Assembly: GCA_021805985.1 (NCBI GenBank)
Contig: JAJZDN010000015.1
Span: forward strand, 1 to 64,000
Source of the DNA: Planctomycetota bacterium
GTDB taxonomy: Bacteria > Planctomycetota > Phycisphaerae > WQYP01
DNA: 64,000 nucleotides
Reading direction: 5' to 3'
Shown: piece after piece, positions 1 to 64,000 of the stretch
Layout of the letters: every line of letters begins with the position of its first letter
Numbering within the stretch: position 1 is the first letter of the stretch
The notes under the pieces: generated by a model
Databases searched by the model: none
Seen by the model: the letters and a program-made list of their open reading frames with translations, nothing else
Told to the model about the DNA's origin: nothing
Made by a program: the position numbers and the translations under genes

Positions 1-1
1 T

Positions 2-523
2 ACCCAACATGAAGCGCGATTCTGGATTAACGGCCAATTGGTGCTGCAGTATGCGGCACCGTGGACCCTGGCCAATGCTCTGGCTGTTGCGCGCGCTCGC
101 AAGATGACCGGCGCACAGGAAACCCCCAAAGTACAAATTGACGTAACCGGCGGGTGCACCTTGCGCCATCTGCTGTTAATGCGTGATATTTACTACACCC
201 AAATGAAGATTCGCTTTCCTTATAACAGTTCCATTGATCCCGGCGGCACCAAACCGGGAACCGGCACGATGGGGCATGCCATCACACTCAAAAAGGGCCA
301 GTACTTTATGCTTGGCGACAATTCCAATGACAGTGAAGATTCCCGCGCTTGGTATCGTGTGGAACCGGTGCTGCGCCACATGCACCTGCCGCTGGGCGTG
401 GTTCCGCAACGCTATATTTTGGGCCGGGCTTTCATGGTCTACTGGCCCGCCGGCTTCCGCCCGATGCGAGCCATCAACTGGGCCATTATTCCCAACATCG
501 GCCGCATGAGATTTATTCGGTAG
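2..523 (+). CDS. lepB: signal peptidase I, C-terminal part (5' end outside window)
   Basis: Type I signal peptidase, which removes leader peptides from exported proteins at the outer face of the cytoplasmic membrane. The reading frame is open from the first bases of the window, so the N-terminus with the membrane anchor and catalytic Ser/Lys lies upstream. What remains is the C-terminal catalytic core: the conserved block GDNSNDSEDSRAWYRVEP matches the family signature G-D-N-x-x-x-S-x-D-S-R, followed by V-P-x-x-x-I-L-G-R-A and a hydrophobic segment ending in an Arg-rich tail. The stop overlaps the 3' end of convergent coaD by 11 bp. Family assignment is secure; length and active site cannot be judged. 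Confidence 0.88.
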   Translation, partial: TQHEARFWINGQLVLQYAAPWTLANALAVARARKMTGAQETPKVQIDVTGGCTLRHLLLMRDIYYTQMKIRFPYNSSIDPGGTKPGTGTMGHAITLKKGQYFMLGDNSNDSEDSRAWYRVEPVLRHMHLPLGVVPQRYILGRAFMVYWPAGFRPMRAINWAIIPNIGRMRFIR

Positions 524-1055
524 AGTTGCCGGGTGATTCGCGGAACAGCCCGACTTTTTTATCACGGTATTCTCGCAGGTGAGTAATAACCCCCGGCGGT
601 AGCAGCGCGCTTAAATTATCCAGATTGCCCCCCAGGGAGGCAATCTGTCGAATGAGGCTGCTGGACGTAAAGCCGAAGCGCTCATTGGTCATAATAAAGA
701 CGGTGTCCACATCCGCCACGGCTCGATTGGTCAAAGCCAGTTGAAATTCGTACTCCAGATCGGTCATATTCCGCAAGCCACGAAGTATGGCGATGGCTCC
801 ACGTTTACGCACCAGTTCCACCGTCAGGCCCTCATAGGCCTCCACGGAGACCGTCGGCAGATCAGCCACGAGGCCCCGAATTAATTCCAGTCTTTGGGCC
901 ACTGGAAAGAGTTCCGACTTCTCGGGATTTTTCCCAATCGCCACAATCAGATGATCGAAAAGTTTATAGCCCCGGCGGATCACATCGAGGTGGCCCAATG
1001 TCGGGGGATCAAACGTGCCGGGAAAAACCGCGATTTTACTGGCTTTTGTCATCAT
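513..1055 (-). CDS. coaD: phosphopantetheine adenylyltransferase
   Basis: Transfers AMP from ATP to 4'-phosphopantetheine to give dephospho-CoA, the penultimate step of coenzyme A synthesis in the cytosol. The 180-aa product has the nucleotidyltransferase signature FPGTFDPPTLGHLDVI near the N-terminus (the T-x-G-H motif that binds ATP), ILRGLRNMTDLEYE in the middle and TSSSLIRQIA near residues 125-135, all typical of CoaD. Length is slightly above the usual 155-170 aa. I chose the ATG at 1055 because AAAGGA sits just upstream; an in-frame TTG at 1073 would swallow that ribosome site. Convergent with lepB, overlapping its stop by 11 bp. Confidence 0.95.
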   Translation of the reverse strand: MMTKASKIAVFPGTFDPPTLGHLDVIRRGYKLFDHLIVAIGKNPEKSELFPVAQRLELIRGLVADLPTVSVEAYEGLTVELVRKRGAIAILRGLRNMTDLEYEFQLALTNRAVADVDTVFIMTNERFGFTSSSLIRQIASLGGNLDNLSALLPPGVITHLREYRDKKVGLFRESPGNSTE

Positions 1056-1303
1056 ATTTCCTTTCGCATCCAAATACCGCGCCCTGCGCAGCGGCCTTAC
1101 GGACTTTTGCCACTGGCATTATCGGGTGTAATTATCGCCGGAGCCATTGACTTGTCCAAAATTGACTGTATTTTACCGGCGGTTGGATTGCTCGTTACCG
1201 GGATGCCGGGGGATGGTTCCGCCGCTTGCATGGATCTCGATCTAAGATTGGGGCGGCGGCGGAAAGCCGGCAGACTCGGGTAGCAGATTATGGAGAACCA
1301 CGT

Positions 1304-1681
1304 ATGGTCATGCAATGTAGTGTTGAAGATTTTGGGGCCGGTCAATCCAAATTGTCGGTGCCGCAGGATTCTCTGGAATCACTGTTTTCTCCCGATGGGC
1401 CGGAAGCTGCCGACGCGGAAGAGTCATTAGCGGCCATTATCGCTGCGCCGGAAGAACCGTATGAAGACACGGCATCAGGGCAGGCGAAGCGTCGGCGCGA
1501 TGAAGAGGATGACGAGTTGGAGGAGGAGGAAGACGAAGAAGACGATCTCGACGAGGAAGACGATGAGGATGATGATGAAGAGGATGATTTTGAGGACGAC
1601 GACGTAGGCGGCGCTTATGACGATGATGACCTTGATGACGAAGATGAAGACATCTTCTACGATGAAGATGATGATGATTAA
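1304..1681 (+). CDS. small protein with long Asp/Glu tail
   Basis: Unrecognised 125-aa protein. The first 50 or so residues are ordinary; after a short basic patch (AKRRRDEE, around residue 62) the rest is almost only Asp and Glu, broken by a few Phe/Tyr, and it runs to the C-terminus. The start at 1304 is supported by GGAG 8 bases upstream; a longer ORF from 1226 lacks a site. The layout, a short head plus a polyacidic tail, recalls the RNA polymerase delta subunit and other nucleic-acid mimics, but the head has no visible RpoE fold, so this is only an analogy. It lies 56 bp upstream of nadC on the same strand. The coding assignment rests on the unbroken frame and the start site. Confidence 0.7.
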   Translation: MVMQCSVEDFGAGQSKLSVPQDSLESLFSPDGPEAADAEESLAAIIAAPEEPYEDTASGQAKRRRDEEDDELEEEEDEEDDLDEEDDEDDDEEDDFEDDDVGGAYDDDDLDDEDEDIFYDEDDDD

Positions 1682-1737
1682 TTCCAGAGGTATAGAACCT
1701 TTTTCCGGCGCAGCGTGCGGGTCGCGGGGTTCTGACT

Positions 1738-2676
1738 GTGGATAATGTTCAGCCGCTGCCTGCTGCGGTCCGTTCGCTCATTGAATTGGCGATACGGGAA
1801 GACCTGGGTGATTTGCCGGATAGAGGGAATAAAACCGCCATCCGATTGGATCGCACGGTCGCTTTGAGTATTCCCCCGGATATATCCGCTGTGGGGAAAA
1901 TTGTCGCCCGGAAAGAAGCGGTGATTTCCGGTTCTGGTTTGGTGGCCGAAATTCTTTCGTATTATGACCCGCGAATTCAAAGCTCCATTTTGATTCCGGA
2001 CGGCAGTCTGGCATCGGCTGACGCAGCGGTTGCGGAAATCAACGGTCCTGCCGGTGCGATACTTGCAGCCGAACGGGTGGTATTGAATTTCCTGGGACGC
2101 CTCTCGGGCATCGCCACGCTGACCAGGCAATATGTTCAAGCTGCCGCTACGGGCTCCAACCAACCAGGAAAGCCGATCATTTGTGACACCCGAAAAACGA
2201 CCCCTGGCTGGCGTGAGCTGGAAAAATGTGCGGTGCGGTGTGGTGGGGGAGTTAACCACCGCATGGGGCTTTTTGACGGGGTTATGCTGAAGGACAATCA
2301 TCTTGCCGCCTTGCGCCGATCCGCAGGAAAGGCATTATCTTTGGCGGAAATAACACGTCAGGTGCGTGCGGGAATACCGCTGCATATTCCACTATGGCTG
2401 GAAATTGATTTTTTGGATCAACTGCGGGAAGCTCTGCCGGGCGCTGCGGATATTATTCTCCTGGACAATATGACGCTTCGGCAGATGCGGCAAGCCGTTA
2501 TGCTTCGCGATGATTTCCGCCCGGGCGGCCCGCCATTGCTCGAGGCTTCCGGCGGCGTTACGCTTAAAACTATCGCAGAGATTGCCGCAACGGGAGTGGA
2601 CCGTATCAGTGTGGGGGCACTTACGCATTCGGCACCCGTCGCGGATCTTGCCATGGATTTTATTGAACATGAGTGA
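1738..2676 (+). CDS. nadC: quinolinate phosphoribosyltransferase (carboxylating)
   Basis: Converts quinolinate and PRPP to nicotinate mononucleotide, CO2 and pyrophosphate in de novo NAD synthesis. The 312-aa protein shows the N-terminal alpha/beta sandwich (LAIREDLGD, then ERVVLNFLGRLSGIATLT around residues 112-130) and the barrel with DTRKTTPGWRELEK, GGGVNHRMGLFDGVMLKDNH (Arg/Lys/His of the substrate pocket) and the C-terminal ASGGV...GVDRISVGALTHS. It starts with GTG; no strong ribosome site is visible. The stop overlaps the birA start by 8 bp (ATGAGTGA), so the two are translationally coupled cofactor genes. No nadA or nadB is in the window. Confidence 0.96.
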   Translation: MDNVQPLPAAVRSLIELAIREDLGDLPDRGNKTAIRLDRTVALSIPPDISAVGKIVARKEAVISGSGLVAEILSYYDPRIQSSILIPDGSLASADAAVAEINGPAGAILAAERVVLNFLGRLSGIATLTRQYVQAAATGSNQPGKPIICDTRKTTPGWRELEKCAVRCGGGVNHRMGLFDGVMLKDNHLAALRRSAGKALSLAEITRQVRAGIPLHIPLWLEIDFLDQLREALPGAADIILLDNMTLRQMRQAVMLRDDFRPGGPPLLEASGGVTLKTIAEIAATGVDRISVGALTHSAPVADLAMDFIEHE

Positions 2677-3487
2677 GTCAATTCGTAATTCCGCCGCTGA
2701 AGTAACCCTGCAGGGCCTGCTGGCTGACAATCAAATTACTCTGGAAGTACGTGCGTATCGGCAAACGTCCAGCACCAATGATGAATGTTTCGCCTTGGCC
2801 GCCGCTGGAGCACAGCAGCCGGTGGCCATCTGTGCGGATCTGCAGACGAAGGGGCGCGGCCGTCGGGGAAATCGCTGGGAAGCTAAACCGGGGCAGTCCG
2901 CACTATTGTCGTTGCTGCTGCCGGGGCGAGATTTATCGGTAGAAACATTATCTCTGGCTGCCGGATTAGCCGTTGCGGATAGCGTTGCCCTATTTACCGG
3001 CCAGATTCCTGAACTCAAATGGCCGAACGATGTTTTGGTGGATGGACGCAAACTCGCGGGCGTACTGATTGAAACCCGGACCAATGTAAAAAATCCTGCA
3101 CTGACAGATTACGTTATTGGTGTGGGTATGAATGTCTCGCAGACGCAACATGATTTTTCGCATGAACTTGCAGACCGGGCGATTGCACTAAGCACAATTT
3201 GCCACCATTCCCGGGACATTGCGTCAGTGATTGTGGTGCTGATCAAGAATCTGCAACAGTGGTGTGATCCGCTGGCACCGGTTGAAAAAATGGTACCACT
3301 TTGGCGGTCGCGATGTCGAATGCTCGGGGGGCCGATTCGCGTATCCTGTGCGGGGCAGATGATTGAAGGTACCGTGGCGGATATTGATCCTATGGAAGGC
3401 CTGATTATCCGGGATTATCACGGCATGAACCACGCCTGTCTGGCATCGCAGACCACGGTATTGCAGGAGTCCCCCCGGCCAAATTGA
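2669..3487 (+). CDS. birA: biotin--[acetyl-CoA-carboxylase] ligase
   Basis: Activates biotin as biotinyl-AMP and attaches it to the lysine of the biotin carrier protein. The 272-aa product has the ligase core only: SSTNDECFALA, KGRGRRGNRW (biotin/ATP loop, the family G-R-G-R-x-G), LKWPNDVLVDGRKLAGVLIE (catalytic Lys region) and YVIGVGMNVSQ, then a small C-terminal SH3-like domain. There is no N-terminal helix-turn-helix, so it is the non-regulatory class and should not act as a bio repressor. The ATG at 2669 overlaps the nadC stop; the longer frame upstream is an overlap artefact. Coupled to nadC. Confidence 0.93.
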   Translation: MSESIRNSAAEVTLQGLLADNQITLEVRAYRQTSSTNDECFALAAAGAQQPVAICADLQTKGRGRRGNRWEAKPGQSALLSLLLPGRDLSVETLSLAAGLAVADSVALFTGQIPELKWPNDVLVDGRKLAGVLIETRTNVKNPALTDYVIGVGMNVSQTQHDFSHELADRAIALSTICHHSRDIASVIVVLIKNLQQWCDPLAPVEKMVPLWRSRCRMLGGPIRVSCAGQMIEGTVADIDPMEGLIIRDYHGMNHACLASQTTVLQESPRPN

Positions 3488-3521
3488 TGATCCCATGCGC
3501 CCAAAGCGCTCGCCCTGACGA

Positions 3522-3854
3522 TCAAAGAGGTGCCTTGCCGGCATCGTTAAAGTCCCCGGATCCGCCCTTGCGGTACTCTTGGGGAGTCGTGCCCAATTCG
3601 CGACGGAAGACCACGGCCAGATGCGTAGGACTGGAAAACCCAGCGGCATAGGCAATGCGCTTCACCGGCAGACGTGTTCCCCGCAGCATCCGCTGGGCGC
3701 GGGCCACGCGACAGGCGGTTAATTCCTCCAGCACATTGCGCCCGCGTGCGGATAAGAAATGCCGCGACAGCGTTCGGCGTTGAATTCCCAATTCCCGGGC
3801 AATGTCATGCACCGACAAATTTCGATGGCTCTGGTTCCAAACAGGATAAATCAT
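3522..3854 (-). CDS. AraC-type DNA-binding domain only, probable truncated regulator
   Basis: The 110-aa product is almost exactly one AraC/XylS DNA-binding domain: a first helix-turn-helix (LSVHDIARELGIQRRTLSRHF) and a second (LPVKRIAYAAGFSSPTHLAVVFRRELGTTPQEYR). Full-length family members carry an N-terminal ligand domain, and planctomycete XylR-like members have a LacI-type sugar-binding domain there. Nothing of this remains upstream, where the DNA is AT-rich and stop-filled, and no ribosome site precedes the ATG. It is probably the C-terminal remnant of a sugar-responsive regulator, or less likely a minimal stand-alone regulator. It is divergent from the RhaT-type transporter gene. Confidence 0.7.
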   Translation of the reverse strand: MIYPVWNQSHRNLSVHDIARELGIQRRTLSRHFLSARGRNVLEELTACRVARAQRMLRGTRLPVKRIAYAAGFSSPTHLAVVFRRELGTTPQEYRKGGSGDFNDAGKAPL

Positions 3855-3913
3855 ATTGATAAATATGGATTTATATTAAATAGAAGGTGTCAAAAAATCA
3901 ATAGAATTTGTTG

Positions 3914-3941
3914 TTGACTTGGTGCCCAATTTCGTTAGCAT
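3914..3941 (+). promoter_or_regulatory. candidate sigma-70-type promoter upstream of the RhaT-type gene
   Basis: TTGACT (3914-3919) and TAGCAT (3936-3941) are separated by 16 bp, in an AT-rich stretch between the AraC fragment and the transporter. The leader to the transporter start would be about 190 nt and holds no convincing gene. Confidence 0.35.
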
Positions 3942-4141
3942 ACCGCATGAACGAATGGCGGAGTGTTGGTTTGGTGCCGACGGCCGGCTGGTAGATGCGG
4001 AAATATCCTGGCTCATGAAGTCGTGCCTGGAAGGGGCGGGATCCTCGCTGCGGTTTCCCGTGCGGTGTCTGGGTTTTCAGGCCGCAGTCCCTCTTATCGC
4101 TGTTTAAGCAGGTCTTGTTCCGAAAAGCTCTGGAGGCTGTT

Positions 4142-5362
4142 TTGAATACCGGCTCAGGTACGAATTGGTTTGCAGCCGTGGCGCTGCATTGGACGGGCGG
4201 CTTGGCTTCTGCGAGCTTTTATCTGCCGTTCCGTGGCGTAAAGCGCTGGAGTTGGGAAACCTACTGGCTGGTGGGTGGGTTCTTCAGTTGGATTATTGCG
4301 CCCCTGGTTTTTGCACATTTTCTGGTGCCCGATTTCTGGCAGGCAATCCACACGGCTAGCGCCTCAACGCTCTTCTGGACTTACTTTTTTGGCGTGTTAT
4401 GGGGGCTGGGCGGCCTGACGTTTGGCCTGACCATGCGGTACCTAGGCATTGGCCTGGGCATGGCCATTGCGCTAAGCTATTGCGCGGCGTTTGGCACGCT
4501 GATGGTGCCCATATATGACGGACAATTTGGCGCTCTGGTGTCGCATCTGTACGGTCAGGTTCTTCTGCTTGGCGTGCTGGTATGTCTGGCGGGTATTGCC
4601 GTCAGTGGTATGGCCGGCATGTCCAAGGAACGGGAACTTCCGGAGGAACAGAAACAAAAGGCGGTCAAGGAATTCAACTTCAAAAAAGGAATTATGGTGG
4701 CCACCTTTTCCGGCATTATGAGCGCCTGCTTTAATTTTGGGATCACCGCCGCTACGCCGATTAAGAATGCCACCAAAGTGCTATTGGCGACGCATCATGC
4801 CAGTAATATCTGGAATGGCCTGCCATCTCTGATTGTTCTGTTATGGGGTGGATTTACCACCAATTTTATCTGGTGCCTGATTCTGCATTTAAAAAATCGC
4901 AGCGGCAGGCAATATCTGGCCGCAACTTCCGCCCCGGATGAAAATCGGATCCTGACCGCCTTGGACGGTCCGGGTTATTCTCAACCGCCTGGAAATATCG
5001 AACTACCCTCCACTCGTGTGCCTTTGTTGAATAATTACACACTTTCCGCGATTGCTGGGGTCCTCTGGTATCTGCAATTTTTCTTTTACACCATGGGCCA
5101 GACCAAAATGCCGGAAGCGGGTAAATTCTCCGGATGGACGCTGCACATGGCCAGCATCATTATTTTCGCAACGATCTGGGGCGTGATACTTCATGAATGG
5201 AAGGGGACCAGCAAAAAAACCCACGCCCTCATTACCGGCGGCGTTATCGTGCTGGTGCTTTCCACTATTATTGTCGGTATGGGCAACTATCTGAAAAAGA
5301 AGACGCCCGCAAAGCCGGCCAAGCCGGCCGCTGCTCTGGTAGTGCCCCAGCACACGGCATAA
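4142..5362 (+). CDS. rhaT: L-rhamnose/proton symporter family (RhaT) permease
   Basis: Inner-membrane sugar/proton symporter of the RhaT family. About ten hydrophobic segments are visible, beginning with LHWTGGLASASFYLPFRG and WSWETYWLVGGFFSWIIAPL, which match the conserved W-S-W-E-T-Y-W block of RhaT; the last segment is followed by a Lys/Pro-rich cytoplasmic tail. The 406-aa length is above the usual 340-350 because of a cytoplasmic loop near residues 260-300 and the tail. The TTG at 4142 is preferred since GGAGG lies 5 bases upstream; the frame extends to another TTG at 4115 without a site. No rhamnose catabolic gene is nearby, so the substrate (rhamnose or another deoxysugar) is inferred. 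Confidence 0.85.
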   Translation: MNTGSGTNWFAAVALHWTGGLASASFYLPFRGVKRWSWETYWLVGGFFSWIIAPLVFAHFLVPDFWQAIHTASASTLFWTYFFGVLWGLGGLTFGLTMRYLGIGLGMAIALSYCAAFGTLMVPIYDGQFGALVSHLYGQVLLLGVLVCLAGIAVSGMAGMSKERELPEEQKQKAVKEFNFKKGIMVATFSGIMSACFNFGITAATPIKNATKVLLATHHASNIWNGLPSLIVLLWGGFTTNFIWCLILHLKNRSGRQYLAATSAPDENRILTALDGPGYSQPPGNIELPSTRVPLLNNYTLSAIAGVLWYLQFFFYTMGQTKMPEAGKFSGWTLHMASIIIFATIWGVILHEWKGTSKKTHALITGGVIVLVLSTIIVGMGNYLKKKTPAKPAKPAAALVVPQHTA

Positions 5363-5382
5363 TCATGCTTTTATGCCCGGTG

Positions 5383-6462
5383 TCAGCGCTGATACAGCGG
5401 CAAATAATGGTAGGGTACGCATAACGCTAGAACTGCCATGGCCGTCGCGTACGCTTTGGACCCTTGCTGCTCAATGCCGTCCGTGGGGGTCCAGGAGCCG
5501 TTGGTATTTTGCAAGTGAATCAATTCATGGCGGATATGACTGTAAATCTGCTGGTAATATTTTCCACCCAATTCATTGGCCGCCTGACTGCAATAATAGG
5601 CCGCATAAAAATAAAAATTCTCCTGGGGCGCCAGCGGATGATTCAATAAAAAATCTCCGCCGCTGATGGCCTGGGGCGAATTTCTCTGGCCCATAAGTTC
5701 TAACGCCAGAATTCCTGTGCCCGTGCGTGCCCGTCCCGGCGGCCCGCCGGGCTGATAGGCGAAGCCTCCGTTGACACTGGCATCGCGTACCACAAAGGCG
5801 ATACCATTTTTAATCGATGCGGCAGGAATGGCCGCACCGCAGTCCGCCGCGCCGCGCAAGGCCATGAGTTGCCAGCCCGTGCAGGAAATATCCGCGTCCG
5901 TTGCCGTAGGTTGATAACGCCACCCGCCGGCAAAAATACCGCGCGAGTTTTTCTGCGCTGCCAGGATTAGCGCGACCGCCTTGGCCAAAACTTTTCCAAT
6001 ACGCTTACGCAGCGTCGGATTTGCCACGCCGTAAGCCTCCGAGAGCATTACCGTAGATATGCCGTGGTCATACATCGTTCCGCCGGACACCGTGATATAA
6101 CCATCGGGAAGCTGGTGCGCCAGAACCCAGTTAATTCCCCGATCTATTACCTGATGATGCGGCCCGGTTCCTGGAGTGTATCCGCGTGCTAAAAAGGCCA
6201 TCACCGCCAAGGATGTCACCGCGGGCCGGTCATTGCGATTGCAGGGGAATGTTCCGCTGGCTTTCTGGTGTTCCGTCAGCCACCTAAGTCCATGGGCGAT
6301 CGCACTTTTAACGTAAACGGCAATAGGGTGTTCCGCGCTCGCAGGCGGGATATTCAGCGAAAGTCCGGCAGAGATTATTCCAACCGCAGCCCAGACGGGC
6401 AGTCGCCGATATCGGATATAGTTCATAAATCCTATCTGTGGTAAGCGTGAGCAAAAAGTCAT
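5383..6462 (-). CDS. exported squalene-cyclase-like repeat protein
   Basis: A 359-aa exported protein with alpha-alpha toroid repeats of the prenyltransferase/squalene-oxidase type. The basic start (NYIRYRR), hydrophobic core and ASA-EH form a signal peptide ending near residue 43. The body repeats helices around GLRWLTEHQKASGTFP, INWVLAHQLPDGYIT, IFAGGWRYQPTATDADISCT and HLQNTNGSWTP, each with the Q-x-x-(D/N)-G-x-(F/W) turn of this fold. The catalytic Asp block of true cyclases is not seen, so an enzymatic role is not claimed. The ATG at 6462 overlaps the upstream stop (ATGA), implying coupling; an internal ATG at 6426 with a nearby AGGA is an alternative start and gives a shorter leader. 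Confidence 0.8.
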   Translation of the reverse strand: MTFCSRLPQIGFMNYIRYRRLPVWAAVGIISAGLSLNIPPASAEHPIAVYVKSAIAHGLRWLTEHQKASGTFPCNRNDRPAVTSLAVMAFLARGYTPGTGPHHQVIDRGINWVLAHQLPDGYITVSGGTMYDHGISTVMLSEAYGVANPTLRKRIGKVLAKAVALILAAQKNSRGIFAGGWRYQPTATDADISCTGWQLMALRGAADCGAAIPAASIKNGIAFVVRDASVNGGFAYQPGGPPGRARTGTGILALELMGQRNSPQAISGGDFLLNHPLAPQENFYFYAAYYCSQAANELGGKYYQQIYSHIRHELIHLQNTNGSWTPTDGIEQQGSKAYATAMAVLALCVPYHYLPLYQR

Positions 6463-9400
6463 CGCACCCGCATTTCTGAAAGCCGGATGTAGTAATCACG
6501 CACCATGCGTTTATAGCCGGAGGGAATATTTTGCCGTGCGGTATTCAACAATTGTCGCTTGGCCAGCGGGCCGAGATTGCTCCACTGTTCCGGACTGATT
6601 CCCATAGCCAGTACCGGCTTGGGCGGTGCCCCACGGGGGCCGCCAGGACCGGTCATGCCACTGGGTTTGCCGCTTAAGCCCTTGCCTGCCGCGCCGGGAG
6701 TGCCGGCCTGCCCCGCCATGGCCAAGCTCTCGCTGCTACCGCCCGTCGGTGCGCCCGGCGGCCCTTGCGTATTCATGGTTTCTCCCGCCGCTCCAAGGGA
6801 TTGTGCTGCCTGTTGTGCCGCCTGTGAATTCCCCTGCCCCGCCTGCCGTTGCGCCTGCATGGCATGTTGTACTTGTTGGGCCGCAGACATGATACGCTGG
6901 TAGGAACTTTGGCCTGTCTGGGCCTGTTGGTTTCCGCTTGAGTTTTTACTGCCTTTCGCCTGCTGATTGCCTGCCGCTTTGCCGCCTGCCCCCTTCTGCT
7001 GCTGCTGGATTTGTCCGGCAATCATATTTTTATATTGCGGTACATTCTGCATTTCCGGCGAATGCAGGGCACCGTTTAAATCATCCATGGCAATGTGCAA
7101 GTGTTGTAAGGCAGATTGTTGGTGTTCCACGGCGGCTGCCTGGTTTACTTTATTAAGTGCCTGTGCAGAGGCTTGCTGATCGCGTGTTCCAGATTGCATC
7201 TGCCGACGCGCTTGAGCAATATCTGAATTTAAATCCGGTGCGCCGTTCTGGGTTTGCTGCTCAAGCTTTTTGGCAAGTGCTGCGGCTTGTGTAATTTGAT
7301 CGGCAATCTTCCGGGCATTTTGTGCCTGCTGCTGCGGATTGGCCGCAGGTGCGGATATCTGAGCCATCAATTTTTTGGTCTGTGCGGCCAATTGTTGTTG
7401 TCGCTGTGCCAGTTGTGCAGCATTGCGGGCCAACTGCTGGAGTTGTCCGCTTTGGCCCGCGTGTGTTTGAGTGTGTGCTGCCTGCTGCTGCACCGCCTTA
7501 TTCATAAATTGCTGGGCATGTTGCAGCGATGACCGGGCCTGCCCCGCATTCTGATCCGCCGCCGCCCGCATGGCTGCCTGGGCCTGCGTCATGGCGGCAT
7601 TGAGGTTTTTAGCTTCCGCCGGCGTGGGGGCCTGGTTGAGCATTTTCTGAGCCAATTGATTCATCGACCCTGCTGCTCGCTGCAGGGCGTTGGCTTGTTG
7701 CGCAGGTGAGGTAGTGCCTTGTGGATTAGTTGCAGCATTGATATGCGAAAGTTGATGTTCATTATCCAGTGCCGCCCGATGAGCCTGCTGCTGTTGCGGC
7801 GTGGGGGGCTGTGCTGCGTGATTTAAATTCGAGGCGGCGGTTTGCAGGTTTCGGGCAATATTGTTCTGGCCCTGTATGGCTGCCGGCCCCGCATGTTGCC
7901 GCAGGTTGCTTACTACAGCATTCATCACCAGATCATTTGGTAAATTCGGTTGTGCCTGGCCCGCGGATTTGGCGGATGTTTCAAGTGCTTTAATGTGCTT
8001 ATTGAGCTTCTGCTGCTGGACGGCAAGCTGGGAGAGCTGCGTTTTTGCTGACTGGGCGTGTAATTGCCGCTGGAGCGTGCCGGCCGCCTCCTGCTGAGCA
8101 GAAATAATTTTTCCCAGCTGGTTTTTCAAGCTCGACATGCTGGGTTGCACCTTGGCAGCTACCGGCGTCTGCAGTGACTTGTGTTGCTGCAGGAGTTTGG
8201 TGAGTTGGTGGTGTAATTTCTGCTGCTGATGCTTAACTTTAGGTGAATCCGGTTGCTGGGTCATTTGTTTTGCCAGGGCCTGTTGTTGCCGAGCCAGGGT
8301 TTTTAAGCTGTCCGCCAGTTGCTGTTGCCCGGCCTGCTGGGCCATCTGCTGTTGAAGTTTGTTTAGCGCCTGCTGCGACTGTCCGAGGTTCTGTTGCGCG
8401 GCCGCCAGATCGGTGTTCCGCTGTGCGGATTGTTGTGGCGTGGCAAAACTGGCGGCCGCTACTTGGTTGGCGGCCTTGGGCAGATTTTGTTCAGCGGCCG
8501 CGGCGGCCTTTTTGGCGGTTGCTGAAAAAGCCGAATTCTGCGTTGCTTTAGCGGCCGCCTGCAAATTATCCACCGTCTGTGACAGATTCTGCTGCACCTG
8601 CTCTGCCACGCGTTGTTGCCCGGTTGACAATCGTCGATTTCCGGGCGTGCGCTGTAAATTGGCAACGCGTTGCTTATCTCTGTTGATTGCCTTCTGAGCT
8701 TTGGCAATGGCGGCCTTTTCCGCGCGATAGGCCGCCATGTCTCGCCGCTGCTGATAGCTTTGCTGCAAATGCCGATCGATGAGCAACTCATGCAGGGCCG
8801 TGCGGGTTTTCTGATGTCCCGGTTGGCAGTTGTCAATGGCCTCAAGCCGATAAAATATCGCACGGGCATGCGGGCGGTCGGCGGTCAAGAGTTGATCCGC
8901 AACTGACAGCTTCCACGTTTGCTGCACATGCCGGGGATTTTTCATTCCCAGATCAATGTTATAACTCATCGGCAGAGAGTGTCCCACCATGACAATGGCC
9001 TGCACCCCGGAAAGCCCAAATTCATCTGAGGCGTCAAACAGAATCGGCACGGAATCATCCACCCGTACGCGCACACGCCGGACCGGCTGCACGATGTGAA
9101 TCAGCGGCGGTTGATCCGGAATCGCGACGATGGGCCATACATGATTATCGTTGTTTTTTATTCCCTGCCCATTGATCAAATTGATGCGATAGCTGCAACT
9201 GTACTCCACCGGAAATGTCGCTTGATATTCCAATCCGGTTACTTGGGTCAACGGCAGCGGTTGCAGCACGCCAGCCACGGGCGTGCCCATGGCGACAAAA
9301 CTTTTCTTTGCCAGTGGTTCGGAAGCATGAACAATTAATTGTACCTGCGTGCCGATAATGGCTTTAATTGAGCCGTTTTTGCCCGCCACGCTCCGGGCCG

Positions 9401-10343
9401 GCAGGGCGGTGTACGCTGGAAAAGTGTATCTGATTTGCAATACGGAAATGCGCGGCCGGGCAATAATGTTCGCGTGATACCACGGACTTTGGGCATTACC
9501 GGAAGTGAGTTGGTAGCGGAATGTGCCCGCAATATCCCTGAGATTTGCACGAAAGGCGTTCGGCCCGATATGCGTCATCGCGATCAGCCGTTGCGTTCCG
9601 GCGGTGTTGGTCAAATTCAATGTCATGGAGCGCACCGGCTTACCGACCAGTGGTGGCTTGGCTTTGCCGAGAATTTCCAGATCGGCTCCCTGCCCGAGGG
9701 TGACATCGCCCGGCGTTACATGGATGGCCAAGCTTGATCCTACCGCCGTGCTCCAGGGTGCAAAAATCCTCCGCACGCCGGTAGTCACCGTTTGGGGAAA
9801 TAACGGCCAGAGAATCAGCCACGCCAGAACCGCCGGTATACAATAGGCCGCCCATTGCATAATATTTTTTCGGGATAAAACCGTGTCGATATTAATGCGG
9901 TCGGTATGCTCCCGGGCTTGTTGGATGACATGACGCACCATTTCCGGTGACGCATGTTCTACCGGCGGAGGACTTTGGGAAAATTCTACCGCGCTGATAA
10001 TGCGTTCTTCATGTTCCGGCTCACGCTTTTCCACCATGCCTGCTGCCGCCTGCAGATCCAATTCACCCCAGACCGGCCGCAGCAGCCAAACGGTTACGGC
10101 AATCATGCTGCTCCAGGCCGCAATCGCGATAATCCATCGCAGCACCGACGGCATGGTCGGTTGCCCACCCAGCAGCAATACCACCAACAGAGAAATCAGC
10201 AGACAAATCAATATCGCCTTGAGCAAAGCACTGATAATCTGGAATCGCCGGTGGCGTCCGGCTACATGGGCGAGAATTTCCACAATATCGGCAGGCAACG
10301 CACCCGGTGCATCCGAATCGGTGTATAGCATGTTTTCCGGCAT
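6459..10343 (-). CDS. giant Gln-rich coiled-coil membrane protein (DUF4175-like)
   Basis: A 1294-aa protein of unknown function. Two close transmembrane helices lie near residues 38-90 (ALLKAILICLLISLLVVLLL, then WIIAIAAWSSMIAVTVWLL) and a third near 165-185. An Ig-like extracytoplasmic section follows to about residue 540, then some 600 residues of low-complexity coiled coil built from Gln, Ala, Leu and Asn, and a Gly/Pro-rich patch. The last 30 residues (LLNTARQNIPSGYKRMVRDY) look folded and conserved. The layout resembles DUF4175-type proteins that in many bacteria sit in BatA/MoxR clusters, but those partners are absent here. The ATG at 10343 follows GAGG; a TTG lies two codons earlier. 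It is coupled to the repeat protein downstream. Confidence 0.78.
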   Translation of the reverse strand: MPENMLYTDSDAPGALPADIVEILAHVAGRHRRFQIISALLKAILICLLISLLVVLLLGGQPTMPSVLRWIIAIAAWSSMIAVTVWLLRPVWGELDLQAAAGMVEKREPEHEERIISAVEFSQSPPPVEHASPEMVRHVIQQAREHTDRINIDTVLSRKNIMQWAAYCIPAVLAWLILWPLFPQTVTTGVRRIFAPWSTAVGSSLAIHVTPGDVTLGQGADLEILGKAKPPLVGKPVRSMTLNLTNTAGTQRLIAMTHIGPNAFRANLRDIAGTFRYQLTSGNAQSPWYHANIIARPRISVLQIRYTFPAYTALPARSVAGKNGSIKAIIGTQVQLIVHASEPLAKKSFVAMGTPVAGVLQPLPLTQVTGLEYQATFPVEYSCSYRINLINGQGIKNNDNHVWPIVAIPDQPPLIHIVQPVRRVRVRVDDSVPILFDASDEFGLSGVQAIVMVGHSLPMSYNIDLGMKNPRHVQQTWKLSVADQLLTADRPHARAIFYRLEAIDNCQPGHQKTRTALHELLIDRHLQQSYQQRRDMAAYRAEKAAIAKAQKAINRDKQRVANLQRTPGNRRLSTGQQRVAEQVQQNLSQTVDNLQAAAKATQNSAFSATAKKAAAAAEQNLPKAANQVAAASFATPQQSAQRNTDLAAAQQNLGQSQQALNKLQQQMAQQAGQQQLADSLKTLARQQQALAKQMTQQPDSPKVKHQQQKLHHQLTKLLQQHKSLQTPVAAKVQPSMSSLKNQLGKIISAQQEAAGTLQRQLHAQSAKTQLSQLAVQQQKLNKHIKALETSAKSAGQAQPNLPNDLVMNAVVSNLRQHAGPAAIQGQNNIARNLQTAASNLNHAAQPPTPQQQQAHRAALDNEHQLSHINAATNPQGTTSPAQQANALQRAAGSMNQLAQKMLNQAPTPAEAKNLNAAMTQAQAAMRAAADQNAGQARSSLQHAQQFMNKAVQQQAAHTQTHAGQSGQLQQLARNAAQLAQRQQQLAAQTKKLMAQISAPAANPQQQAQNARKIADQITQAAALAKKLEQQTQNGAPDLNSDIAQARRQMQSGTRDQQASAQALNKVNQAAAVEHQQSALQHLHIAMDDLNGALHSPEMQNVPQYKNMIAGQIQQQQKGAGGKAAGNQQAKGSKNSSGNQQAQTGQSSYQRIMSAAQQVQHAMQAQRQAGQGNSQAAQQAAQSLGAAGETMNTQGPPGAPTGGSSESLAMAGQAGTPGAAGKGLSGKPSGMTGPGGPRGAPPKPVLAMGISPEQWSNLGPLAKRQLLNTARQNIPSGYKRMVRDYYIRLSEMRVR

Positions 10344-10361
10344 GGTCAAACCTCGCCAAAA

Positions 10362-10382
10362 GGAAGCTCATTCCAAGCTTCC
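10362..10382 (-). promoter_or_regulatory. perfect hairpin in the leader of the coiled-coil gene
   Basis: GGAAGCT and AGCTTCC form a perfect 7-bp inverted repeat around a 7-base loop, 18 bases upstream of the ATG at 10343 in the untranslated leader. It could be an operator or an RNA hairpin. No function is shown by the sequence. Confidence 0.3.
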
Positions 10383-10546
10383 GGTGGATCATCAGTATTG
10401 TACCGTTCCGCGAGGCAAATAGGCAGTCCTTAAAGCATTTTACAATGCATTTGCATTTCTCTTTGCCTTGCTATCTATCGCAAAGCGTATGACAATACGG
10501 TTTAACCATTCGGTTACCTGGCGCACTGGGTGTAATGGAGCCTGAT

Positions 10547-11110
10547 ATGCCGCGATGTCCCGGTTGTTTTGTAATGCTTGCCATGAGTAATTATGGTGGA
10601 GTAAATGTGAAAACATGCAGCAGTTGCTTCGGGGCTTGGATTTCCCGTGTGAGTCTGATGCACATTGTCCGGGCCGTAGAACCGCCTGAGGCCGGCCCAA
10701 CCACACCATCGCTTAAGGATTTGGCCGCGTTGGTTATTGAAGGGCATAACAAACGCCGTTTTCCCTGCCCGGAATGCCGACAACAAATGACCTTGGATCG
10801 CCTGCATCCGATGATCCCTGTTGATCTGCAGTTTTGTAGTAAATGTGCTTATGTATGGCTGGATGTCGGCAAATTAGCACTGACCCAGCGGCTGTACCAC
10901 GAGCTTACCAATAGCACCGATCCTAAAATTATAAAAATTCGTGACCGTTACGCCCTGGCAAGTATGGGAATGGAGGTTCACAGAGAACGCGGTCAGGCCG
11001 TTGGCAGTTCTACCGCCGTGGCAATGGGACAGTCAATGGGATTTGCATCGCCGTTCGGCGTCGGCGGCGGGTTTGATCTTAATACACTTGTAGGAATGTT
11101 GGACGTTTAA
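10547..11110 (+). CDS. double zinc-ribbon protein (TFIIB-type zinc finger family)
   Basis: A 187-aa cytosolic protein with two Cys4 zinc ribbons: CPGC...CSSCFGAW at the N-terminus and CPEC...CSKCAYVWLD near residues 75-110. The second ends in the W-L-D-x-G-x-L block typical of the zf-TFIIB family of bacterial proteins of unknown role. The C-terminus is Gly/Phe-rich (SPFGVGGGFDLN). The start at 10547 has GGAG six bases upstream; an ATG four codons earlier would bury that site. It is divergent from the coiled-coil protein and two bases upstream of a fucosidase remnant. Confidence 0.8.
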   Translation: MPRCPGCFVMLAMSNYGGVNVKTCSSCFGAWISRVSLMHIVRAVEPPEAGPTTPSLKDLAALVIEGHNKRRFPCPECRQQMTLDRLHPMIPVDLQFCSKCAYVWLDVGKLALTQRLYHELTNSTDPKIIKIRDRYALASMGMEVHRERGQAVGSSTAVAMGQSMGFASPFGVGGGFDLNTLVGMLDV

Positions 11111-11112
11111 GC

Positions 11113-11374
11113 ATGCATGGCAGAGAATTCTGTAAACTTCTGGCCGGCGCAGCGACCGCGGCAGCGCTTCCTGCTTTGGGCCAATCCGCCGATGCGGCCG
11201 GGGCAATCGCGGGGGTCTTTGATAAGTACACCGAAAACTTCCCCGCATGTGCAGCTATTAGGCACAGAGGAAAAACTGCAATGGAAACAGTCCGCGACGG
11301 GCTTACGCGTCGAATTGCCGAAGTACCGCCCTGCAACGGACTATGCGGTGGCGCTGAAAGTGGTCTTGGCGTGA
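11113..11374 (+). pseudogene. alpha-L-fucosidase remnant: leader joined out of frame to C-terminal tail
   Basis: Frame 1 from 11113 reads a Tat-like leader (MHGREFCKLLAGAATAAALP, the planctomycete M-H-R-R-E-F type) and about 20 more residues. From roughly 11240 frame 2 instead reads VQLLGTEEKLQWKQSATGL and VELPKYRPATDYAVALKV to a stop at 11374. This matches the extreme C-terminus of GH29 fucosidases (L-L-G-x-x-E-K-L-x-W-K-Q ... Y-A-x-A-L-K). The 350-400 residues with the catalytic domain are missing. I read this as an internal deletion that also shifted frame. The family assignment of the tail is from memory of GH29 sequences; the leader alone would not identify it. Confidence 0.68.
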
Positions 11375-11418
11375 ATGTAGCCGCTGTCAGGTAGCCGCTG
11401 GCCGGAAAATAAAGCGAC

Positions 11419-11427
11419 TGCTATAGT
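11419..11427 (+). promoter_or_regulatory. extended -10 promoter of dnaX
   Basis: TG-C-TATAGT (11419-11427) is an extended -10 element six bases before the ATG of dnaX. Transcription would begin at or next to the start codon, giving a leaderless mRNA, which fits the absence of a ribosome-binding site. No good -35 is seen, as expected for an extended -10. Confidence 0.45.
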
Positions 11428-11433
11428 GTGTAC

Positions 11434-13200
11434 ATGGTTGCAGGTTACACAGTTTTGGCCCGGCGGTACCGCTCGCAGAACTTCGACCAACTCATTGGTC
11501 AGGAAGCAATCGCCACGACGTTAAAAAACGCCGTTTCGACCGGGCGTTTAGCCCACGCGTTTCTCTTTACCGGTACACGCGGAGTGGGCAAAACGTCTTC
11601 TGCCCGCATATTGGCAAAAGCGATCAACTGCCCAAATTCTGTCAACGGTCAGCCGTGCGGTGAATGCCCAACTTGCAAAGCCATTGCGGCCGGAGAAGAC
11701 ATTGATGTTATTGAAATCGATGGAGCCAGCAATAACGGTGTTGAACAGATTCGGGATCTAAGGCAAAGTGCCGGCATTACGCCCAGCCACAGTAACTTCA
11801 AAATTTACATTATTGACGAAGTTCACATGCTTTCGATGGCAGCGTTCAACGCGTTACTCAAAACGCTGGAAGAACCACCGCCGCACGTAAAGTTTATTTT
11901 TGCCACCACCGATGTGCATAAACTTCCAGCCACCATTTTAAGCCGCTGCCAGCGCTATGATTTTAAAAATATTCCCGCCGCCCGCATCACCGAGCATCTG
12001 CTGGATATCTGCCGGCAGGAAAATACCGAGGCAGAAAAATCAGCCCTGCATCGTATCGCGATTCTGGCCTCCGGGTCCATGCGTGATGCACTCTCCCTGT
12101 TGGATCGGGTGTTGTCCCTGGGCGCGGGACGGATCACAGAAAAGCTGCTGGATGAACTGCTGGGCAAGCCATCATTAGCCCACATGACGGACCTCACGGC
12201 GGCTATGGCGGCCGGGGACGCGGCGGCCGTGCTCAAGCTTTCTGACTATATGCTTTTGGAAGGCATGTCCGCCGAACAGGTGCTGGGTGAATTAACCGAT
12301 CTGTTACGCAATTTAATGGTCTTGCGCGTGTGCGGAGAACAAACCGATATTTTGGATATTCCCGGTGAATGGCGCGGCGCTTTGGTAAAGCTCGCCCCCG
12401 CATTTGATGCTTCGCTGCTGGTGCATCACATTGCATTATGCGATCAGACACTACGCTCTTTGCGTGGCTCAACCATGCAGCGGCCTTTATTTGACGCCTT
12501 AATGGTTCGACTGGCTATGGCGGGGCAATTCAGCAGTATCCGGCAGATACTTGAATCTGGGCAGTTGCCGCCTCCGGACGCGCAAAAAAAAAATGATTCA
12601 CCAAGCGTTGCAGCCCAGGGCGATTCCCCGCATGTGACAATTCCCGCCCGACCGCAAAGCCGGCAACTTTCCAGTCCGCCCGCGTCGGAATTACCGCCGG
12701 ACTCGCCTGTGCCCTTGCGCTCGCCTGCACTGACCGCCGCCGTGACGCCCAGTGCCGAAGACGGCAACTCGATGTGGGAATCCGTGGAAGCGTATCTGCT
12801 GGAAAATCAAGGGGCATCCCTGGTTAATTTGCTTAATGGCCAAGCGCGTATTATTTCAGCGGATGTCAGCAAGGGCACAATCCAATTGGAAGTGCCCAGT
12901 CACACGCATACAATGGTCAGTAGTGAGCGGTACCTGCGGATGATTGAGGCGGCTTTTGCCGCCAGAATGGGCAAAGCTTGTCGCTTGGAAATTAGCGTTG
13001 CCGCTCGCCCGGTCGTCGCTGCTGCACCCCTGGCAAACGCCCCAGTTCGCCCGGCACCTGTGTCCAGCCCGCGCATTTCGCCGGAGTTAATGAAACGCGC
13101 TCAGGAAATGCCGGCGGTCAAGCAGTTAATGGAAAAAATGGGGGCGAAACTTGTGAATGTGGAACCGCTGGAAGTCAGCCCGGAATCTTCGGATCATTGA
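11434..13200 (+). CDS. dnaX: DNA polymerase III subunits gamma/tau
   Basis: Clamp-loader ATPase of the replicative polymerase. The 588-aa tau product shows Walker A GTRGVGKT (47-54), a Cys4 zinc site (C66, C75, C78, C81), Walker B with DEVHML near 127, and the sensor region ATILSRCQRYDF. Domain III is followed by a Pro/Ser-rich linker and a C-terminal tau region. The start ATG at 11434 sits six bases after an extended -10 promoter; an in-frame GTG two codons earlier is unlikely. Inside the linker a run of ten A residues (12584-12593) could yield a shorter gamma form by slippage. It is followed by ybaB and recR, the common dnaX-ybaB-recR order. Confidence 0.97.
   Translation: MVAGYTVLARRYRSQNFDQLIGQEAIATTLKNAVSTGRLAHAFLFTGTRGVGKTSSARILAKAINCPNSVNGQPCGECPTCKAIAAGEDIDVIEIDGASNNGVEQIRDLRQSAGITPSHSNFKIYIIDEVHMLSMAAFNALLKTLEEPPPHVKFIFATTDVHKLPATILSRCQRYDFKNIPAARITEHLLDICRQENTEAEKSALHRIAILASGSMRDALSLLDRVLSLGAGRITEKLLDELLGKPSLAHMTDLTAAMAAGDAAAVLKLSDYMLLEGMSAEQVLGELTDLLRNLMVLRVCGEQTDILDIPGEWRGALVKLAPAFDASLLVHHIALCDQTLRSLRGSTMQRPLFDALMVRLAMAGQFSSIRQILESGQLPPPDAQKKNDSPSVAAQGDSPHVTIPARPQSRQLSSPPASELPPDSPVPLRSPALTAAVTPSAEDGNSMWESVEAYLLENQGASLVNLLNGQARIISADVSKGTIQLEVPSHTHTMVSSERYLRMIEAAFAARMGKACRLEISVAARPVVAAAPLANAPVRPAPVSSPRISPELMKRAQEMPAVKQLMEKMGAKLVNVEPLEVSPESSDH
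12584..12593 (+). other. A10 slippery run in dnaX, candidate gamma-forming slippage site
   Basis: Ten consecutive A residues cover codons 384-387 (CAA AAA AAA AAT). With one extra A the next codon is TGA, ending the protein at 387 aa. With one A fewer a TGA follows 14 codons later, ending at 400 aa. Both lie just after clamp-loader domain III, where E. coli (ribosomal -1 frameshift) and Thermus thermophilus (A9 transcriptional slippage) generate gamma. Confidence 0.7.
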
Positions 13201-13238
13201 ATCGGAAAGTAATGGAGAATATATAGAAATGAGGAACC

Positions 13239-13589
13239 ATGTTTGATTCGCTAAAATCTCTGGGCCAACTCGGCCCCTTAATGGCCAAGGCCCGAGAAAT
13301 GCAAACTAAAATGGCTGAAGTGCAGCAGAAACTCGGCGATATTAAAGCCGAAGGCTCTGCCGCGGGCGGCATTATTACCGTCACTGCCAATGGCCGGATG
13401 GAAATTATAGAATTACACTTTTCGCCTGAGGCCTTACGCCTTGAACCGCCCGTACTGGCAGATTTAACCCGCTCGGCAATTAATGATGCGCTGGTAAATG
13501 TTCGCAATATGGTGCAGCAGGAAATGCAGGGTGTCGCCGGCGATATGGACCTATCGGGAATTCAGAAAATGATGGGAATGCCGTCATGA
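13239..13589 (+). CDS. ybaB: YbaB/EbfC nucleoid-associated protein
   Basis: A 116-aa DNA-binding nucleoid-associated protein of the YbaB/EbfC family. It has the expected N-terminal amphipathic helix (LMAKAREMQTKMAEVQQKL), the central block EGSAAGGIITVTANGRMEI and the C-terminal DLTRSAINDALVNVRNMVQQ helix. GAGGA precedes the ATG. The stop overlaps the recR start (ATGA), and it lies 38 bp after dnaX, the usual dnaX-ybaB-recR arrangement. Confidence 0.95.
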   Translation: MFDSLKSLGQLGPLMAKAREMQTKMAEVQQKLGDIKAEGSAAGGIITVTANGRMEIIELHFSPEALRLEPPVLADLTRSAINDALVNVRNMVQQEMQGVAGDMDLSGIQKMMGMPS

Positions 13590-14215
13590 ATGATCATTCC
13601 ATGGCTTACAGCGCCAGTGTCCGGCGACTCATGGATATGTTGGGGCAGTTGCCAGGTGTGGGCAGTCGATCAGCGGAGCGGATGGTTTTTCACATCCTCA
13701 AAGCCAGTTCTGAAGACGCACTTGCGTTAGCGGATGCAATCCGTGCCGTTAAGCAACAGGTCCGTCATTGCAGTATCTGTTATCACTTAACGGAATCGGA
13801 CCCGTGTGAAATTTGTCGCAATCCCAGCCGCGATACCTCGGTGATCTGTGTCGTCGAGCAACCCAAGGATTTGTTTCAAATTGAAGCCACGGGCACCTAT
13901 AAGGGGGTCTACCACGTTTTGCTGGGACATCTGGCCCCTTTAGACGGTATTACTCCGGAAAATCTCACCATTGATGCTCTGGTCGCCCGCTTAGAGCAAC
14001 GTGATGCGACGGGAAATCCTCTGATTCGGGAAGTTATTATCGCAACAAATCCCACCATGGATGGGGACGGTACGGCGCTTTATTTACAAAGTCGCGTGGA
14101 AAATTCCGGTGTGATGATCACACGGCTGGCGCGCGGCCTGCCAGCGGGGGCGCAAATTGAACACGCCAATAAGGCTATTTTGTCCGACGCCCTTTCCGGA
14201 CGCATCAAAATGTAA
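13586..14215 (+). CDS. recR: recombination mediator RecR
   Basis: RecR helps RecFO load RecA at single-stranded gaps. The 209-aa protein has the N-terminal helix-hairpin-helix (LPGVGSRSAERMVFHIL), the Cys4 zinc finger (CSICYHLTESDPCEIC), the Toprim domain (ICVVEQPKDLFQIE, then ATNPTMDGDGTALYL) and the C-terminal LARGLPAGAQIEHAN block. Length is near the typical 200 aa. The ATG overlaps the ybaB stop; a second ATG five codons on is possible. Confidence 0.97.
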   Translation: MNDHSMAYSASVRRLMDMLGQLPGVGSRSAERMVFHILKASSEDALALADAIRAVKQQVRHCSICYHLTESDPCEICRNPSRDTSVICVVEQPKDLFQIEATGTYKGVYHVLLGHLAPLDGITPENLTIDALVARLEQRDATGNPLIREVIIATNPTMDGDGTALYLQSRVENSGVMITRLARGLPAGAQIEHANKAILSDALSGRIKM

Positions 14216-14283
14216 GATTGTACGACCACGGCCGACCCACTCATCTGGGACAGGCGAAATGCCGTAAAATCTGAGAGTGAGTT

Positions 14284-15078
14284 ATGATGCCATTGAAGCT
14301 ATTGGTTGCACAGGGTGTCCCTGAAAGGCAGGTTGCCTGCCCCGGGTCGTTGGCGGGCATACGGTTAGGCGTGGTCATTCCCTGTCGGGGTGATGCGGAT
14401 TTACTACCCGGTTGTCTGGCATCGTTGTCCGATTTTTCCACCGCAGGGGATACCATTGTGGTGGTGAACGCCGATAATTGTCCGGAAACGTCCGCTATCG
14501 CCGCGCGCTGCGGTGTGGAATTAATCCGTTCTGCGAAACCGGACCGCGGTAAGGCTATTGCAGCCGGTGTTTCCAATTTGCTGCATCAGACTGCTCCTGC
14601 TCCCGATATCATTTTAATCGCTCATGCGGATATGGAGTTTACCGCCGGAAGCCGGCAGGCTCTCGTGGCGCATCTGGGTCTCAATCCGCGGCGACAGTGG
14701 GGGGCGATGGGGCATCGTATTATGTCCACGCAAAGGAAATATCGGCTTATCGAGTTTGGTAATCGCATCCGCGCCAGTCGCTGGCACATGCCCTATGGTG
14801 ATCAGGCCATGTTTTTCGGAGTGGACGCTTTAGCCGCCGCTGGCGGATTCCCGCAGCAAAACCACCTGGAAGATTGTGAATTGTCGCTTCGATTGAGGTC
14901 CATGACTCCCGCGCTTTACGTTAATTACCCTGTGCGCATCGGCGAACGCCATTGGCGACGCGGTGTTACTTTGACCAGTGTACGGAATTGGTTCATCGCC
15001 ATAAACTATTTCATCATTCGGGTGGAATCACACGCCGTATGTTCAGAATCCTCAGCAGAGAAGCCGATAGCCGTATGA
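14284..15078 (+). CDS. family 2 glycosyltransferase (TIGR04283-like)
   Basis: A 264-aa GT-A-fold glycosyltransferase. RLGVVIPCRGDADLLPGCLA is the N-terminal nucleotide-binding strand, ILIAHADMEF carries an H-A-D-M form of the metal-binding D-x-D, and GGFPQQNHLEDCELSLRLR is the E-D-x-x-L/F acceptor motif. It resembles the short GT2 family (TIGR04283) usually encoded beside a DUF2064 protein (TIGR04282), exactly as here. Its stop overlaps the next start (ATGA). That family was named from arsenosugar-type clusters, but no arsM or arsS is present, so the product is unknown. There are two adjacent ATGs and no strong ribosome site. Confidence 0.85.
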   Translation: MMPLKLLVAQGVPERQVACPGSLAGIRLGVVIPCRGDADLLPGCLASLSDFSTAGDTIVVVNADNCPETSAIAARCGVELIRSAKPDRGKAIAAGVSNLLHQTAPAPDIILIAHADMEFTAGSRQALVAHLGLNPRRQWGAMGHRIMSTQRKYRLIEFGNRIRASRWHMPYGDQAMFFGVDALAAAGGFPQQNHLEDCELSLRLRSMTPALYVNYPVRIGERHWRRGVTLTSVRNWFIAINYFIIRVESHAVCSESSAEKPIAV

Positions 15079-15764
15079 ACAACCATAAAAGTTTGCATAT
15101 CAACTTGGCGCTGATGGCTAAAGCACCGCGCGCGGGTTATGTGAAAACGCGATTACATAAAGCCTTCTCCCCCGAACAGGCCTGCGATATTTATCGCTGC
15201 TTTTTAGGCCGCGCCGGCGCTTTGGCGGAAAGCTGGCAACAAATCCGCCCGAATATTCACTTGATTCTGGCCTTTGATCCCCCGGATAAACCGCACTTAT
15301 GGGATGCCTGGAACGCCTGGAACCGTCAGGCGCAGTCTGCGGGGGACCTTGGTGATCGATTGCAAAGTGTGGTGGCATACGCTGAATCGGAAGAGCCGTC
15401 CGCAGTTATTTTTATCGGGGCTGATGCGCCGGAATTATCTGTGGAGCATTTAGACTTCGCCAGAGAAAATCTGTTGAACCATGATGCAGTTATGGTGCCC
15501 GCTTTTGACGGCGGCTATGTGCTTCTGGGCTTATATAGCCGGGCGAAAGTTCTTTTAAATGGGATCAACTGGGGAACCGACGAAGTGTGCGGGCAAACCA
15601 GGGAAATCGCTCACCAGGCCGGCCTGAAGTTGGCAGAGACTCCGCCTATTTCCGATGTGGATACCGCCGATGATGTTGCCGAACTCATTGACCGCCTGTT
15701 ATCCTTGCCGGATGAGAATAATAATGCGCTGGCGACAGCGCTGTTGAAAATTACCCACCAATAA
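15075..15764 (+). CDS. DUF2064 nucleotidyl/glycosyltransferase-like protein (TIGR04282-like)
   Basis: A 229-aa protein of the DUF2064 family, a nucleotidyltransferase-like GT-A fold. The start LALMAKAPRAGYVKTRL matches the family signature M-x-K-x-P-x-x-G-x-V-K-T-R-L; later blocks are FIGADAPELS (metal-binding G-x-D-x-P) and PAFDGGYVLLGL. The ATG at 15075 overlaps the stop of the preceding glycosyltransferase by 4 bp, so the two are coupled and probably act in one pathway. An ORF extending back to 14952 is overlap with that gene. The substrate is not deducible. Confidence 0.88.
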   Translation: MNNHKSLHINLALMAKAPRAGYVKTRLHKAFSPEQACDIYRCFLGRAGALAESWQQIRPNIHLILAFDPPDKPHLWDAWNAWNRQAQSAGDLGDRLQSVVAYAESEEPSAVIFIGADAPELSVEHLDFARENLLNHDAVMVPAFDGGYVLLGLYSRAKVLLNGINWGTDEVCGQTREIAHQAGLKLAETPPISDVDTADDVAELIDRLLSLPDENNNALATALLKITHQ

Positions 15765-15774
15765 AGGACGTACT

Positions 15775-16524
15775 ATGACACCACCACTTAAGGGCAAAAC
15801 AGCGATCATCACGGGTGCCAGTGCCGGTATCGGCTGGGCTACAGCACTTGAACTGGCCGCACACGGAGCCACCGTGATACTGACCGCCCGCCGCGCCGAT
15901 CGCCTGGCCGACTTATCTAAAACAATTGCGGCCACCGGCGGAAAGGCCGTGATTTTCCCCGGTGATGCCGGAGAACAATCTCACATTGATCAATTACTTT
16001 CCAAGGCCATGGAATTGACCGGCCGGCTTGATATTGTCATCGTCAACGCAGGCCGCGGTTTGGCGGGCGGTATACTTACCAGTGATCAAACGCAATGGGA
16101 ATCGCTGTATAAGCTTAATGTGCTCGGGGCAGCATATTTAATGCGTGGGGCGGCCAAAATTATGGTGGAGAAACAGTCTGGAGATATTGTTGCTTTAGGC
16201 TCCGTTGCGGGCCACAATATTTCTCCCTTCAGCGGATTTTACGGCTCCACCAAATGGGCCGTCGCCGCGATTGCTGAATCGTTACGTCGCGAAGTTGCCA
16301 GCCGGTCCGTGCGCGTTACAACCGTCAAGCCGGGCATCGTCGAAAGCGAATTTCAGGAAGCCGCCGGCTACACCTATGAAAACTTCACCAAATCCATCGC
16401 CCGGTTTGGCAAGGTCCTCTCGGCAGAAGACGTAGCCCGGACCATTGGCTTCATCGTCAGCCAACCCCCGCACGTACATATTAATGAAGTGGTAGTACGG
16501 CCCACCGGCCAGGATTATCCGTAA
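15775..16524 (+). CDS. short-chain dehydrogenase/reductase (SDR)
   Basis: A 249-aa classical SDR, an NAD(P)-dependent oxidoreductase of the cytosol. GASAGIGWA near residue 14 is the Rossmann Gly motif, ARRADRL after strand 2 suggests NADP preference, and VNAGRG is the N-A-G motif. The catalytic Ser-Tyr-Lys is seen as GSVAGHN and Y-G-S-T-K. The closest general class is the YdfG/3-hydroxy-acid dehydrogenase-like group, but the substrate is unknown. AAGGA lies before the ATG. It follows the glycosyltransferase pair by 10 bp and may be co-transcribed. Confidence 0.93.
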   Translation: MTPPLKGKTAIITGASAGIGWATALELAAHGATVILTARRADRLADLSKTIAATGGKAVIFPGDAGEQSHIDQLLSKAMELTGRLDIVIVNAGRGLAGGILTSDQTQWESLYKLNVLGAAYLMRGAAKIMVEKQSGDIVALGSVAGHNISPFSGFYGSTKWAVAAIAESLRREVASRSVRVTTVKPGIVESEFQEAAGYTYENFTKSIARFGKVLSAEDVARTIGFIVSQPPHVHINEVVVRPTGQDYP

Positions 16525-16546
16525 GCAGCTTTTTTACGAGGATTAA

Positions 16547-16960
16547 ATGATGAATGTGCGGACATTAGAGGTTAAAGGCAGACGCTTTGTGCAATTGGCC
16601 GAGCGTGATTATTTGAAACTTGTGCGGCAGGCCAAGATAAGCGCACCGGAAGCCGATATGCCGTCACTACCATCGGTGGGGCCGGACGGTAACTACCCCG
16701 CGTTGGAATACGCCCGTGCATCACTGGCCCGCGACATCATCAGCACGCGACGCCGCCTGGGGCTTTCACAAGTTGAGCTGGCCCGGCGGGCGGGTATACC
16801 TCCTGAAAGTTTGAATCGCGTGGAACGAGCCAGAACGAATCCGACCATCAAGACGGTTGACAAGATTGACCGTGCATTGAAAGCTGCGGAAAAAACGGCC
16901 ACTCACGGATTGAACGATGTCCCAAAACTTGGACAAAAAAAAGATGTCAGGGACCAATAA
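16547..16960 (+). CDS. XRE-family antitoxin-like regulator, without toxin
   Basis: A 137-aa protein: an N-terminal section (VRTLEVKGRRFVQLAERDYL) then a C-terminal XRE helix-turn-helix (TRRRLGLSQVELARRAGIPP...LNRVERA). It is a clear paralogue of the antitoxin at 17650-18042, sharing the P-A-L-E-Y-x-R-A-x-L-A-R-D-I block. That gene is preceded by a toxin; this one is preceded only by F-Y-E-D and a stop (16532-16546) in the toxin-like frame, the same last residues as the toxin at 17394-17645. So it may have lost its toxin. ACGAGGAT in those codons serves as ribosome site. Two ATGs (16547, 16550) are possible. Confidence 0.85.
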   Translation: MMNVRTLEVKGRRFVQLAERDYLKLVRQAKISAPEADMPSLPSVGPDGNYPALEYARASLARDIISTRRRLGLSQVELARRAGIPPESLNRVERARTNPTIKTVDKIDRALKAAEKTATHGLNDVPKLGQKKDVRDQ

Positions 16961-17393
16961 TCCGCTCGACGCTGGCAGCGAGTAGGATTGTGATCTTTAA
17001 CGGGGAACATTTTGACTTTCCGGTTTTTCAGCGATGGTACGGATTTCCAGAGAGATCGATATGGGGCAAAAAATCTGTTGATGTGCAGTAAATGCTAAAT
17101 CCGGGCTGGGAAGACCTGAATTTCCAAGATGACTGTCTCTGGCGTGCTAGCTTGGATTATGGGGCTTGGTTTCACCTCGGAAAACGTAAACACACCGCCG
17201 GACGCGACATGATAAACGTGTCCATGCCACACCGCAAGATTTTGGCTGGATTTGGCTGGATTTATCAAAGCCGAGGCGAATCCGAGGGTAACGCCAGAGA
17301 AAGCGGAGAATCCGCGAGTGTTTAGACGCCCTTATTCTCTGGAGACATGTTAATGTCGTTGACAAATCTGTTAATGTTCAGTAAGGTTGAAAT
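16961..17393 (+). other. 433-bp stretch between the two antitoxin genes; two tiny frames only
   Basis: Two short frames run head to tail: GTG 16990 to TAA 17091 (33 aa, starting VIFNGEHFDFPVFQRWYGFP) and ATG 17092 to 17325 (77 aa). Neither has a clear ribosome site or a recognised domain. The first is aromatic-rich and protein-like, so it may be a gene remnant. A tandem TTTGGCTGGA duplication lies at 17240-17259. I annotate no gene here. Confidence 0.4.
17348..17387 (+). promoter_or_regulatory. toxin-antitoxin promoter with paired 9-bp operator repeats
   Basis: TGTTAATGT occurs at 17348-17356 and again at 17369-17377, in direct orientation 21 bp apart (two helical turns). TTGACA (17359-17364) lies between them and TAAGGT (17382-17387) follows at 17 bp, seven bases before the toxin ATG. 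This fits autorepression by the XRE antitoxin, as is usual for such operons. Confidence 0.45.
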
Positions 17394-17645
17394 ATGGACG
17401 TAAGGTTCACGGATGATGCTATAAAGGATCTGGATAGATTGCCGCGAAGCATCAAGCCACGCATAAGAGCGGTGATTGCACGGCTCTATAACTGGCCCGC
17501 CGTCAGCGGAGCCAAGCCGTTGACAGGGCCTCTGGCTGGACATTACCGGATGCGCACCGGCGACTATCGCCTGCAGTTGTTCTTGCGTGACGGCATACTG
17601 TGGATCGAAAAAATTGGCCACCGCGACGGTTTTTACGAGGACTGA
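17394..17645 (+). CDS. RelE/ParE-superfamily toxin
   Basis: An 83-aa toxin-like protein of the RelE/HigB fold, which in this superfamily usually cleaves mRNA on the ribosome. The pattern FTDDAIKDLDRLPRSIKPRI, then PLTGPLAGHYRMRTGDYRLQ (the R-x-R-x-G-D-Y-R core) and KIGHRDGFYED is typical of RelE-type toxins. It precedes an XRE antitoxin by 4 bp (toxin-first order, as in HigBA). Promoter elements end seven bases before the ATG, so the mRNA is probably leaderless. Catalytic residues vary in this family and activity is inferred. Confidence 0.88.
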   Translation: MDVRFTDDAIKDLDRLPRSIKPRIRAVIARLYNWPAVSGAKPLTGPLAGHYRMRTGDYRLQLFLRDGILWIEKIGHRDGFYED

Positions 17646-17649
17646 AACA

Positions 17650-18042
17650 ATGAAGCTGCATGCACAAACTATCGAAGTCGGCGGACAAAGAGTCGCTGTG
17701 TTGCCGGAACCTGAGTATCTTAAACTTCTGGAACTTTCCGGTCTGGCGACGTTGGACTCAGATATGCCTGACCTGCCGAAAAAACTCCCCGGAGGGGGCT
17801 ATCCCGCCTTGGAGTATCTGCGGGCCAATCTGGCGCGGGATATTGTGCAAGCTCGGCGCGACCTGGGATTGTCCCAAGCCGAATTAGCGCGGCGGGCGGG
17901 TATGTTACCTGCAGCGTTGAACCGCATTGAGCGGGGCCGGGTTGACCCCGGCGTTTCCACGGTTGAAAAAATTGACCGGGCCCTCAAAGCTGCGGAGATG
18001 CGCGCCTCACCGACAAGGTCAGCCGCGCGGCCAAAACGGTAA
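17650..18042 (+). CDS. XRE-family antitoxin
   Basis: A 130-aa antitoxin partner of the RelE-type toxin just upstream. It has an N-terminal toxin-binding/dimer segment (HAQTIEVGGQRVAVLPEPEY) and a C-terminal helix-turn-helix (ARRDLGLSQAELARRAGMLP...LNRIERG). ACGAGGA within the last codons of the toxin is its ribosome site, which couples their translation. It is paralogous to the orphan regulator at 16547. The tail is basic (SAARPKR). It probably represses the promoter at 17348-17387. Confidence 0.88.
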   Translation: MKLHAQTIEVGGQRVAVLPEPEYLKLLELSGLATLDSDMPDLPKKLPGGGYPALEYLRANLARDIVQARRDLGLSQAELARRAGMLPAALNRIERGRVDPGVSTVEKIDRALKAAEMRASPTRSAARPKR

Positions 18043-18127
18043 GCGGCCCACGAGGGTTACTGGATGCAGTTCCGAAAAATCCCCACGCGGGGAAAAGTGC
18101 ACATTATTATTGCCAGTTTTTGGATTA

Positions 18128-18210
18128 TGCGGGCGAGAGGAGTCGAACCTCCACGTCTTTTGAACACTAGAACCTGAATCTAGCGCGTCTGCCAATTCCG
18201 CCACGCCCGC
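18128..18210 (-). tRNA. tRNA-Leu(CAG)
   Basis: Read on the minus strand, the sequence starts GCGGGCGTGGCGGAATTGGC and ends with the complementary CGCCCGC plus discriminator A. The D-loop, the anticodon loop TTCAGGT with anticodon CAG, a variable arm, and GGTTCGACTCC of the T-arm can be laid out as a class II tRNA of 83 nt. CCA is not encoded. The anticodon stem pairs CTAGA with TCTAG. It sits downstream of ppx on the same strand. Confidence 0.95.
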
Positions 18211-18284
18211 GGATCAAAGAATATAGTAACGCCACGATCATAAAAATTCCACTGCCCGTCTCGCGTTCGTATTTTTCAATACAG

Positions 18285-19970
18285 TCAGGTCGGCAACTTC
18301 TGCTGGCGCGCGGAAAGTTCTACCTGCACTTTAAATACTTTTTCAAACATATCGGCCTTATGTCGCGCGGCCCAGAGTTCCAGTTCGCAATCAGCCTGGG
18401 TGGTCAAGGCGAACGCCGCTTTACGATTGCGCAGGGACACGCGTACACGCTGAACATTTTTATAATGGCCGCGATCCATCCCATCCGCGACGCGCAAAAT
18501 AGCCGCCAATTTGTCCACCACAAGGCGTTCTGCCAGCGTCAAGGACATATACGCCTCGTGGCTTTTCTTGGGCATGCTCCGTCGATGGTAGCGGGCCACG
18601 TTGCCGATAATTTCCAGTTCTACCGGTGAAAACCCCTCTAAATCCCCATTTTTAATCAGGTAATAGCTGTGCTTATGGTGCCCGCTGTGGCCAATATGCC
18701 AGCCGATGTCATGCAGCATCGCCGCATACTCCAATGATTCTCGGTGGCGGTGATCCAGATGGTGCAGCCGCGTGGTCTGGTCAAAAATACTTAAAGCCAG
18801 TTTTGTAACCTGCTGATGATGATTTTCATCGTAATTACAGCGCCGGCCCAGCTCGATAACACTGCGGCGGCGCGGTTCAGTAATTTCGACTGAGAGCCGC
18901 ACCTTGGGCCAATGGGTTTGCATGTAATCAATGATCATGCCTTCCCGCATCGCACGATCCGATATTTCAATAACCCGAATATCCAATTGTTCAAACAGAT
19001 AATTGACCAGCACCGCACCGGAAATGATTTGTCCGGCCCGCCCGGGATCAAGCCCCGGCATTTTCAGGCGATCCTTAAACGTGGAGCGGATAAGGCGGCG
19101 GTAAATAATTTCAAAATCTTCATACCGCATTTCGCTATTCACGCGGTGCCGCGCCACTTCCTGGGCATGTTGCCCCACGCACAGGGCGGCAAGATTTTCC
19201 ATAGTTCCCGACGTGCCGATAAACTTGGCCGCGTGCAAAGAGCGAATGCGGGAAATCAGGCCCTTTAGGGTCATGTGAATGTGTTTATGCAATGCCCGCA
19301 GTTCTGTTTTGTTCGGGGGATCATGTTGAATAAACTGCTGTGTAAGCCGACTGGCGCCAAGCTTGCGGCTTTCCAGCAGCAGCGCCTTATCTGAAGTCCC
19401 AACAATCAATTCCGCTGACCCGCCGCCGATATCAATAATTAGAGCCGGCCCTTCTTCCATGCCCACCGCCTGCCGGACCGCCAGGTAAATCAGCCGCGCT
19501 TCTTCCTGACTGCTGATCACCCTTATATCCAGCCCCAGTTGGGTTTTGGCCATCAGGACAAAATCGCCGCCATTAACACTTTCCCGCACGGCACTGGTCG
19601 CAAACGCCAGAACGCGATCGCACTCCAGACTTTGCGCCACCCGCATATACCGACTCAATACGCCCAGCGTGTGGGTCATGGCGGGTCGTGGCAGAATATG
19701 GCGAACCAGTGATTCTCTCCCCAGTTGCGTTAATTCCTTTTCCGAACTTAACACCTTAAAGCTCATGGTCTCTGTGACTTCCACAATCACCATGTGCAAG
19801 CTGTTGGTGCCGATATCAATAGCCGCAATGCGTAAACCATGCGGAGTGCTATGCCGCGCAGTTTTATCCCCACCGATTTGCACCTCCGGCTTGCGCGGCG
19901 CGGACGAAACAGCCCGTGACGCACTTTTTCTCGAGGAACCGCCCGTTTTGGTAGTGTGCGAACTTTTCAT
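18285..19970 (-). CDS. ppx: exopolyphosphatase / pppGpp phosphatase with HD domain
   Basis: A 561-aa Ppx/GppA-family enzyme that hydrolyses polyphosphate or pppGpp in the cytosol. A basic, probably disordered N-terminus of about 45 residues precedes the ASKHA ATPase fold: IAAIDIGTNSLHMVIVEV (phosphate 1), ATSAVRESVNGGDF, DIGGGSAELIVG (phosphate 2) and GTSGTMENLAAL. A C-terminal HD-like domain follows (AAMLHDIGWHIGHSGHHKHS), as in long GppA/Ppx proteins. The sequence cannot tell Ppx from GppA activity. Its start lies 8 bp after the stop of a truncated upstream gene, so it was once downstream in an operon now cut by the island. Confidence 0.9.
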   Translation of the reverse strand: MKSSHTTKTGGSSRKSASRAVSSAPRKPEVQIGGDKTARHSTPHGLRIAAIDIGTNSLHMVIVEVTETMSFKVLSSEKELTQLGRESLVRHILPRPAMTHTLGVLSRYMRVAQSLECDRVLAFATSAVRESVNGGDFVLMAKTQLGLDIRVISSQEEARLIYLAVRQAVGMEEGPALIIDIGGGSAELIVGTSDKALLLESRKLGASRLTQQFIQHDPPNKTELRALHKHIHMTLKGLISRIRSLHAAKFIGTSGTMENLAALCVGQHAQEVARHRVNSEMRYEDFEIIYRRLIRSTFKDRLKMPGLDPGRAGQIISGAVLVNYLFEQLDIRVIEISDRAMREGMIIDYMQTHWPKVRLSVEITEPRRRSVIELGRRCNYDENHHQQVTKLALSIFDQTTRLHHLDHRHRESLEYAAMLHDIGWHIGHSGHHKHSYYLIKNGDLEGFSPVELEIIGNVARYHRRSMPKKSHEAYMSLTLAERLVVDKLAAILRVADGMDRGHYKNVQRVRVSLRNRKAAFALTTQADCELELWAARHKADMFEKVFKVQVELSARQQKLPT

Positions 19971-19978
19971 ACCACAGA

Positions 19979-20164
19979 TTATGCTGGCCGCAGAGCGTAA
20001 TGTCCATGAGGCGGAATTGGCGGCAGGTGGGCGGGAGTAGCAACAGTTCCGGGTAGCACAGCCGTGCCGGGAAACTTCACATAGCCGCCGGCTTTGCCGG
20101 CGGTCGAGCGCACCTCATAGGTACCACGCTGCGCCAAGACAAAACGGTGTGATTTGCCGCTGAT
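19979..20164 (-). pseudogene. C-terminal stump of an unidentified gene at the island edge
   Basis: The minus strand reads a protein-like 61-residue frame ending at the TAA 19981-19979: it includes HRFVLAQRGTYEVRST, GGYVKFPGTAVLPGT and a Pro-rich end HLPPIPPHGHYALRPA. It has no start and is stopped upstream at 20165-20167, about 40 bp from the first long repeat copy. The stop is 8 bp from the ppx start, an operon-like spacing. I read it as the tail of a gene truncated where the island begins. The family is not recognised. Confidence 0.45.
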
Positions 20165-20205
20165 TTATTGTTTTGCCGGTCCCTCTCGGAAAAATTGCGA
20201 CGCCC

Positions 20206-20472
20206 CTTGGGCCGAGGACCGCCTCCATAGGGTGCGATTCAAACGAGGAGAGCCTGTAGAAAGACCGCGGATTACGCGGATTGGGCGGATAAACGCCGGG
20301 ATTTCACGCCTGGGGTCCCATACGCATTTCTCGGCACCGGCCGGTTGGCGGCGGAAGCCGCAGGCTGACTGTATTTGTGTCAATGAACATTCTTGCCATG
20401 GGAGCCGCATCAGATGGTGGTAAAGCTCAGTTGGGAGCCTACAATACGCTTCAATGGACACCCAAGGGACGC
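20206..20472 (+). repeat. island repeat, copy A1
   Basis: Copy A1 of a long non-coding repeat. Its first 160 bp (20206-20364) match copy A3 (22629-22786) almost base for base, including GAGGAGAGCCTGTAGAAAGA and CATACGCATTTCTCGGCACC. It contains a 9-bp period, GGATTACGC-GGATTGGGC-GGATAAACG (20270-20296, shown split). The 3' part holds the box GTTGGGAGCCTACAATACG seen in all copies. The SseB-like gene follows 120 bp downstream. Confidence 0.85.
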
Positions 20473-20513
20473 TGCGACCCTTTCGGTTTTCAGGTGAAAA
20501 AGCAGGCGGAGCT

Positions 20514-20600
20514 ATGACAACGACGGAGGTCGCCATTTCGTGCAGTGCAACTTATGCCGAAGCGATGGCAAACGCGGCAGTGGAGGTGCGCAAATGCTGA
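20514..20600 (+). CDS. possible 28-aa leader peptide before the SseB-like gene
   Basis: An ATG with GGAG just upstream opens a 28-codon frame (MTTTEVAISCSATYAEAMAN to K-C) whose TGA overlaps the start of the SseB-like gene. It may be a coupled leader peptide or chance. There is no homology that I recognise. Confidence 0.3.
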   Translation: MTTTEVAISCSATYAEAMANAAVEVRKC

Positions 20601-20980
20601 ACCGTGTGGACGACGCCATTTTTGCATACCTGCGCGAGCGCAGTGAAGCTTCGCTGGCGGCCTTGGATGCCGCCCTCGTTGAGGAAAGATTTCACGTTCC
20701 GGTCTCTGACCCCGTGAAAGAACTTGCACCCGGCCACTACGACGTTCCCGTGCTCTGTGTGAAGACAGATGCCGGGGCCGGTGCGATACCTGCATTCACT
20801 ACGGTTGAGCATCTGCTGAAGTGGAAGCCGCAGGGGTTTAAATACACCTCACTCACTGGGCGTGCGTTGATTGCTATGGCAGAGGGAATGCCGATGATTG
20901 CAGAGATTCTTGTGAACCCGGACGACGCACCGCGCGGCAGTATTCCACGGAAGGATTTTAAGAGGATGTTGGCCCTGTAA
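20594..20980 (+). CDS. SseB-family protein
   Basis: A 128-aa protein resembling the SseB N-terminal domain. DAALVEERFHVPVSDP near the N-terminus, the central VPVLCVKTDAGAGAIPAFTT (value-type beta hairpin with F-T-T) and TGRALIAMAEGMPMIAEILVNP match the family layout in which a short beta-rich unit ends in a helix with I-L-V-N-P. SseB-like proteins are of uncertain function and recur in polymorphic-toxin neighbourhoods. GGAGG lies nine bases before the ATG. It follows repeat A1 and has no visible toxin partner. A role as an immunity-type protein is inference. Confidence 0.7.
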   Translation: MLNRVDDAIFAYLRERSEASLAALDAALVEERFHVPVSDPVKELAPGHYDVPVLCVKTDAGAGAIPAFTTVEHLLKWKPQGFKYTSLTGRALIAMAEGMPMIAEILVNPDDAPRGSIPRKDFKRMLAL

Positions 20981-21209
20981 AGCGGTCCGGCGGATCGGGG
21001 GTGTTGATATTCGTGGTGACGGATGAACTGGCGGCCTTCTTATGGGCGTATGGGATGGAAAGATGGCCACGGCTACGCTGAGATCAGGTGATATTGGAAA
21101 GGTGAGCAGTAGAGCGAGATTGCCGACGATTTATTCCGGCCTTTGGCCCGGTAGATGTGAAGTTGCCCGCAGGTGAGCGAGTGAGCCTGTTCCATGGAGG
21201 AAAGGTGCG

Positions 21210-21539
21210 ATGAAGAACATTCAAGTGATTGATGACGCAATAAATTGCAGCTTCTCCGTCTACGCGGCGTCGGACGAGGACTTTGCCGCGATTTTCTGCC
21301 AAGAGGGCCAAGATGTGGAATTTATAGGAGACCTGGTCGCGAGGGTCGGATCACGGCGAGCAGCCAAACTTGTTTTGAGGTCAACCAGTCGCAGTGGGCG
21401 GGTGGATAAATGTAAAGTGTGTGGTATCCATGGCACTCTGTTTTTTGGACTGTTAGAGCGAAAAAAATGGTATCCCAATAAACGCGAAACCGATCTTGAC
21501 GAGCCAGGAGCCGCGCTCCGCTGTCTCGGCCTATCCTGA
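21210..21539 (+). CDS. small protein with I-H-G-T-L-F and K-R-E-T-D motifs, unknown
   Basis: A 109-aa protein of a small uncharacterised family I know only from similar sequences: MKNIQVIDDAINCSFSVYAA, then EEGQDVEFIGDLV-like text (here CQEGQDVEFIGDL) and GIHGTLFFGLLERKKWYPNK followed by R-E-T-D. It starts with a strong site (GGAGGAAAGG). The last dozen residues after T-D-L-D may not be native: they overlap the DUF2442 frame by 44 bp, as if the 3' end was joined to the next gene. Function unknown; the context suggests an immunity or stress-type accessory protein. Confidence 0.68.
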   Translation: MKNIQVIDDAINCSFSVYAASDEDFAAIFCQEGQDVEFIGDLVARVGSRRAAKLVLRSTSRSGRVDKCKVCGIHGTLFFGLLERKKWYPNKRETDLDEPGAALRCLGLS

Positions 21540-21759
21540 AGTTCTTAACCTGTCGCCGTATGGATTCTGGTTGATGGTGAATGGAGCGGAATATTTCCTT
21601 GCCTTCGATGATTTTCCATGGTTCCGCTCGGCCACAATGGAGCAAATTTTCGCTGTCGAGTTGTATCATGGCACACATCTGTATTGGCCGGCCCTTGATG
21701 TTGACCTGTCGCTGGACCAGATTCTGCATCCGGAACAATTTCCACTGATCGCCAAGTAG
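21496..21759 (+). CDS. DUF2442 domain protein
   Basis: An 87-aa protein of the DUF2442 type: VLNLSPYGFWLMVNGAEYFL, then FDDFPWFRSATMEQIFAVEL and HLYWPALDVDLSLDQILHPE with F-P-L at the end, which is the common form of this family. DUF2442 genes often stand beside DUF4160 genes in toxin-antitoxin-like pairs; no DUF4160 is present. The start is uncertain: TTG at 21496 lies inside the previous gene and has no good site. It is directly followed by repeat A2 (11 bp). Confidence 0.75.
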   Translation: MTSQEPRSAVSAYPEVLNLSPYGFWLMVNGAEYFLAFDDFPWFRSATMEQIFAVELYHGTHLYWPALDVDLSLDQILHPEQFPLIAK

Positions 21760-21769
21760 CCTGCAAAAA

Positions 21770-21986
21770 AAGACCGCGGATTACGCGGATTGGGCGGATA
21801 AATACGGGGCTTCGCCGCATCGAGGCCCCATACGCGTTTCTCGTTAACGGCCTGTTGGCCGCGTAATCCGCAGGCTGCTTTGTATTTGTGCCAATGAACA
21901 TTCGTGCCATGGAGGCCGCGTCAGATGGTGGTAAAGTTCAATTTGGAGCATAAAATACGCTTTAAAGGGCGACCAAGGGACGCCCC
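21770..21986 (+). repeat. island repeat, copy A2 (diverged)
   Basis: Copy A2 begins at the 9-bp-period segment AGACCGCGGATTACGCGGAT and lacks the first 50 bp of A1 and A3. The middle differs (GCTTCGCCGCATCGAGGCC), while the end keeps TCAGATGGTGGTAAAGTTCA and CGACCAAGGGACGCCCC. A TAA in the box shows it is not translated there. A 99-aa gene starts 126 bp downstream. Confidence 0.8.
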
Positions 21987-22111
21987 AAGGGCTTAAATGA
22001 AACAACTAGTTACGTCCCCGTTTCGCTTCCTCTGGTCGACCGCCTATGATCCGAACAGGGCCAGTTTGGAACTATCAAGCCCGCTTCTGGAAAATAGTGG
22101 AAAGGATCACA

Positions 22112-22411
22112 ATGAGGATCACAAATGCAGAGATAAGTTTTGACTTGGTAATGGAAGATGACATGTCCTTCGTGGAGGGCTCATACCGTTTGCCCGGACG
22201 TGATTGGGAGGTGTTTGTCTTCAGCCGCTACGATGGGATAAAATCGGAGGTTGAAACGGCTGTAAAATTGGGCGGTGCTACCGGAGTCGTTGTGCGGCTT
22301 CCAAGAAATGAGAAGCTTAATAAATCCATTGTCTTGCATACCCTTTCGGAATCCTTAGGAGTTGTGGACTGGCGAGAGATACCTGGTCCCGATTCCATGC
22401 ACCTCCGGTGA
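22112..22411 (+). CDS. small protein of unknown function, immunity-like context
   Basis: A 99-aa acidic protein (starts MRITNAEISFDLVMEDDMSF, then EGSYRLPGRDWEVFVFSRYD and TAVKLGGATGVVVRLPRNEK). The alternating beta pattern with a helical end resembles small immunity-type proteins in general, but I cannot place it in a family. GGAAAGGA lies before the ATG. It lies between repeat copies A2 and A3. The following 217 bp (22412-22628) hold no gene. Confidence 0.6.
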   Translation: MRITNAEISFDLVMEDDMSFVEGSYRLPGRDWEVFVFSRYDGIKSEVETAVKLGGATGVVVRLPRNEKLNKSIVLHTLSESLGVVDWREIPGPDSMHLR

Positions 22412-22628
22412 AGTTGGAGTGGCCACGGGTGCGCCGTGCAAAGGCGGAGTGTTCCAGGGGATGCACGCCTCCCCTCGCTAAAGGCTGTTGCGATTGGGGA
22501 GCGGTTTTAGCAGCGGTGACGCAATGAGGCGGTTGGGTTCCGGGGAGTAATTGGCGGCGTAAGCGATTAAAGCCGGGCTGCGAGGCAGATGGTATTATCT
22601 AGTCCGCAAGGGCGCCGGCAGGCCGGCG

Positions 22629-22884
22629 CTTGGGCCGGGGACCGCAGCCATCGGTGCGATTTAAACGAGGAGAGCCTGTAGAAAGACCGCGGATTACGCG
22701 GATTGGGCGGATAAACGCCGGGATTTCACGCCTGGGGTCCCATACGCATTTCTCGGCACCGGCCGGTTGGCGGCGTAAGCCGCAGGCGGATCGTATTTGT
22801 GCCAATGGCTGATGCCTGCCGAAGGGTGGCAACGTTCAGTTGGGGGCATACAATATTCTTCAAAAGGCGACCAGGGGACGCCCC
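22629..22884 (+). repeat. island repeat, copy A3
   Basis: Copy A3 matches A1 nearly perfectly over its first 158 bp, then has a short deletion and replacement where A1 reads CAATGAACATTCTTGCCATG. It ends with the shared box (CAGTTGGGGGCATACAATAT) and CCAGGGGACGCCCC. The barstar-like gene begins 70 bp downstream. It is 2.4 kb from A1. Confidence 0.85.
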
Positions 22885-22954
22885 GCATGAAGCGTAAAAT
22901 GAAACAGCGAGATGCGTTCTCCCTTCGTTTCTTTTAACCATATGAGGAGAGCCG

Positions 22955-23473
22955 ATGGGCACCAGAGATTGGAAATCGCCGTCGCCCCCGTGGGTGTCTA
23001 CGGCGACCGCGCAAGCGGGCGAAAGAGAGGCGGCTGGCGCGTTGGCTGCGGCCGATGTCCGAGTCGTCCGATTGCATGGCGAACGGATGACCGAGAAGCT
23101 TCGCCTTTTAGATGCCTTCGCCGAAGCGTTTGATTTTTACGTGCCTTGGGGAAGGAACTGGGATGCGTTCGAGGAAATGATGTTCAATAGCATCGTCCTG
23201 TCGGGCATACCGGTGCTTGTGGCCATCTCGGGCGCTGAGCAGCTCCTTGCAATCGATGCCGAGCGGGACAAAAACCTGGCTATTTTTCTCGACATTCTGC
23301 GCTACCTCGGTGCAGAGCTTGCGAGACCGCAACAGCGGACACCGCAGGGGATAGGCCTGCACGTCATTCTGAGCAAGGCCCAAGACGCGGCAATGCCGGC
23401 ACCTCTGGTAAGTTTGCCGGAGTTGCACGAATTGGAGCCATCAGGCGGGTGCGACGGATTGTCCAAGGGTTAG
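22955..23473 (+). CDS. barstar-family RNase inhibitor-like protein
   Basis: A 172-aa protein whose residues 35-115 fit the barstar (barnase inhibitor) fold: VRVVRLHGERMTEKLRLLDA, then AFDFYVPWGRNWDAFEEMMF carrying the G-R-N-W-D-A block that contacts barnase-type RNases, and a strand VLVAISGAEQLL. Barstars block guanyl-specific RNase toxins. About 32 extra N-terminal and 40 C-terminal residues are unusual. GAGGAG precedes the ATG. No barnase-like toxin gene is visible in the island, so this is an orphan inhibitor. The family call rests on the N-W-D-A region. Confidence 0.72.
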   Translation: MGTRDWKSPSPPWVSTATAQAGEREAAGALAAADVRVVRLHGERMTEKLRLLDAFAEAFDFYVPWGRNWDAFEEMMFNSIVLSGIPVLVAISGAEQLLAIDAERDKNLAIFLDILRYLGAELARPQQRTPQGIGLHVILSKAQDAAMPAPLVSLPELHELEPSGGCDGLSKG

Positions 23474-23613
23474 TATCGAGGGTAAGGAAGCGGCCCCGCC
23501 CAGGGGCAAACGAATTGTTCTGCGCCCGGAGCACGTGGCAGGCGAGCGTTGGACGTAGGGCAAATAGGGCCGGGAAATTGGAGCGGCGGTCGTGGGTACA
23601 ACGCCACGGTGCG

Positions 23614-23775
23614 GTGGATGTTCTCAATACGGCGCGGGCGCAGTATACTCATTTGAGTGCTGAAAAGGATCCGTTTAACGGTCGCGACTTGGAACTGTGC
23701 AAGCATGGCACCCGCCGCTACGCACACGCTCGCGCCGAGTTGGAGAAGTGCTTTCTCCGGCTTTGGCGGAAATAG
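23614..23775 (+). CDS. possible 53-aa helical protein or gene remnant
   Basis: A GTG at 23614 opens a frame with protein-like composition (AQYTHLSAEKDPFNGRDLEL, ending AELEKCFLRLWRK) up to the TAG at 23775. There is no clear ribosome site. The preceding 140 bp (23474-23613) hold nothing recognisable. It could be the tail of a lost gene. Confidence 0.3.
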   Translation: MDVLNTARAQYTHLSAEKDPFNGRDLELCKHGTRRYAHARAELEKCFLRLWRK

Positions 23776-23825
23776 GGTTGAGACGTTTCCTTGGACCGTT
23801 CCGTACTTGAGCGACAGGTGAACTC

Positions 23826-24479
23826 GTGCCGAATCACTCGCTTTTGAGGACAATTATCGCCGCCATCATTGGAGCGGCTTTCATGTGTGGAACCGGCTGC
23901 CATCGCCGTGCATCCTCTCCGGTTACCGGATTATATGTTAATACGGTGGGAGACCACCCGTCGCTTCTCGTGGTATTGCCGGACCATCGTTACGTGCATT
24001 GTGTGTATCGGAATCGTTTGCACAGGTACATTTCTCAGGCGGGCCGATGGAGCTGGTGCATCCTTAAAGGACACCGGCGGCGGCTTAGCTTCGATGGGTT
24101 TGTATTCTACCCAGGCGATCGCACCGGCTATCCCCCCGGAATTGACTCGGGGCAGCCGGGCTATTGGCTCGTACACGTGGGCCGTGACGGAAATGGACGC
24201 GCGCGGCTCTGTCTTGATGTCGACGGTTACGACCGGTACTTTGTCCGGCGGCTACCGGCCGGTTGGGTCGGCCCGTTAGTGAAGGAACTGGGTCGCCACC
24301 CTATGGCGGAGAGCGCCGGTAGCAGCGAGCGGCGGGGCGCGGCGGCAACTCCTTCGGCACGGTCCTTTCACGAACCGCCGGCGTTAATGCGATACGGGAG
24401 CCATGCAAGTTTGGCGACCAAAGCGAGGCCGGTATCGTCAGATGATCCTCCTTTGGGTCCCAAGCGGAGAGGGCAGTAA
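23826..24479 (+). CDS. lipoprotein of unknown function
   Basis: A 217-aa predicted lipoprotein: hydrophobic leader LLRTIIAAIIGAAFMCGTGC with a lipobox-like G-T-G-C ending at Cys25. The mature part begins with a beta-rich section (SPVTGLYVNTVGDHPSLLVV, RWSWCILKGHRRRLSFDGFV, YWLVHVGRDGNGRARLCLD), and the last 60 residues are low-complexity. It starts with GTG (AGGTGA four bases before). The domain resembles small secreted lipoproteins beside immunity genes, but I do not know the family. Confidence 0.6.
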   Translation: MPNHSLLRTIIAAIIGAAFMCGTGCHRRASSPVTGLYVNTVGDHPSLLVVLPDHRYVHCVYRNRLHRYISQAGRWSWCILKGHRRRLSFDGFVFYPGDRTGYPPGIDSGQPGYWLVHVGRDGNGRARLCLDVDGYDRYFVRRLPAGWVGPLVKELGRHPMAESAGSSERRGAAATPSARSFHEPPALMRYGSHASLATKARPVSSDDPPLGPKRRGQ

Positions 24480-24520
24480 GTCAAAGGTACCACTCCCATG
24501 GGCGAGGCGCTGAACAGAAC

Positions 24521-25540
24521 GTGAATTCAAAAGTAGAGACACAACGTGAGAGTACACTACGCTGCCCCGTTGTGCTTCGTCGCGCGGCGGCGTTCGGCGC
24601 CGATTGGGTATTGCTCCCCCGGGGCCGCTCGGCTTTCCGAAATAATGGGGTGGAATATATTCCTGTTAAGGAATTGGGGGCTTCGCAGGCAGTACTGGAC
24701 AGAGACCATTTCCGGGATAGTGATTGCCTGTCCGCGCGGCTTCCCTCGCCGTGGCTGGCGACGGCACAGGAGCAACGGGGCCGTCGGGCGTGCGTGGCGA
24801 TCAAAATTCCCAGCGGCCGTGGTCATTCCGCAGGACACATTACGCTGCGGCCTCTGTTCGGGCCAGTCCGCAATCTTCGAGAGCAATACTTCGGCAGAAA
24901 TGACTATGGCCCTTCCGTCCGCGCCTATTATGGAAGCGTCTCCGCATTTCTCGCTCCGTACGCAACGCCGCTCTTGCTCTGGCGGGCAATCTTTCATGCA
25001 CGTCCAGCCGATGTGCGGTGTTCTTGGGGCCGGGCGCGGTGGAGGCTCGATACGCTACTGATGCTTAAGCCTGGGTTTTTGGGGGGATGGGAGACCGATT
25101 TATTACAGGCACGACACGTGACGGCTTTTATCAAGAGCGTAGGTCAGTCTGGCGGGAACCGCGCGGCCTCAGGGGATGCAACCCCTACCCGCAACAGCTG
25201 GAGGGGGTTGTGGCACATGGCATGGATTTGCTGTGCATCGGGGGTAGCGGCTGGTGCGTGGCCCGGCACGCTGGCCATGCACACCGCGACGTTCGCTCTG
25301 GTCACATCCGGAGCCGCCGGCTATCCCCTCGGGATCGGAAGTGAGCTGACCCGCTTGGCGGGAGCCGCACTGGAGGTCGCCGCTCTAGTTCTTTCCGCCG
25401 TGGTTTTCGGCGATGCGGGAGGTACAGGAAACTCGCGCGGCCGCGCCGTCTTTCTCGATGCTGGAATAATCTACATTGCCACCGTCTGGTTAGCGTATGC
25501 AGCGGCTGCGGCGATGTTCGCGGCCATCTTGGGCCGGTAG
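24521..25540 (+). CDS. putative membrane protein, possibly decayed
   Basis: A 339-codon open frame starting at GTG. The last 115 residues hold about three hydrophobic helices (MAWICCASGVAAGAWPGTLA, LAGAALEVAALVLSAVVFG, IIYIATVWLAYAAAAAMFAA). The middle part reads like protein (REQYFGRNDYGPSVRAYYGS), whereas residues 20-110 are low in character and a second long frame (24546-25061) overlaps. This suggests a frameshifted or recombined gene. VLRRAAAFGADWVLL near the start recalls RDD-type membrane proteins but is too short to decide. No family assigned. Confidence 0.4.
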   Translation: MNSKVETQRESTLRCPVVLRRAAAFGADWVLLPRGRSAFRNNGVEYIPVKELGASQAVLDRDHFRDSDCLSARLPSPWLATAQEQRGRRACVAIKIPSGRGHSAGHITLRPLFGPVRNLREQYFGRNDYGPSVRAYYGSVSAFLAPYATPLLLWRAIFHARPADVRCSWGRARWRLDTLLMLKPGFLGGWETDLLQARHVTAFIKSVGQSGGNRAASGDATPTRNSWRGLWHMAWICCASGVAAGAWPGTLAMHTATFALVTSGAAGYPLGIGSELTRLAGAALEVAALVLSAVVFGDAGGTGNSRGRAVFLDAGIIYIATVWLAYAAAAAMFAAILGR

Positions 25541-25820
25541 TTCCGCGGTGAAGTTTTGCTCCAGAATTTAGCGCGTCGCAACGTAAGCGCTCGGAAAAAA
25601 TCGCGATGGAAGGGATCAAAATGCTCAGAAAAGACCGGTTAATAATCGCGGACCAAAGTGGTCGGGAGAACACGTGGCCGTACTGAATGAAATGTCCCGC
25701 CACAAAAACACACTGGCATGAAGCCCTCGGCGCTCTGTCGGAAAATCTGTGCAATCCTTAAAATCTGTGGATTGGTAACCGTAATTTGCAGGCTTAACAT
25801 CGCATTAGGAGCGTTTTGAT

Positions 25821-26324
25821 ATGACGGTAGAAAATACCTCTTTCGGTGAGCAAACGCCCATCTTGGCTCTGCTGGAAAAAATGGCTGAAAACCATGCTAT
25901 CCGCAGCCGGAAACGTTCCGCGATTGTCAGCGGCGCAGTTGCCATGGATACCATCGAGCTTTACATGGGCCACGTGAAAAGGGCGGCCGACCGAAAAAGC
26001 CGAACGCGAGGCAGACTGGAAACATCTGTTTTTCCTGAACTCCGGCGGGGAATGCCTCCTGGAGTGCTCAAGACGAACGCGAAGCGGCTGGCATTGGCCC
26101 GGCTAAAAATAAAGAGCGATCTCACGACGCTGGCGAAGATTGCGGAAGGTTACGCCCTCTGCAGTCGAGAACTGGACGCCTTGGCGATGATCGCCTTCGC
26201 ACTGGTGCGCGTGGCCAACGATGATAAGCCGCTATTGCGATACCACCGGGCCCGTTCCAGCATGGGAAAACCGCTTACGGCCCGCCAACGAAAGCACCTG
26301 CAAAGTCTGGGAATCGAGGTGTGA
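25821..26324 (+). CDS. small basic alpha-helical protein, unknown
   Basis: A 167-aa protein with TAGGAGCG before the ATG. It looks wholly alpha-helical and basic: ILALLEKMAENHAIRSRKRS, DTIELYMGHVKRAADRKSRT, ALVRVANDDKPLLRYHRARS and a C-terminal TARQRKHLQSLGIEV. No domain recognised. The 280 bp before it (25541-25820) hold no gene, only a motif AATCTGTGCAATCC...AATCTGTGGATTGG akin to the 9-bp-period sequence in the island repeats. Confidence 0.6.
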   Translation: MTVENTSFGEQTPILALLEKMAENHAIRSRKRSAIVSGAVAMDTIELYMGHVKRAADRKSRTRGRLETSVFPELRRGMPPGVLKTNAKRLALARLKIKSDLTTLAKIAEGYALCSRELDALAMIAFALVRVANDDKPLLRYHRARSSMGKPLTARQRKHLQSLGIEV

Positions 26325-26450
26325 TTTGTTACATGCCAAGCCCGCAAAAGCACGGGATTGTCCCGGTGGTATGTTTATCCTGCGTTGAATCGATCAGCGG
26401 GCCGCAACGCGATGTTTCGCTGTGACGAAGGCTCTGGCACCGTGCCAGCC

Positions 26451-26487
26451 GGTGGTAAAGTTAAACTCGGAGCATACAATAGGCTTC
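26451..26487 (+). repeat. island repeat, copy A4 (3' box only)
   Basis: GGTGGTAAAGTTAAACTCGG and AGCATACAATAGGCTT match the 3' box of copies A1-A3; the 200 bp upstream part is absent. ATGAAACAG follows at 26502, as ATGAAACAA/G also follows A2 and A3, but in no case does it start a convincing gene. Confidence 0.6.
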
Positions 26488-26853
26488 GTCGGAGGCTTAA
26501 GATGAAACAGTCAACTGCGTATCGGTTTCAGTTCATCGCGATCGCGACGTGCGAGCTTTGCGTATATGGTGCCAGCGGGGCTGCAATACCCGGCTCCGCT
26601 ATTTTGCGGGAAGTTCCAAAGATACATGGATGGAAACCGATAGCCGTTCTAAGTTCTGCTTCTGCCGCTTCCCCGTTGCCATTGCCATTGCCAGCGGGCT
26701 CGTGTCCGCGCCTGCGGGCGGGAGTGGCATGGGGTGGCAAATTAATCGCGTCGCCCACAAGGAGCGTGGGCCTTGTGGCATGGAGGCTTTCGCCATCACA
26801 GCGCACCGGTATTACGATAATTCCCTACCATACTCTTTATTCATTGCATCGCG
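26488..26853 (+). other. 366-bp end of island, no convincing gene
   Basis: An ATG at 26502 opens a frame with a leader-like start (MKQSTAYRFQFIAIATCELC) that degenerates into low-complexity Pro/Leu/Ser text and runs into apgM on the other strand. I see a possible decayed exported-protein gene and nothing firm. Confidence 0.3.
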
Positions 26854-28044
26854 TCATTTGGTCAGGAAATATGACATCAGCTCATAGCCGGCTTCGATGT
26901 GCAGGTCGCTTTCCATGGCGGCCTGTTCGGTGTAGGCCCGTGCGATGCTGCTTTTTCCCTGCGAACCGGTGATCAGAAAAGGTACCGGGGCTTCGTGGTG
27001 CTTGCGCGTGGCGCATTGGGTGGCATGGTCGGGCATGATCAGCAATCGCCATTGATCAAACGTCTTTAATTTTTTGAGCACCGGCCCGACCACGTGTTCG
27101 TCAATGGCTTCAATGCTTTTGATTTTCGTGGTGAAGTCCGCCTGATGGCTGGCTTCATCCGGTGCTTCCACGTGGCAGCAGACCAGGTCAAAATTATCCA
27201 GGGCGTCGCAGGTATATTTCCCCTGAGCGGCGTAATCGGTATCGTGATAGCTGGTGATGCCGGGCACCTCAATATTCTTCCAGCCCAGCAAATTCGCGAT
27301 GCCGCGCAGTAAATCCACAGCGGTAATCATGGCTCCGGAAACGCCGAAACGTTCCTTAAAGCTTGGAATATGCTTGGGCCTTCCCTGGCCCCACAGCCAG
27401 ATATCCGTCGCCTGATTTTCACCGAACTGCCGCCGCACCAGATTCACTTCATGGTCTTTGAGTACCGCTCGGGCCTTGTTCATGATATCCAGTAACGGCT
27501 CCGCGCCGGCTCCGCGCGGTAAATAGTTTTTAATCGGCTGATCGGGAATATCATGCGGGGGGGTGGTCTTTACTTTGCTCAAATCAGTGCCGGAAAGCGT
27601 CATTAAATTGCGATAACTTACACCGGGGTGAAACTTCACCCCACCGGAGCTTCCAATAGCGCCCGTGACGGCCTGCAAAAGCGTGCGGCCTTCGTTATCT
27701 TTGATGTGCCCTGCGGAATGATCCACCATTTTTCCGTCAATAATGGTGACGAAGTTGCAGCGCATTACCCAGTCTGAAGCATTGAGTTTCAGTCCCATGG
27801 CCGCCGCTTCCAACGGAGCACGGCCGGGATGATATTGGGCAGGGTCATACCCCAACAGGCAAAGCGTACACACATCGCTTCCGGGGCTGAAATCCGGCGG
27901 CGTCGTGCGAACCGTACCAATACGACCGTTGCGGGCGGCTGCGTCCATATTGGGTTTCAACGCAACTTCCAAGGGTGTTTTATTGCCCAGTTCTGCAATC
28001 GGGGCGTCGGCAGCTCCGTCGGGAATGATAATGGCATATTTCAT
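26854..28044 (-). CDS. apgM: iPGM-like alkaline-phosphatase-superfamily enzyme (apgM type; proposed homoserine kinase)
   Basis: A 396-aa metalloenzyme of the archaeal-type cofactor-independent phosphoglycerate mutase family. It shows AIIIPDGAADAP (first metal Asp), the nucleophile block SPGSDVCTLCLLGYDP with the Ser of G-S-D, HVEAPDEASHQAD, and the metal-binding MPDHATQCATRKHHEAPVP. Standard members are mutases of 2- and 3-phosphoglycerate. The subfamily with this start and length (TIGR02535) was named a proposed homoserine kinase because it clusters with homoserine dehydrogenase, and hom lies 74 bp upstream here. Which reaction this one performs cannot be told from sequence. It marks the right edge of the island. 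Confidence 0.88.
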   Translation of the reverse strand: MKYAIIIPDGAADAPIAELGNKTPLEVALKPNMDAAARNGRIGTVRTTPPDFSPGSDVCTLCLLGYDPAQYHPGRAPLEAAAMGLKLNASDWVMRCNFVTIIDGKMVDHSAGHIKDNEGRTLLQAVTGAIGSSGGVKFHPGVSYRNLMTLSGTDLSKVKTTPPHDIPDQPIKNYLPRGAGAEPLLDIMNKARAVLKDHEVNLVRRQFGENQATDIWLWGQGRPKHIPSFKERFGVSGAMITAVDLLRGIANLLGWKNIEVPGITSYHDTDYAAQGKYTCDALDNFDLVCCHVEAPDEASHQADFTTKIKSIEAIDEHVVGPVLKKLKTFDQWRLLIMPDHATQCATRKHHEAPVPFLITGSQGKSSIARAYTEQAAMESDLHIEAGYELMSYFLTK

Positions 28045-28118
28045 AGTGTTGCTTTCGATCCTTCATTAGTCTAAATAATATTCTAAGCGGTTGGTGGGCT
28101 GTTGCAATCTGAAGTTGC

Positions 28119-29414
28119 TCACGGTGCCGGATCAATGACACGAATGTGCCGGGTCTGGCCGCGCATTCCCCGCAGGCGATCAATTTTGGCGGTAGCCTCG
28201 GTTACCTTCCCATCTGGTGCTTCGTGCGTCATGATTACCAAGGGCACAAATTGATCCTCATGTGCTTCATGTTGCACCATCGCAGCCAGAGAAATGCCAA
28301 GTTTGCCCAGGATGCCGGTAATCTGATGCAGCATTCCCGGCTTATCCTGTACCATCATTCGTAAATAATGCCGAGACGACACATCTTGAATTGGAATAAC
28401 ACCGGCGGTACTGCGCCGTGTCAGCAGCGGCAATTGCCTGAAAAGCAGCGGGGCGGTTCCCATAGCCGCTTCTACAATGTCTGCAATAATGGCGCTGGCC
28501 GTGGGCTTTCCACCGGCTCCGCGACCATAATGAATGGTCTGGCCGCTGGCATGGCCGACGACGGCTATGGCATTAAATGAGCCATTAACATTGGCCAGCA
28601 GATGTTTCTGTGGAACAAACGCGGGGTGTACTCGCAGTGAAATACCGTGGCGATGCTTTTCGGCGATCGCCAGGAGCTTGCACACATACCCTAATTCTCG
28701 GCCAAACCGCAAATCCATATCGTCAATGGTATTTATTCCACGGACATAAATCTGGTCGAACGGTACATTGGTCCCAAACGCCAGAGATGCCAGAATGGCC
28801 AGCTTATGGGCACTATCTCCGCCGGTGACATCCAATGTGGGATCAGGCTCGGCAAAGCCCGCGGCCTGCGCTTCGGCTAAAGCGGTGCTGTAGCTTTTGC
28901 CGGCGGAACTCATTTCACTTAAAATGTAATTGCATGTGCCATTGACAATGCCTACGACCTGATCAATTTCATTGGCGATTAATCCGCGAGTCAGTGCCAG
29001 AACAATGGGAATCGCTCCGCCACAGGATGCTTCAAAGCAGACGCAGGAATTGGCTTTTGCCGCCGCGCGAAATATTTCCACCCCATGCAGCGCCAGCAGA
29101 TGCTTATTGGCGGTCACCAGCAATTTCCCGGATTTAACCGCCCGCAGGGAAAAAGCCTTCGCGGGTTCAACGCCGCCCATGACTTCCACAACAATCTGAA
29201 TTTCCGGATCATTGAGGATGTCATCGGGATTGGTGGTAAATAAATTCGCCGGAATCTTGTGGTTCCGAGTTTTTGCGGTATCCCGAATTAAAATCCGCTT
29301 CAAAGCCAGCGACTGTCCGGATCGCTTTGCCAGCAGCGCTTTCTCAGTCAGCAGCATCTCCGCCACCGTCGCTCCAACCGTTCCGCATCCCAGCAATCCA
29401 ATATGTGTTGTCAT
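28119..29414 (-). CDS. hom: homoserine dehydrogenase
   Basis: Reduces aspartate semialdehyde to homoserine with NAD(P)H, the branch point to threonine and methionine. The 431-aa protein has the Rossmann start HIGLLGCGTVGATVAEML, VVEVMGGVEPA, TANKHLLALHG, the catalytic block GIVNGTCNYILSEM and the family signature AEAQAAGFAEPDPTLDVTGG with D-S-A-H-K. A C-terminal ACT domain (YLRMMVQDKPGMLHQITGIL) suggests feedback inhibition, as in Gram-positive Hom. ATG 29414 has GGAG six bases upstream; a GTG two codons earlier is rejected. Followed by the apgM-type gene. Confidence 0.96.
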   Translation of the reverse strand: MTTHIGLLGCGTVGATVAEMLLTEKALLAKRSGQSLALKRILIRDTAKTRNHKIPANLFTTNPDDILNDPEIQIVVEVMGGVEPAKAFSLRAVKSGKLLVTANKHLLALHGVEIFRAAAKANSCVCFEASCGGAIPIVLALTRGLIANEIDQVVGIVNGTCNYILSEMSSAGKSYSTALAEAQAAGFAEPDPTLDVTGGDSAHKLAILASLAFGTNVPFDQIYVRGINTIDDMDLRFGRELGYVCKLLAIAEKHRHGISLRVHPAFVPQKHLLANVNGSFNAIAVVGHASGQTIHYGRGAGGKPTASAIIADIVEAAMGTAPLLFRQLPLLTRRSTAGVIPIQDVSSRHYLRMMVQDKPGMLHQITGILGKLGISLAAMVQHEAHEDQFVPLVIMTHEAPDGKVTEATAKIDRLRGMRGQTRHIRVIDPAP

Positions 29415-29927
29415 AACCACTCCAAGTACTTCTACGGCGAATTAAGATACGACAACCGACGGCAGCGTGCCAGCGCGGAGGGGGATTTCTTCTGCTTGCT
29501 GAGCGCATCGCCGGATTTTTCGTTATGGTGGATACCAAGGTGGCCAAGGTGGCCAAGATGGTTCAGGTCCCAGGAGTTAATATTTGCGAGCTTGAAGATT
29601 TTAAAGCGGTGCGCCGTAATTTCGCGAGTTATTGGACGGGATTACCACAAGACACGACGGACGAACTGCTCCACCGATTACACCGATGGACACACTTTAA
29701 TGAGCTACGAGAAATCTTGCCGTTTATCGTCGAAATATGTCCTCCGCTTACCTCCACCTTCCTCCTGTGAACTAACGTCTTTCAGATTTTCAGGTCACTC
29801 GGGACGGACGATCCACAGATCTCACCGATTTCCGATCCGGCGGTTAGGGAAATATTAAAATCTCTCTTTTTCACAAGGCGGACAGGCTCAATGATTAATG
29901 GCTAATGAATAGAAATATCGCGGGTGG
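29415..29927 (+). other. 513-bp intergenic stretch with short period repeats
   Basis: No gene is supported. Two short motifs stand out: CACCGATTACACCGATGGAC (29674-29693) and ATCCACAGATCTCACCGATT (29810-29829). They share the roughly 9-bp rhythm around GATT seen in the island repeats. A 151-codon open frame across it has no domain or start site. Confidence 0.5.
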
Positions 29928-32900
29928 CTATTGGGACACGCTCCAGAAGACGATTTGTCGGGTGGAAAAAAATATCAGCGAGGTTCGGTGGACGGGCTTT
30001 TTGAGGATGTCGGCGGCGGCTGAGGCGTAATATCGTACTTGCTGCTGATAGGCAGGTAGACGGGCGGGGATAAATAGGGCGGCATCGGTTTTGTAGTCGA
30101 TAATTTCCAGCGCATGGGGCTCAATTAATAAGGCGTCAATGACACCGCGAATCAGCATGATATCTAAGCCACTGGTGTGCGGTTTTGCTGCGCCGGGATC
30201 CGAGATTCCGTCAACACCTAAGCTTGGTGGTGCTGCGGGGTTGACGCCGGCTGCATGCGTCGCGGGCAGAGACCAGAGAAAATTTAATTCCCGCAGTAAT
30301 TGGTGACTGCGCGATGATTGTATCGTAGCGTGACGCATGCGTTTTCCCAGTGCGGTACTGAAAAGCCAGAGCAGCGCCGGTTGATCAACGATCGCTAACT
30401 CGTCGGGAGTTAAATGGCCCTGCCTTACCAGATCGGCTAGCGCGTCGCCTAATGTGTCTTCACTGGTGCGCTGATAGTCCAAGCGCTGCAGGACACGATG
30501 CATTAACAGACCTCTTTGTATACCTGAGTTATCTGAGGTTAATTCCAAATGCGCACTGGGCGGCGCATCGAGGATAAAAGCGGGCGAGTCGATGTCGCTG
30601 TTACGCATAGCTTTAAGCCGACTTACGCTGGCAACGGCGGCCAGTCGTGTTAATTCCTGATAGGCATAGGGCTTAGTGATACGATTGAACACAGCCTTTA
30701 AGGCTTGGGCATTGGGGTTTACCGCTTCGGCATGGCCCACGCCATCAGCGGTAATATCTCCGACGTCCACCGTTGGTGCAAGACCGCTGGAGCGTTGATT
30801 GTCGTGAGAATTCAGCGAACTTTCGGGTATTCTATGCAGTGTTAGCAGGGGGTCGGTTGCCTGGGCGTACTGGCTGAAAATAGGCCCCAGCCACGCCAAT
30901 GGGCAACTGGCGGGTTTTAATGCCGGTGTATGTTCATTTTTTCTCATGTCGCACGGCAAACGAATTTGCGGCCATTTTTCCACTGTTGATTCCGCCATTC
31001 TTCCGATGAGAATCAACTGATCGCGTGCGCGCGTCATCGCTACATACAGTAACCGCGCTTCCTCCTGATGCAGCTTGCCAAGTTTTTCTGCGGCCAACAC
31101 CCGGCGGCCCGGTGAATCCTGCACCAGGACTCCATTGGCATCCAAGATCTTAATTCCGATGCCTTTGTCGCGGTCTACCAGGAGTTGTTGTTGAAGATCA
31201 CGCTTATTAAATGCGGTTCCCAAACCGGCCACAAAAACCACCGGAAATTCCAGTCCTTTGCTGCCGTGGATGGACATGATCCGCACCGCGTTGCCCGCGG
31301 GCGGTGCCGCCTCACCCAGGTCGCGCTCTTCGCGCAAGCGCTCAAAAAAGTTGACGAATCTCGACAGGCTCTGTAATTCAAAACCGGAAAACTCCATCGC
31401 CCGCTGCTGCAGCAGTCGCAAATTAGCCAGTCGCTGGCGACCGCCGACCATGGCGGCGGCCTGATTTAGCAACCCCGCTTCCTGCATGATTCTGGACAAG
31501 GCATTGACCAGTGTTTCAGCGCGTATGGCTGATCGCCACTGTTCCAGCTTGGCCATGGTGTGCGTTATCTTCCGGGCCAGTTCAGATGCTGCGGCGTCGG
31601 TATGGTTTGTCTGCCCGAAGTCGGTTACCGCCTGATGAAACGGGACGTGGCCGGTTACATTCTGCCGGACATAAGCCAGGTCTGCCATGGTGCATCCGCC
31701 GATCGGGCCGATTAACACGCTCACCAGGGCGATATCTTGTTTGGGATTATCCAACACCCGCAAGATATCCAGTACTTCCAGCACTTCGCTGGATTCGAAA
31801 AAGCCGGTGGTCAGGGCGGCGTTCGCTAAAATGCCCATAGCGCCCAGTGTGCGCACATAATGCGGTGCCCGCTGACTCGGTGCGCGTAAAAGGATGGCGA
31901 TATCTTTTAACTCCAGTGGCCGCAATTCCTTGCCGACCTTGCGCGAACTTTGCAGCAGTTGAATAATGAGTTGTCCGATTCTCGTGGCTTCCAGTTCGTC
32001 GGCCTGCATTTCATTGAATGGATCACTGTCATTCGAATCGGCTTCGCTGTCACTTTCGTCGGCGTTGGCATGAGAATCATCGCGTGATGTCGTTAACACG
32101 TGCAGTTCCACAGGTATTCCCGGAAAGCCGCCCGGTGTTGCCGGCGGGCGGCCATGATGCAGTTCGGCCAGTTCCGCCATATTAATTAATGAGGTCAGCG
32201 AATCGCGCTGCACCATATTTAGCATAGGTTTAATGATGGCATTCAAAGCATCCACCAAGGGCGGCAGGGTACGATAATTCTCCCGCATGGTAATGATTTT
32301 GTTGCCTTGTCCGGCCGATCTTAGTTGCGTGGCCATATTATGCAGTATCTGCGGCTCGCTGCCGCGGAAGCCATAAATGCTTTGCAGCACATCTCCTACA
32401 CCAAACAGGGAACCGGGTTTTAATTTGGTAGCGCCCTTATCCCCCCGGTACAGCAATTCAATGAGGCGCTGCTGCACGGGGTTGATATCCTGATATTCAT
32501 CTACCAGAATATGGCGAAAGCGCTGATGCAGCAGGCTTTGCAGCGGGTTGCCCGGTTCAGAAAGTCCAGCGATAAGTGTGCGCTCCAGATCTGAATAATC
32601 TAACTGGCGGCGCCATTTCTTCACCTGCTGATACTGTCGTTGCGCGGCTTGGGCAAACGCCAGAAATGTCCCAATACGGCGGCGGCCAATCGTTTCAAGC
32701 GATTGCAGCTGCGCGATGTCCGAGCCGGTAAATTCGTCGCATAGTTGGATGAAAGCGTCTTTCAGTGGCTTGTACGTCCCGTCCCTGAAGTGTTCGGTTT
32801 GTGACTTGTCTTCGCTGTCGCGCAGGCGAATTTGTGCAGCAAACTTTACGCTTGCCAAATAATCACGTGCCCGGGTCCATTCGGCGGGACCTGCAGTAGT

Positions 32901-33731
32901 TAATGCTTCAGCCGCCTGTTTAGCAGCCAGGCTGGCCTCAATAAGTCCGCTGAACATTAATTTCTTGGCGTCGGCCTGAAGCAATTGCGCTTCATCTGCG
33001 CTGGCCGCCAGCATGATGGCCAGTTCTTCCAGGCGACGCGACTTTTGTTGAACAAAAGTGGTCAGAACCGCCTGTATTTCAGCATCGCCGCTGCCGGCAG
33101 CGTTGGCGCACCAAGCGTCAGGATCTACGACGGTCTGCATAACACGCAAAATTGGCATAATAAGCATTTCCAATTTTGCCGGTGATGCGCCGGCGTAAAG
33201 ATCAAATATTTCAACAAAATCGGAATGCTGAGGGTGGGTCTCCGCCATAAACTGCCGCGCTGTCTCGTGCAGGGCATCGGTTTGAAGCATGGCGGACTCA
33301 TGCTCATTAAGCAAGGTAAATCCGGGATCAACCCGGCAGAACATAAACCAGGTTTTTGCCGCCCAGTTGCAAAAGCCGTGAAATGTGTTGATTTGTGCGG
33401 TATCCACGGAGGCGGCCTGCTGATGCAGATGTTGGAACAGTTCGGGGGCCGTCTGATTGTCCGCTGCCTGGCGCAGGACAAGGGCGATGCGGCTTCGCAT
33501 TTCATCGGCGGCTTCGCGGGTGAATGTCAGCACGAGCAGTTCGCGTACCTCGCAGGCGTCCGGGCCAGCTGTTACGAGTTGGGCGCAACGTCGGGCCAAA
33601 GTAGCGGTTTTCCCTGAGCCGGCGCCGGCCAGCACTACCATTTCTCCCTGGCGATGGGCGATGGCGCTTTGCTGCGCGGCGGTCAGTGAAAGAGCCGCCG
33701 GCTGATTCGTCGCATGAAGAGAATCGTTCAT
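29928..33731 (-). CDS. addA: AddA, helicase-nuclease subunit of AddAB
   Basis: A 1267-aa UvrD-family helicase with a C-terminal RecB-type nuclease domain, which with AddB processes double-strand ends for RecA recombination. Motifs run in order: VLAGAGSGKTATLARR (I), DEYQDINPVQQRLIE (II), GVGDVLQSIYGFRGSE (III), MSIHGSKGLEFPVVFV (V), LYVAMTRARDQLILIG (VI). The nuclease has RGVIDALLI and LEIIDYKTD (D-x-K). The start ATG overlaps the addB stop by 4 bp (ATGA). Length matches typical AddA. Confidence 0.95.
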   Translation of the reverse strand: MNDSLHATNQPAALSLTAAQQSAIAHRQGEMVVLAGAGSGKTATLARRCAQLVTAGPDACEVRELLVLTFTREAADEMRSRIALVLRQAADNQTAPELFQHLHQQAASVDTAQINTFHGFCNWAAKTWFMFCRVDPGFTLLNEHESAMLQTDALHETARQFMAETHPQHSDFVEIFDLYAGASPAKLEMLIMPILRVMQTVVDPDAWCANAAGSGDAEIQAVLTTFVQQKSRRLEELAIMLAASADEAQLLQADAKKLMFSGLIEASLAAKQAAEALTTAGPAEWTRARDYLASVKFAAQIRLRDSEDKSQTEHFRDGTYKPLKDAFIQLCDEFTGSDIAQLQSLETIGRRRIGTFLAFAQAAQRQYQQVKKWRRQLDYSDLERTLIAGLSEPGNPLQSLLHQRFRHILVDEYQDINPVQQRLIELLYRGDKGATKLKPGSLFGVGDVLQSIYGFRGSEPQILHNMATQLRSAGQGNKIITMRENYRTLPPLVDALNAIIKPMLNMVQRDSLTSLINMAELAELHHGRPPATPGGFPGIPVELHVLTTSRDDSHANADESDSEADSNDSDPFNEMQADELEATRIGQLIIQLLQSSRKVGKELRPLELKDIAILLRAPSQRAPHYVRTLGAMGILANAALTTGFFESSEVLEVLDILRVLDNPKQDIALVSVLIGPIGGCTMADLAYVRQNVTGHVPFHQAVTDFGQTNHTDAAASELARKITHTMAKLEQWRSAIRAETLVNALSRIMQEAGLLNQAAAMVGGRQRLANLRLLQQRAMEFSGFELQSLSRFVNFFERLREERDLGEAAPPAGNAVRIMSIHGSKGLEFPVVFVAGLGTAFNKRDLQQQLLVDRDKGIGIKILDANGVLVQDSPGRRVLAAEKLGKLHQEEARLLYVAMTRARDQLILIGRMAESTVEKWPQIRLPCDMRKNEHTPALKPASCPLAWLGPIFSQYAQATDPLLTLHRIPESSLNSHDNQRSSGLAPTVDVGDITADGVGHAEAVNPNAQALKAVFNRITKPYAYQELTRLAAVASVSRLKAMRNSDIDSPAFILDAPPSAHLELTSDNSGIQRGLLMHRVLQRLDYQRTSEDTLGDALADLVRQGHLTPDELAIVDQPALLWLFSTALGKRMRHATIQSSRSHQLLRELNFLWSLPATHAAGVNPAAPPSLGVDGISDPGAAKPHTSGLDIMLIRGVIDALLIEPHALEIIDYKTDAALFIPARLPAYQQQVRYYASAAADILKKPVHRTSLIFFSTRQIVFWSVSQ

Positions 33732-36700
33732 TGGGACTCCATGCTGAGAGTTTGTGCTACGGCGGCGAGTTTGGTACTCGCATATTCCTTGCTGGTATCA
33801 AGATTGCGGAATAAGCCGCCTTGGCGCTGAAATGGACAGATGCTTTTAAATTCACAAGTGGAACAGGGGATCAACTTTCCTATCTTATAAGGCGACGGGG
33901 CAATATTTCCATCTTGAATACCTTGAGCGATTGCGCGCATGGTCATTAAGCCAGATTCCAGCATGGCGGAAAATAATGGATGATCCAGTCCGTCATTGCG
34001 ACCGGCATGAGGCTCGCCGTTATTTTTTAGAGTTATTCTAAACCAGTCGCTGGAATTTCCAGCTTCAACCCGCGAATCCAGTGACGTAAGGGCCAGATTA
34101 TCAAATGGGCCGTTTGGTTTGCAGGTTTTATAATATGCTGGATCATTTGCATTTAGTGGCTCCTCGCCGGGAGCCGGTTGAACGGAGATTTCTGCGGGCC
34201 GCAACGGATAATAAAACGCGCCGATCGGATGCAACGTGCCAACGTCTGGGATAACCGCATTACGCACGGCCAACAGATACGCCACTAATTGTAAATCCAG
34301 GCCATGGACAAACTTCCCCAGATTGAATTTCTTGGCTCCAGACTTGTAATCCACCAGCAGGGCATTTCCCGTCGGGTCAAGATCGAGACGATCAATTTTG
34401 CCGCGCAATTCCAGCGACGCGTCGGCCCCATCTAATTTGACCGGGGGGAGAACCATTTCGGCTGAATCGGGGTTGGAAAAGGTGCCAAACCGCAATTCCG
34501 TTGCGGCGGGGCGGAAGTTATTGCCCTCTGCGGCGCGGCGTTGCGCTTCAAGGATGACCGCCAGTTGGCGATGCAGAGGCTTGGCAATGGCCTTGAGTTC
34601 CAACGCGTCGGCAATGGCCAAAGCAGAGAGATTTTCCGTACTTTCAGCAATCGCTCGCGATAAAGTTTCCTCAAAATCTTCCCGCCGGCAGTCCGGCCAC
34701 GCGAGCGCACCGCTGATGACAGCACGGTAAAACAGATCCAAGGCATGATGGTACATCAGGCCTAGACTGCGCGCGTCAACCTGCCATTCTAGTCGCTGCT
34801 GTAAATGCAGTGTATACCGGTAGAAATGCTGCAGCGGGCAAGCGGCATAGGTTTCCAGTTCACTGACACTTAATGCGGCCGCCCCGGACGCGAATCGGCC
34901 CAAGTGTTTCGGCAGCGGAGCGATAAGGCAGCGATTCTTTGAATCCATCGCATGTTGCCAGCGTTGAACAATGGCCGGATCGGTCTGTGCGTTAAGCCAC
35001 TGTTCCGCCGCCCGGGCTGCGTCTAAACGGACATCGTCCCTGGCCAGCAAAACCCAACGGATCAATTCATCCAATGCGGAAAAATCCGGCCAGTGTATGT
35101 CGGTGGATTCAAGGTGTTGAACCTGGACATCGGTAAACAGATCGCGCAAACGGGCTATATACACGCTCGGGGCCGTCTTGCGCCCTTGGGCGTCGGCGGC
35201 AGGATAGCTTATTAATAATTGTTCGGAGGGCCGTGTCATGGCGACATAATCAAAAAATGCGGCTTCTATAAAATCTTGCGAGGTATCGGCATTCAGTGCA
35301 TCACCGAATACCTGCTCAAGGCGTTGGCGATCGGCGTCGTTAATCATGCCATCTTCCGCGGTAGCTTTGGGCATCAGCGTTTCCAAGGCACCCATGATCA
35401 ACACAGCTTTTAATTCCGGATGACGGGAGCGCTGGGCGGAACTGATCAGGACTTGATCCACAGCCGGTGGAATAAGGCCAAGGGTTAAATTTTCAAGTAC
35501 GGTTTGCAACAATTCGAAGAATTCCGATGATGTTTGCGCATGTTCCAAGGGCACCTGGGTCATTTCATAGAGCATCTCGCCGCACTGCGACCAGACTTGC
35601 TGATGAATTTGCGCCTGTTCAACAGCGCCCTGGGCTGTTGACTGATCAATCCACTGTTCCATCACGGAGCCGACCTGCATGGATTCAAGTAGTGTGATCA
35701 GCGATTGTGCGTAGTGCGCAACAGGTCTTAATTGTTGGGGAGCGGAATGAAGAGCGATCCATGGCGCAAGCGCACGGTATAATTTGCTTCGTGCGGCATT
35801 GACTGACTTTAGAATTTTCGCTTCCAGCATGGTGGGGTGGTCATATTGGCTATCCGTAGGTAGTTGCTCCCACGTCCAATCGGATTTCAGCGTATCGCGC
35901 TCAATGCCTTGGGCAAGCAAATAGTTCTCCAGATTGTACGCATCGGAAGTGGTTATACCGGTCAAAGAAGTTTTTATAAGAGACAATAAATCTGCTCGGG
36001 CAAAATTATTGCGGACCAGAGCCATAAGAGCCTGTAAAAATTCCATGAGCGGATGAAATTTGAGATCCTGGCGTTCATCCAGAAAAAAGGGAATATTTAA
36101 GCTTGGAAAGATGGTATTGATCAACTTCTCATACATGGCCAGATCGCTGACGATTACCCCGATCTGGCGGTAGCGCATTCCGCCAGCGGCCATGAGCCGT
36201 ATTTTTCGCCCCGCACATAGCACTTCTTCTTCCGGTGAGGCGCAGGAAAGCAACATTACTGAATTGTGTGAAGGAACGGGTGGCGTTCGGTGCTGACGGC
36301 CGGTAGATAGTTGGGATTCCAAATGTGCCAGACCACCTGCGGGGGCAAAGCGGTGGGGCGTGTGCAAAAGTATTGGCTTGTTCACGGCCACGCCGGTTAA
36401 TTGAAATTGCCGCATGAGCCTTTGATATAACCGTTCAGTTCGGCGGAAAATGCCCAGGGGCGCCGGCACCGCCGACGGATCGGTGACGACCGGGCTGGCC
36501 GGATCAGCCAGCAGCGTAATGAACATGTTTTGCACGGAATTGGCCAGCAGAGCTAAAAGCCTAATTTCCATGACGCTCATGGAGCTAAACGCATCGACAT
36601 ATATATTGATGTTTTTGAGGCGGTTGTCATCGGCCAGAGCATTTTCAATAATTCCCGGCAGCCTCTCCCCGTCAACAGTGTTAACAGGCCTGACGTTGTC

Positions 36701-37231
36701 CCAGCTTTCCAATAACAATGCTAAATCGTGAAGTTTATCCGCCAGTACCCCCGCACCGACATAATCGCTGCCTTGGGCGGCACGGGGCCGCATTTGCTCG
36801 GCCGCCGCACGCAGGTCCTGCACGCTTTTTCCGGCTTGCATCATTTCTTTCAGCGTGCGATCCAGAGTTGCCAGGAACCCCGGCAAATGTGCTACCTGGC
36901 GATATGCGATCAGATTTTCCCGACATCCCTGCACCGCCCGAGCCAGCAACAGTTGGCGGCCTATCGGCGAGAGTTCGGGTCCCAACGGCAGGTGCAGTTC
37001 CTCGGCAAGAAACCGGCACAGTCGCCGAAATCCCACCACACGAATGCGAAAACTTCCCGCCATGGACTGCCCGGCGACAAGTCGTTGCTCGGACATGAAG
37101 TTGCCCTGTTCCGGTACCACCCAGAGCAACAGCGGCCCAAGTGGATCGGCTTGCGAGGCGGCAGAAAGTGCGTCAACGCAAAACCGCGTCTTGCCCGTTC
37201 CCGCCCGACCGATCACAAACTGAACCGCCAT
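33728..37231 (-). CDS. addB: AddB, helicase-nuclease subunit with Fe-S cluster
   Basis: A 1167-aa AddB subunit. The N-terminus has a Walker A (FVIGRAGTGKTRFCVDAL). The C-terminal nuclease contains GKIDRLDLDPTGNALLVDYK (metal Asp and D-x-K). The iron-sulfur Cys of AddB are visible as AACPLQHFYRY upstream of the nuclease and CSTCEFKSICPFQ at the end (C-x2-C-x5-C). Upstream partner of addA with an ATGA overlap; first gene of the pair. In AddAB this subunit provides the second nuclease and Chi recognition in studied species. Family divergence is large but the order and motifs are clear. Confidence 0.92.
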   Translation of the reverse strand: MAVQFVIGRAGTGKTRFCVDALSAASQADPLGPLLLWVVPEQGNFMSEQRLVAGQSMAGSFRIRVVGFRRLCRFLAEELHLPLGPELSPIGRQLLLARAVQGCRENLIAYRQVAHLPGFLATLDRTLKEMMQAGKSVQDLRAAAEQMRPRAAQGSDYVGAGVLADKLHDLALLLESWDNVRPVNTVDGERLPGIIENALADDNRLKNINIYVDAFSSMSVMEIRLLALLANSVQNMFITLLADPASPVVTDPSAVPAPLGIFRRTERLYQRLMRQFQLTGVAVNKPILLHTPHRFAPAGGLAHLESQLSTGRQHRTPPVPSHNSVMLLSCASPEEEVLCAGRKIRLMAAGGMRYRQIGVIVSDLAMYEKLINTIFPSLNIPFFLDERQDLKFHPLMEFLQALMALVRNNFARADLLSLIKTSLTGITTSDAYNLENYLLAQGIERDTLKSDWTWEQLPTDSQYDHPTMLEAKILKSVNAARSKLYRALAPWIALHSAPQQLRPVAHYAQSLITLLESMQVGSVMEQWIDQSTAQGAVEQAQIHQQVWSQCGEMLYEMTQVPLEHAQTSSEFFELLQTVLENLTLGLIPPAVDQVLISSAQRSRHPELKAVLIMGALETLMPKATAEDGMINDADRQRLEQVFGDALNADTSQDFIEAAFFDYVAMTRPSEQLLISYPAADAQGRKTAPSVYIARLRDLFTDVQVQHLESTDIHWPDFSALDELIRWVLLARDDVRLDAARAAEQWLNAQTDPAIVQRWQHAMDSKNRCLIAPLPKHLGRFASGAAALSVSELETYAACPLQHFYRYTLHLQQRLEWQVDARSLGLMYHHALDLFYRAVISGALAWPDCRREDFEETLSRAIAESTENLSALAIADALELKAIAKPLHRQLAVILEAQRRAAEGNNFRPAATELRFGTFSNPDSAEMVLPPVKLDGADASLELRGKIDRLDLDPTGNALLVDYKSGAKKFNLGKFVHGLDLQLVAYLLAVRNAVIPDVGTLHPIGAFYYPLRPAEISVQPAPGEEPLNANDPAYYKTCKPNGPFDNLALTSLDSRVEAGNSSDWFRITLKNNGEPHAGRNDGLDHPLFSAMLESGLMTMRAIAQGIQDGNIAPSPYKIGKLIPCSTCEFKSICPFQRQGGLFRNLDTSKEYASTKLAAVAQTLSMESQ

Positions 37232-37479
37232 AATAGTGTTCCCGTAGCACCCCAGTACACTTAACTATACTAATGGAAGACTACATACGGGACAACAACT
37301 GCCGAGGGTGGATGATGGCTGGTGATATGCAAATGCGATGTAAAAATTCTATAATGCTGACCCATGCGAAGGAGTCGCAAAAGCTGTTGCGTTGCGGTGT
37401 GCTTGCGGCCCAGTGGCGAAAGTAGTGAGTTGGCACCCCTGTGGACAGGCGCGTAAACAAGCCCATTAAGGACGGTTGA

Positions 37480-38214
37480 ATGGTCTCGCTGATGACGAAA
37501 CACGTTGGATTAAAAAGAAAGTTACGGGAGACCGCCGCGGCCCGGCGCAAACGTTGCGATCAGATTCTGGCGTTACTGAAAAAGATGTATCCGGATGCGC
37601 ATTGCGCATTGGACCATCATTCGCCACTAGAATTGCTGATCGCAACAATCCTTTCCGCTCAATGCACGGATGTACGCGTCAACATGGTTACGCCAGTGCT
37701 TTTTAAGCAATTTCCCGATGCGGCATCCCTGGCGGCGGCGGATATTTCACATCTTGAAGACATTATTAAAAGCACTGGATTTTTCCGGGCGAAAGCGAAG
37801 TCCATTCAGCAAACCGCCCGACATCTTATGGCGGCTCATGGCGGTGAGGTGCCCAGGTCCATGGAGGAGCTTACAGCGTTGCGGGGGGTAGGGCGCAAAA
37901 CAGCGAATGTGGTTTTGGGCAATGCGTTTGGCATGCAAATAGGCGTCGTGGTCGACACGCATGTGGGGCGACTGGCTCGGCGTTTGGGTTTGTCACAACA
38001 GGATGATCCGGAAAAAGTGGAGAAAGATTTGATGGCCTTAATTCCGCCTGGTGATTGGACGCTGGTTTCGCATCTGCTTATTGCGCATGGCCGCGCGGTG
38101 TGCGCAGCGCGAAAGCCCGCATGTGAAAAATGTCAGTTAGTCCAATTGTGTCCATCGGCGTTTCAAGCGGCTCGGCCGCCCCCAGATGCGCAGGTGCGCA
38201 AATCCAGCAGTTAG
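37480..38214 (+). CDS. nth: endonuclease III
   Basis: A 244-aa DNA glycosylase/AP lyase that removes oxidised pyrimidines. It has the helix-hairpin-helix with catalytic Lys (LRGVGRKTANVVLGNAF), the catalytic Asp in VVVDTHVGRLARRLG, and the 4Fe-4S loop CAARKPACEKCQLVQLC (C-x6-C-x2-C-x5-C). The N-terminus is about 20 residues longer than E. coli Nth and the C-terminus extends past the cluster. AAGGACG lies before the ATG at 37480. The 248 bp upstream, between divergent addB and nth, hold no gene. Confidence 0.95.
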   Translation: MVSLMTKHVGLKRKLRETAAARRKRCDQILALLKKMYPDAHCALDHHSPLELLIATILSAQCTDVRVNMVTPVLFKQFPDAASLAAADISHLEDIIKSTGFFRAKAKSIQQTARHLMAAHGGEVPRSMEELTALRGVGRKTANVVLGNAFGMQIGVVVDTHVGRLARRLGLSQQDDPEKVEKDLMALIPPGDWTLVSHLLIAHGRAVCAARKPACEKCQLVQLCPSAFQAARPPPDAQVRKSSS

Positions 38215-38335
38215 AGAGCTTCTCGATCTGCTGCTGTACTGCCAACGCTTTACCAGTATAGAATCTTTATGTGGAAGTGCCGTGCTCTGGAAAATCATTT
38301 CCTGAGAATAGCGATCGGCGCTGTTGGATGCGACT

Positions 38336-39091
38336 ATGCCTGAAGTAGAATATCTTGAACTGATGCTTGATCGCTTACCCGAAGCGTTTGACGGTATACG
38401 CATTTTGCACCTCTCTGACCTGCACATTACAGAATGGACCGCCGAGTTGCAGCATTGGAGCGATCAGATTGCCCCGCTGACACCTGATCTGGCCGTCATC
38501 ACGGGGGATCTGGGCCACCAGAGTTGGAAATGGAAAAAGACGCTGCCTAACGTTCAGCGTCTGATTTCTGCCATTCATGCGCCGTTGGGAACATACTTTA
38601 TTCTCGGGAATCATGATTCGCTGGAGTTGGGACCGGCGCTGGCGGCTGGGGGAGCGGTGATGCTGGAAAACGAATCGGTCATTATTGAACGCGGTGGCCA
38701 ACGCCTGGCGCTAATTGGCGTGGCCCAGCATCGGCGCAGCGACACAGATATTCCTGCCGCACTGCGCAACGTTCAGAGCACCGACTTTAAACTTATGCTG
38801 TTGCATTATCCGGATCTTATCCATTCTGCGGCTGCGGCGGGGGTGGATGTGTGTCTGGCGGGTCATACGCATGGCGGGCAGATATGTTACCCGGATGGAA
38901 GTCCCATCATCGGGCATGATGTGCTGCCGGCGAATATGTGCACCGGATTAAATCGCATTGCCGATACGTGGCTAATCGTCAATCGGGGCATTGGCAAGGC
39001 CGGATTGCGCCTTCGTTTGTTCTGTCCGCCGCAGGTGATGATGCTGACACTGCGAACCCGACGGGGGAATTCAGCGGAGTTTATTGCTTAG
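38336..39091 (+). CDS. metallophosphoesterase (YaeI/YkuE-like)
   Basis: A 251-aa calcineurin-type phosphoesterase. All metal motifs are in order: LHLSDLHI (D-x-H), VITGDLGH (G-D), LGNHDS (G-N-H-D), LLHYPDL (H) and LAGHTHGGQ (G-H-x-H). It resembles YaeI-type phosphodiesterases, which often carry an N-terminal membrane helix; here none is present and the frame closes just upstream. The start is uncertain: ATG 38336 or TTG 38324, neither with a clear site. The substrate is unknown. Confidence 0.85.
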   Translation: MPEVEYLELMLDRLPEAFDGIRILHLSDLHITEWTAELQHWSDQIAPLTPDLAVITGDLGHQSWKWKKTLPNVQRLISAIHAPLGTYFILGNHDSLELGPALAAGGAVMLENESVIIERGGQRLALIGVAQHRRSDTDIPAALRNVQSTDFKLMLLHYPDLIHSAAAAGVDVCLAGHTHGGQICYPDGSPIIGHDVLPANMCTGLNRIADTWLIVNRGIGKAGLRLRLFCPPQVMMLTLRTRRGNSAEFIA

Positions 39092-39192
39092 GTCAAGCTG
39101 CAAGTTTAAACGCTGAGGGTTGACGCTGGGAGTTGACTTGCAAAAATGCCAAACCGGGATCAATATACCTTTGTAGATGTGGAAGTCCTGTT

Positions 39193-40383
39193 ATGATCGT
39201 CTCGGCTCTGAAAGAAACTTTTCCCGGCGAACAAATGGTAGCGCTTACCCCAGCGGCAGCCGCCGCTCTGGTGAAGCAGGGAATGGAAGTTCGCATTCAA
39301 GCTGGGGCAGGCGTGGCGGCATCCTTTCCCGATGCGGCTTATGCCAAGGCCGGGGCAACGGTCGTGCCCGATCGCATAACCTTGCTGCGGCAGACGGATA
39401 TTCTCGTTCAGGTACATGCGTTAGGTTCCAATAGTTCCGCGGCCCGTGCGGATATGGCGGAACTGAAGCGTGGCGTGGTGATCATTGCATTTGCGGATCC
39501 TTTGACCGACAAGTCCGCCATGCAGGCGTTGTCACAATATGCTGTGACGCTCCTGGCGATGGAACTGGTGCCGCGCATTACCCGTGCACAGAGTATGGAT
39601 GCTCTTTCCTCCATGGCCAGTCTCGCCGGGTACAAGGCGGTGTTGATCGCGGCAGAAAAACTGGGAAAAATATTCCCCATGATGATTACCGCAGCCGGCA
39701 CAATCACCCCGGCAAAGGTGTTTGTGATCGGAGCCGGCGTGGCGGGGCTGCAGGCCATTGCGACGGCCCGACGGCTTGGTGCGCAAGTCAGTGCGTTTGA
39801 CGTTCGGCCTGCGGTCAAAGAGCAGGTGCAAAGCTTGGGTGCCCGATTCATCGAGTTGCCCATGCAGGCCGCTGAAGCGCAAACTCCTGCCGGTTACGCT
39901 CGGCAACAGACCGCTGAAGAGCAACAGCGGCAGCGCGAATTAATGGCGCGGAGCGTCAGTGAGGCGGATATCGTCATAGCCACAGCCGCGGTACCGGGGA
40001 AAAAAGCGCCGATTCTGATCTCTGAAGACATGGTTACCGGAATGGAGGCCGGCTCCATTATTGTTGATCTGGCAGCCTCACGCGGAGGCAATTGTTCCCT
40101 GACCCGCCCGGATGAAGTGGTTGTGCATCAGGGCGTAGCAATTCTGGGGCCGACGAATCTCACCGCGTCACTGCCGATTCACGCCAGTCAAATGTATGCC
40201 AACAATATTGTTAATGTATTAAAGCATCTGGTCAAAAACGGGCAATGCCTTCTGGATATGCAGGATCAAATTACGCGCGATATGCTGGTCATGCGGGAAG
40301 GCGTCATTCTTAACCCGCGTGTGCGTGAGCTCCTGAACCTGCCGGTGCTGGAATCACCGGATGCTGCGGTCGGCACGGGCTAA
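39193..40383 (+). CDS. pntAA: NAD(P) transhydrogenase, alpha subunit part 1
   Basis: A 396-aa NAD(H)-binding subunit (domain I) of the proton-translocating transhydrogenase, which makes NADPH from NADH using the proton gradient. It has the AlaDH/PNT N-terminus (VSALKETFPGEQMVALTPAA), SMDALSSMASLAGYKAVLIA, the NAD-binding VFVIGAGVAGLQAIATAR and IIVDLAASRGGNCSLT. The ATG at 39193 is set by homology and a GGAAG upstream. The absence of membrane segments shows this is the split, Rhodospirillum-type form with separate alpha-1, alpha-2 and beta genes, all present here. Confidence 0.95.
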   Translation: MIVSALKETFPGEQMVALTPAAAAALVKQGMEVRIQAGAGVAASFPDAAYAKAGATVVPDRITLLRQTDILVQVHALGSNSSAARADMAELKRGVVIIAFADPLTDKSAMQALSQYAVTLLAMELVPRITRAQSMDALSSMASLAGYKAVLIAAEKLGKIFPMMITAAGTITPAKVFVIGAGVAGLQAIATARRLGAQVSAFDVRPAVKEQVQSLGARFIELPMQAAEAQTPAGYARQQTAEEQQRQRELMARSVSEADIVIATAAVPGKKAPILISEDMVTGMEAGSIIVDLAASRGGNCSLTRPDEVVVHQGVAILGPTNLTASLPIHASQMYANNIVNVLKHLVKNGQCLLDMQDQITRDMLVMREGVILNPRVRELLNLPVLESPDAAVGTG

Positions 40384-40473
40384 GCGATCGGACCGGAACT
40401 GAGCGTGCGGCACAGAAAGCCGCGGGAGCGGGCGCGTAAAATAGGCAATGATTGCTTTGTTGGAGATACATGT

Positions 40474-40767
40474 ATGAATCCATCTTTGGAATCCAATTTG
40501 TTTGTCTTCGCGCTGGCGGCGTTTCTGGGCTATGAAGTGGTGCGGCGCGTTTCGCCTCAGCTTCACACTCCTTTGATGTCGCTGACCAATGCGATCTCGG
40601 CAATTTCCGTGGTCGGAGCCATTGTTGTTACCGGTGCGGGGCACAATACTACCATGGTCGTGGTGCTGGGTACCATTGCGGTGACGGCTTCGATGATCAA
40701 TGTGGTGGGAGGCTTTTTAATGACTGATCGTATGCTCAAGATGTTTAAGAAGCGCAAATCGCAGTGA
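40474..40767 (+). CDS. pntAB: NAD(P) transhydrogenase, alpha subunit part 2
   Basis: A 97-aa membrane subunit (part of domain II) of the transhydrogenase. Three hydrophobic helices are visible: [34 protein letters not shown] and [20 protein letters not shown] followed by [30 protein letters not shown] is the conserved family block. GGAGAT precedes ATG 40474. It sits between pntAA and pntB in one operon. Confidence 0.95.
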
Positions 40768-40818
40768 TCTCAACGCCTGCTTTTCGGTTGCTTAAACCTC
40801 TAGCCATGGGAGCACCTT

Positions 40819-42261
40819 GTGATAAGGTCCTATTTACCTGTAACGATCATCGCCGCAACGGCCAAGTTCTTACCCCATCGCCAAGTCATGCCTGCTTATG
40901 TCATTTTGATTTATCTGGCGGCGGCCATGCTTTTTGCGCTGTCTTTGAAGTGGCTAAGCAGCCCCAAAACCGCGCGATGGGGTGTGCTGGCGGGAGAAAT
41001 TGGCATGGCTGCCGCGATTATTGCCACGCTTTTTCTTCCGGAAGTCCGGCATTATGACTGGATTTTCATCGCCTTCGCCATCGCCATTGCGGCAGCGCTT
41101 CCCATGGCCTTATTAATCCCCATGACCGCTGTTCCGCAACAGATTGCATTGTTTCATGCCTTTGGAGCCTTGGCGGCGGCACTGGTGGGAACCGCCGAAT
41201 ATTACGCCCACGGGACATCATTGGGAACATCCACACTTGTTGCCATCGGGTTTGAATCGCTTCTGGGCTACCTGACATTTACCGGCAGTCTTGTGGCGGC
41301 GGGAAAGCTGCAGGAAATCCTGCCCACGCAGCCCATGCATTATCCGTTTCAGAATGTCGCCAGTATTTCCGTATTGGCCGCCTCTGTCATTGCCGGAGCC
41401 ATGGTGGTGGTAATTCCCGCCAACCCGCTAGTTTTTCCGATTTTTATTGCCCAGTGTCTGCTGTTTGGAGTGATGCTGATTCTGCCGATCGGCGGCGGCG
41501 ATATGCCCACGGTTATCGCACTACTTAATAGCTATGCCGGCTTATCCGCCTCCGCCATGGGATTTGTCTTGAACAATAAACTCTTGATCATTGGTGGCGC
41601 TTTGGAAGGATCCTCAGGCTTCATCCTGGCAATGATCATGTGCAAAGCGATGAACCGCTCTTTCATTAATGTGCTTTTTGGTCAGGTGCAAGCCGGCAAG
41701 GCCACCAAATCTGATGATATTTACGGCGGAAATATTAAAAGCGTCAACGCCGAAGAAGTCGCGGCCATCTTGGACGGTGCCCGGCGTGTGGCCATTGTCC
41801 CAGGATATGGTCTGGCGGTGGCACAAGCACAACACGCCGTGGGGCAGCTATTTGAGCTATTGGAATCACGCTCGGTGGATGTGCAATTCGGTATTCATCC
41901 AGTCGCCGGGCGCATGCCGGGACATATGAATGTGCTCTTGGCGGAGGCCAATATTCCCTATGATCATCTCATGGAAATGGATCGGATCAATCCGGAATTT
42001 GAAAACATGGATGTGGTCATCGTCAACGGTGCCAATGATGTGGTAAATCCTGATGCGCGTGATAATCCCAACAGCCCGATCGCGGGCATGCCGATTTTGA
42101 ATGTGGATAAAGCCGGCACAGTCATTGTGATTAAGCGTAGCCTGAGTTCAGGTTTTGCCGGCATTCCCAATCCGCTATTTGCCGCCAAAAACTGTCTGAT
42201 GTATTTCGCGGACGGCAAGAAAGCCGTGCTCGACATCATCGCCGAGTTGGAAAAATTGTAA
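40819..42261 (+). CDS. pntB: NAD(P) transhydrogenase, beta subunit
   Basis: A 480-aa subunit with about nine membrane helices (domain II) and a C-terminal NADP-binding domain III. The latter shows GYGLAVAQAQHAVGQL, FGIHPVAGRMPGHMNVLLAE, VVIVNGANDVVNPDA and KRSLSSGFAGIPNPLF, all highly conserved. The GTG at 40819 has GGGAG upstream, but homologues start near an ATG at 40888, with a membrane helix at once; the first 23 residues may not be native. It completes the pnt operon. Confidence 0.95.
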   Translation: MIRSYLPVTIIAATAKFLPHRQVMPAYVILIYLAAAMLFALSLKWLSSPKTARWGVLAGEIGMAAAIIATLFLPEVRHYDWIFIAFAIAIAAALPMALLIPMTAVPQQIALFHAFGALAAALVGTAEYYAHGTSLGTSTLVAIGFESLLGYLTFTGSLVAAGKLQEILPTQPMHYPFQNVASISVLAASVIAGAMVVVIPANPLVFPIFIAQCLLFGVMLILPIGGGDMPTVIALLNSYAGLSASAMGFVLNNKLLIIGGALEGSSGFILAMIMCKAMNRSFINVLFGQVQAGKATKSDDIYGGNIKSVNAEEVAAILDGARRVAIVPGYGLAVAQAQHAVGQLFELLESRSVDVQFGIHPVAGRMPGHMNVLLAEANIPYDHLMEMDRINPEFENMDVVIVNGANDVVNPDARDNPNSPIAGMPILNVDKAGTVIVIKRSLSSGFAGIPNPLFAAKNCLMYFADGKKAVLDIIAELEKL

Positions 42262-42437
42262 AAGACACCTGATCTGCGAGGCAACGATGTGCATCAGATT
42301 TTGTATGGCGTGGAAAAACTCATCTAACAGATTGTCCGGGAAATTGCGATACTCCCTGTCAACTGGTCGCTTACGCGGCCGACCATCGATCTGGCCTGAT
42401 ACCCTTCCGCTGGGGTTCTATGGGGTAATCCTCTTTT

Positions 42438-42773
42438 TTAAATGATCACCGTGGCCTGGCATTCATCACAGCGGTCTCTCCCCGTGGCACGGTTACATTC
42501 ACCCATGGCGACCAGATATGCGTATGGGCCAGCTTTACGCGGACACGATACACGCCGCTCACGCTCATGTCGTACTTGCAACTCAAGTTGATCCTTGTGC
42601 CCAATGATGCGAGTTCTGACATTAAAAAATCCGTCTCGAATCAGGGACGCGACTTTCGTCGGCTTGACGATCATATAGTTGGGATGACCTATAGGTATTC
42701 CCGGCGGGAGGGTATAAACGACCAAACCGTACTTCGTGGTTGCACGCACAACGTATAATCCAGGCAATGTCAT
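42438..42773 (-). CDS. hypothetical 111-aa protein
   Basis: A 111-aa frame downstream of dusB on the same strand. The N-terminal part is beta-rich (LYVVRATTKYGLVVYTLPPG) and the C-terminus is Cys/Arg-rich (ECNRATGRDRCDECQATVII), with possible metal-binding Cys at C-x8-C-x2-C. No clear ribosome site, family or partner. Coding potential is moderate. Confidence 0.4.
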   Translation of the reverse strand: MTLPGLYVVRATTKYGLVVYTLPPGIPIGHPNYMIVKPTKVASLIRDGFFNVRTRIIGHKDQLELQVRHERERRVSCPRKAGPYAYLVAMGECNRATGRDRCDECQATVII

Positions 42774-42857
42774 ATCAAGGTATCGGCCAACATAGATGGC
42801 CGTGTACCTTGGATTTAAATTCGGTGCCGTGAAAGGAAAGTTTTTGGTTCAGTCTCG

Positions 42858-43940
42858 TCAGGCGGCCAAATGTTCTGATTCATCCGTGTTTGCCGATGTA
42901 TCGGAAAAGTGCGGATTAGCCAAATCCCATTGTGCTCGCCAGGCAAGAAAGTTATCAACGGCAGCCTCAAAATCTTCCACGGAATCAATGACGCGCATCG
43001 CATCACGCAATAGTCGACATGGATTCATGTGCTTGGCATACCAGCTCACGCGCTTGCGAAATTCAAGAATCGCCACACGCTGATTGCGGAAGCGGATCAT
43101 GTTGTAAAAATGATCCCGCATATATTGGCACTTTTGCTGAATCGTCGGCGGCGGCAGAAGTACGCCCGTCTGCAAATAAGTTTGCACATCGCGAAGCACC
43201 CAGGGTGCCGCCAGCGCCGCCCGCCCAATCATCACGCCAGCACAGCCTGTGACGTTTATCATCTGCTTGGCATCCTGGGCGGTGCGGATATCGCCATTGC
43301 CGATAATTGGAATTTTATCCACAGCCGCCACCACCGCGGCAATGCCATCCAACCGCACCGTGCCATGAAATCTCATTTCCGTGGTACGGCCATGCACAGT
43401 TACAGCCGCAATTCCCACCTGTTCCAGACGATTGGCCAGAAACGGGGCTACCAGCCGATGGTCGTCCCACCCTAATCGCACTTTTGCCGTGACCGGAATA
43501 TGGGGTACCGCCCGCACCACGCGTTGAGCCATATCCAGCGTGCGGGGGATGTTGCATAATAAGGCTGATCCGCCGTCGCGTTTGGTGATTTTATCCACCG
43601 GGCAACCCATGTTGATATCGATAATATTGGCACCATGATCTGCCGCCCATTTCGCAGCGTCACACAGGCGTTGAGGATCAGCGCCATAAAGCTGCATGGA
43701 AAGCGGAGAATCTTCCGGGCAGGTAGCGGCCAATTCCATGGAACGCTTGTTTTCCCGCAGCACGCCTTCGGGGCATAACAAATCGGTACACGCCAGAGCA
43801 ACGCCGCCGCAGGATCGCGCCACCAGCCGAAATGATACATCGCAGTAACCGGCAATCGGTGCCAGCAACACATTGCCGGCAAGTTGCACATTACCAATGT
43901 GCAGGGGCGGCGGAGCAATCCATGTTGAGACCTCTTCCAT
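42858..43940 (-). CDS. dusB: tRNA-dihydrouridine synthase
   Basis: An FMN-dependent enzyme that reduces uridine to dihydrouridine in the tRNA D-loop. The 360-aa TIM barrel shows NVLLAPIAGYCDVSFRLVAR (FMN strand), LYGADPQRLCDAAKWAADHG, IDINMGCPVDKITKRDGGSA (catalytic Cys in the N-M-G-C-P-V motif), VTVHGRTTEMRFHG, PIIGNGDI and VMIGRAALAAPW. It is closest to the DusB/NifR3 group. ATG 43940 is preferred over TTG 43949, which lies inside the -10 box. The C-terminus has an acidic tail. Confidence 0.94.
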   Translation of the reverse strand: MEEVSTWIAPPPLHIGNVQLAGNVLLAPIAGYCDVSFRLVARSCGGVALACTDLLCPEGVLRENKRSMELAATCPEDSPLSMQLYGADPQRLCDAAKWAADHGANIIDINMGCPVDKITKRDGGSALLCNIPRTLDMAQRVVRAVPHIPVTAKVRLGWDDHRLVAPFLANRLEQVGIAAVTVHGRTTEMRFHGTVRLDGIAAVVAAVDKIPIIGNGDIRTAQDAKQMINVTGCAGVMIGRAALAAPWVLRDVQTYLQTGVLLPPPTIQQKCQYMRDHFYNMIRFRNQRVAILEFRKRVSWYAKHMNPCRLLRDAMRVIDSVEDFEAAVDNFLAWRAQWDLANPHFSDTSANTDESEHLAA

Positions 43941-43948
43941 AGAATACA

Positions 43949-43977
43949 ATTATAACCGTTGACAGGCCGCCTGTCCG
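43949..43977 (-). promoter_or_regulatory. dusB promoter, leaderless type
   Basis: On the minus strand CGGACA (43977-43972), a 17-bp spacer and TATAAT (43954-43949) lie eight bases before the dusB ATG. Transcription should start at or next to the codon. No ribosome site is present. Confidence 0.5.
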
Positions 43978-44065
43978 GGCAATGGGCACGTAATGGGCTG
44001 GCGTTTGGTGGAATCCGGGATTATGTGTACACTTATACGCTGGTCATTGATGTGAGGATTTAATT

Positions 44066-45937
44066 ATGACACAAACGTTGAGCGCTTCGGGTAAAACTTC
44101 CATGGATAGCTTGAAATCACTAGCTACACAGCTTCGAATTGATTCAATTCGTTGCACCACCGCCGCGGGGTCGGGCCATCCGACATCTTCCATGTCCGCC
44201 GCCGATCTTATGGCTGTGCTGATGGTCGAGCATTTGCGTTATGACTGGAACAATCCGCATGCCCCGAACAATGACCGATTAATTTTTTCCAAGGGCCACG
44301 CCTGTCCGCTGCTGTATTCCATGTACAAAGCGGCGGGGGTGGTAAGCGATGCTGAATTGCTGCGCTTGCGGAAAATCGACAGCAAATTACAGGGGCATCC
44401 GAACCCGCATGTCCTTAAATGGGTCGATGTCGCCACCGGGTCCCTGGGGCAGGGAATCGGCAATGGTGTGGGTATGGCGCTTAATGGAAAATATGTAGAT
44501 AAGTTGCCATATCGCGTGTGGGTGCTCCTGGGCGACAGCGAAATGGCCGAAGGTTCCGTGTGGGAGGCGTTTGATAAGGCGTCTTACTATAAGCTCAATA
44601 ATCTCATTGCAATCTTGGATATGAATCGCCTGGGGCAGCGCGGCGAAACAGATTTGGGTTGGAACGGCCCGGAATATGCCGCCCGGGCGCGAGCCTTTGG
44701 CTGGCACGCTATTGAACTTAATGGCCATGACCTGCCCTCCATTCAGGCAGCGTATCACGAAGCGCTTTCGCAAACCGATAAGCCAACCTGCCTGATCGCC
44801 CGGACGGAAAAAGGCGGGGGCGTTTCTTTCCTGGCCAATAAAGAGGGCTGGCACGGCAAGGCATTGTCAGTAGATGAAGAAAAGAAAGCCCTGGCGGAAT
44901 TAGGCCAGAGCACTAACCTGATATTCAACGTGGCCAAGCCGGAAGATAAAAAGCCCGCACGCGATGGTGAATCATTGCCTTTGAAATTACCTGCGTACCC
45001 CTTAGGCTCAAAAGAAGCGGCACGCAAAGCCTATGGCGACGCCCTTGTGGCAATCGGCGCTCATGATCTGGACATGATTGTGCTGGATGCGGAAGTATCC
45101 AATTCCACCCATGCGGATGAATTTAAAAAAGCTCACCCGCACCGGTTCTTTGAAATGTTTATTTCAGAACAAGTTATGGTATCGGTGGCCACGGGTTTTG
45201 GCGTGCTGGGCAAAAAGGCGTTCGCCTCCACATTTGCTGCATTTTTCACCCGGGCTTACGACCAAATCCGCATGGCCGCTATTTCCAATGCGACGATCCG
45301 ACTTGTGGGTTCTCATGCGGGTGTGAGTATCGGGCAGGATGGCCCATCCCAAATGGCGCTGGAAGATATTGCCATGATGCGGGCCGTGTTTGAAAGCACT
45401 GTGCTCTACCCCAGTGATGCCAATCAGACGGCAAAACTCACCGCCCTGATGTGCAAACAGCCCGGCATTTCCTACATGCGTACCACGCGGGAAAAATTGC
45501 CGATCATTTATGCTCCGGATGAGGAATTCAAAATCGGCGGCAGCCGGGTCGTGCGAAAATCCTCGCAGGACAAACTCACCATTGTTGCCGCCGGAATTAC
45601 GTTGCACGAATCCATCAAAGCCTGTGACGCATTAGCCAAAGAAGGTATCAATGCACGGCTTATTGATCTCTATTCGGTCAAGCCCGTGGATGTGCAAACG
45701 CTGCACCAGGCCGCCGATGAAGCTGGTAACAAAATTATCGTTGTGGAAGACCATTGGATCGAAGGTGGACTGGGAGATGCTGTACTGGAGGCCTTTGCCC
45801 AGTCACGCGCATCGCACCCCACGGTGGTGAAACTTGCGGTGCGGCACATGCCCGGATCAGGTACGCCGACCGAGTTACTGGCCGCCGCCGGCATCGACGC
45901 CGCCGCCATCATCACCGCCGCCCGGAAGCTCGTGTGA
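44066..45937 (+). CDS. tkt: transketolase, animal-like short form
   Basis: A 623-aa ThDP enzyme moving C2 units between sugar phosphates in the pentose phosphate pathway. It shows TTAAGSGHPTSSMSAADLMA, FSKGHACPLLYSMYKAAG, VATGSLGQGIGNGVGMA, the ThDP motif GDSEMAEGSVWEAF...LDMN, the pyrimidine domain FISEQVMVSVATGFGVLG and GSHAGVSIGQDGPSQMALED. Length and wording (HPNPH...WVDVATGSLGQG, AILDMNRLGQ) are nearer to the 620-residue animal type than to the 660-residue E. coli type. The ThDP motif reads G-D-S rather than the textbook G-D-G. GAGGAT precedes the ATG. Confidence 0.95.
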   Translation: MTQTLSASGKTSMDSLKSLATQLRIDSIRCTTAAGSGHPTSSMSAADLMAVLMVEHLRYDWNNPHAPNNDRLIFSKGHACPLLYSMYKAAGVVSDAELLRLRKIDSKLQGHPNPHVLKWVDVATGSLGQGIGNGVGMALNGKYVDKLPYRVWVLLGDSEMAEGSVWEAFDKASYYKLNNLIAILDMNRLGQRGETDLGWNGPEYAARARAFGWHAIELNGHDLPSIQAAYHEALSQTDKPTCLIARTEKGGGVSFLANKEGWHGKALSVDEEKKALAELGQSTNLIFNVAKPEDKKPARDGESLPLKLPAYPLGSKEAARKAYGDALVAIGAHDLDMIVLDAEVSNSTHADEFKKAHPHRFFEMFISEQVMVSVATGFGVLGKKAFASTFAAFFTRAYDQIRMAAISNATIRLVGSHAGVSIGQDGPSQMALEDIAMMRAVFESTVLYPSDANQTAKLTALMCKQPGISYMRTTREKLPIIYAPDEEFKIGGSRVVRKSSQDKLTIVAAGITLHESIKACDALAKEGINARLIDLYSVKPVDVQTLHQAADEAGNKIIVVEDHWIEGGLGDAVLEAFAQSRASHPTVVKLAVRHMPGSGTPTELLAAAGIDAAAIITAARKLV

Positions 45938-45985
45938 TAAGCGCAGTGGAGCGTGATATAAGTCCAAGGGCGCCCGTACTTTGAT

Positions 45986-47732
45986 TCAATGCTCAACTAA
46001 TTTCTGTGCGTACCGGTTGGGATTGGTCACATGGTTGCCGTTAACAGCAACCGCACGGGAATTCTTAATGACAATGGAAGGATGCGGTTTTTCACTGGGA
46101 AAAGCGCTCTGCTTTGGGCCAGTCATCGCGTTGTTGTCAATCGAGCATTTTTCCGCCCATTGCATAAATATATCCCCGGCATAATTGGACACAAAACGGT
46201 TATTCCGAATGGTGATGTCCGCGTTGCCAATGGCCCCGTCCCCATGCACATAAACCGCCGTGAAGTATCCTCCCACGCCTGCTTTGCCGTCACGAATGAG
46301 CTTGTTATTTTCCACCATCACATGATGGCAGTAACCGGCTTCCCGCCACCACGCTTCAGGCCCGATAGAAATGCCGGCCATGCCGCAGCCCCGCACAACG
46401 TTGCCCAGCACCAGGCCGTCGGAGCCTTTCAGCAACATGCCACGCGAGCGTGTATCGCCAAGGCGGCAATCCAGAATTTTATATCCTGATCCACAACGCA
46501 GGGGGTTGGTTACATAAGAGCCAACCGGCACGCCGAGGTTTTTCGCCAGCGTTACCGTGCTTAGCGCACTACCGATGGCAAGGGGCCTAGCCTTCCGCCC
46601 GGCACGAGCTTTGGCAGTGACGGTGTTATACCGCTTGGCTTGTGCGGCAGTGGTGATCCTGAAACGGTGAATCGCCAGAATTTTAGTGGTCGCAAAAAAG
46701 CCCTGTTGACTGGCAATCTGAATCGGTTGTCCAACCCGAAGGTAAGCACTGCGATTGTCCTTTACCGTGATGGTATGGCCCGTCGCCCCAACCACCGCCT
46801 GAAATTCTCCGTGAATCGCAATACAGTCATCCAGAAATACTCCGTGCATCACACAGTCTTCAATGTCCGGGCCGGGATAGGCGTTCACGCAATGAAAGCC
46901 GTCAGCCTGATTAGTTACCACGGGCGCAGCCGAAGCTCCAGGCGGCCTTGGGGCCTAAGACCCATCGGCAGGCAATAAGGCGGTTCGCCCCGCCGGCGTT
47001 TTCAAAAATAGGGGCAAAGCCGTTGCGCATCATGGTAATGTCTTTGAGCGTACAATGACGGCTGTTATCCAACCGGACTTTTTGAAAAGCGTTTCCGTAG
47101 CGTGCCACCAGGTAATCGCCTATTTTGAATTCCGGATGCGGAATACGGAAGGTCAGCCGGAAAGCGCGAGGGCCGGCTGCAATAACCGTGGCGGCCCAGA
47201 TATCACCGCTGCCAACGCGCAGGTGCCGCGTTCGGCCGTTGACCACATCGAACCCACGCGGAAAAGTCTTCGCCTTTATTTTCGGAACTGGGTAGCCCGC
47301 GTCTGGCCGCCACACACAATAGTAGCCACCGGATCTATCTTTTCCGGCGCAGATCACACGGCCTTGGTAGAACGTAACCTGAGTTTGGGAAATCACGGGA
47401 CCTTCGATGCGGACGTTTCGGCAATGCGCCAACTCAAAACAGGTGCCGGCATTTTTAACCCGCATAACCAGCGTAACGTGATAGGCACTTATTGTGGCAT
47501 TTTTCCAGCCATCAAGATTAAACGTAGGCCGGCCAATCGCCGGAAGGTGATAAATTCCGGGATTTATAATAATCGTCCGCGCCCCATTATGATATGCTTT
47601 TTGCACTTGCCTGCCCAAAGCGGCCGCGTCATGCGGATTTCCAACATGCACGGCATGAACCTCTTGCGCAGAGGCGGATGCCGGAGCGAAAAACAGCATC
47701 AGAAGCAACGCCATTACAGAATATGATTTCAT
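45986..47732 (-). pseudogene. exported right-handed beta-helix protein split by a frameshift
   Basis: Two minus-strand frames form one gene. The first (47732 to 46911) starts with a signal peptide (MKSYSVMALLLMLFFAPASA) and ends GPKAAWSFGCARGN-stop; the second continues ADGFHCVNAYPGPDIEDCVM, DDCIAIHG and parallel beta-helix repeats (ITIRNNRFVSNYAGDIFMQW, IVIKNSRAVAVNGNHVT). Near 46944-46947 the DNA has GGCC; removing one G gives GPKPPGASAAPVVTNQADGF, the wording of intact beta-helix homologues. So one extra base breaks a protein of about 580 aa, probably a polysaccharide lyase or hydrolase. GGAG lies seven bases before ATG 47732. A sequencing error would give the same picture. Confidence 0.78.
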
Positions 47733-47878
47733 AGGGTTTCTCCTGTCCATGCAGGAATCACCGCGGTCCGCCGTCAACGTTTCACCATGCGTCATGAATG
47801 GTGTTTGCGAAGAAGCGCCATGATTCCCTTAACCCAAACCTTGGCCATGAGTTTATATCTGTACCTTGTCTCTGCCGG

Positions 47879-49021
47879 TTAATGATTGTGTGGCACGGGC
47901 ACGTAACGTCGCCCAAGTGTGGGGTGTGTGTGCACCCGGCCATGGGGTCCGATGATCAGTGGGTCTACACCCAGCAAGCCCCAATACTTCCGGAAGGCCT
48001 CTTCACGGTAACCGATCCAAGGGCGATCATTCGGGCCGTTAAACAGTGCGAGATGTCCACCCCAGAATACCGCCCCGCGCGGATCTTTCTTCCAGGGTCC
48101 CATGATGCGGCGGGCGTAGGCGCAGCCCGTCCAATAGCCATAAAGCTTTGGGTACTCGGGGTTCTTCCGGGCGTAAGGCTCGGCGTAGAAAAGATAGTAT
48201 TCACGGCCAATTTTAGTGGTCCATGGGCCTTCTACATAGGATGGCGAAACCGGTAAGCCGATGTCTTTATTACTGCTGGGAACCGCCAGGACACGCGGGC
48301 CGATAAAAGAAATCTTATGTTGCTTCATGCGGCTTAGATCAAGCTGTTGAATGTACATATTTCCTAATGGAAATATATCATAAATTTTCCCGTCGTTATC
48401 CTGAAACAGATCACTGTCGCAACCCGAACCACCGGGTAAAAGCGAGGTGTGTCGGTAGGGACCGGTGACTTTGCTGGCCACACCGACATAGGTCCAATAT
48501 CCGAACCGATCTCCCGGATTGTATTTCTTGGAAATCCAGTTGGACGCACCAAAAATAATATAAAACTTCCCGTTGATCTGATGGATTTCCGGTGCCCAGA
48601 ATTGATTTTTATACGGGCAATCGGTCGGCAGCTTGGAAGACCTGTACAGCCACGGCCCGGGCGTCCAGTGGATTAAATCTTTGGAGGAATAAATACGGAT
48701 GCCCGGCGAACTGTTCTGATCGGGCTTGGACAGATTTCGTGCGGTCCAATTGCCAAAAGGGTACATCGTGAAAACCAGATAGTAGGTATTTTTAACCCTT
48801 ATAATGCAGGGATCGCGCAGGGTATTATCGCCGTTGATGCCCGTTTTCCCCAACGGATATATCGGATTTTGATAGTTGAATGCTTTTTGTCCCGGGAAAA
48901 TCTGATTGGGTTCATTGGCCCGTGTGACGTTCCGCGCTGTGGCCCGTTGGTGGCCTGCCAACACCGCTGACAACAGCACCATAGCCAATGCGGCGGAGGC
49001 TAAATAGTTTGTATGTTTCAT
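47879..49021 (-). CDS. exported glycoside hydrolase family 43-like protein
   Basis: A 380-aa five-bladed propeller hydrolase with a signal peptide (NYLASAALAMVLLSAVLAGH). The blades carry LRDPCIIRVKNTYYLVFTMY (general-base Asp in blade 1), QFWAPEIHQINGKFYIIFGA, DSDLFQDNDGKIYDIF (pKa-modulating Asp) and YVEGPWTTKIGREYYLFYAE (general-acid Glu), which is the GH43 pattern for arabinan or xylan side chains. The exact substrate is not deducible. ATG 49021 has GGAGAA before it. It neighbours the beta-helix gene and a LacI remnant, so this was a small polysaccharide-use cluster. Confidence 0.85.
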   Translation of the reverse strand: MKHTNYLASAALAMVLLSAVLAGHQRATARNVTRANEPNQIFPGQKAFNYQNPIYPLGKTGINGDNTLRDPCIIRVKNTYYLVFTMYPFGNWTARNLSKPDQNSSPGIRIYSSKDLIHWTPGPWLYRSSKLPTDCPYKNQFWAPEIHQINGKFYIIFGASNWISKKYNPGDRFGYWTYVGVASKVTGPYRHTSLLPGGSGCDSDLFQDNDGKIYDIFPLGNMYIQQLDLSRMKQHKISFIGPRVLAVPSSNKDIGLPVSPSYVEGPWTTKIGREYYLFYAEPYARKNPEYPKLYGYWTGCAYARRIMGPWKKDPRGAVFWGGHLALFNGPNDRPWIGYREEAFRKYWGLLGVDPLIIGPHGRVHTHPTLGRRYVPVPHNH

Positions 49022-49087
49022 GGCACGTTTCTCCGGGTACCCAAGGGCGGACAAATTACGCAAAGGTTTTGGATGAAGGCAACCCGG

Positions 49088-49278
49088 TTACCCGGTTCGA
49101 GGCGCGGGTCCGGTGCTATGTCCGATGATTAATCGCGTATTGAGCATGGAATATACCGGCGGAATATCTTTATGGATAATTCGTTCGATCACGCGTTCAA
49201 CAGCCACTTTGCCCATGGCCTCAAAGGGGCCGTCAATAGTAGTAAGTTTCGGCAATCTGGCTGGGGGGTCAATCGACT
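49088..49278 (-). pseudogene. LacI-family regulator, C-terminal stump
   Basis: The minus strand reads ARLPKLTTIDGPFEAMGKVA, then VERVIERIIHKDIPPVYSML and TRLIIGHSTGPAPRTG before a stop at 49088. This is the last 55 or so residues of a LacI/PurR-type regulator (P-x-L-T-T-I-D-x-P-F-x-x-M-G ... R-L-x-x-x-x-S-T-G-P). The frame is stopped upstream at about 49279 and nothing of the DNA-binding or sugar domain remains; the glycosyltransferase gene ends 12 bp away. It lies directly upstream of the GH43 gene, which it probably once regulated. Confidence 0.72.
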
Positions 49279-49289
49279 GGGGTAATCAA

Positions 49290-50405
49290 TTACGGTGGAT
49301 GTTGGTTTTGCGACTGCTGATGCCGCAGGCCGCGCAGATCGTGGCGCAGAACTTTGCGCATAACGTATCGGGTAATCAGCATAGCGGCTAGCGCGCAAAG
49401 CACCGATTGAAAACGCCTCGTATGTGCTCGAGCGAACTGGCCGCACAGCAGGCCGGCGACCAACTCGACAGTACTTATAAAGGTAAACTCCAAGTGGGGG
49501 TGGCGCATGGAAATATCGGTTTTCTGCGTGCGAACATAACGAATAAAAAACAGCAGGGTTACGGCAATCATCGCCAATAACCCAAGCGTTAACGCCGGCA
49601 GGAATGCTGCCCCTGCGGCAGAGACTGCATAATAAAGCCCAACACAAGCCACGGACCCGCAGGCGGCCGCAATCAGGAATTTTATACGCGGCGCAGCTTT
49701 CGGGAACTGGAAGTCATAAAGCCGCGATAAGTGTTCGAGATATCTGAACTGCTCCTTAAGTGTTAATTTACTTTCACCGTGCAATCGGTTGCGAAACACA
49801 ATGGGAACTTCTACCACCTTTGTGACATGGCATTTGACGATAAGTTCCAGACCAATTTTGTAACCGATGGGATTGAGTTCGTCGGCGGCAAGATACAGGC
49901 GGCGGGGCAGGGCGAAAAAGCCCGCCATGGGGTCTCGCACGGATTTCGTAAAGGGCCGGCTTAACAGCGTCGCCACAGCACTATTAATCCATCGGAAGCG
50001 TCCCCAGTCCTCGGTTTTTCCGCCGGCAACATAGCGTGAGCCGATGGTGAATTCAGCCTTATCTTGCAGCAGCGGCTCAATCAGTGCCGGGATAGATTCC
50101 GGCGGGTGGCTTAAGTCGGCATCCATCACCAGCAGATAATCATATTGCGCCATGGCCAGGCCGGCGAGAACGGCCGATGATAATCCACGGTCGGTATCAC
50201 GAATCCGATAGCGCAACTGCGGCCATTGGAGGGATAATTGCGCCAGAAGCTCGCGTGTTCCATCGGGTGAATTATCATCGATAACGATAATTTCCCAGTT
50301 CCAGCCCCGGTCGGACAGAGCGGCAGCGGCCTGGGGAATAAGACGGGGCAGATTTTCCACTTCGCGGTAGGTGGGGACAATGATGCTCACGCCAGGTTCC
50401 GGCAT
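49290..50405 (-). CDS. dolichol-phosphate-mannose-synthase-like glycosyltransferase with GtrA domain
   Basis: A 371-aa protein. The N-terminal GT2 domain (VSIIVPTYREVENLPRLIPQ, VIDDNSPDGT, LVMDADLSHPPE with D-A-D, VRDPMAGFFALPRRLY) resembles bacterial polyprenol-phosphate mannosyltransferases. The C-terminal 130 residues have about four hydrophobic helices, as in GtrA/DPMS fusions, placing it at the membrane. It probably loads mannose or glucose on polyprenyl phosphate for envelope glycans. Downstream of ptsI by 62 bp on the same strand. Its last codons abut the LacI stump. Confidence 0.88.
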   Translation of the reverse strand: MPEPGVSIIVPTYREVENLPRLIPQAAAALSDRGWNWEIIVIDDNSPDGTRELLAQLSLQWPQLRYRIRDTDRGLSSAVLAGLAMAQYDYLLVMDADLSHPPESIPALIEPLLQDKAEFTIGSRYVAGGKTEDWGRFRWINSAVATLLSRPFTKSVRDPMAGFFALPRRLYLAADELNPIGYKIGLELIVKCHVTKVVEVPIVFRNRLHGESKLTLKEQFRYLEHLSRLYDFQFPKAAPRIKFLIAAACGSVACVGLYYAVSAAGAAFLPALTLGLLAMIAVTLLFFIRYVRTQKTDISMRHPHLEFTFISTVELVAGLLCGQFARAHTRRFQSVLCALAAMLITRYVMRKVLRHDLRGLRHQQSQNQHPP

Positions 50406-50467
50406 GTAAACTCCATGGGCTGCGGTGTTTTGCTAAGGACTGATTAATGATCCATCCAGCTCACTGC

Positions 50468-52213
50468 TTAATCGCGGAATAGATCGGGCAATACTTTCCG
50501 CGTTTCATCCCGCAGAAAATTCAAAATCTGTTGGGGTGTTTCAAAACTCAAAACCCGCCGGGCAACCCTTTGTGCATCGCGGGAATCAATACTGCGAATA
50601 ACCTGTTTAATTTGCGGGATATTGTGCGGCGTAATGGAAAAGTTGCGCAGCCCCAGCCCTACCAAGAGCAAGGTAAATTCTGGATCACCGCCCATTTCCC
50701 CGCACAAGCTGACGGTCGTTTCGCCGCGTTTGGCGGCGCGCATGACATTTTGAATCAGCTTGATTACCGCCGGATGAGCCGCAGTAAACAAAGAAGCGAC
50801 GCGCTGATTTCCCCGGTCCACCGCCAAGGTATACTGAATGAGATCATTGCTGCCGATGGAAAGGAAATCTGACTCATCAACATAACTATGAGGTAACAAA
50901 GCCGCCGAGGGAACCTCCACCATCATTCCCACGCGGATGTAACGGTTGTAGGCGATGGTATGTTCATCCAGATCGTCCATGACTTCGTTAAGCACAAATC
51001 TGGCCTGCCGCAGTTCCCGCGGCGTAGAAATCATAGGGAACATCACGGACACATCGCCCAGCACGCTCGCCCGCAGGATGGCGCGAAGCTGCGTTTTGAA
51101 CATTTCAATGTTCTGCAGGCATAGGCGGATGGAGCGGCATCCTAGAAACGGATTGGCTTCCGGGGCCTGCTCCAGGAATGGAGAATATTTATCGGCACCC
51201 AGGTCCAGCGTGCGGATGATAATAGGCCGCCCTCCCAATAGCCGGATCGTTTCCGCATAGGCCGCGTAATGATCATCTTCTGTGGGTTCCCGTTCCGCCG
51301 AAAGGTATAAAAATTCGGTACGGTACAACCCAATTCCCACGGCTCCTTTTTTCAGAGCGTTTTCGACCTCATGCGGAAATTCAATATTCCCCATGAGCTT
51401 GATTTCTACGCCGTCCAGCGTTTTAGCCGGCAAATTACGGATGCCTTCGAGCTTGGTTTCATAGCTCTGGACCCGCAATTCATATTTTTTATGCTCGGTG
51501 ATCGTGACTTCATCCGGGTCAATAATGACCACGCCGCTGTACCCATTGACCACCAGCAAATCGCCGGAGACGGTTTCGTGGGTGATATTTTCCAATCCCA
51601 CCACGGCGGGGATTCCCATGGAATTGGCGATAATGGCAGTGTGGCTGGTCTGACCGCCGGCTTCAATGGCAATTCCTTTAACGATCTTGCGATCCAGCGC
51701 GGCGGTCTGGGAAGGCGTTAAATCCTTGGCGACGATGATGAGGGGGCCGTCGGCATCGGTGAGGCGTATGCGGTCATGTCCGGCCAATTTATGCAGTAAC
51801 CGTCGTTCAATGTCGTAGATGTCTTTAATGCGTTCACGGAAGTACTTATCGGGATGTTCCAGGAAATGTTTTCCATATTCCCGCAGCGCCTTGTGTACGG
51901 TGTATTCGGCCGAGTATTGCTGCTCTTCAATACCTCCGATGAATGCTTTTAATAACTCGCGATCATTTAGCAGCCCCAGATGAAAGTAGAAAATCGCGCC
52001 GGTTTCTTTGCCCAGGTTGCGGGTGGTGGTATCACGTAATTCACGGATGTCATCACTGCTTAGGCTGATGGCGGTTTGCAGGCGTTGCTTTTCGGCCTCG
52101 GTCTCAGCCACCTGGATGGACCTGCGTCCAATATGAAGATGATCTTCCGTCAGAAGAAATGCCGGGCATATCACAACGCCCGAGGATACACCAATACCTT
52201 TGATTATTTCCAT
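50468..52213 (-). CDS. ptsI: phosphoenolpyruvate-protein phosphotransferase (enzyme I)
   Basis: Takes phosphate from PEP and passes it to HPr in the phosphotransferase system. The 581-aa protein has the swivelling domain with active-site His (GGQTSHTAIIANSMGIPAVV), IGLYRTEFLY, FLGCRSIRLCLQ, VMFPMIS, VGMMVEVPSAALL, FLSIGSNDLIQYTLAVDRGN and the Cys of CGEMGGDPEF. I set the ATG at 52213 because EI proteins begin with such a K-G-I-G-V-S-S-G strand; the frame extends 38 codons upstream without a ribosome site. No HPr or EII gene is nearby, so it may serve a regulatory PTS. Confidence 0.94.
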   Translation of the reverse strand: MEIIKGIGVSSGVVICPAFLLTEDHLHIGRRSIQVAETEAEKQRLQTAISLSSDDIRELRDTTTRNLGKETGAIFYFHLGLLNDRELLKAFIGGIEEQQYSAEYTVHKALREYGKHFLEHPDKYFRERIKDIYDIERRLLHKLAGHDRIRLTDADGPLIIVAKDLTPSQTAALDRKIVKGIAIEAGGQTSHTAIIANSMGIPAVVGLENITHETVSGDLLVVNGYSGVVIIDPDEVTITEHKKYELRVQSYETKLEGIRNLPAKTLDGVEIKLMGNIEFPHEVENALKKGAVGIGLYRTEFLYLSAEREPTEDDHYAAYAETIRLLGGRPIIIRTLDLGADKYSPFLEQAPEANPFLGCRSIRLCLQNIEMFKTQLRAILRASVLGDVSVMFPMISTPRELRQARFVLNEVMDDLDEHTIAYNRYIRVGMMVEVPSAALLPHSYVDESDFLSIGSNDLIQYTLAVDRGNQRVASLFTAAHPAVIKLIQNVMRAAKRGETTVSLCGEMGGDPEFTLLLVGLGLRNFSITPHNIPQIKQVIRSIDSRDAQRVARRVLSFETPQQILNFLRDETRKVLPDLFRD

Positions 52214-52454
52214 GACCTGCTTCACCGGCTGCGATGCCCGCCGCATCGATACATACCGATATCGGGCAGGGGGCGTCGGAGCAATGCAGCGTCGGTTAGA
52301 ACGCTGATAATGCCGCTGCCCAATCAAATCAGGCTTTCGCGGCTACAAACTCTGGTTAGTAGAATACCGGCATTTCCGGACTTTATCCAGTGATCAGGCC
52401 CCGGCACAATTTCTCCCGATATTCGCTAAATTCGCCGAATTTGACAATCTGCTG

Positions 52455-52482
52455 TTTGCAGGGCGGTCTGAACGTGTATAAT
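52455..52482 (+). promoter_or_regulatory. candidate purF promoter
   Basis: TTTGCA (52455-52460), 16 bp, then a perfect TATAAT (52477-52482), about 55 bp before the chosen purF start. Confidence 0.45.
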
Positions 52483-52536
52483 CAAATCTACATCGCACGT
52501 AGCGATGGTTGTACCCCGAAGTTGGAGATTCCTCTC

Positions 52537-54078
52537 ATGGGCGGTATTGAGTCGGATTCCCCAGAGTGTCTTGAAAAAAAAACCACAACATCTGTGTCCT
52601 TACCCTGCCTTCAACCGCAGTTAACATCCTTGGATGGCCTGCAGCAGGTGCTCGGCGATTATGAGAAGAAAGAGAAATGCGGCGTCTTTGGCGTAGCCGG
52701 TCCGCGCGATTCTGTGGAACGCTGCTATTACGGACTTTATGCCCTTCAACATCGCGGGCAGGAATCGGCTGGTATCGCTGCCACCGATGGCCAATATATC
52801 ACAGCCCACACGGGCCTGGGACTCGTAGCCGATGTATTTAATAAAGGTGTCCTGCGGGAACTCCACGGGATCGCCGCCATTGGCCACGTCCGTTATTCCA
52901 CCGCCGGATCCAATCGCAAATGCAATGCCCAGCCGCTCTTGGAAGAATACAGCGACGGGCAGGTGGCTGTTGCCCATAACGGCAATTTAATCAACGCCAC
53001 GCGCCTGCGCGCGGAATACCAGAAATACGGCCACATTTTTTATTCCACCAGCGACACCGAAATTGTCATTCACATGCTGGCCAAGCCCACCCATCAGGAA
53101 AAAAGTGATCCTTTAGCCCATGTCCTGCGGCATTTACAGGGTGCGTTCAGTTTTCTGTTCCTATTTAAAGACCGCATCGAAGCCTGCCGCGATCCGTGGG
53201 GTTTCCGCCCGCTGGTCATCGGTAAAACGCGTGACGGCTTTTACTGTGTCGCTTCGGAAACCTGTGCTCTGGCAAGCATTCAGGCTACTTTTATTCGTGA
53301 AGTTCAGCCCGGTGAAATAGTCACCATTGATATCAGCGGCTTGCATCTGACAAGCCGCTATTTTGTGGAAAAGCCGGAAACCCCCGCACATTGCGCCTTT
53401 GAACACGTGTATTTTGCCAGCCCCTCCAGTACGCTTTTCGGGGATACCGTCTTAACCGTGCGCCAGAAAATGGGCCGCCAACTGGCCATCGAAGCCCCGG
53501 TCGATGCGGATATTGTTATCCCGATTCCCGACAGCGGCCGCTCCGCTGCCCTGGGGTATAGCAAACAAAGCGGCATCGCCTTTGAAGAGGGCATCGTGCC
53601 CAATCGATACGTCGGTCGCTCCTTTATTCAGCCATCGCAGCAGATGCGTGATTTGGCTGTGCAGATGAAGTTAATCGTGATTCCCGAAGTGGTGCGTGGC
53701 AAACGCATTGTGGTGGTGGAGGATTCGATTGTCCGCGGTACGACTACCCGCGGCAAAATTCTGGCCCTCCGCCGCGCCGGTGCCAAAGAAATCCACATGC
53801 GCGTCAGTTGCCCGCCGATCCGCCACCCCTGTTTCTATGGCATTGATTTTCCCACGCCTACGGAATTAATCGCCAATGGCCGAACCGTCGATCAAATCCG
53901 CGATTTCATTGAAGTTGATTCCCTGCATTATCTGTCACTGGAGGGCATGTTATCCTGCCTTGGCCAACCGGAACAGAATTATTGCACCGCCTGCTGGTCC
54001 GGGCGATATCCCATTCCGGTTGACAACACCGTGAGCAAATTCGGCCTGGAACGCCACCAGATGAAAATGTTTGAATAG
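52537..54078 (+). CDS. purF: amidophosphoribosyltransferase
   Basis: Makes 5-phosphoribosylamine from PRPP and glutamine, the first step of purine synthesis. The 513-aa product has a propeptide of about 47 residues ending at the catalytic Cys (KEKCGVFGVAG), the glutaminase motifs YYGLYALQHRGQESAGIA and GHVRYSTAGSN, and the PRPP loop RIVVVEDSIVRGTTT. The C-terminal CPPIRHPCFYGIDFPTPTEL and a Cys in YCTACWSG suggest the Bacillus-type form with an Fe-S cluster; its four Cys ligands were not all traced. Start ATG 52537 has GGAG upstream; the open frame reaches back to 52390 but overlaps the promoter. Confidence 0.95.
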   Translation: MGGIESDSPECLEKKTTTSVSLPCLQPQLTSLDGLQQVLGDYEKKEKCGVFGVAGPRDSVERCYYGLYALQHRGQESAGIAATDGQYITAHTGLGLVADVFNKGVLRELHGIAAIGHVRYSTAGSNRKCNAQPLLEEYSDGQVAVAHNGNLINATRLRAEYQKYGHIFYSTSDTEIVIHMLAKPTHQEKSDPLAHVLRHLQGAFSFLFLFKDRIEACRDPWGFRPLVIGKTRDGFYCVASETCALASIQATFIREVQPGEIVTIDISGLHLTSRYFVEKPETPAHCAFEHVYFASPSSTLFGDTVLTVRQKMGRQLAIEAPVDADIVIPIPDSGRSAALGYSKQSGIAFEEGIVPNRYVGRSFIQPSQQMRDLAVQMKLIVIPEVVRGKRIVVVEDSIVRGTTTRGKILALRRAGAKEIHMRVSCPPIRHPCFYGIDFPTPTELIANGRTVDQIRDFIEVDSLHYLSLEGMLSCLGQPEQNYCTACWSGRYPIPVDNTVSKFGLERHQMKMFE

Positions 54079-54161
54079 GCGGATGGTTGTCACGCAATCG
54101 GGACGGCCATCGACCGGCCTGGTTAGAAGTCATCGAAGTGCGCGGAACAGAGGAGTTCGCC

Positions 54162-54368
54162 ATGCTCGGATGGAACGGCACCCCCTGGTGGATGATCTTC
54201 GCCCTGCTGGATGAAGAAGAACGCAACCGCGACCATCCGGCCCCTAAGCAGGACATGGAACCCGTCTATCGGCGTTGGCGAAAAATTAAATCCACCCAGT
54301 ACCAACGCTTCAAGAAACAAAACAAAGAACTCTTGGAAAAAATCGAAGAACTGAACCGCCACGCTTAA
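54162..54368 (+). CDS. small coiled-coil protein, unknown
   Basis: A 68-aa protein: Trp-rich start (MLGWNGTPWWMIFALLDEEE) and a C-terminal basic/acidic coiled coil (YQRFKKQNKELLEKIEELNR). GAGGAG lies six bases before the ATG at 54162. It follows purF by 83 bp. No family recognised; the good ribosome site supports translation. Confidence 0.55.
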   Translation: MLGWNGTPWWMIFALLDEEERNRDHPAPKQDMEPVYRRWRKIKSTQYQRFKKQNKELLEKIEELNRHA

Positions 54369-54502
54369 TTGACGGCGGCCGCGGAAACGGTGTCAGGTAC
54401 CGGAGAGCTTACTTCATTTTGCTAGCCCAGGCTTCGCGATCAAACTTCGCACTTTTCGTGGGTTTCGGGGCTGAAGAACTAAGAGAACGGCCTTAAAACT
54501 CT

Positions 54503-54523
54503 TTTGTCCCTGATTTTGGGACA
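54503..54523 (+). promoter_or_regulatory. perfect palindrome upstream of the YggS gene
   Basis: TTGTCCC-TGATTTT-GGGACAA: a perfect 7-bp inverted repeat with 7-base spacer, 73 bp before the yggS ATG. No T-tract follows, so a terminator is unlikely; it could be an operator. Confidence 0.35.
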
Positions 54524-54596
54524 ATCTAGCTCTTTACATTTTTAGATAAGTGACAATAATACCCCTCTTCTGGTTTTGTTATACGAGGGATTTGAC

Positions 54597-55349
54597 ATGG
54601 ACATCACGGTTAAACTCAGTCAGGTTCAGGAACGAATCCGTGCTGCGGCAAATCGTGCGCGCCGTGATCCCGGCGATGTCACCCTTATTGCCGTAAGCAA
54701 ATATGCGGCCTTGAAACAGATTCAGCAACTCATCACGGCCGGGCAACGGCATTTCGGAGAAAGCCGCGTTCAGAATTTGCAAACCCGCAATGAGGAAGTT
54801 CGGGACTGGCTCACTGAAACCATGGCGGACGGCGCTGAAATCAACGCCCAAATAAAATGGCATATGATTGGCCATCTGCAACGCAATAAAGCGGCTGCGG
54901 CTATTGAAACCAGTGAAATTATTCACAGCGTCGATTCATTGCGACTGGCGGAGCACCTCAATGATTTGGGCGGTCGGCGGGAAAAATCCATTCCCATTCT
55001 CATGGAAGTAAATACCTCCGGTGAAGATTCCAAACAAGGCGTCCCGATACCAGCGGCCATTCATATGGCGGAACAGTTCGAAACCCTGGCGCATTTGCAG
55101 GTTGTCGGACTGATGACCATGGCCCGCCACTCCGCCAATCCCGAAGAGGCCAGAGAATGCTTTATCACATTAAGAGAGATATTTAATGAATTGCGATTCA
55201 GGAAAATATGTGGGCCGCACTTTAAGCATCTTTCTATGGGCATGAGCGGCGATTTTGAAATTGCTATTGAAGAAGGTTCCACTCTGGTAAGAATCGGATC
55301 GGCAATATTCGGTGCCCACAGCGAGGCAGCGGTGGAAACAGGCCGTTGA
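54597..55349 (+). CDS. yggS: YggS/PROSC-family PLP homeostasis protein
   Basis: A 250-aa single-domain, fold-type III PLP-binding protein involved in pyridoxal phosphate homeostasis; no catalytic activity is known for the family. VTLIAVSKYAALKQIQQLI contains the PLP Lys, followed by HFGESRVQN, WHMIGHLQRNKA, IHSVDSLRLAEHL, VNTSGEDSKQGV, GLMTMAR and SMGMSGDFEIAIEEGSTLVR, which binds the cofactor phosphate. GAGGG precedes ATG 54597. It stands alone after a palindromic site. Confidence 0.95.
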   Translation: MDITVKLSQVQERIRAAANRARRDPGDVTLIAVSKYAALKQIQQLITAGQRHFGESRVQNLQTRNEEVRDWLTETMADGAEINAQIKWHMIGHLQRNKAAAAIETSEIIHSVDSLRLAEHLNDLGGRREKSIPILMEVNTSGEDSKQGVPIPAAIHMAEQFETLAHLQVVGLMTMARHSANPEEARECFITLREIFNELRFRKICGPHFKHLSMGMSGDFEIAIEEGSTLVRIGSAIFGAHSEAAVETGR

Positions 55350-55719
55350 AAGCAAACCTGCTCGATTGGCAGGCGATAGAAACCGCATGGCCCCACCAAC
55401 ACGAGCAAATTCCGATAGCTCAATGCGGCAGCGTTGAGTGACCGCGGAATACGGTCTGATCGCACACCCTTCTTCGCGCCCGGGCAATTGCCTCAGTACG
55501 CGGTTCGACGGATGGCGAGGACGCCAAGTTCCTGCTGTTGGGCGTGGCAATATTCCCGGGCAAGCGGCGAAATCGACGCCATCAATGCCGGCGCTAAGAG
55601 AATGGTTCCTCTTGGAAACTCGCACTCCAGTGGCCTGCCCGCATTTATTGCCACGCCCCGGCTGCTCCGGCTGCCTGTGAAGCGTTGACCGCCGACACAT
55701 CTTTGGTTAAAAGCCTGGC
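55350..55719. other. 370-bp intergenic stretch, no gene
   Basis: GC-rich stretch with overlapping open frames on both strands, none with a start site, domain or consistent composition. I see nothing functional. Confidence 0.5.
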
Positions 55720-58440
55720 ATGAATGGCACACTGAGAATTACACCGGAAGGTAAACTACTTTGCATTCAGAGCAGTTCGGATCAAGCGACTGCGATGCCC
55801 CCATCAATGCAGTTGCGCATTGCGGACTGTTTTGCCAAGAGCGAATCAGAGGGCTTACTTCACCTCGCCACGGCGGAACTGCAAAGCCATCTGACACTGG
55901 AACTCGCTTATTTCCGTGAGCTTGCCCGCGAATATCTCGTACGTCTTTGCCACACGCCCGGGTTGGAAAATCAAGCCGGCCCGCAGCCGGCCATCGCACC
56001 GCCGGCCTTGGAAGACCTGACCTTCCGCTGCATGCAGGCACCCCCCATGCAGGGGTTGGAATATCTGAACCCCCAACTGCTCGTGCGACTATGGACAGAT
56101 CTCGATGCATTGGTGCGTCAGGAAATTGCGGGTTTTCCCGGTGGAATGGCGGCCTATCTCAAAGACAAAAATCCTATCTGGCGGCTGGTCGGCCGCGTGA
56201 CGTTTCATCTGGCGGAAAACAAACGTGATTCTTCAAATCCTTTCGCTTTTCTGGCCACCTACGCCAATCGATTATCGGCGCAAGCCACCTTGCGGCATCT
56301 GCCGCTAAGCGAAGCCCTTCGAGAATATGCCGGTGCCGGAAATCGGGAACGGCTTATTGCATTGCTGACACCGATAGAAAGGGCGGCAAAAAAAAGCCAA
56401 CTGTTGCGCGAACTTGTGGATTCCGGGGATATTTATCATCCCCTGGCCTGGAGACCGGAATCAGCCTACCGCTTTCTGCAGGATGTGCCCGTGTTTGAGG
56501 AGAGCGGGCTGGTGGTGCGCGTGCCGAATTGGTGGCGTGCTGGCAGATCCTCCCGCGCGGTGGTGAATGTGACCGTTGGTAAGCAAGCGAAAACCCGGCT
56601 GGATGCTGATGCGCTGCTGGATTTCTCCGTGAGCGTCAGTGTGGATGGGCGGAAAGTCACTGACGAGGAATTGCAGTCTATTTTGGCGGCATCCAATGGG
56701 TTAATGCTGCTGAAAGGGCAGTGGGTGGAAATTGACAAAGAAAAACTCACCGAAGCCTTAGGAATATGGAAGCATGTAGAAGCGCAGGCCGGCACTGGAG
56801 GCATATCATTTTTTGAAGCTATGCGAATGCTGTCGGGTGTGGGTGTAAGCACCACGTCACCAACTGCCGATGCCCCCACACGCGACTGGTCTGAAGTTGT
56901 CCCCGGAGAGTGGCTGGCCGCACGCTTGGCAGAATTGCGAAATCCTGAAGCAGGCACTCCCGCGGAAACGCCTGCGGGCTTATTAGCCACACTGCGGCCG
57001 TACCAGAAGATCGGGGTTCGGTGGTTGCATTTTATGGCGCAGTTAGGTCTGGGTGCCTGCTTGGCCGATGATATGGGCTTGGGCAAAACCATTCAGGTGC
57101 TGGGCCTGCTGCTGTATTTAAAGGAACATGGTGCAGAGGGGAAGTCGGCGCCGCCGTCCTTGTTAATTGTTCCAGCGTCGCTGATCGCCAATTGGCGTGA
57201 TGAATTGGCGAAATTCGCGCCAAGCCTGAAGGTCTGCGTCGTGCACGCTTCTGAAAAGCTTGATGACTGGTCTGATGACAATCAAGAAGCGATGGCGCAG
57301 AACCTTGCGTCCATGGATCTGCTGATCACCACCTACGGAATGGCAACGCGACTGGCCTGGCTGGCCGAGCGGCCGTGGAATGTGGTGATTCTTGATGAAG
57401 CGCAGGCGATTAAAAATTCCGGCACCAAACAGACGCGAAGCGTCAAGCAGTTTAAGGCGTCGGCGCGGGTGGCACTCACGGGTACGCCGGTGGAAAACCG
57501 GCTTTCAGATTTATGGTCCATCTTTGATTTTCTCAATCCCGGTCTTCTCGGCGGAGCCAAAGCGTTCAGCACGTACGCCAAATCTGTCGCGGAATTACCG
57601 GGCGGTTATGCGCCTTTGCGGGCACTGGTGCAACCCTATATTTTGCGGCGACTGAAAACCGATAAACGCATTATCTCTGACCTGCCTGATAAAACGGAGG
57701 TACGGGCATTTTGTGCGTTAAGCAAGCAACAGATTGCCTTGTATCAAATGGCGGTCGATGAGATGGCCTCAAAAATAAAAGAGGCCGATGGCATAGCCAG
57801 AAGGGGCCTGGTGTTGTCTTATCTCATGCGGTTTAAACAAATCTGCAACCATCCATCGCAATTACTGGGTGATGGATCTTACGACCCGGCGCACAGCGGC
57901 AAATTTCTGCGCCTCGCTGAATTAAGCGAGGAAATGGCCTCCCGGCAGGAAAAGGTTCTGATCTTTACGCAATTCCGGGAAATTACCGCAGCCCTCACGG
58001 GCTTTCTGGAATCCATTTTTGGCCGGCCGGGCCTGATTCTGCACGGCGGCACCGCCGTAGCGAGTCGAAAGCAGTTGGTCCAGCAATTTCAAAGCGATAA
58101 CGGGCCGCCCTTTTTCGTGCTTTCTTTGAAGGCCGGCGGTGTGGGGTTGAATCTTACAGCGGCGTCGCACGTGGTGCATTTTGATCGCTGGTGGAACCCG
58201 GCGGTGGAGAATCAGGCGACGGATCGGGCGTTTCGTATTGGTCAGAAGAAAAATGTGTTGGTGCATAAGTTTATATGCCAGGGCACATTGGAGGACAAAA
58301 TCGACACATTAATGGCCGAGAAAACAAATCTCTCTAATGAGATATTGCAGGGGGGGGCCGAGCAAATGCTCACGGAGATGAACAACCAGGAATTGCTGAA
58401 TTTTGTGACACTGGATATTCATCGGGTTAGCGAGTTATGA
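55720..58440 (+). CDS. SNF2-family DNA helicase/translocase
   Basis: A 906-aa Swi2/Snf2 ATPase. The N-terminal 430 residues are the poorly conserved bacterial SNF2-associated region. The motor follows: ACLADDMGLGKTIQVLGLLL (I), LLIVPASLIANWRDEL (Ia), VILDEAQAIKN (II, D-E-A-Q), VALTGTPVENRLSDLWSIFD (III), VLIFTQFREI (IV), GGVGLNLTAASHVVHFDRWW and QATDRAFRIGQKKNVLVHKF (V, VI). It translocates on double-stranded DNA; the target is unknown. It lies 39 bp upstream of a SWIM zinc-finger gene, a frequent bacterial pairing. Confidence 0.92.
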   Translation: MNGTLRITPEGKLLCIQSSSDQATAMPPSMQLRIADCFAKSESEGLLHLATAELQSHLTLELAYFRELAREYLVRLCHTPGLENQAGPQPAIAPPALEDLTFRCMQAPPMQGLEYLNPQLLVRLWTDLDALVRQEIAGFPGGMAAYLKDKNPIWRLVGRVTFHLAENKRDSSNPFAFLATYANRLSAQATLRHLPLSEALREYAGAGNRERLIALLTPIERAAKKSQLLRELVDSGDIYHPLAWRPESAYRFLQDVPVFEESGLVVRVPNWWRAGRSSRAVVNVTVGKQAKTRLDADALLDFSVSVSVDGRKVTDEELQSILAASNGLMLLKGQWVEIDKEKLTEALGIWKHVEAQAGTGGISFFEAMRMLSGVGVSTTSPTADAPTRDWSEVVPGEWLAARLAELRNPEAGTPAETPAGLLATLRPYQKIGVRWLHFMAQLGLGACLADDMGLGKTIQVLGLLLYLKEHGAEGKSAPPSLLIVPASLIANWRDELAKFAPSLKVCVVHASEKLDDWSDDNQEAMAQNLASMDLLITTYGMATRLAWLAERPWNVVILDEAQAIKNSGTKQTRSVKQFKASARVALTGTPVENRLSDLWSIFDFLNPGLLGGAKAFSTYAKSVAELPGGYAPLRALVQPYILRRLKTDKRIISDLPDKTEVRAFCALSKQQIALYQMAVDEMASKIKEADGIARRGLVLSYLMRFKQICNHPSQLLGDGSYDPAHSGKFLRLAELSEEMASRQEKVLIFTQFREITAALTGFLESIFGRPGLILHGGTAVASRKQLVQQFQSDNGPPFFVLSLKAGGVGLNLTAASHVVHFDRWWNPAVENQATDRAFRIGQKKNVLVHKFICQGTLEDKIDTLMAEKTNLSNEILQGGAEQMLTEMNNQELLNFVTLDIHRVSEL

Positions 58441-58479
58441 TATGACCCGATAACCGCGGTCGGAAAAAGGAGCACACAC

Positions 58480-59397
58480 ATGTGGTGGACTTACAAACCG
58501 TACGTATCAGCAGCCCAGCGACAGAAAATAGCCCGGAAAGAAACGGCAAAATTGGAAAAAGCGGGGCGGAAAATGTCGCCGGTGCGGGTCGAGGGAAGGA
58601 AAATCGCTGCCACGTTTTGGGGCAAGGCCTGGTGCCAACACCTGGAATCGTACAGTGACTACACCAACCGGTTGCCGCGGGGCCGATCCTACGTGCGGAA
58701 TGGCTCGGTGCTGGATCTGCAAATTGAGCCTGGCAAAATTAGCGCATTGGTAAGCGGCTCGGAACTTTACAGCGTTGTCATCGACATTAAGCCATTGGCA
58801 AAGGAAACATGGGACGGCATTCGACAACGCTTATCAGGAGAGATCCGCAGCATTATCGAATTGCTGCAGGGTCGCATGTCCGATGCAGTCATGTCTGTGG
58901 TCACGGATCGGGCAGTCGGAATGTTTCCGATGCCGAATCATATCCAGATGGATTGCTCCTGCCCGGACTCGGCCGGCCTATGCAAGCATCTGGCCGCAGT
59001 GCTCTACGGCGTGGGTGCCAGACTGGATACTCAACCGGAGCTTTTGTTCAAACTTCGGAAGGTCAACCACCTGGAACTTGTGCCTACTTCCGACACGCTT
59101 GACGCCCTGACCAGCGCAGGTAGCGCCAATCGCAAAACAATCGCGGGTCATGAGTTGGCCGATGTGTTTGGCGTTGAAATGGATCAAGTGGCTGAAATAC
59201 CAATCGAGGCCCAGCCAGCGGGAGGCCCCGTCAAGATTGCCGGAAAATCTGTGGCCGATAAAAAAAGCGTTGCTGCAAGGAAAAACAAGATAGTGGCTAA
59301 ATCGCGGACTAAATCGAAGACTGAATCCCCGGCAAGCGCAAAAGCGAAGCGGAAGGTTGTAACCCCTGCGAAAGCCCGTAGAAGCCAGTCAAAGTAA
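58480..59397 (+). CDS. SWIM zinc-finger protein
   Basis: A 305-aa partner of the SNF2 helicase. The SWIM motif is CSCPDSAGLCKHLAAVLYGV (C-x-C-x(n)-C-x-H, near residues 155-172), which binds zinc and probably DNA or protein. The region before it (AATFWGKAWCQHLESYSDYT, LPRGRSYVRNGSVLDLQIEP) matches SWIM proteins coupled to SNF2 ATPases. The last 60 residues are a Lys/Ala/Ser-rich basic tail like a histone H1 tail. Neighbour of the helicase on the same strand. Confidence 0.9.
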   Translation: MWWTYKPYVSAAQRQKIARKETAKLEKAGRKMSPVRVEGRKIAATFWGKAWCQHLESYSDYTNRLPRGRSYVRNGSVLDLQIEPGKISALVSGSELYSVVIDIKPLAKETWDGIRQRLSGEIRSIIELLQGRMSDAVMSVVTDRAVGMFPMPNHIQMDCSCPDSAGLCKHLAAVLYGVGARLDTQPELLFKLRKVNHLELVPTSDTLDALTSAGSANRKTIAGHELADVFGVEMDQVAEIPIEAQPAGGPVKIAGKSVADKKSVAARKNKIVAKSRTKSKTESPASAKAKRKVVTPAKARRSQSK

Positions 59398-59954
59398 AAC
59401 GCCTTTCCCACGGATATAATTTGTTTACAGTCGTTTTTTCATTTCTGCTTTTGCATTTTATTTTGGGTTGCGTACCGCATGCCGAAAGATCCGGTCGGAT
59501 GCCCCCATTGTATTAATGCGCTCCTCAATTTCTTGCTGCCTCACAGCGCCAACTGTCGGAACAATCCGGCTGCCACGAAGGATCGCATTTGTGTATACTC
59601 GCAATTGCGTTAGAATGTATATATCTAGTTTTGTGTTTATGTGAATATATCCGGAGTGCTTTTATCACCACATGCTTAGAGCCTGACCGAGTAGAAAACG
59701 AGCCATTATCGCATGTTTGGTCCGAAATTAGGGACGGGCGTAGGGCGACAGAATTTAACAAACTGAAAAGCGAAAACGCAATTTTAAAAAAATTTTCCAC
59801 AAGTCTTCAGAGAATTAAAAATTTTAATTATTAATTAATGTTTTGTCGGCTCCGAGCCGATGCGAGAGAAGTTGTTACTCGCCGATGGCCCCCAACCTTA
59901 GGGCTATCAGAGTTTGTTGTATCGTATGACCCCCTCACACCAAGGAGCTTCCTT
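59398..59954 (+). other. 557-bp AT-rich intergenic stretch
   Basis: Clearly richer in AT than its surroundings. A weak 81-codon frame (59589-59834) and another reaching back from the subtilase gene have no start site. No hairpin-plus-T terminator was noticed. The last 60 bp hold AAGGAG of the next gene. Confidence 0.4.
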
Positions 59955-61769
59955 ATGGAATCCTATACCCTCGTTTTCACGTCTTCACGTGACAATACCC
60001 GAAACGCTATGGGGCGAAATAGTAAATGGCCGCCCGTAGGCGTCGGAAAATTCAGCGTGGCATGTGCCCTCGCGGCCTTGGCGGGTGCGGCACTAAGCCC
60101 ATCACCGCTGCATGCGGACACCGCCTTTCAGGCAATCGGCTTAACCAATCTGCAACTGGTTGCACCGCAATTAAATGGAGCTGGTGTCAGTGTAGGCCAA
60201 GTTGAAGCCCCCACCAGTTCCAGCGGAGCTTATCTCCCTTTCGAGGCCAACTCGAATCTCGCGCCGGGTGCATCGTTCACTTATATGGACGCAACGGGAA
60301 TGTCCTCAAGTTCGTACAATGCAAGTCTCGGTTCCTGGCACGCCAATGATGTGGGAAGCATCCTCTATGGCTCCTCCGGTGTTGCTCCGGGGGTCTCGAA
60401 TGTGGCGATGTTTGCCGAGAGTTATTTCGCACAGGCATTTCCCGTTCAGCAGACGCCAAGTGTCGGATCGGCCGTACCATCGGTAATAAATCAGAGTTTT
60501 ATGTACTCCAACGCCTCTTCGAGCCTTATTCAAACCCTTAACACAGATTGGGACAACTTAGCGGCTTACACCAATGTACTTTATGTTACATCCATCGGTG
60601 ATGGCGAAATGACTGCCACTAGCCCATCCAGCTATATTAATCCGCCGGCATCCATGTATGACGGAATTGCAGTCGGTGTATACTCCGGCACGGTAACTGG
60701 CAACACGTATTCGGCATCCTCTTCCAGTTCGGCTTCGACTTCCTGGGTTGGGACAACACCTGGTGGCCGTTCAAAGCCGGATCTCGTGGCACCGGTTCCT
60801 GCTTTCACTTCCCTGGGGAACTACACCAGTTATACCGCTCCGGTGGTTTCCGGCGTGGCTGTGCTGATGGAACAAGCGGCCCGCGGCACGAACCTGCCCG
60901 GCCCGGTAGGATTTAATTCCAGTGATGCGGCAATATCTGCACAGGGCACCAGCGCCTACACCACTGCCGCCACCGATATTCGCACGGTCAAAGCCCTGTT
61001 GCTTAATGGTGCGGTCAAGCCCGTCGGTTGGACGAATTCCTATAGCGGTAATAACGGCTCCTACAGCTATAACGCCCCAACTACCAATGCCGTTACACCG
61101 TTGGATCCACGCTATGGCTCCGGTGTGGTCAATGCGTATAATTCGTATGAAAACCTGGCCGGAGGCGAACATACTTATTCGTCTGCCACAAGCCAATCTA
61201 TCGCAGCTTTGCCCACGATCACCAGCAGCCCAACCCCGGGTTTTTCTGGCTCAGCCACCGAAGCTGCCTCATCCACGCATCCCTCAACCATCACGGGCTG
61301 GAACCTCGCGACCATCGCGACGACCGCCAACAATAATGCGGTGGAAAATTACGATTTTAATTTGACCGGAGCATCGTCACAGAGTTGGGATCTCACTGCC
61401 ACGCTCAGCTGGAACAAAGACTATAACACTACCGGTATTAATCATCTGATGCTGTTTTTAATAAATTCAGCAGGTCAGAAAATTGCCGGAAGTACCAGCA
61501 TGCTAGACAACGTGCAGCAAATTAATGTCAATCCGGCATTGGGTATAAATTCCTTAATCCCCGGGCAGTATGATCTTGCCGTCGAAATGTTGGGTGGCAG
61601 CAACGCCATCTCCAGCAGTGAGACCTACGCCTTAGCGTGGAATTTTGCCGACCCCACGGCCGTGCCGGAACCCGCCACTTTGGCCATCTTCGCGATCGGT
61701 TTGGGCTTGTTCATGCTGCCACGAAAGCGGAAAGTGGCAGTGGCCATCGATGCCAGTATTGGGCAGTAA
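59955..61769 (+). CDS. exported subtilase-like protein with PEP-CTERM signal
   Basis: A 604-aa surface protein. A signal peptide follows a long n-region (VACALAALAGAALSPSPLHA, near residues 35-55). The body reads like an S8 subtilase: GAGVSVGQVEAP at the Asp site, SWHANDVGSILYGSSGVAPG at the His site, VTSIGDGE at the oxyanion Asn and NYTSYTAPVVSGVAVLM at the Ser site. The Asp is replaced by Glu and the oxyanion Asn by Asp, while His and Ser remain. The C-terminus is a PEP-CTERM tag: VPEPATLAIFAIGLGLFMLP then RKRK, used by exosortase. AAGGAG lies seven bases before ATG 59955. Activity is uncertain. Confidence 0.85.
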   Translation: MESYTLVFTSSRDNTRNAMGRNSKWPPVGVGKFSVACALAALAGAALSPSPLHADTAFQAIGLTNLQLVAPQLNGAGVSVGQVEAPTSSSGAYLPFEANSNLAPGASFTYMDATGMSSSSYNASLGSWHANDVGSILYGSSGVAPGVSNVAMFAESYFAQAFPVQQTPSVGSAVPSVINQSFMYSNASSSLIQTLNTDWDNLAAYTNVLYVTSIGDGEMTATSPSSYINPPASMYDGIAVGVYSGTVTGNTYSASSSSSASTSWVGTTPGGRSKPDLVAPVPAFTSLGNYTSYTAPVVSGVAVLMEQAARGTNLPGPVGFNSSDAAISAQGTSAYTTAATDIRTVKALLLNGAVKPVGWTNSYSGNNGSYSYNAPTTNAVTPLDPRYGSGVVNAYNSYENLAGGEHTYSSATSQSIAALPTITSSPTPGFSGSATEAASSTHPSTITGWNLATIATTANNNAVENYDFNLTGASSQSWDLTATLSWNKDYNTTGINHLMLFLINSAGQKIAGSTSMLDNVQQINVNPALGINSLIPGQYDLAVEMLGGSNAISSSETYALAWNFADPTAVPEPATLAIFAIGLGLFMLPRKRKVAVAIDASIGQ

Positions 61770-61791
61770 TTGCAGTATTGGGCAGTATGGG
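61754..61791 (+). repeat. 19-bp tandem duplication over the subtilase stop codon
   Basis: CAGTATTGGGCAGTAATTG (61754-61772) is followed by CAGTATTGGGCAGTATGGG. The first copy encodes the last residues and the TAA; the second is untranslated. Confidence 0.8.
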
Positions 61792-61945
61792 TCAGTAGTA
61801 GAGATCAGATTTGATCGGCCGGTGTAGAGATGGGTTATATAAACCCTCGCTAGCCGGACGATCAAGATCTCTCCTACTGCACCTGCTGCCATTACTGCAT
61901 GGTCTGAAGGGGCTGCAAGTACTGCATTTACGGCGTCTCCGGGAT

Positions 61946-63895
61946 CTAGATTTCCCACTCGCCTTCGCCGGTCAGCAGGCCTCGATTTTTCATCAGGTTC
62001 AAGATTGCATCCACGCTCTGCTCAACCGTCCATTGGTGGGTGGGCACAATAAGATCCGGTGCGGTCGGCGTTTCATACGCGGCACTTACGCCGGGGAATG
62101 ATTTAATCTGCCCGGCTTCGGCAAGTTTATACATGCCGCTCTGATCACGCTGCTGGCAGACTTCCAACGGTGCGGATAAATGGACTTCCAGAAATCGGGA
62201 TTCCCCAATGAGTTTCCGCAACTTTGCACGCACTGCAGCGTGCGGGGCCAACATTGCGCAAATACAGATCAGCCCGTTGTCATTGAATATGCGAGCTACT
62301 TCTGCAGCGCGGCGCAGATTTTCCGAGCGATCGTCTGCAGAAAAACCAAGGTCATTGGTCATCCCGCGTCGCAGGTCCTGGCCGTGCAAAACCGTGGCAA
62401 TTTTCCCCAGCTCAAAAAGTTTCTCTTCCAAGGCATAGGCAATCGTTGCCTTCCCCGAACCCGTTAATCCGGTCAGTAAAAGCGTGGCGGGTTTTTGGCT
62501 TAGCCGCTGCTGGCGCTGCAAGGGAGAAATGCGGCTTTGCGGGCGGTTCCTTGGCGCTGCTGTGCTGCCCCAGGGATCAACCGCGGTTTTCGGCTGTTCA
62601 CGCTCCAGAATCATACCGCAGCCGACGGTGTTAAAGCTCTGGCGGTCAATGACAATAAATGATCCGGTGGCACGGTTGCGGCGATACGCATCAAAAGCCA
62701 GCGGCTGCGTCACGGAAATGCTGCAACGTCCCACTTCATTAAGATGCAGCGTATCAAGGGGTTTATCTTCCAGCGTGTTAATATCAATTCCATTAAGCAG
62801 CGTAATTTCGCCGGGCGTGGTGCGGGCGGTCTGCTTAATAAGGTAGCCCGCGGTCAAATCCAGCGGCTTTTCACTTAGCCAGACGATCCGCGCCGGGAAA
62901 TCCTGGCCGAACTGCGGTGGCGTTTGCGGATGAACCAGCATATCGCCCCGGCTTATATCAACTTCATCTTCCAGCGTCAGCGTAACCGCCATCGGGCAAT
63001 GCGCCTCGGCCAGGTTGCCATCCAGAGTGACAATGGAACGAATCGTGCTTTTACGCCCTGACGGCAATACCATGACCTCGTCACCTTGCCGCACGGTGCC
63101 AGAGGCAATCGTGCCGGCGAAGCCGCGAAAATCCAAGTTCGGCCGCAGTACCATCTGAACTGGGAAGCGGAAATCCTGCAGGTTACGATCAGAGGCAATA
63201 TGGACCGTTTCCAGGTGATTCAGCAGCGGGCCGCTTTTGTGCCAAGGCATATTCGCGCTGACTTCAACGACGTTGTCCCCTTTTAAAGCGCTGATGGGAA
63301 TAAAGTGGACATCTTTGATATCCAGCTTGGCCGCAAATTCGGTGTATTGGGCCTTAATTTGGTTAAAGCGCTCCTGCGACCAGTCCACAAGATCCATTTT
63401 GTTGATGGTCACAACCACATGCTGAATTCCCAGCAACGAGCATATGAAACTGTGGCGTTTGGTTTGGGCCACGACGCCGTGCCGCGCATCGACCAGAATA
63501 ATAGCCAACTGGCATGTTGATGCGCCGGTGGCCATATTGCGCGTGTATTGCTCGTGGCCCGGAGTGTCGGCGATGATAAATTTGCGCTTATCCGTTGAAA
63601 AATACCGGTAGGCCACATCAATGGTAATGCCCTGTTCACGTTCCGCTTTCAAGCCGTCGGTCAGCAGGGCCAGGTCGATGTCGCCGCCTGTGGTGCCGTG
63701 GCGGACGCTATCACGGCGTATGGCGGCCAACTGATCTTCATAAATCATTTTCGTGTCATGCAACAAGCGCCCGATGAGCGTGCTTTTGCCGTCATCCACG
63801 CTGCCGCAGGTCAGGAATCGCAGCATCTCCTTGGCCTGGTTGCGTTCCAGATACGTGTTGATGTCTTCATGCAGGGCAGATTCGATGGCGGTCAT
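61946..63895 (-). CDS. cysNC: bifunctional sulfate adenylyltransferase subunit 1 / APS kinase
   Basis: A 649-aa fusion for sulfate activation. The N-terminal 420 residues are an EF-Tu-like GTPase (CysN): FLTCGSVDDGKSTLIGRLLH (G1), IADTPGHEQYTRNMATGAST (G3), TINKMDLVDW (G4) and the beta-barrel domains. The C-terminal 180 residues are APS kinase (CysC): P-loop GLTGSGKATIAYALEEKL, DLGFSADDRSENLRRAAEVA, CQQRDQSGMYKLAEAGQIKS and PGVSAAYETP. The kinase P-loop has Ala where Ser/Thr normally follows the Lys, and HGQDLR replaces the usual D-G-D/E-N-x-R. ATG 63895 has CAGGAG upstream; a longer ATG start at 63931 has none. cysD is expected beyond the window. Confidence 0.93.
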   Translation of the reverse strand: MTAIESALHEDINTYLERNQAKEMLRFLTCGSVDDGKSTLIGRLLHDTKMIYEDQLAAIRRDSVRHGTTGGDIDLALLTDGLKAEREQGITIDVAYRYFSTDKRKFIIADTPGHEQYTRNMATGASTCQLAIILVDARHGVVAQTKRHSFICSLLGIQHVVVTINKMDLVDWSQERFNQIKAQYTEFAAKLDIKDVHFIPISALKGDNVVEVSANMPWHKSGPLLNHLETVHIASDRNLQDFRFPVQMVLRPNLDFRGFAGTIASGTVRQGDEVMVLPSGRKSTIRSIVTLDGNLAEAHCPMAVTLTLEDEVDISRGDMLVHPQTPPQFGQDFPARIVWLSEKPLDLTAGYLIKQTARTTPGEITLLNGIDINTLEDKPLDTLHLNEVGRCSISVTQPLAFDAYRRNRATGSFIVIDRQSFNTVGCGMILEREQPKTAVDPWGSTAAPRNRPQSRISPLQRQQRLSQKPATLLLTGLTGSGKATIAYALEEKLFELGKIATVLHGQDLRRGMTNDLGFSADDRSENLRRAAEVARIFNDNGLICICAMLAPHAAVRAKLRKLIGESRFLEVHLSAPLEVCQQRDQSGMYKLAEAGQIKSFPGVSAAYETPTAPDLIVPTHQWTVEQSVDAILNLMKNRGLLTGEGEWEI

Positions 63896-64000
63896 AGGGA
63901 TAAACTCCTGGCTATTTATTTTACCCGCCATTAGGAAGCGGATGACAGTAACATATTCTATTTCATACTTTCAAGGACCATTACCGCAAGCATTGCGGCG

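Follow-up and report, generated by a model that had tools for sequence, protein, structure and literature searches.

A class-conserved A9/A10 run in dnaX of Phycisphaerae as a probable RNA-polymerase slippage site for the gamma subunit

In Escherichia coli, the gamma subunit of the clamp loader is produced from dnaX by -1 ribosomal frameshifting, which requires an A_AAA_AAG heptamer, an SD-like site upstream of it, and a hairpin. Other routes to the same products have been described in the literature. In Thermus thermophilus, gamma is made via slippage on an A9 run with stops in both other frames (Larsen 2000, as reported in PMC1088944 and PMC5009743). The RNA-DNA hybrid of bacterial RNA polymerase is 9 to 10 bp long, and a single nucleotide can reverse the roles of tau and gamma (PMC5009743). 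PMC3711429 describes 17 two-ORF (reversed) dnaX genes predicted by GeneTack, nine of them with 10 A's, for which slippage was proposed. We found no report of dnaX recoding in planctomycetes in the open-licence literature, a scope covering PMC3711429 apart from the species list in its supplement. The original prediction for the locus described here, made from its DNA alone, knew of no description for the lineage; that part stands, but the idea itself is not new, given the nine other bacterial dnaX genes with 10 A's in PMC3711429.

We analyzed a 64-kb stretch of DNA (64,000 nucleotides, hereafter the window) from a bacterium of the class Phycisphaerae. Its dnaX gene encodes 590 aa from a GTG at 11428, or 588 aa from an ATG at 11434 (ORF list), and matches the NCBIfam DNA polymerase III gamma/tau models with E values down to 1e-139. 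By reading, two ORFs directly 3' of it (13239-14215) resemble ybaB/ebfC and recR, which we take to be the usual dnaX neighbors. The relevant features are as follows.

11428..13200, + strand: dnaX, full-length (tau) frame (ORF list; NCBIfam models)
12139..12528, + strand: clamp-loader domain III, PF12169, residues 238-367 (Pfam)
12584..12593, + strand: A10, putative slippery run, codons 386-389, CAA AAA AAA AAT (sequence; conserved as A10 or A9 in 120/147 class members)
12594..12596, + strand: TGA reached after gain of one A, predicted gamma of 389 aa, or 387 from the ATG (computed)
12597..13197, + strand: tau-specific part, variable linker plus C-terminal domain, which needs the frame to be kept at the run (tau C-terminal profile)
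12635..12637, + strand: TGA reached after loss of one A or gain of two, predicted product of ~402 aa, or 400 from the ATG (computed)

The A10 starts ~19 codons after the end of PF12169 (residue 367) and reads, on the + strand, ...GCG CAA AAA AAA AAT GAT.... The original prediction had placed it just past domain III, and its position is exact by sequence and Pfam; the codon numbers given then, 384-387, are those obtained from the ATG. We recomputed both shifted products and agree with the earlier values: 11 A's lead to an immediate TGA (387 aa from the ATG, a predicted protein of ~42 kDa with QKKK at its end), and 9 A's lead to a TGA 14 codons on (400 aa), with a predicted 14-residue tail of MIHQALQPRAIPRM. 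Because domain III ends at residue 367, both products would be gamma-like, with all three clamp-loader domains. The window thus contains two elements of a Thermus-type site, namely, a homopolymer of at least 9 A's after domain III and nearby stops in both non-zero frames, one at once and one after 14 codons. Two further traits of that type concern its products: mRNAs that vary in A number, and gamma and tau proteins in a ratio near 1:1. It also contains the in-frame A_AAA_AAA heptamer of an E. coli-type site, which is trivial for any A10.

By itself, a single A10 run is unremarkable, as 0.5 is expected in 64 kb, and A8 in the window alone (7 matches versus 5.7 expected) is not significantly enriched. 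Counted by pattern search, the whole genome (4.68 Mb) has 2 A10 runs versus ~37 expected under a first-order model from window dinucleotides, which indicates that long runs are avoided in this genome and that the dnaX run is tolerated. The other A10 of the genome (G000:C121:179-188, locus L249) lies on the opposite strand, near a contig start. Four relatives (G032, G033, G035, and G037) have no A10 anywhere in the genome other than the one in dnaX. Over the class, 376 kb of fetched sequence had, besides the runs at the dnaX site, zero A9 or longer and one T9 or longer; dnaX genes average 61% GC. Once genome and relatives are compared, the dnaX A10 is, by these counts, far beyond chance.

We then read dnaX in 147 genomes from 24 families of the window's class. 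A DNA pattern proved too strict for this purpose (19/160 genomes matched), and the genes were located instead by protein search and direct reading. The run was A10 in 92 genomes, A9 in 28, A8 in 2, and A7 in 6, and 19 had none. A9 or A10 was thus present in 120/147 genomes and in 21/24 families, the family count being the safer one since related genomes are not independent, and the length never exceeded 10. The median distance from the position of residue 362 to the run was 26 codons. Across the class, the run encodes 20 different peptides and occurs in all three reading phases, with at least 25 phase changes on the DnaX tree (upstream domains, quick search, one support measure) while the run persists. 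As phase and peptide vary while the run stays, it is the DNA rather than the peptide that is conserved. The original prediction had named loss of the run from relatives with a conserved linker as evidence against it; we found the opposite, a conserved run in a variable linker.

The full-length tau frame is frame 0 in 99 of the 120 A9/A10 genomes. In these genes the first stop past the run comes at a median of 3.5 codons (+1-nt frame) or 3 codons (-1-nt frame), compared with 24.5 and 20.5 when measured from the downstream linker of the same genes as a control. Both shifted frames stopped earlier than this null in 20/20 families tested, which supports the earlier proposal that slippage in either direction would yield gamma. 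In the other 21 A9/A10 genomes, frame 0 ends 1 to 11 codons past the run (gamma-first genes), and a profile of the tau C terminus, derived from 96 relatives, located the tau tail in the +1-nt frame in 18 and in the -1-nt frame in 3 (G013, G016, and G042). The same profile fell in frame 0 in 100/103 tau-in-frame genes. The match was weak in G033 (E, 1e-4), and in G120 the tail is divided between two frames, perhaps through an assembly error. A gene whose template leaves tau out of frame makes sense only if slippage supplies tau, and these 21 relatives lend the gamma-by-slippage proposal independent support. The window gene, with tau in frame 0, is not of the GeneTack two-ORF (reversed) type, to which its 21 gamma-first relatives correspond. 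At least 14 switches between tau-first and gamma-first are required on the DnaX tree, and a single A separates G065 (A10, tau-first) from its close relative G152 (A9, gamma-first). The run, its stops, its conservation, and these frame swaps are direct observations.

Outside the class, A9 or longer was found at the dnaX site in only 5/60 genomes (42 families) from other classes of the phylum (Fisher p about 1e-23 versus the class, a value that is pseudo-replicated). Scattered A9/A10 cases occur among named records elsewhere, for example in Gemmata (A9), Schlesneria (A10), Aporhodopirellula (A10), one Ignavibacteria, and one Spirochaetales, and none of the Firmicutes among the named records examined had A9 or longer in dnaX, though many are lower in GC. 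One record titled Actinomycetota (JAACET010000184.1, L033) appears, by dnaX, to be the same contig as in class member G040 and is probably mislabelled. In family f30, from another class, four loci (L256, L257, L259, and L260) have a dnaX frame 0 that ends at 389 to 401 aa with a tau-like tail in another frame and no A-run. L298 (G205, family f56) also lacks an A-run: its dnaX frame 0 stops after 380 aa, and its tau-like tail is in the other shifted frame (f1).

Within the class, 19/147 genomes lack a run of at least 7. Five of these run-less relatives carry G_GGA_AAA followed by a gamma stop (G030, G039, G056, G068 [f4], and G134 [f21]), with a hairpin mean z of -3.1 and SD-like sites in 4/5; the profile recovered the tau tail in G134 only. 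The corresponding loci are L225, L231, L236, L246 (f4), and L242 (f21), with the gamma stop in frame. The class thus appears to hold both recoding modes, transcriptional and ribosomal, at one site, the ribosomal mode being deduced from small numbers. About 14 of the 19 have no visible recoding signal, and in these gamma is either dispensable or made otherwise.

We propose, and consider likely, that RNA polymerase undergoes programmed slippage at the A10, as in Thermus dnaX. The polymerase, with its hybrid of about 9 to 10 bp, would realign on the run, and the number of A's would differ from one transcript to the next. Those with 10 A's (or 13) would give tau, and those in the other frames would meet the TGA at 12594 at once or the TGA at 12635 14 codons on, giving a gamma-length subunit without the tau tail. 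We infer that the run slips, that the slippage is transcriptional, and that the cell makes use of gamma. Recoding at the run is very probably functional and, with good though lesser probability, transcriptional.

The main alternative is that the A10 mRNA is uniform and that ribosomes make gamma by a -1 shift on A_AAA_AAA, in the manner of E. coli dnaX. Any A10 offers the heptamer in frame, and some class relatives, with G_GGA_AAA or A7 sites, appear ribosomal. However, a ribosome needs only A7, and the run is held at 9 to 10, the length of the polymerase hybrid; moreover, both shifted frames are closed, and early closure of the -1-nt frame is unnecessary for -1 ribosomal shifting. Both shift directions also occur among the gamma-first genes, an argument for the polymerase made in PMC3711429, and the three genes with the opposite direction stand against the ribosome. 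As a counterpoint, 18/21 gamma-first genes need the +1-nt direction, which is also the product of -1 ribosomal frameshifting; insertion-biased slippage would explain this excess as well. The stimulatory elements weigh against the ribosome: we found no downstream hairpin signal at the A9/A10 genes (mean z of -0.10 versus -0.06 in controls, n = 120; +1.4 in the window), no AGGA, GGAG, or GAGG in the 16 nt preceding the window run, and SD-like sites near the run in only 19/120 class genes (background, 8%), whereas the five G_GGA_AAA genes have the hairpin and four of them an SD-like site. An Rfam scan of the window dnaX and seven hairpin-bearing relatives detected no frameshift element. We thus regard ribosomal frameshifting as unlikely at the window run.

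Two readings without programmed recoding have far less in their favor. The run could be a chance homopolymer or mere coding for a lysine-rich, hydrophilic linker, in keeping with the K-rich peptides that the runs encode and with the variable, charged nature of DnaX linkers. This reading is already contradicted by the comparative data: the length is constant over three phases and 20 peptides, the run is missing from other classes with the same type of linker, and tau is held out of frame in the frame-swapped genes. With amino acids fixed and codons drawn from each gene's usage, only 8.9 of 99 runs as long are expected (9%). We consider this reading very improbable. Least probable of all is a toggling of tau and gamma at the DNA level, whether through phase variation by replication slippage or through a misassembled homopolymer. 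The one-A difference between G065 and G152 indicates that such changes do occur in evolution, but length is uniform within genus and family (24/25 genomes of family f1 have A10), and many gamma-first genes keep A10 and differ in their flanks instead. The genomes are mostly metagenome assemblies, and identical run lengths in independent assemblies argue against assembly error.

Transcriptional slippage at the A9/A10 run, as favored here, bears on the long-running question of how important gamma is outside a few model bacteria. Selection is directly readable in this class, where a hypermutable homopolymer, avoided elsewhere, is kept to within one base, and both products stay encoded whichever template frame is used. 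We lean toward the broader view that Phycisphaerae as a class rely on polymerase miscounting at 9 to 10 A's for both clamp-loader subunits, with many tau-first/gamma-first flips and with slippage exchanged in places for ribosomal frameshifting. Natural pairs such as G065/G152, one A apart, and the transcriptional/ribosomal switch at one site make mechanism and dose directly testable. Slippage as an idea was already known; what is new, on the comparative evidence, is that a run of such exact length is conserved class-wide while its frame has inverted repeatedly.

The locus thus resembles Thermus dnaX in its late A-run, with tau in one frame, close stops in both others, and gamma presumably made from miscounted transcripts. 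It differs in having A10 (or A9) instead of A9, in belonging to a different phylum, and in its class-wide distribution with frame-swapped relatives, and slippage is here predicted from sequence alone. With the genes covered in PMC3711429 it shares an A10 in dnaX and the mechanism proposed, and 21 relatives likewise have gamma in the template frame and tau elsewhere. Unlike those genes, the window gene reads tau in frame; among its relatives, either arrangement and either direction of shift can be found in a single class and even in a single family. The gene and its products are the same as in E. coli dnaX, but the window run has neither a hairpin nor an SD-like site. It is the G_GGA_AAA genes that reproduce the E. 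coli layout of heptamer, SD-like site, and hairpin, with a different heptamer and with the products reversed.
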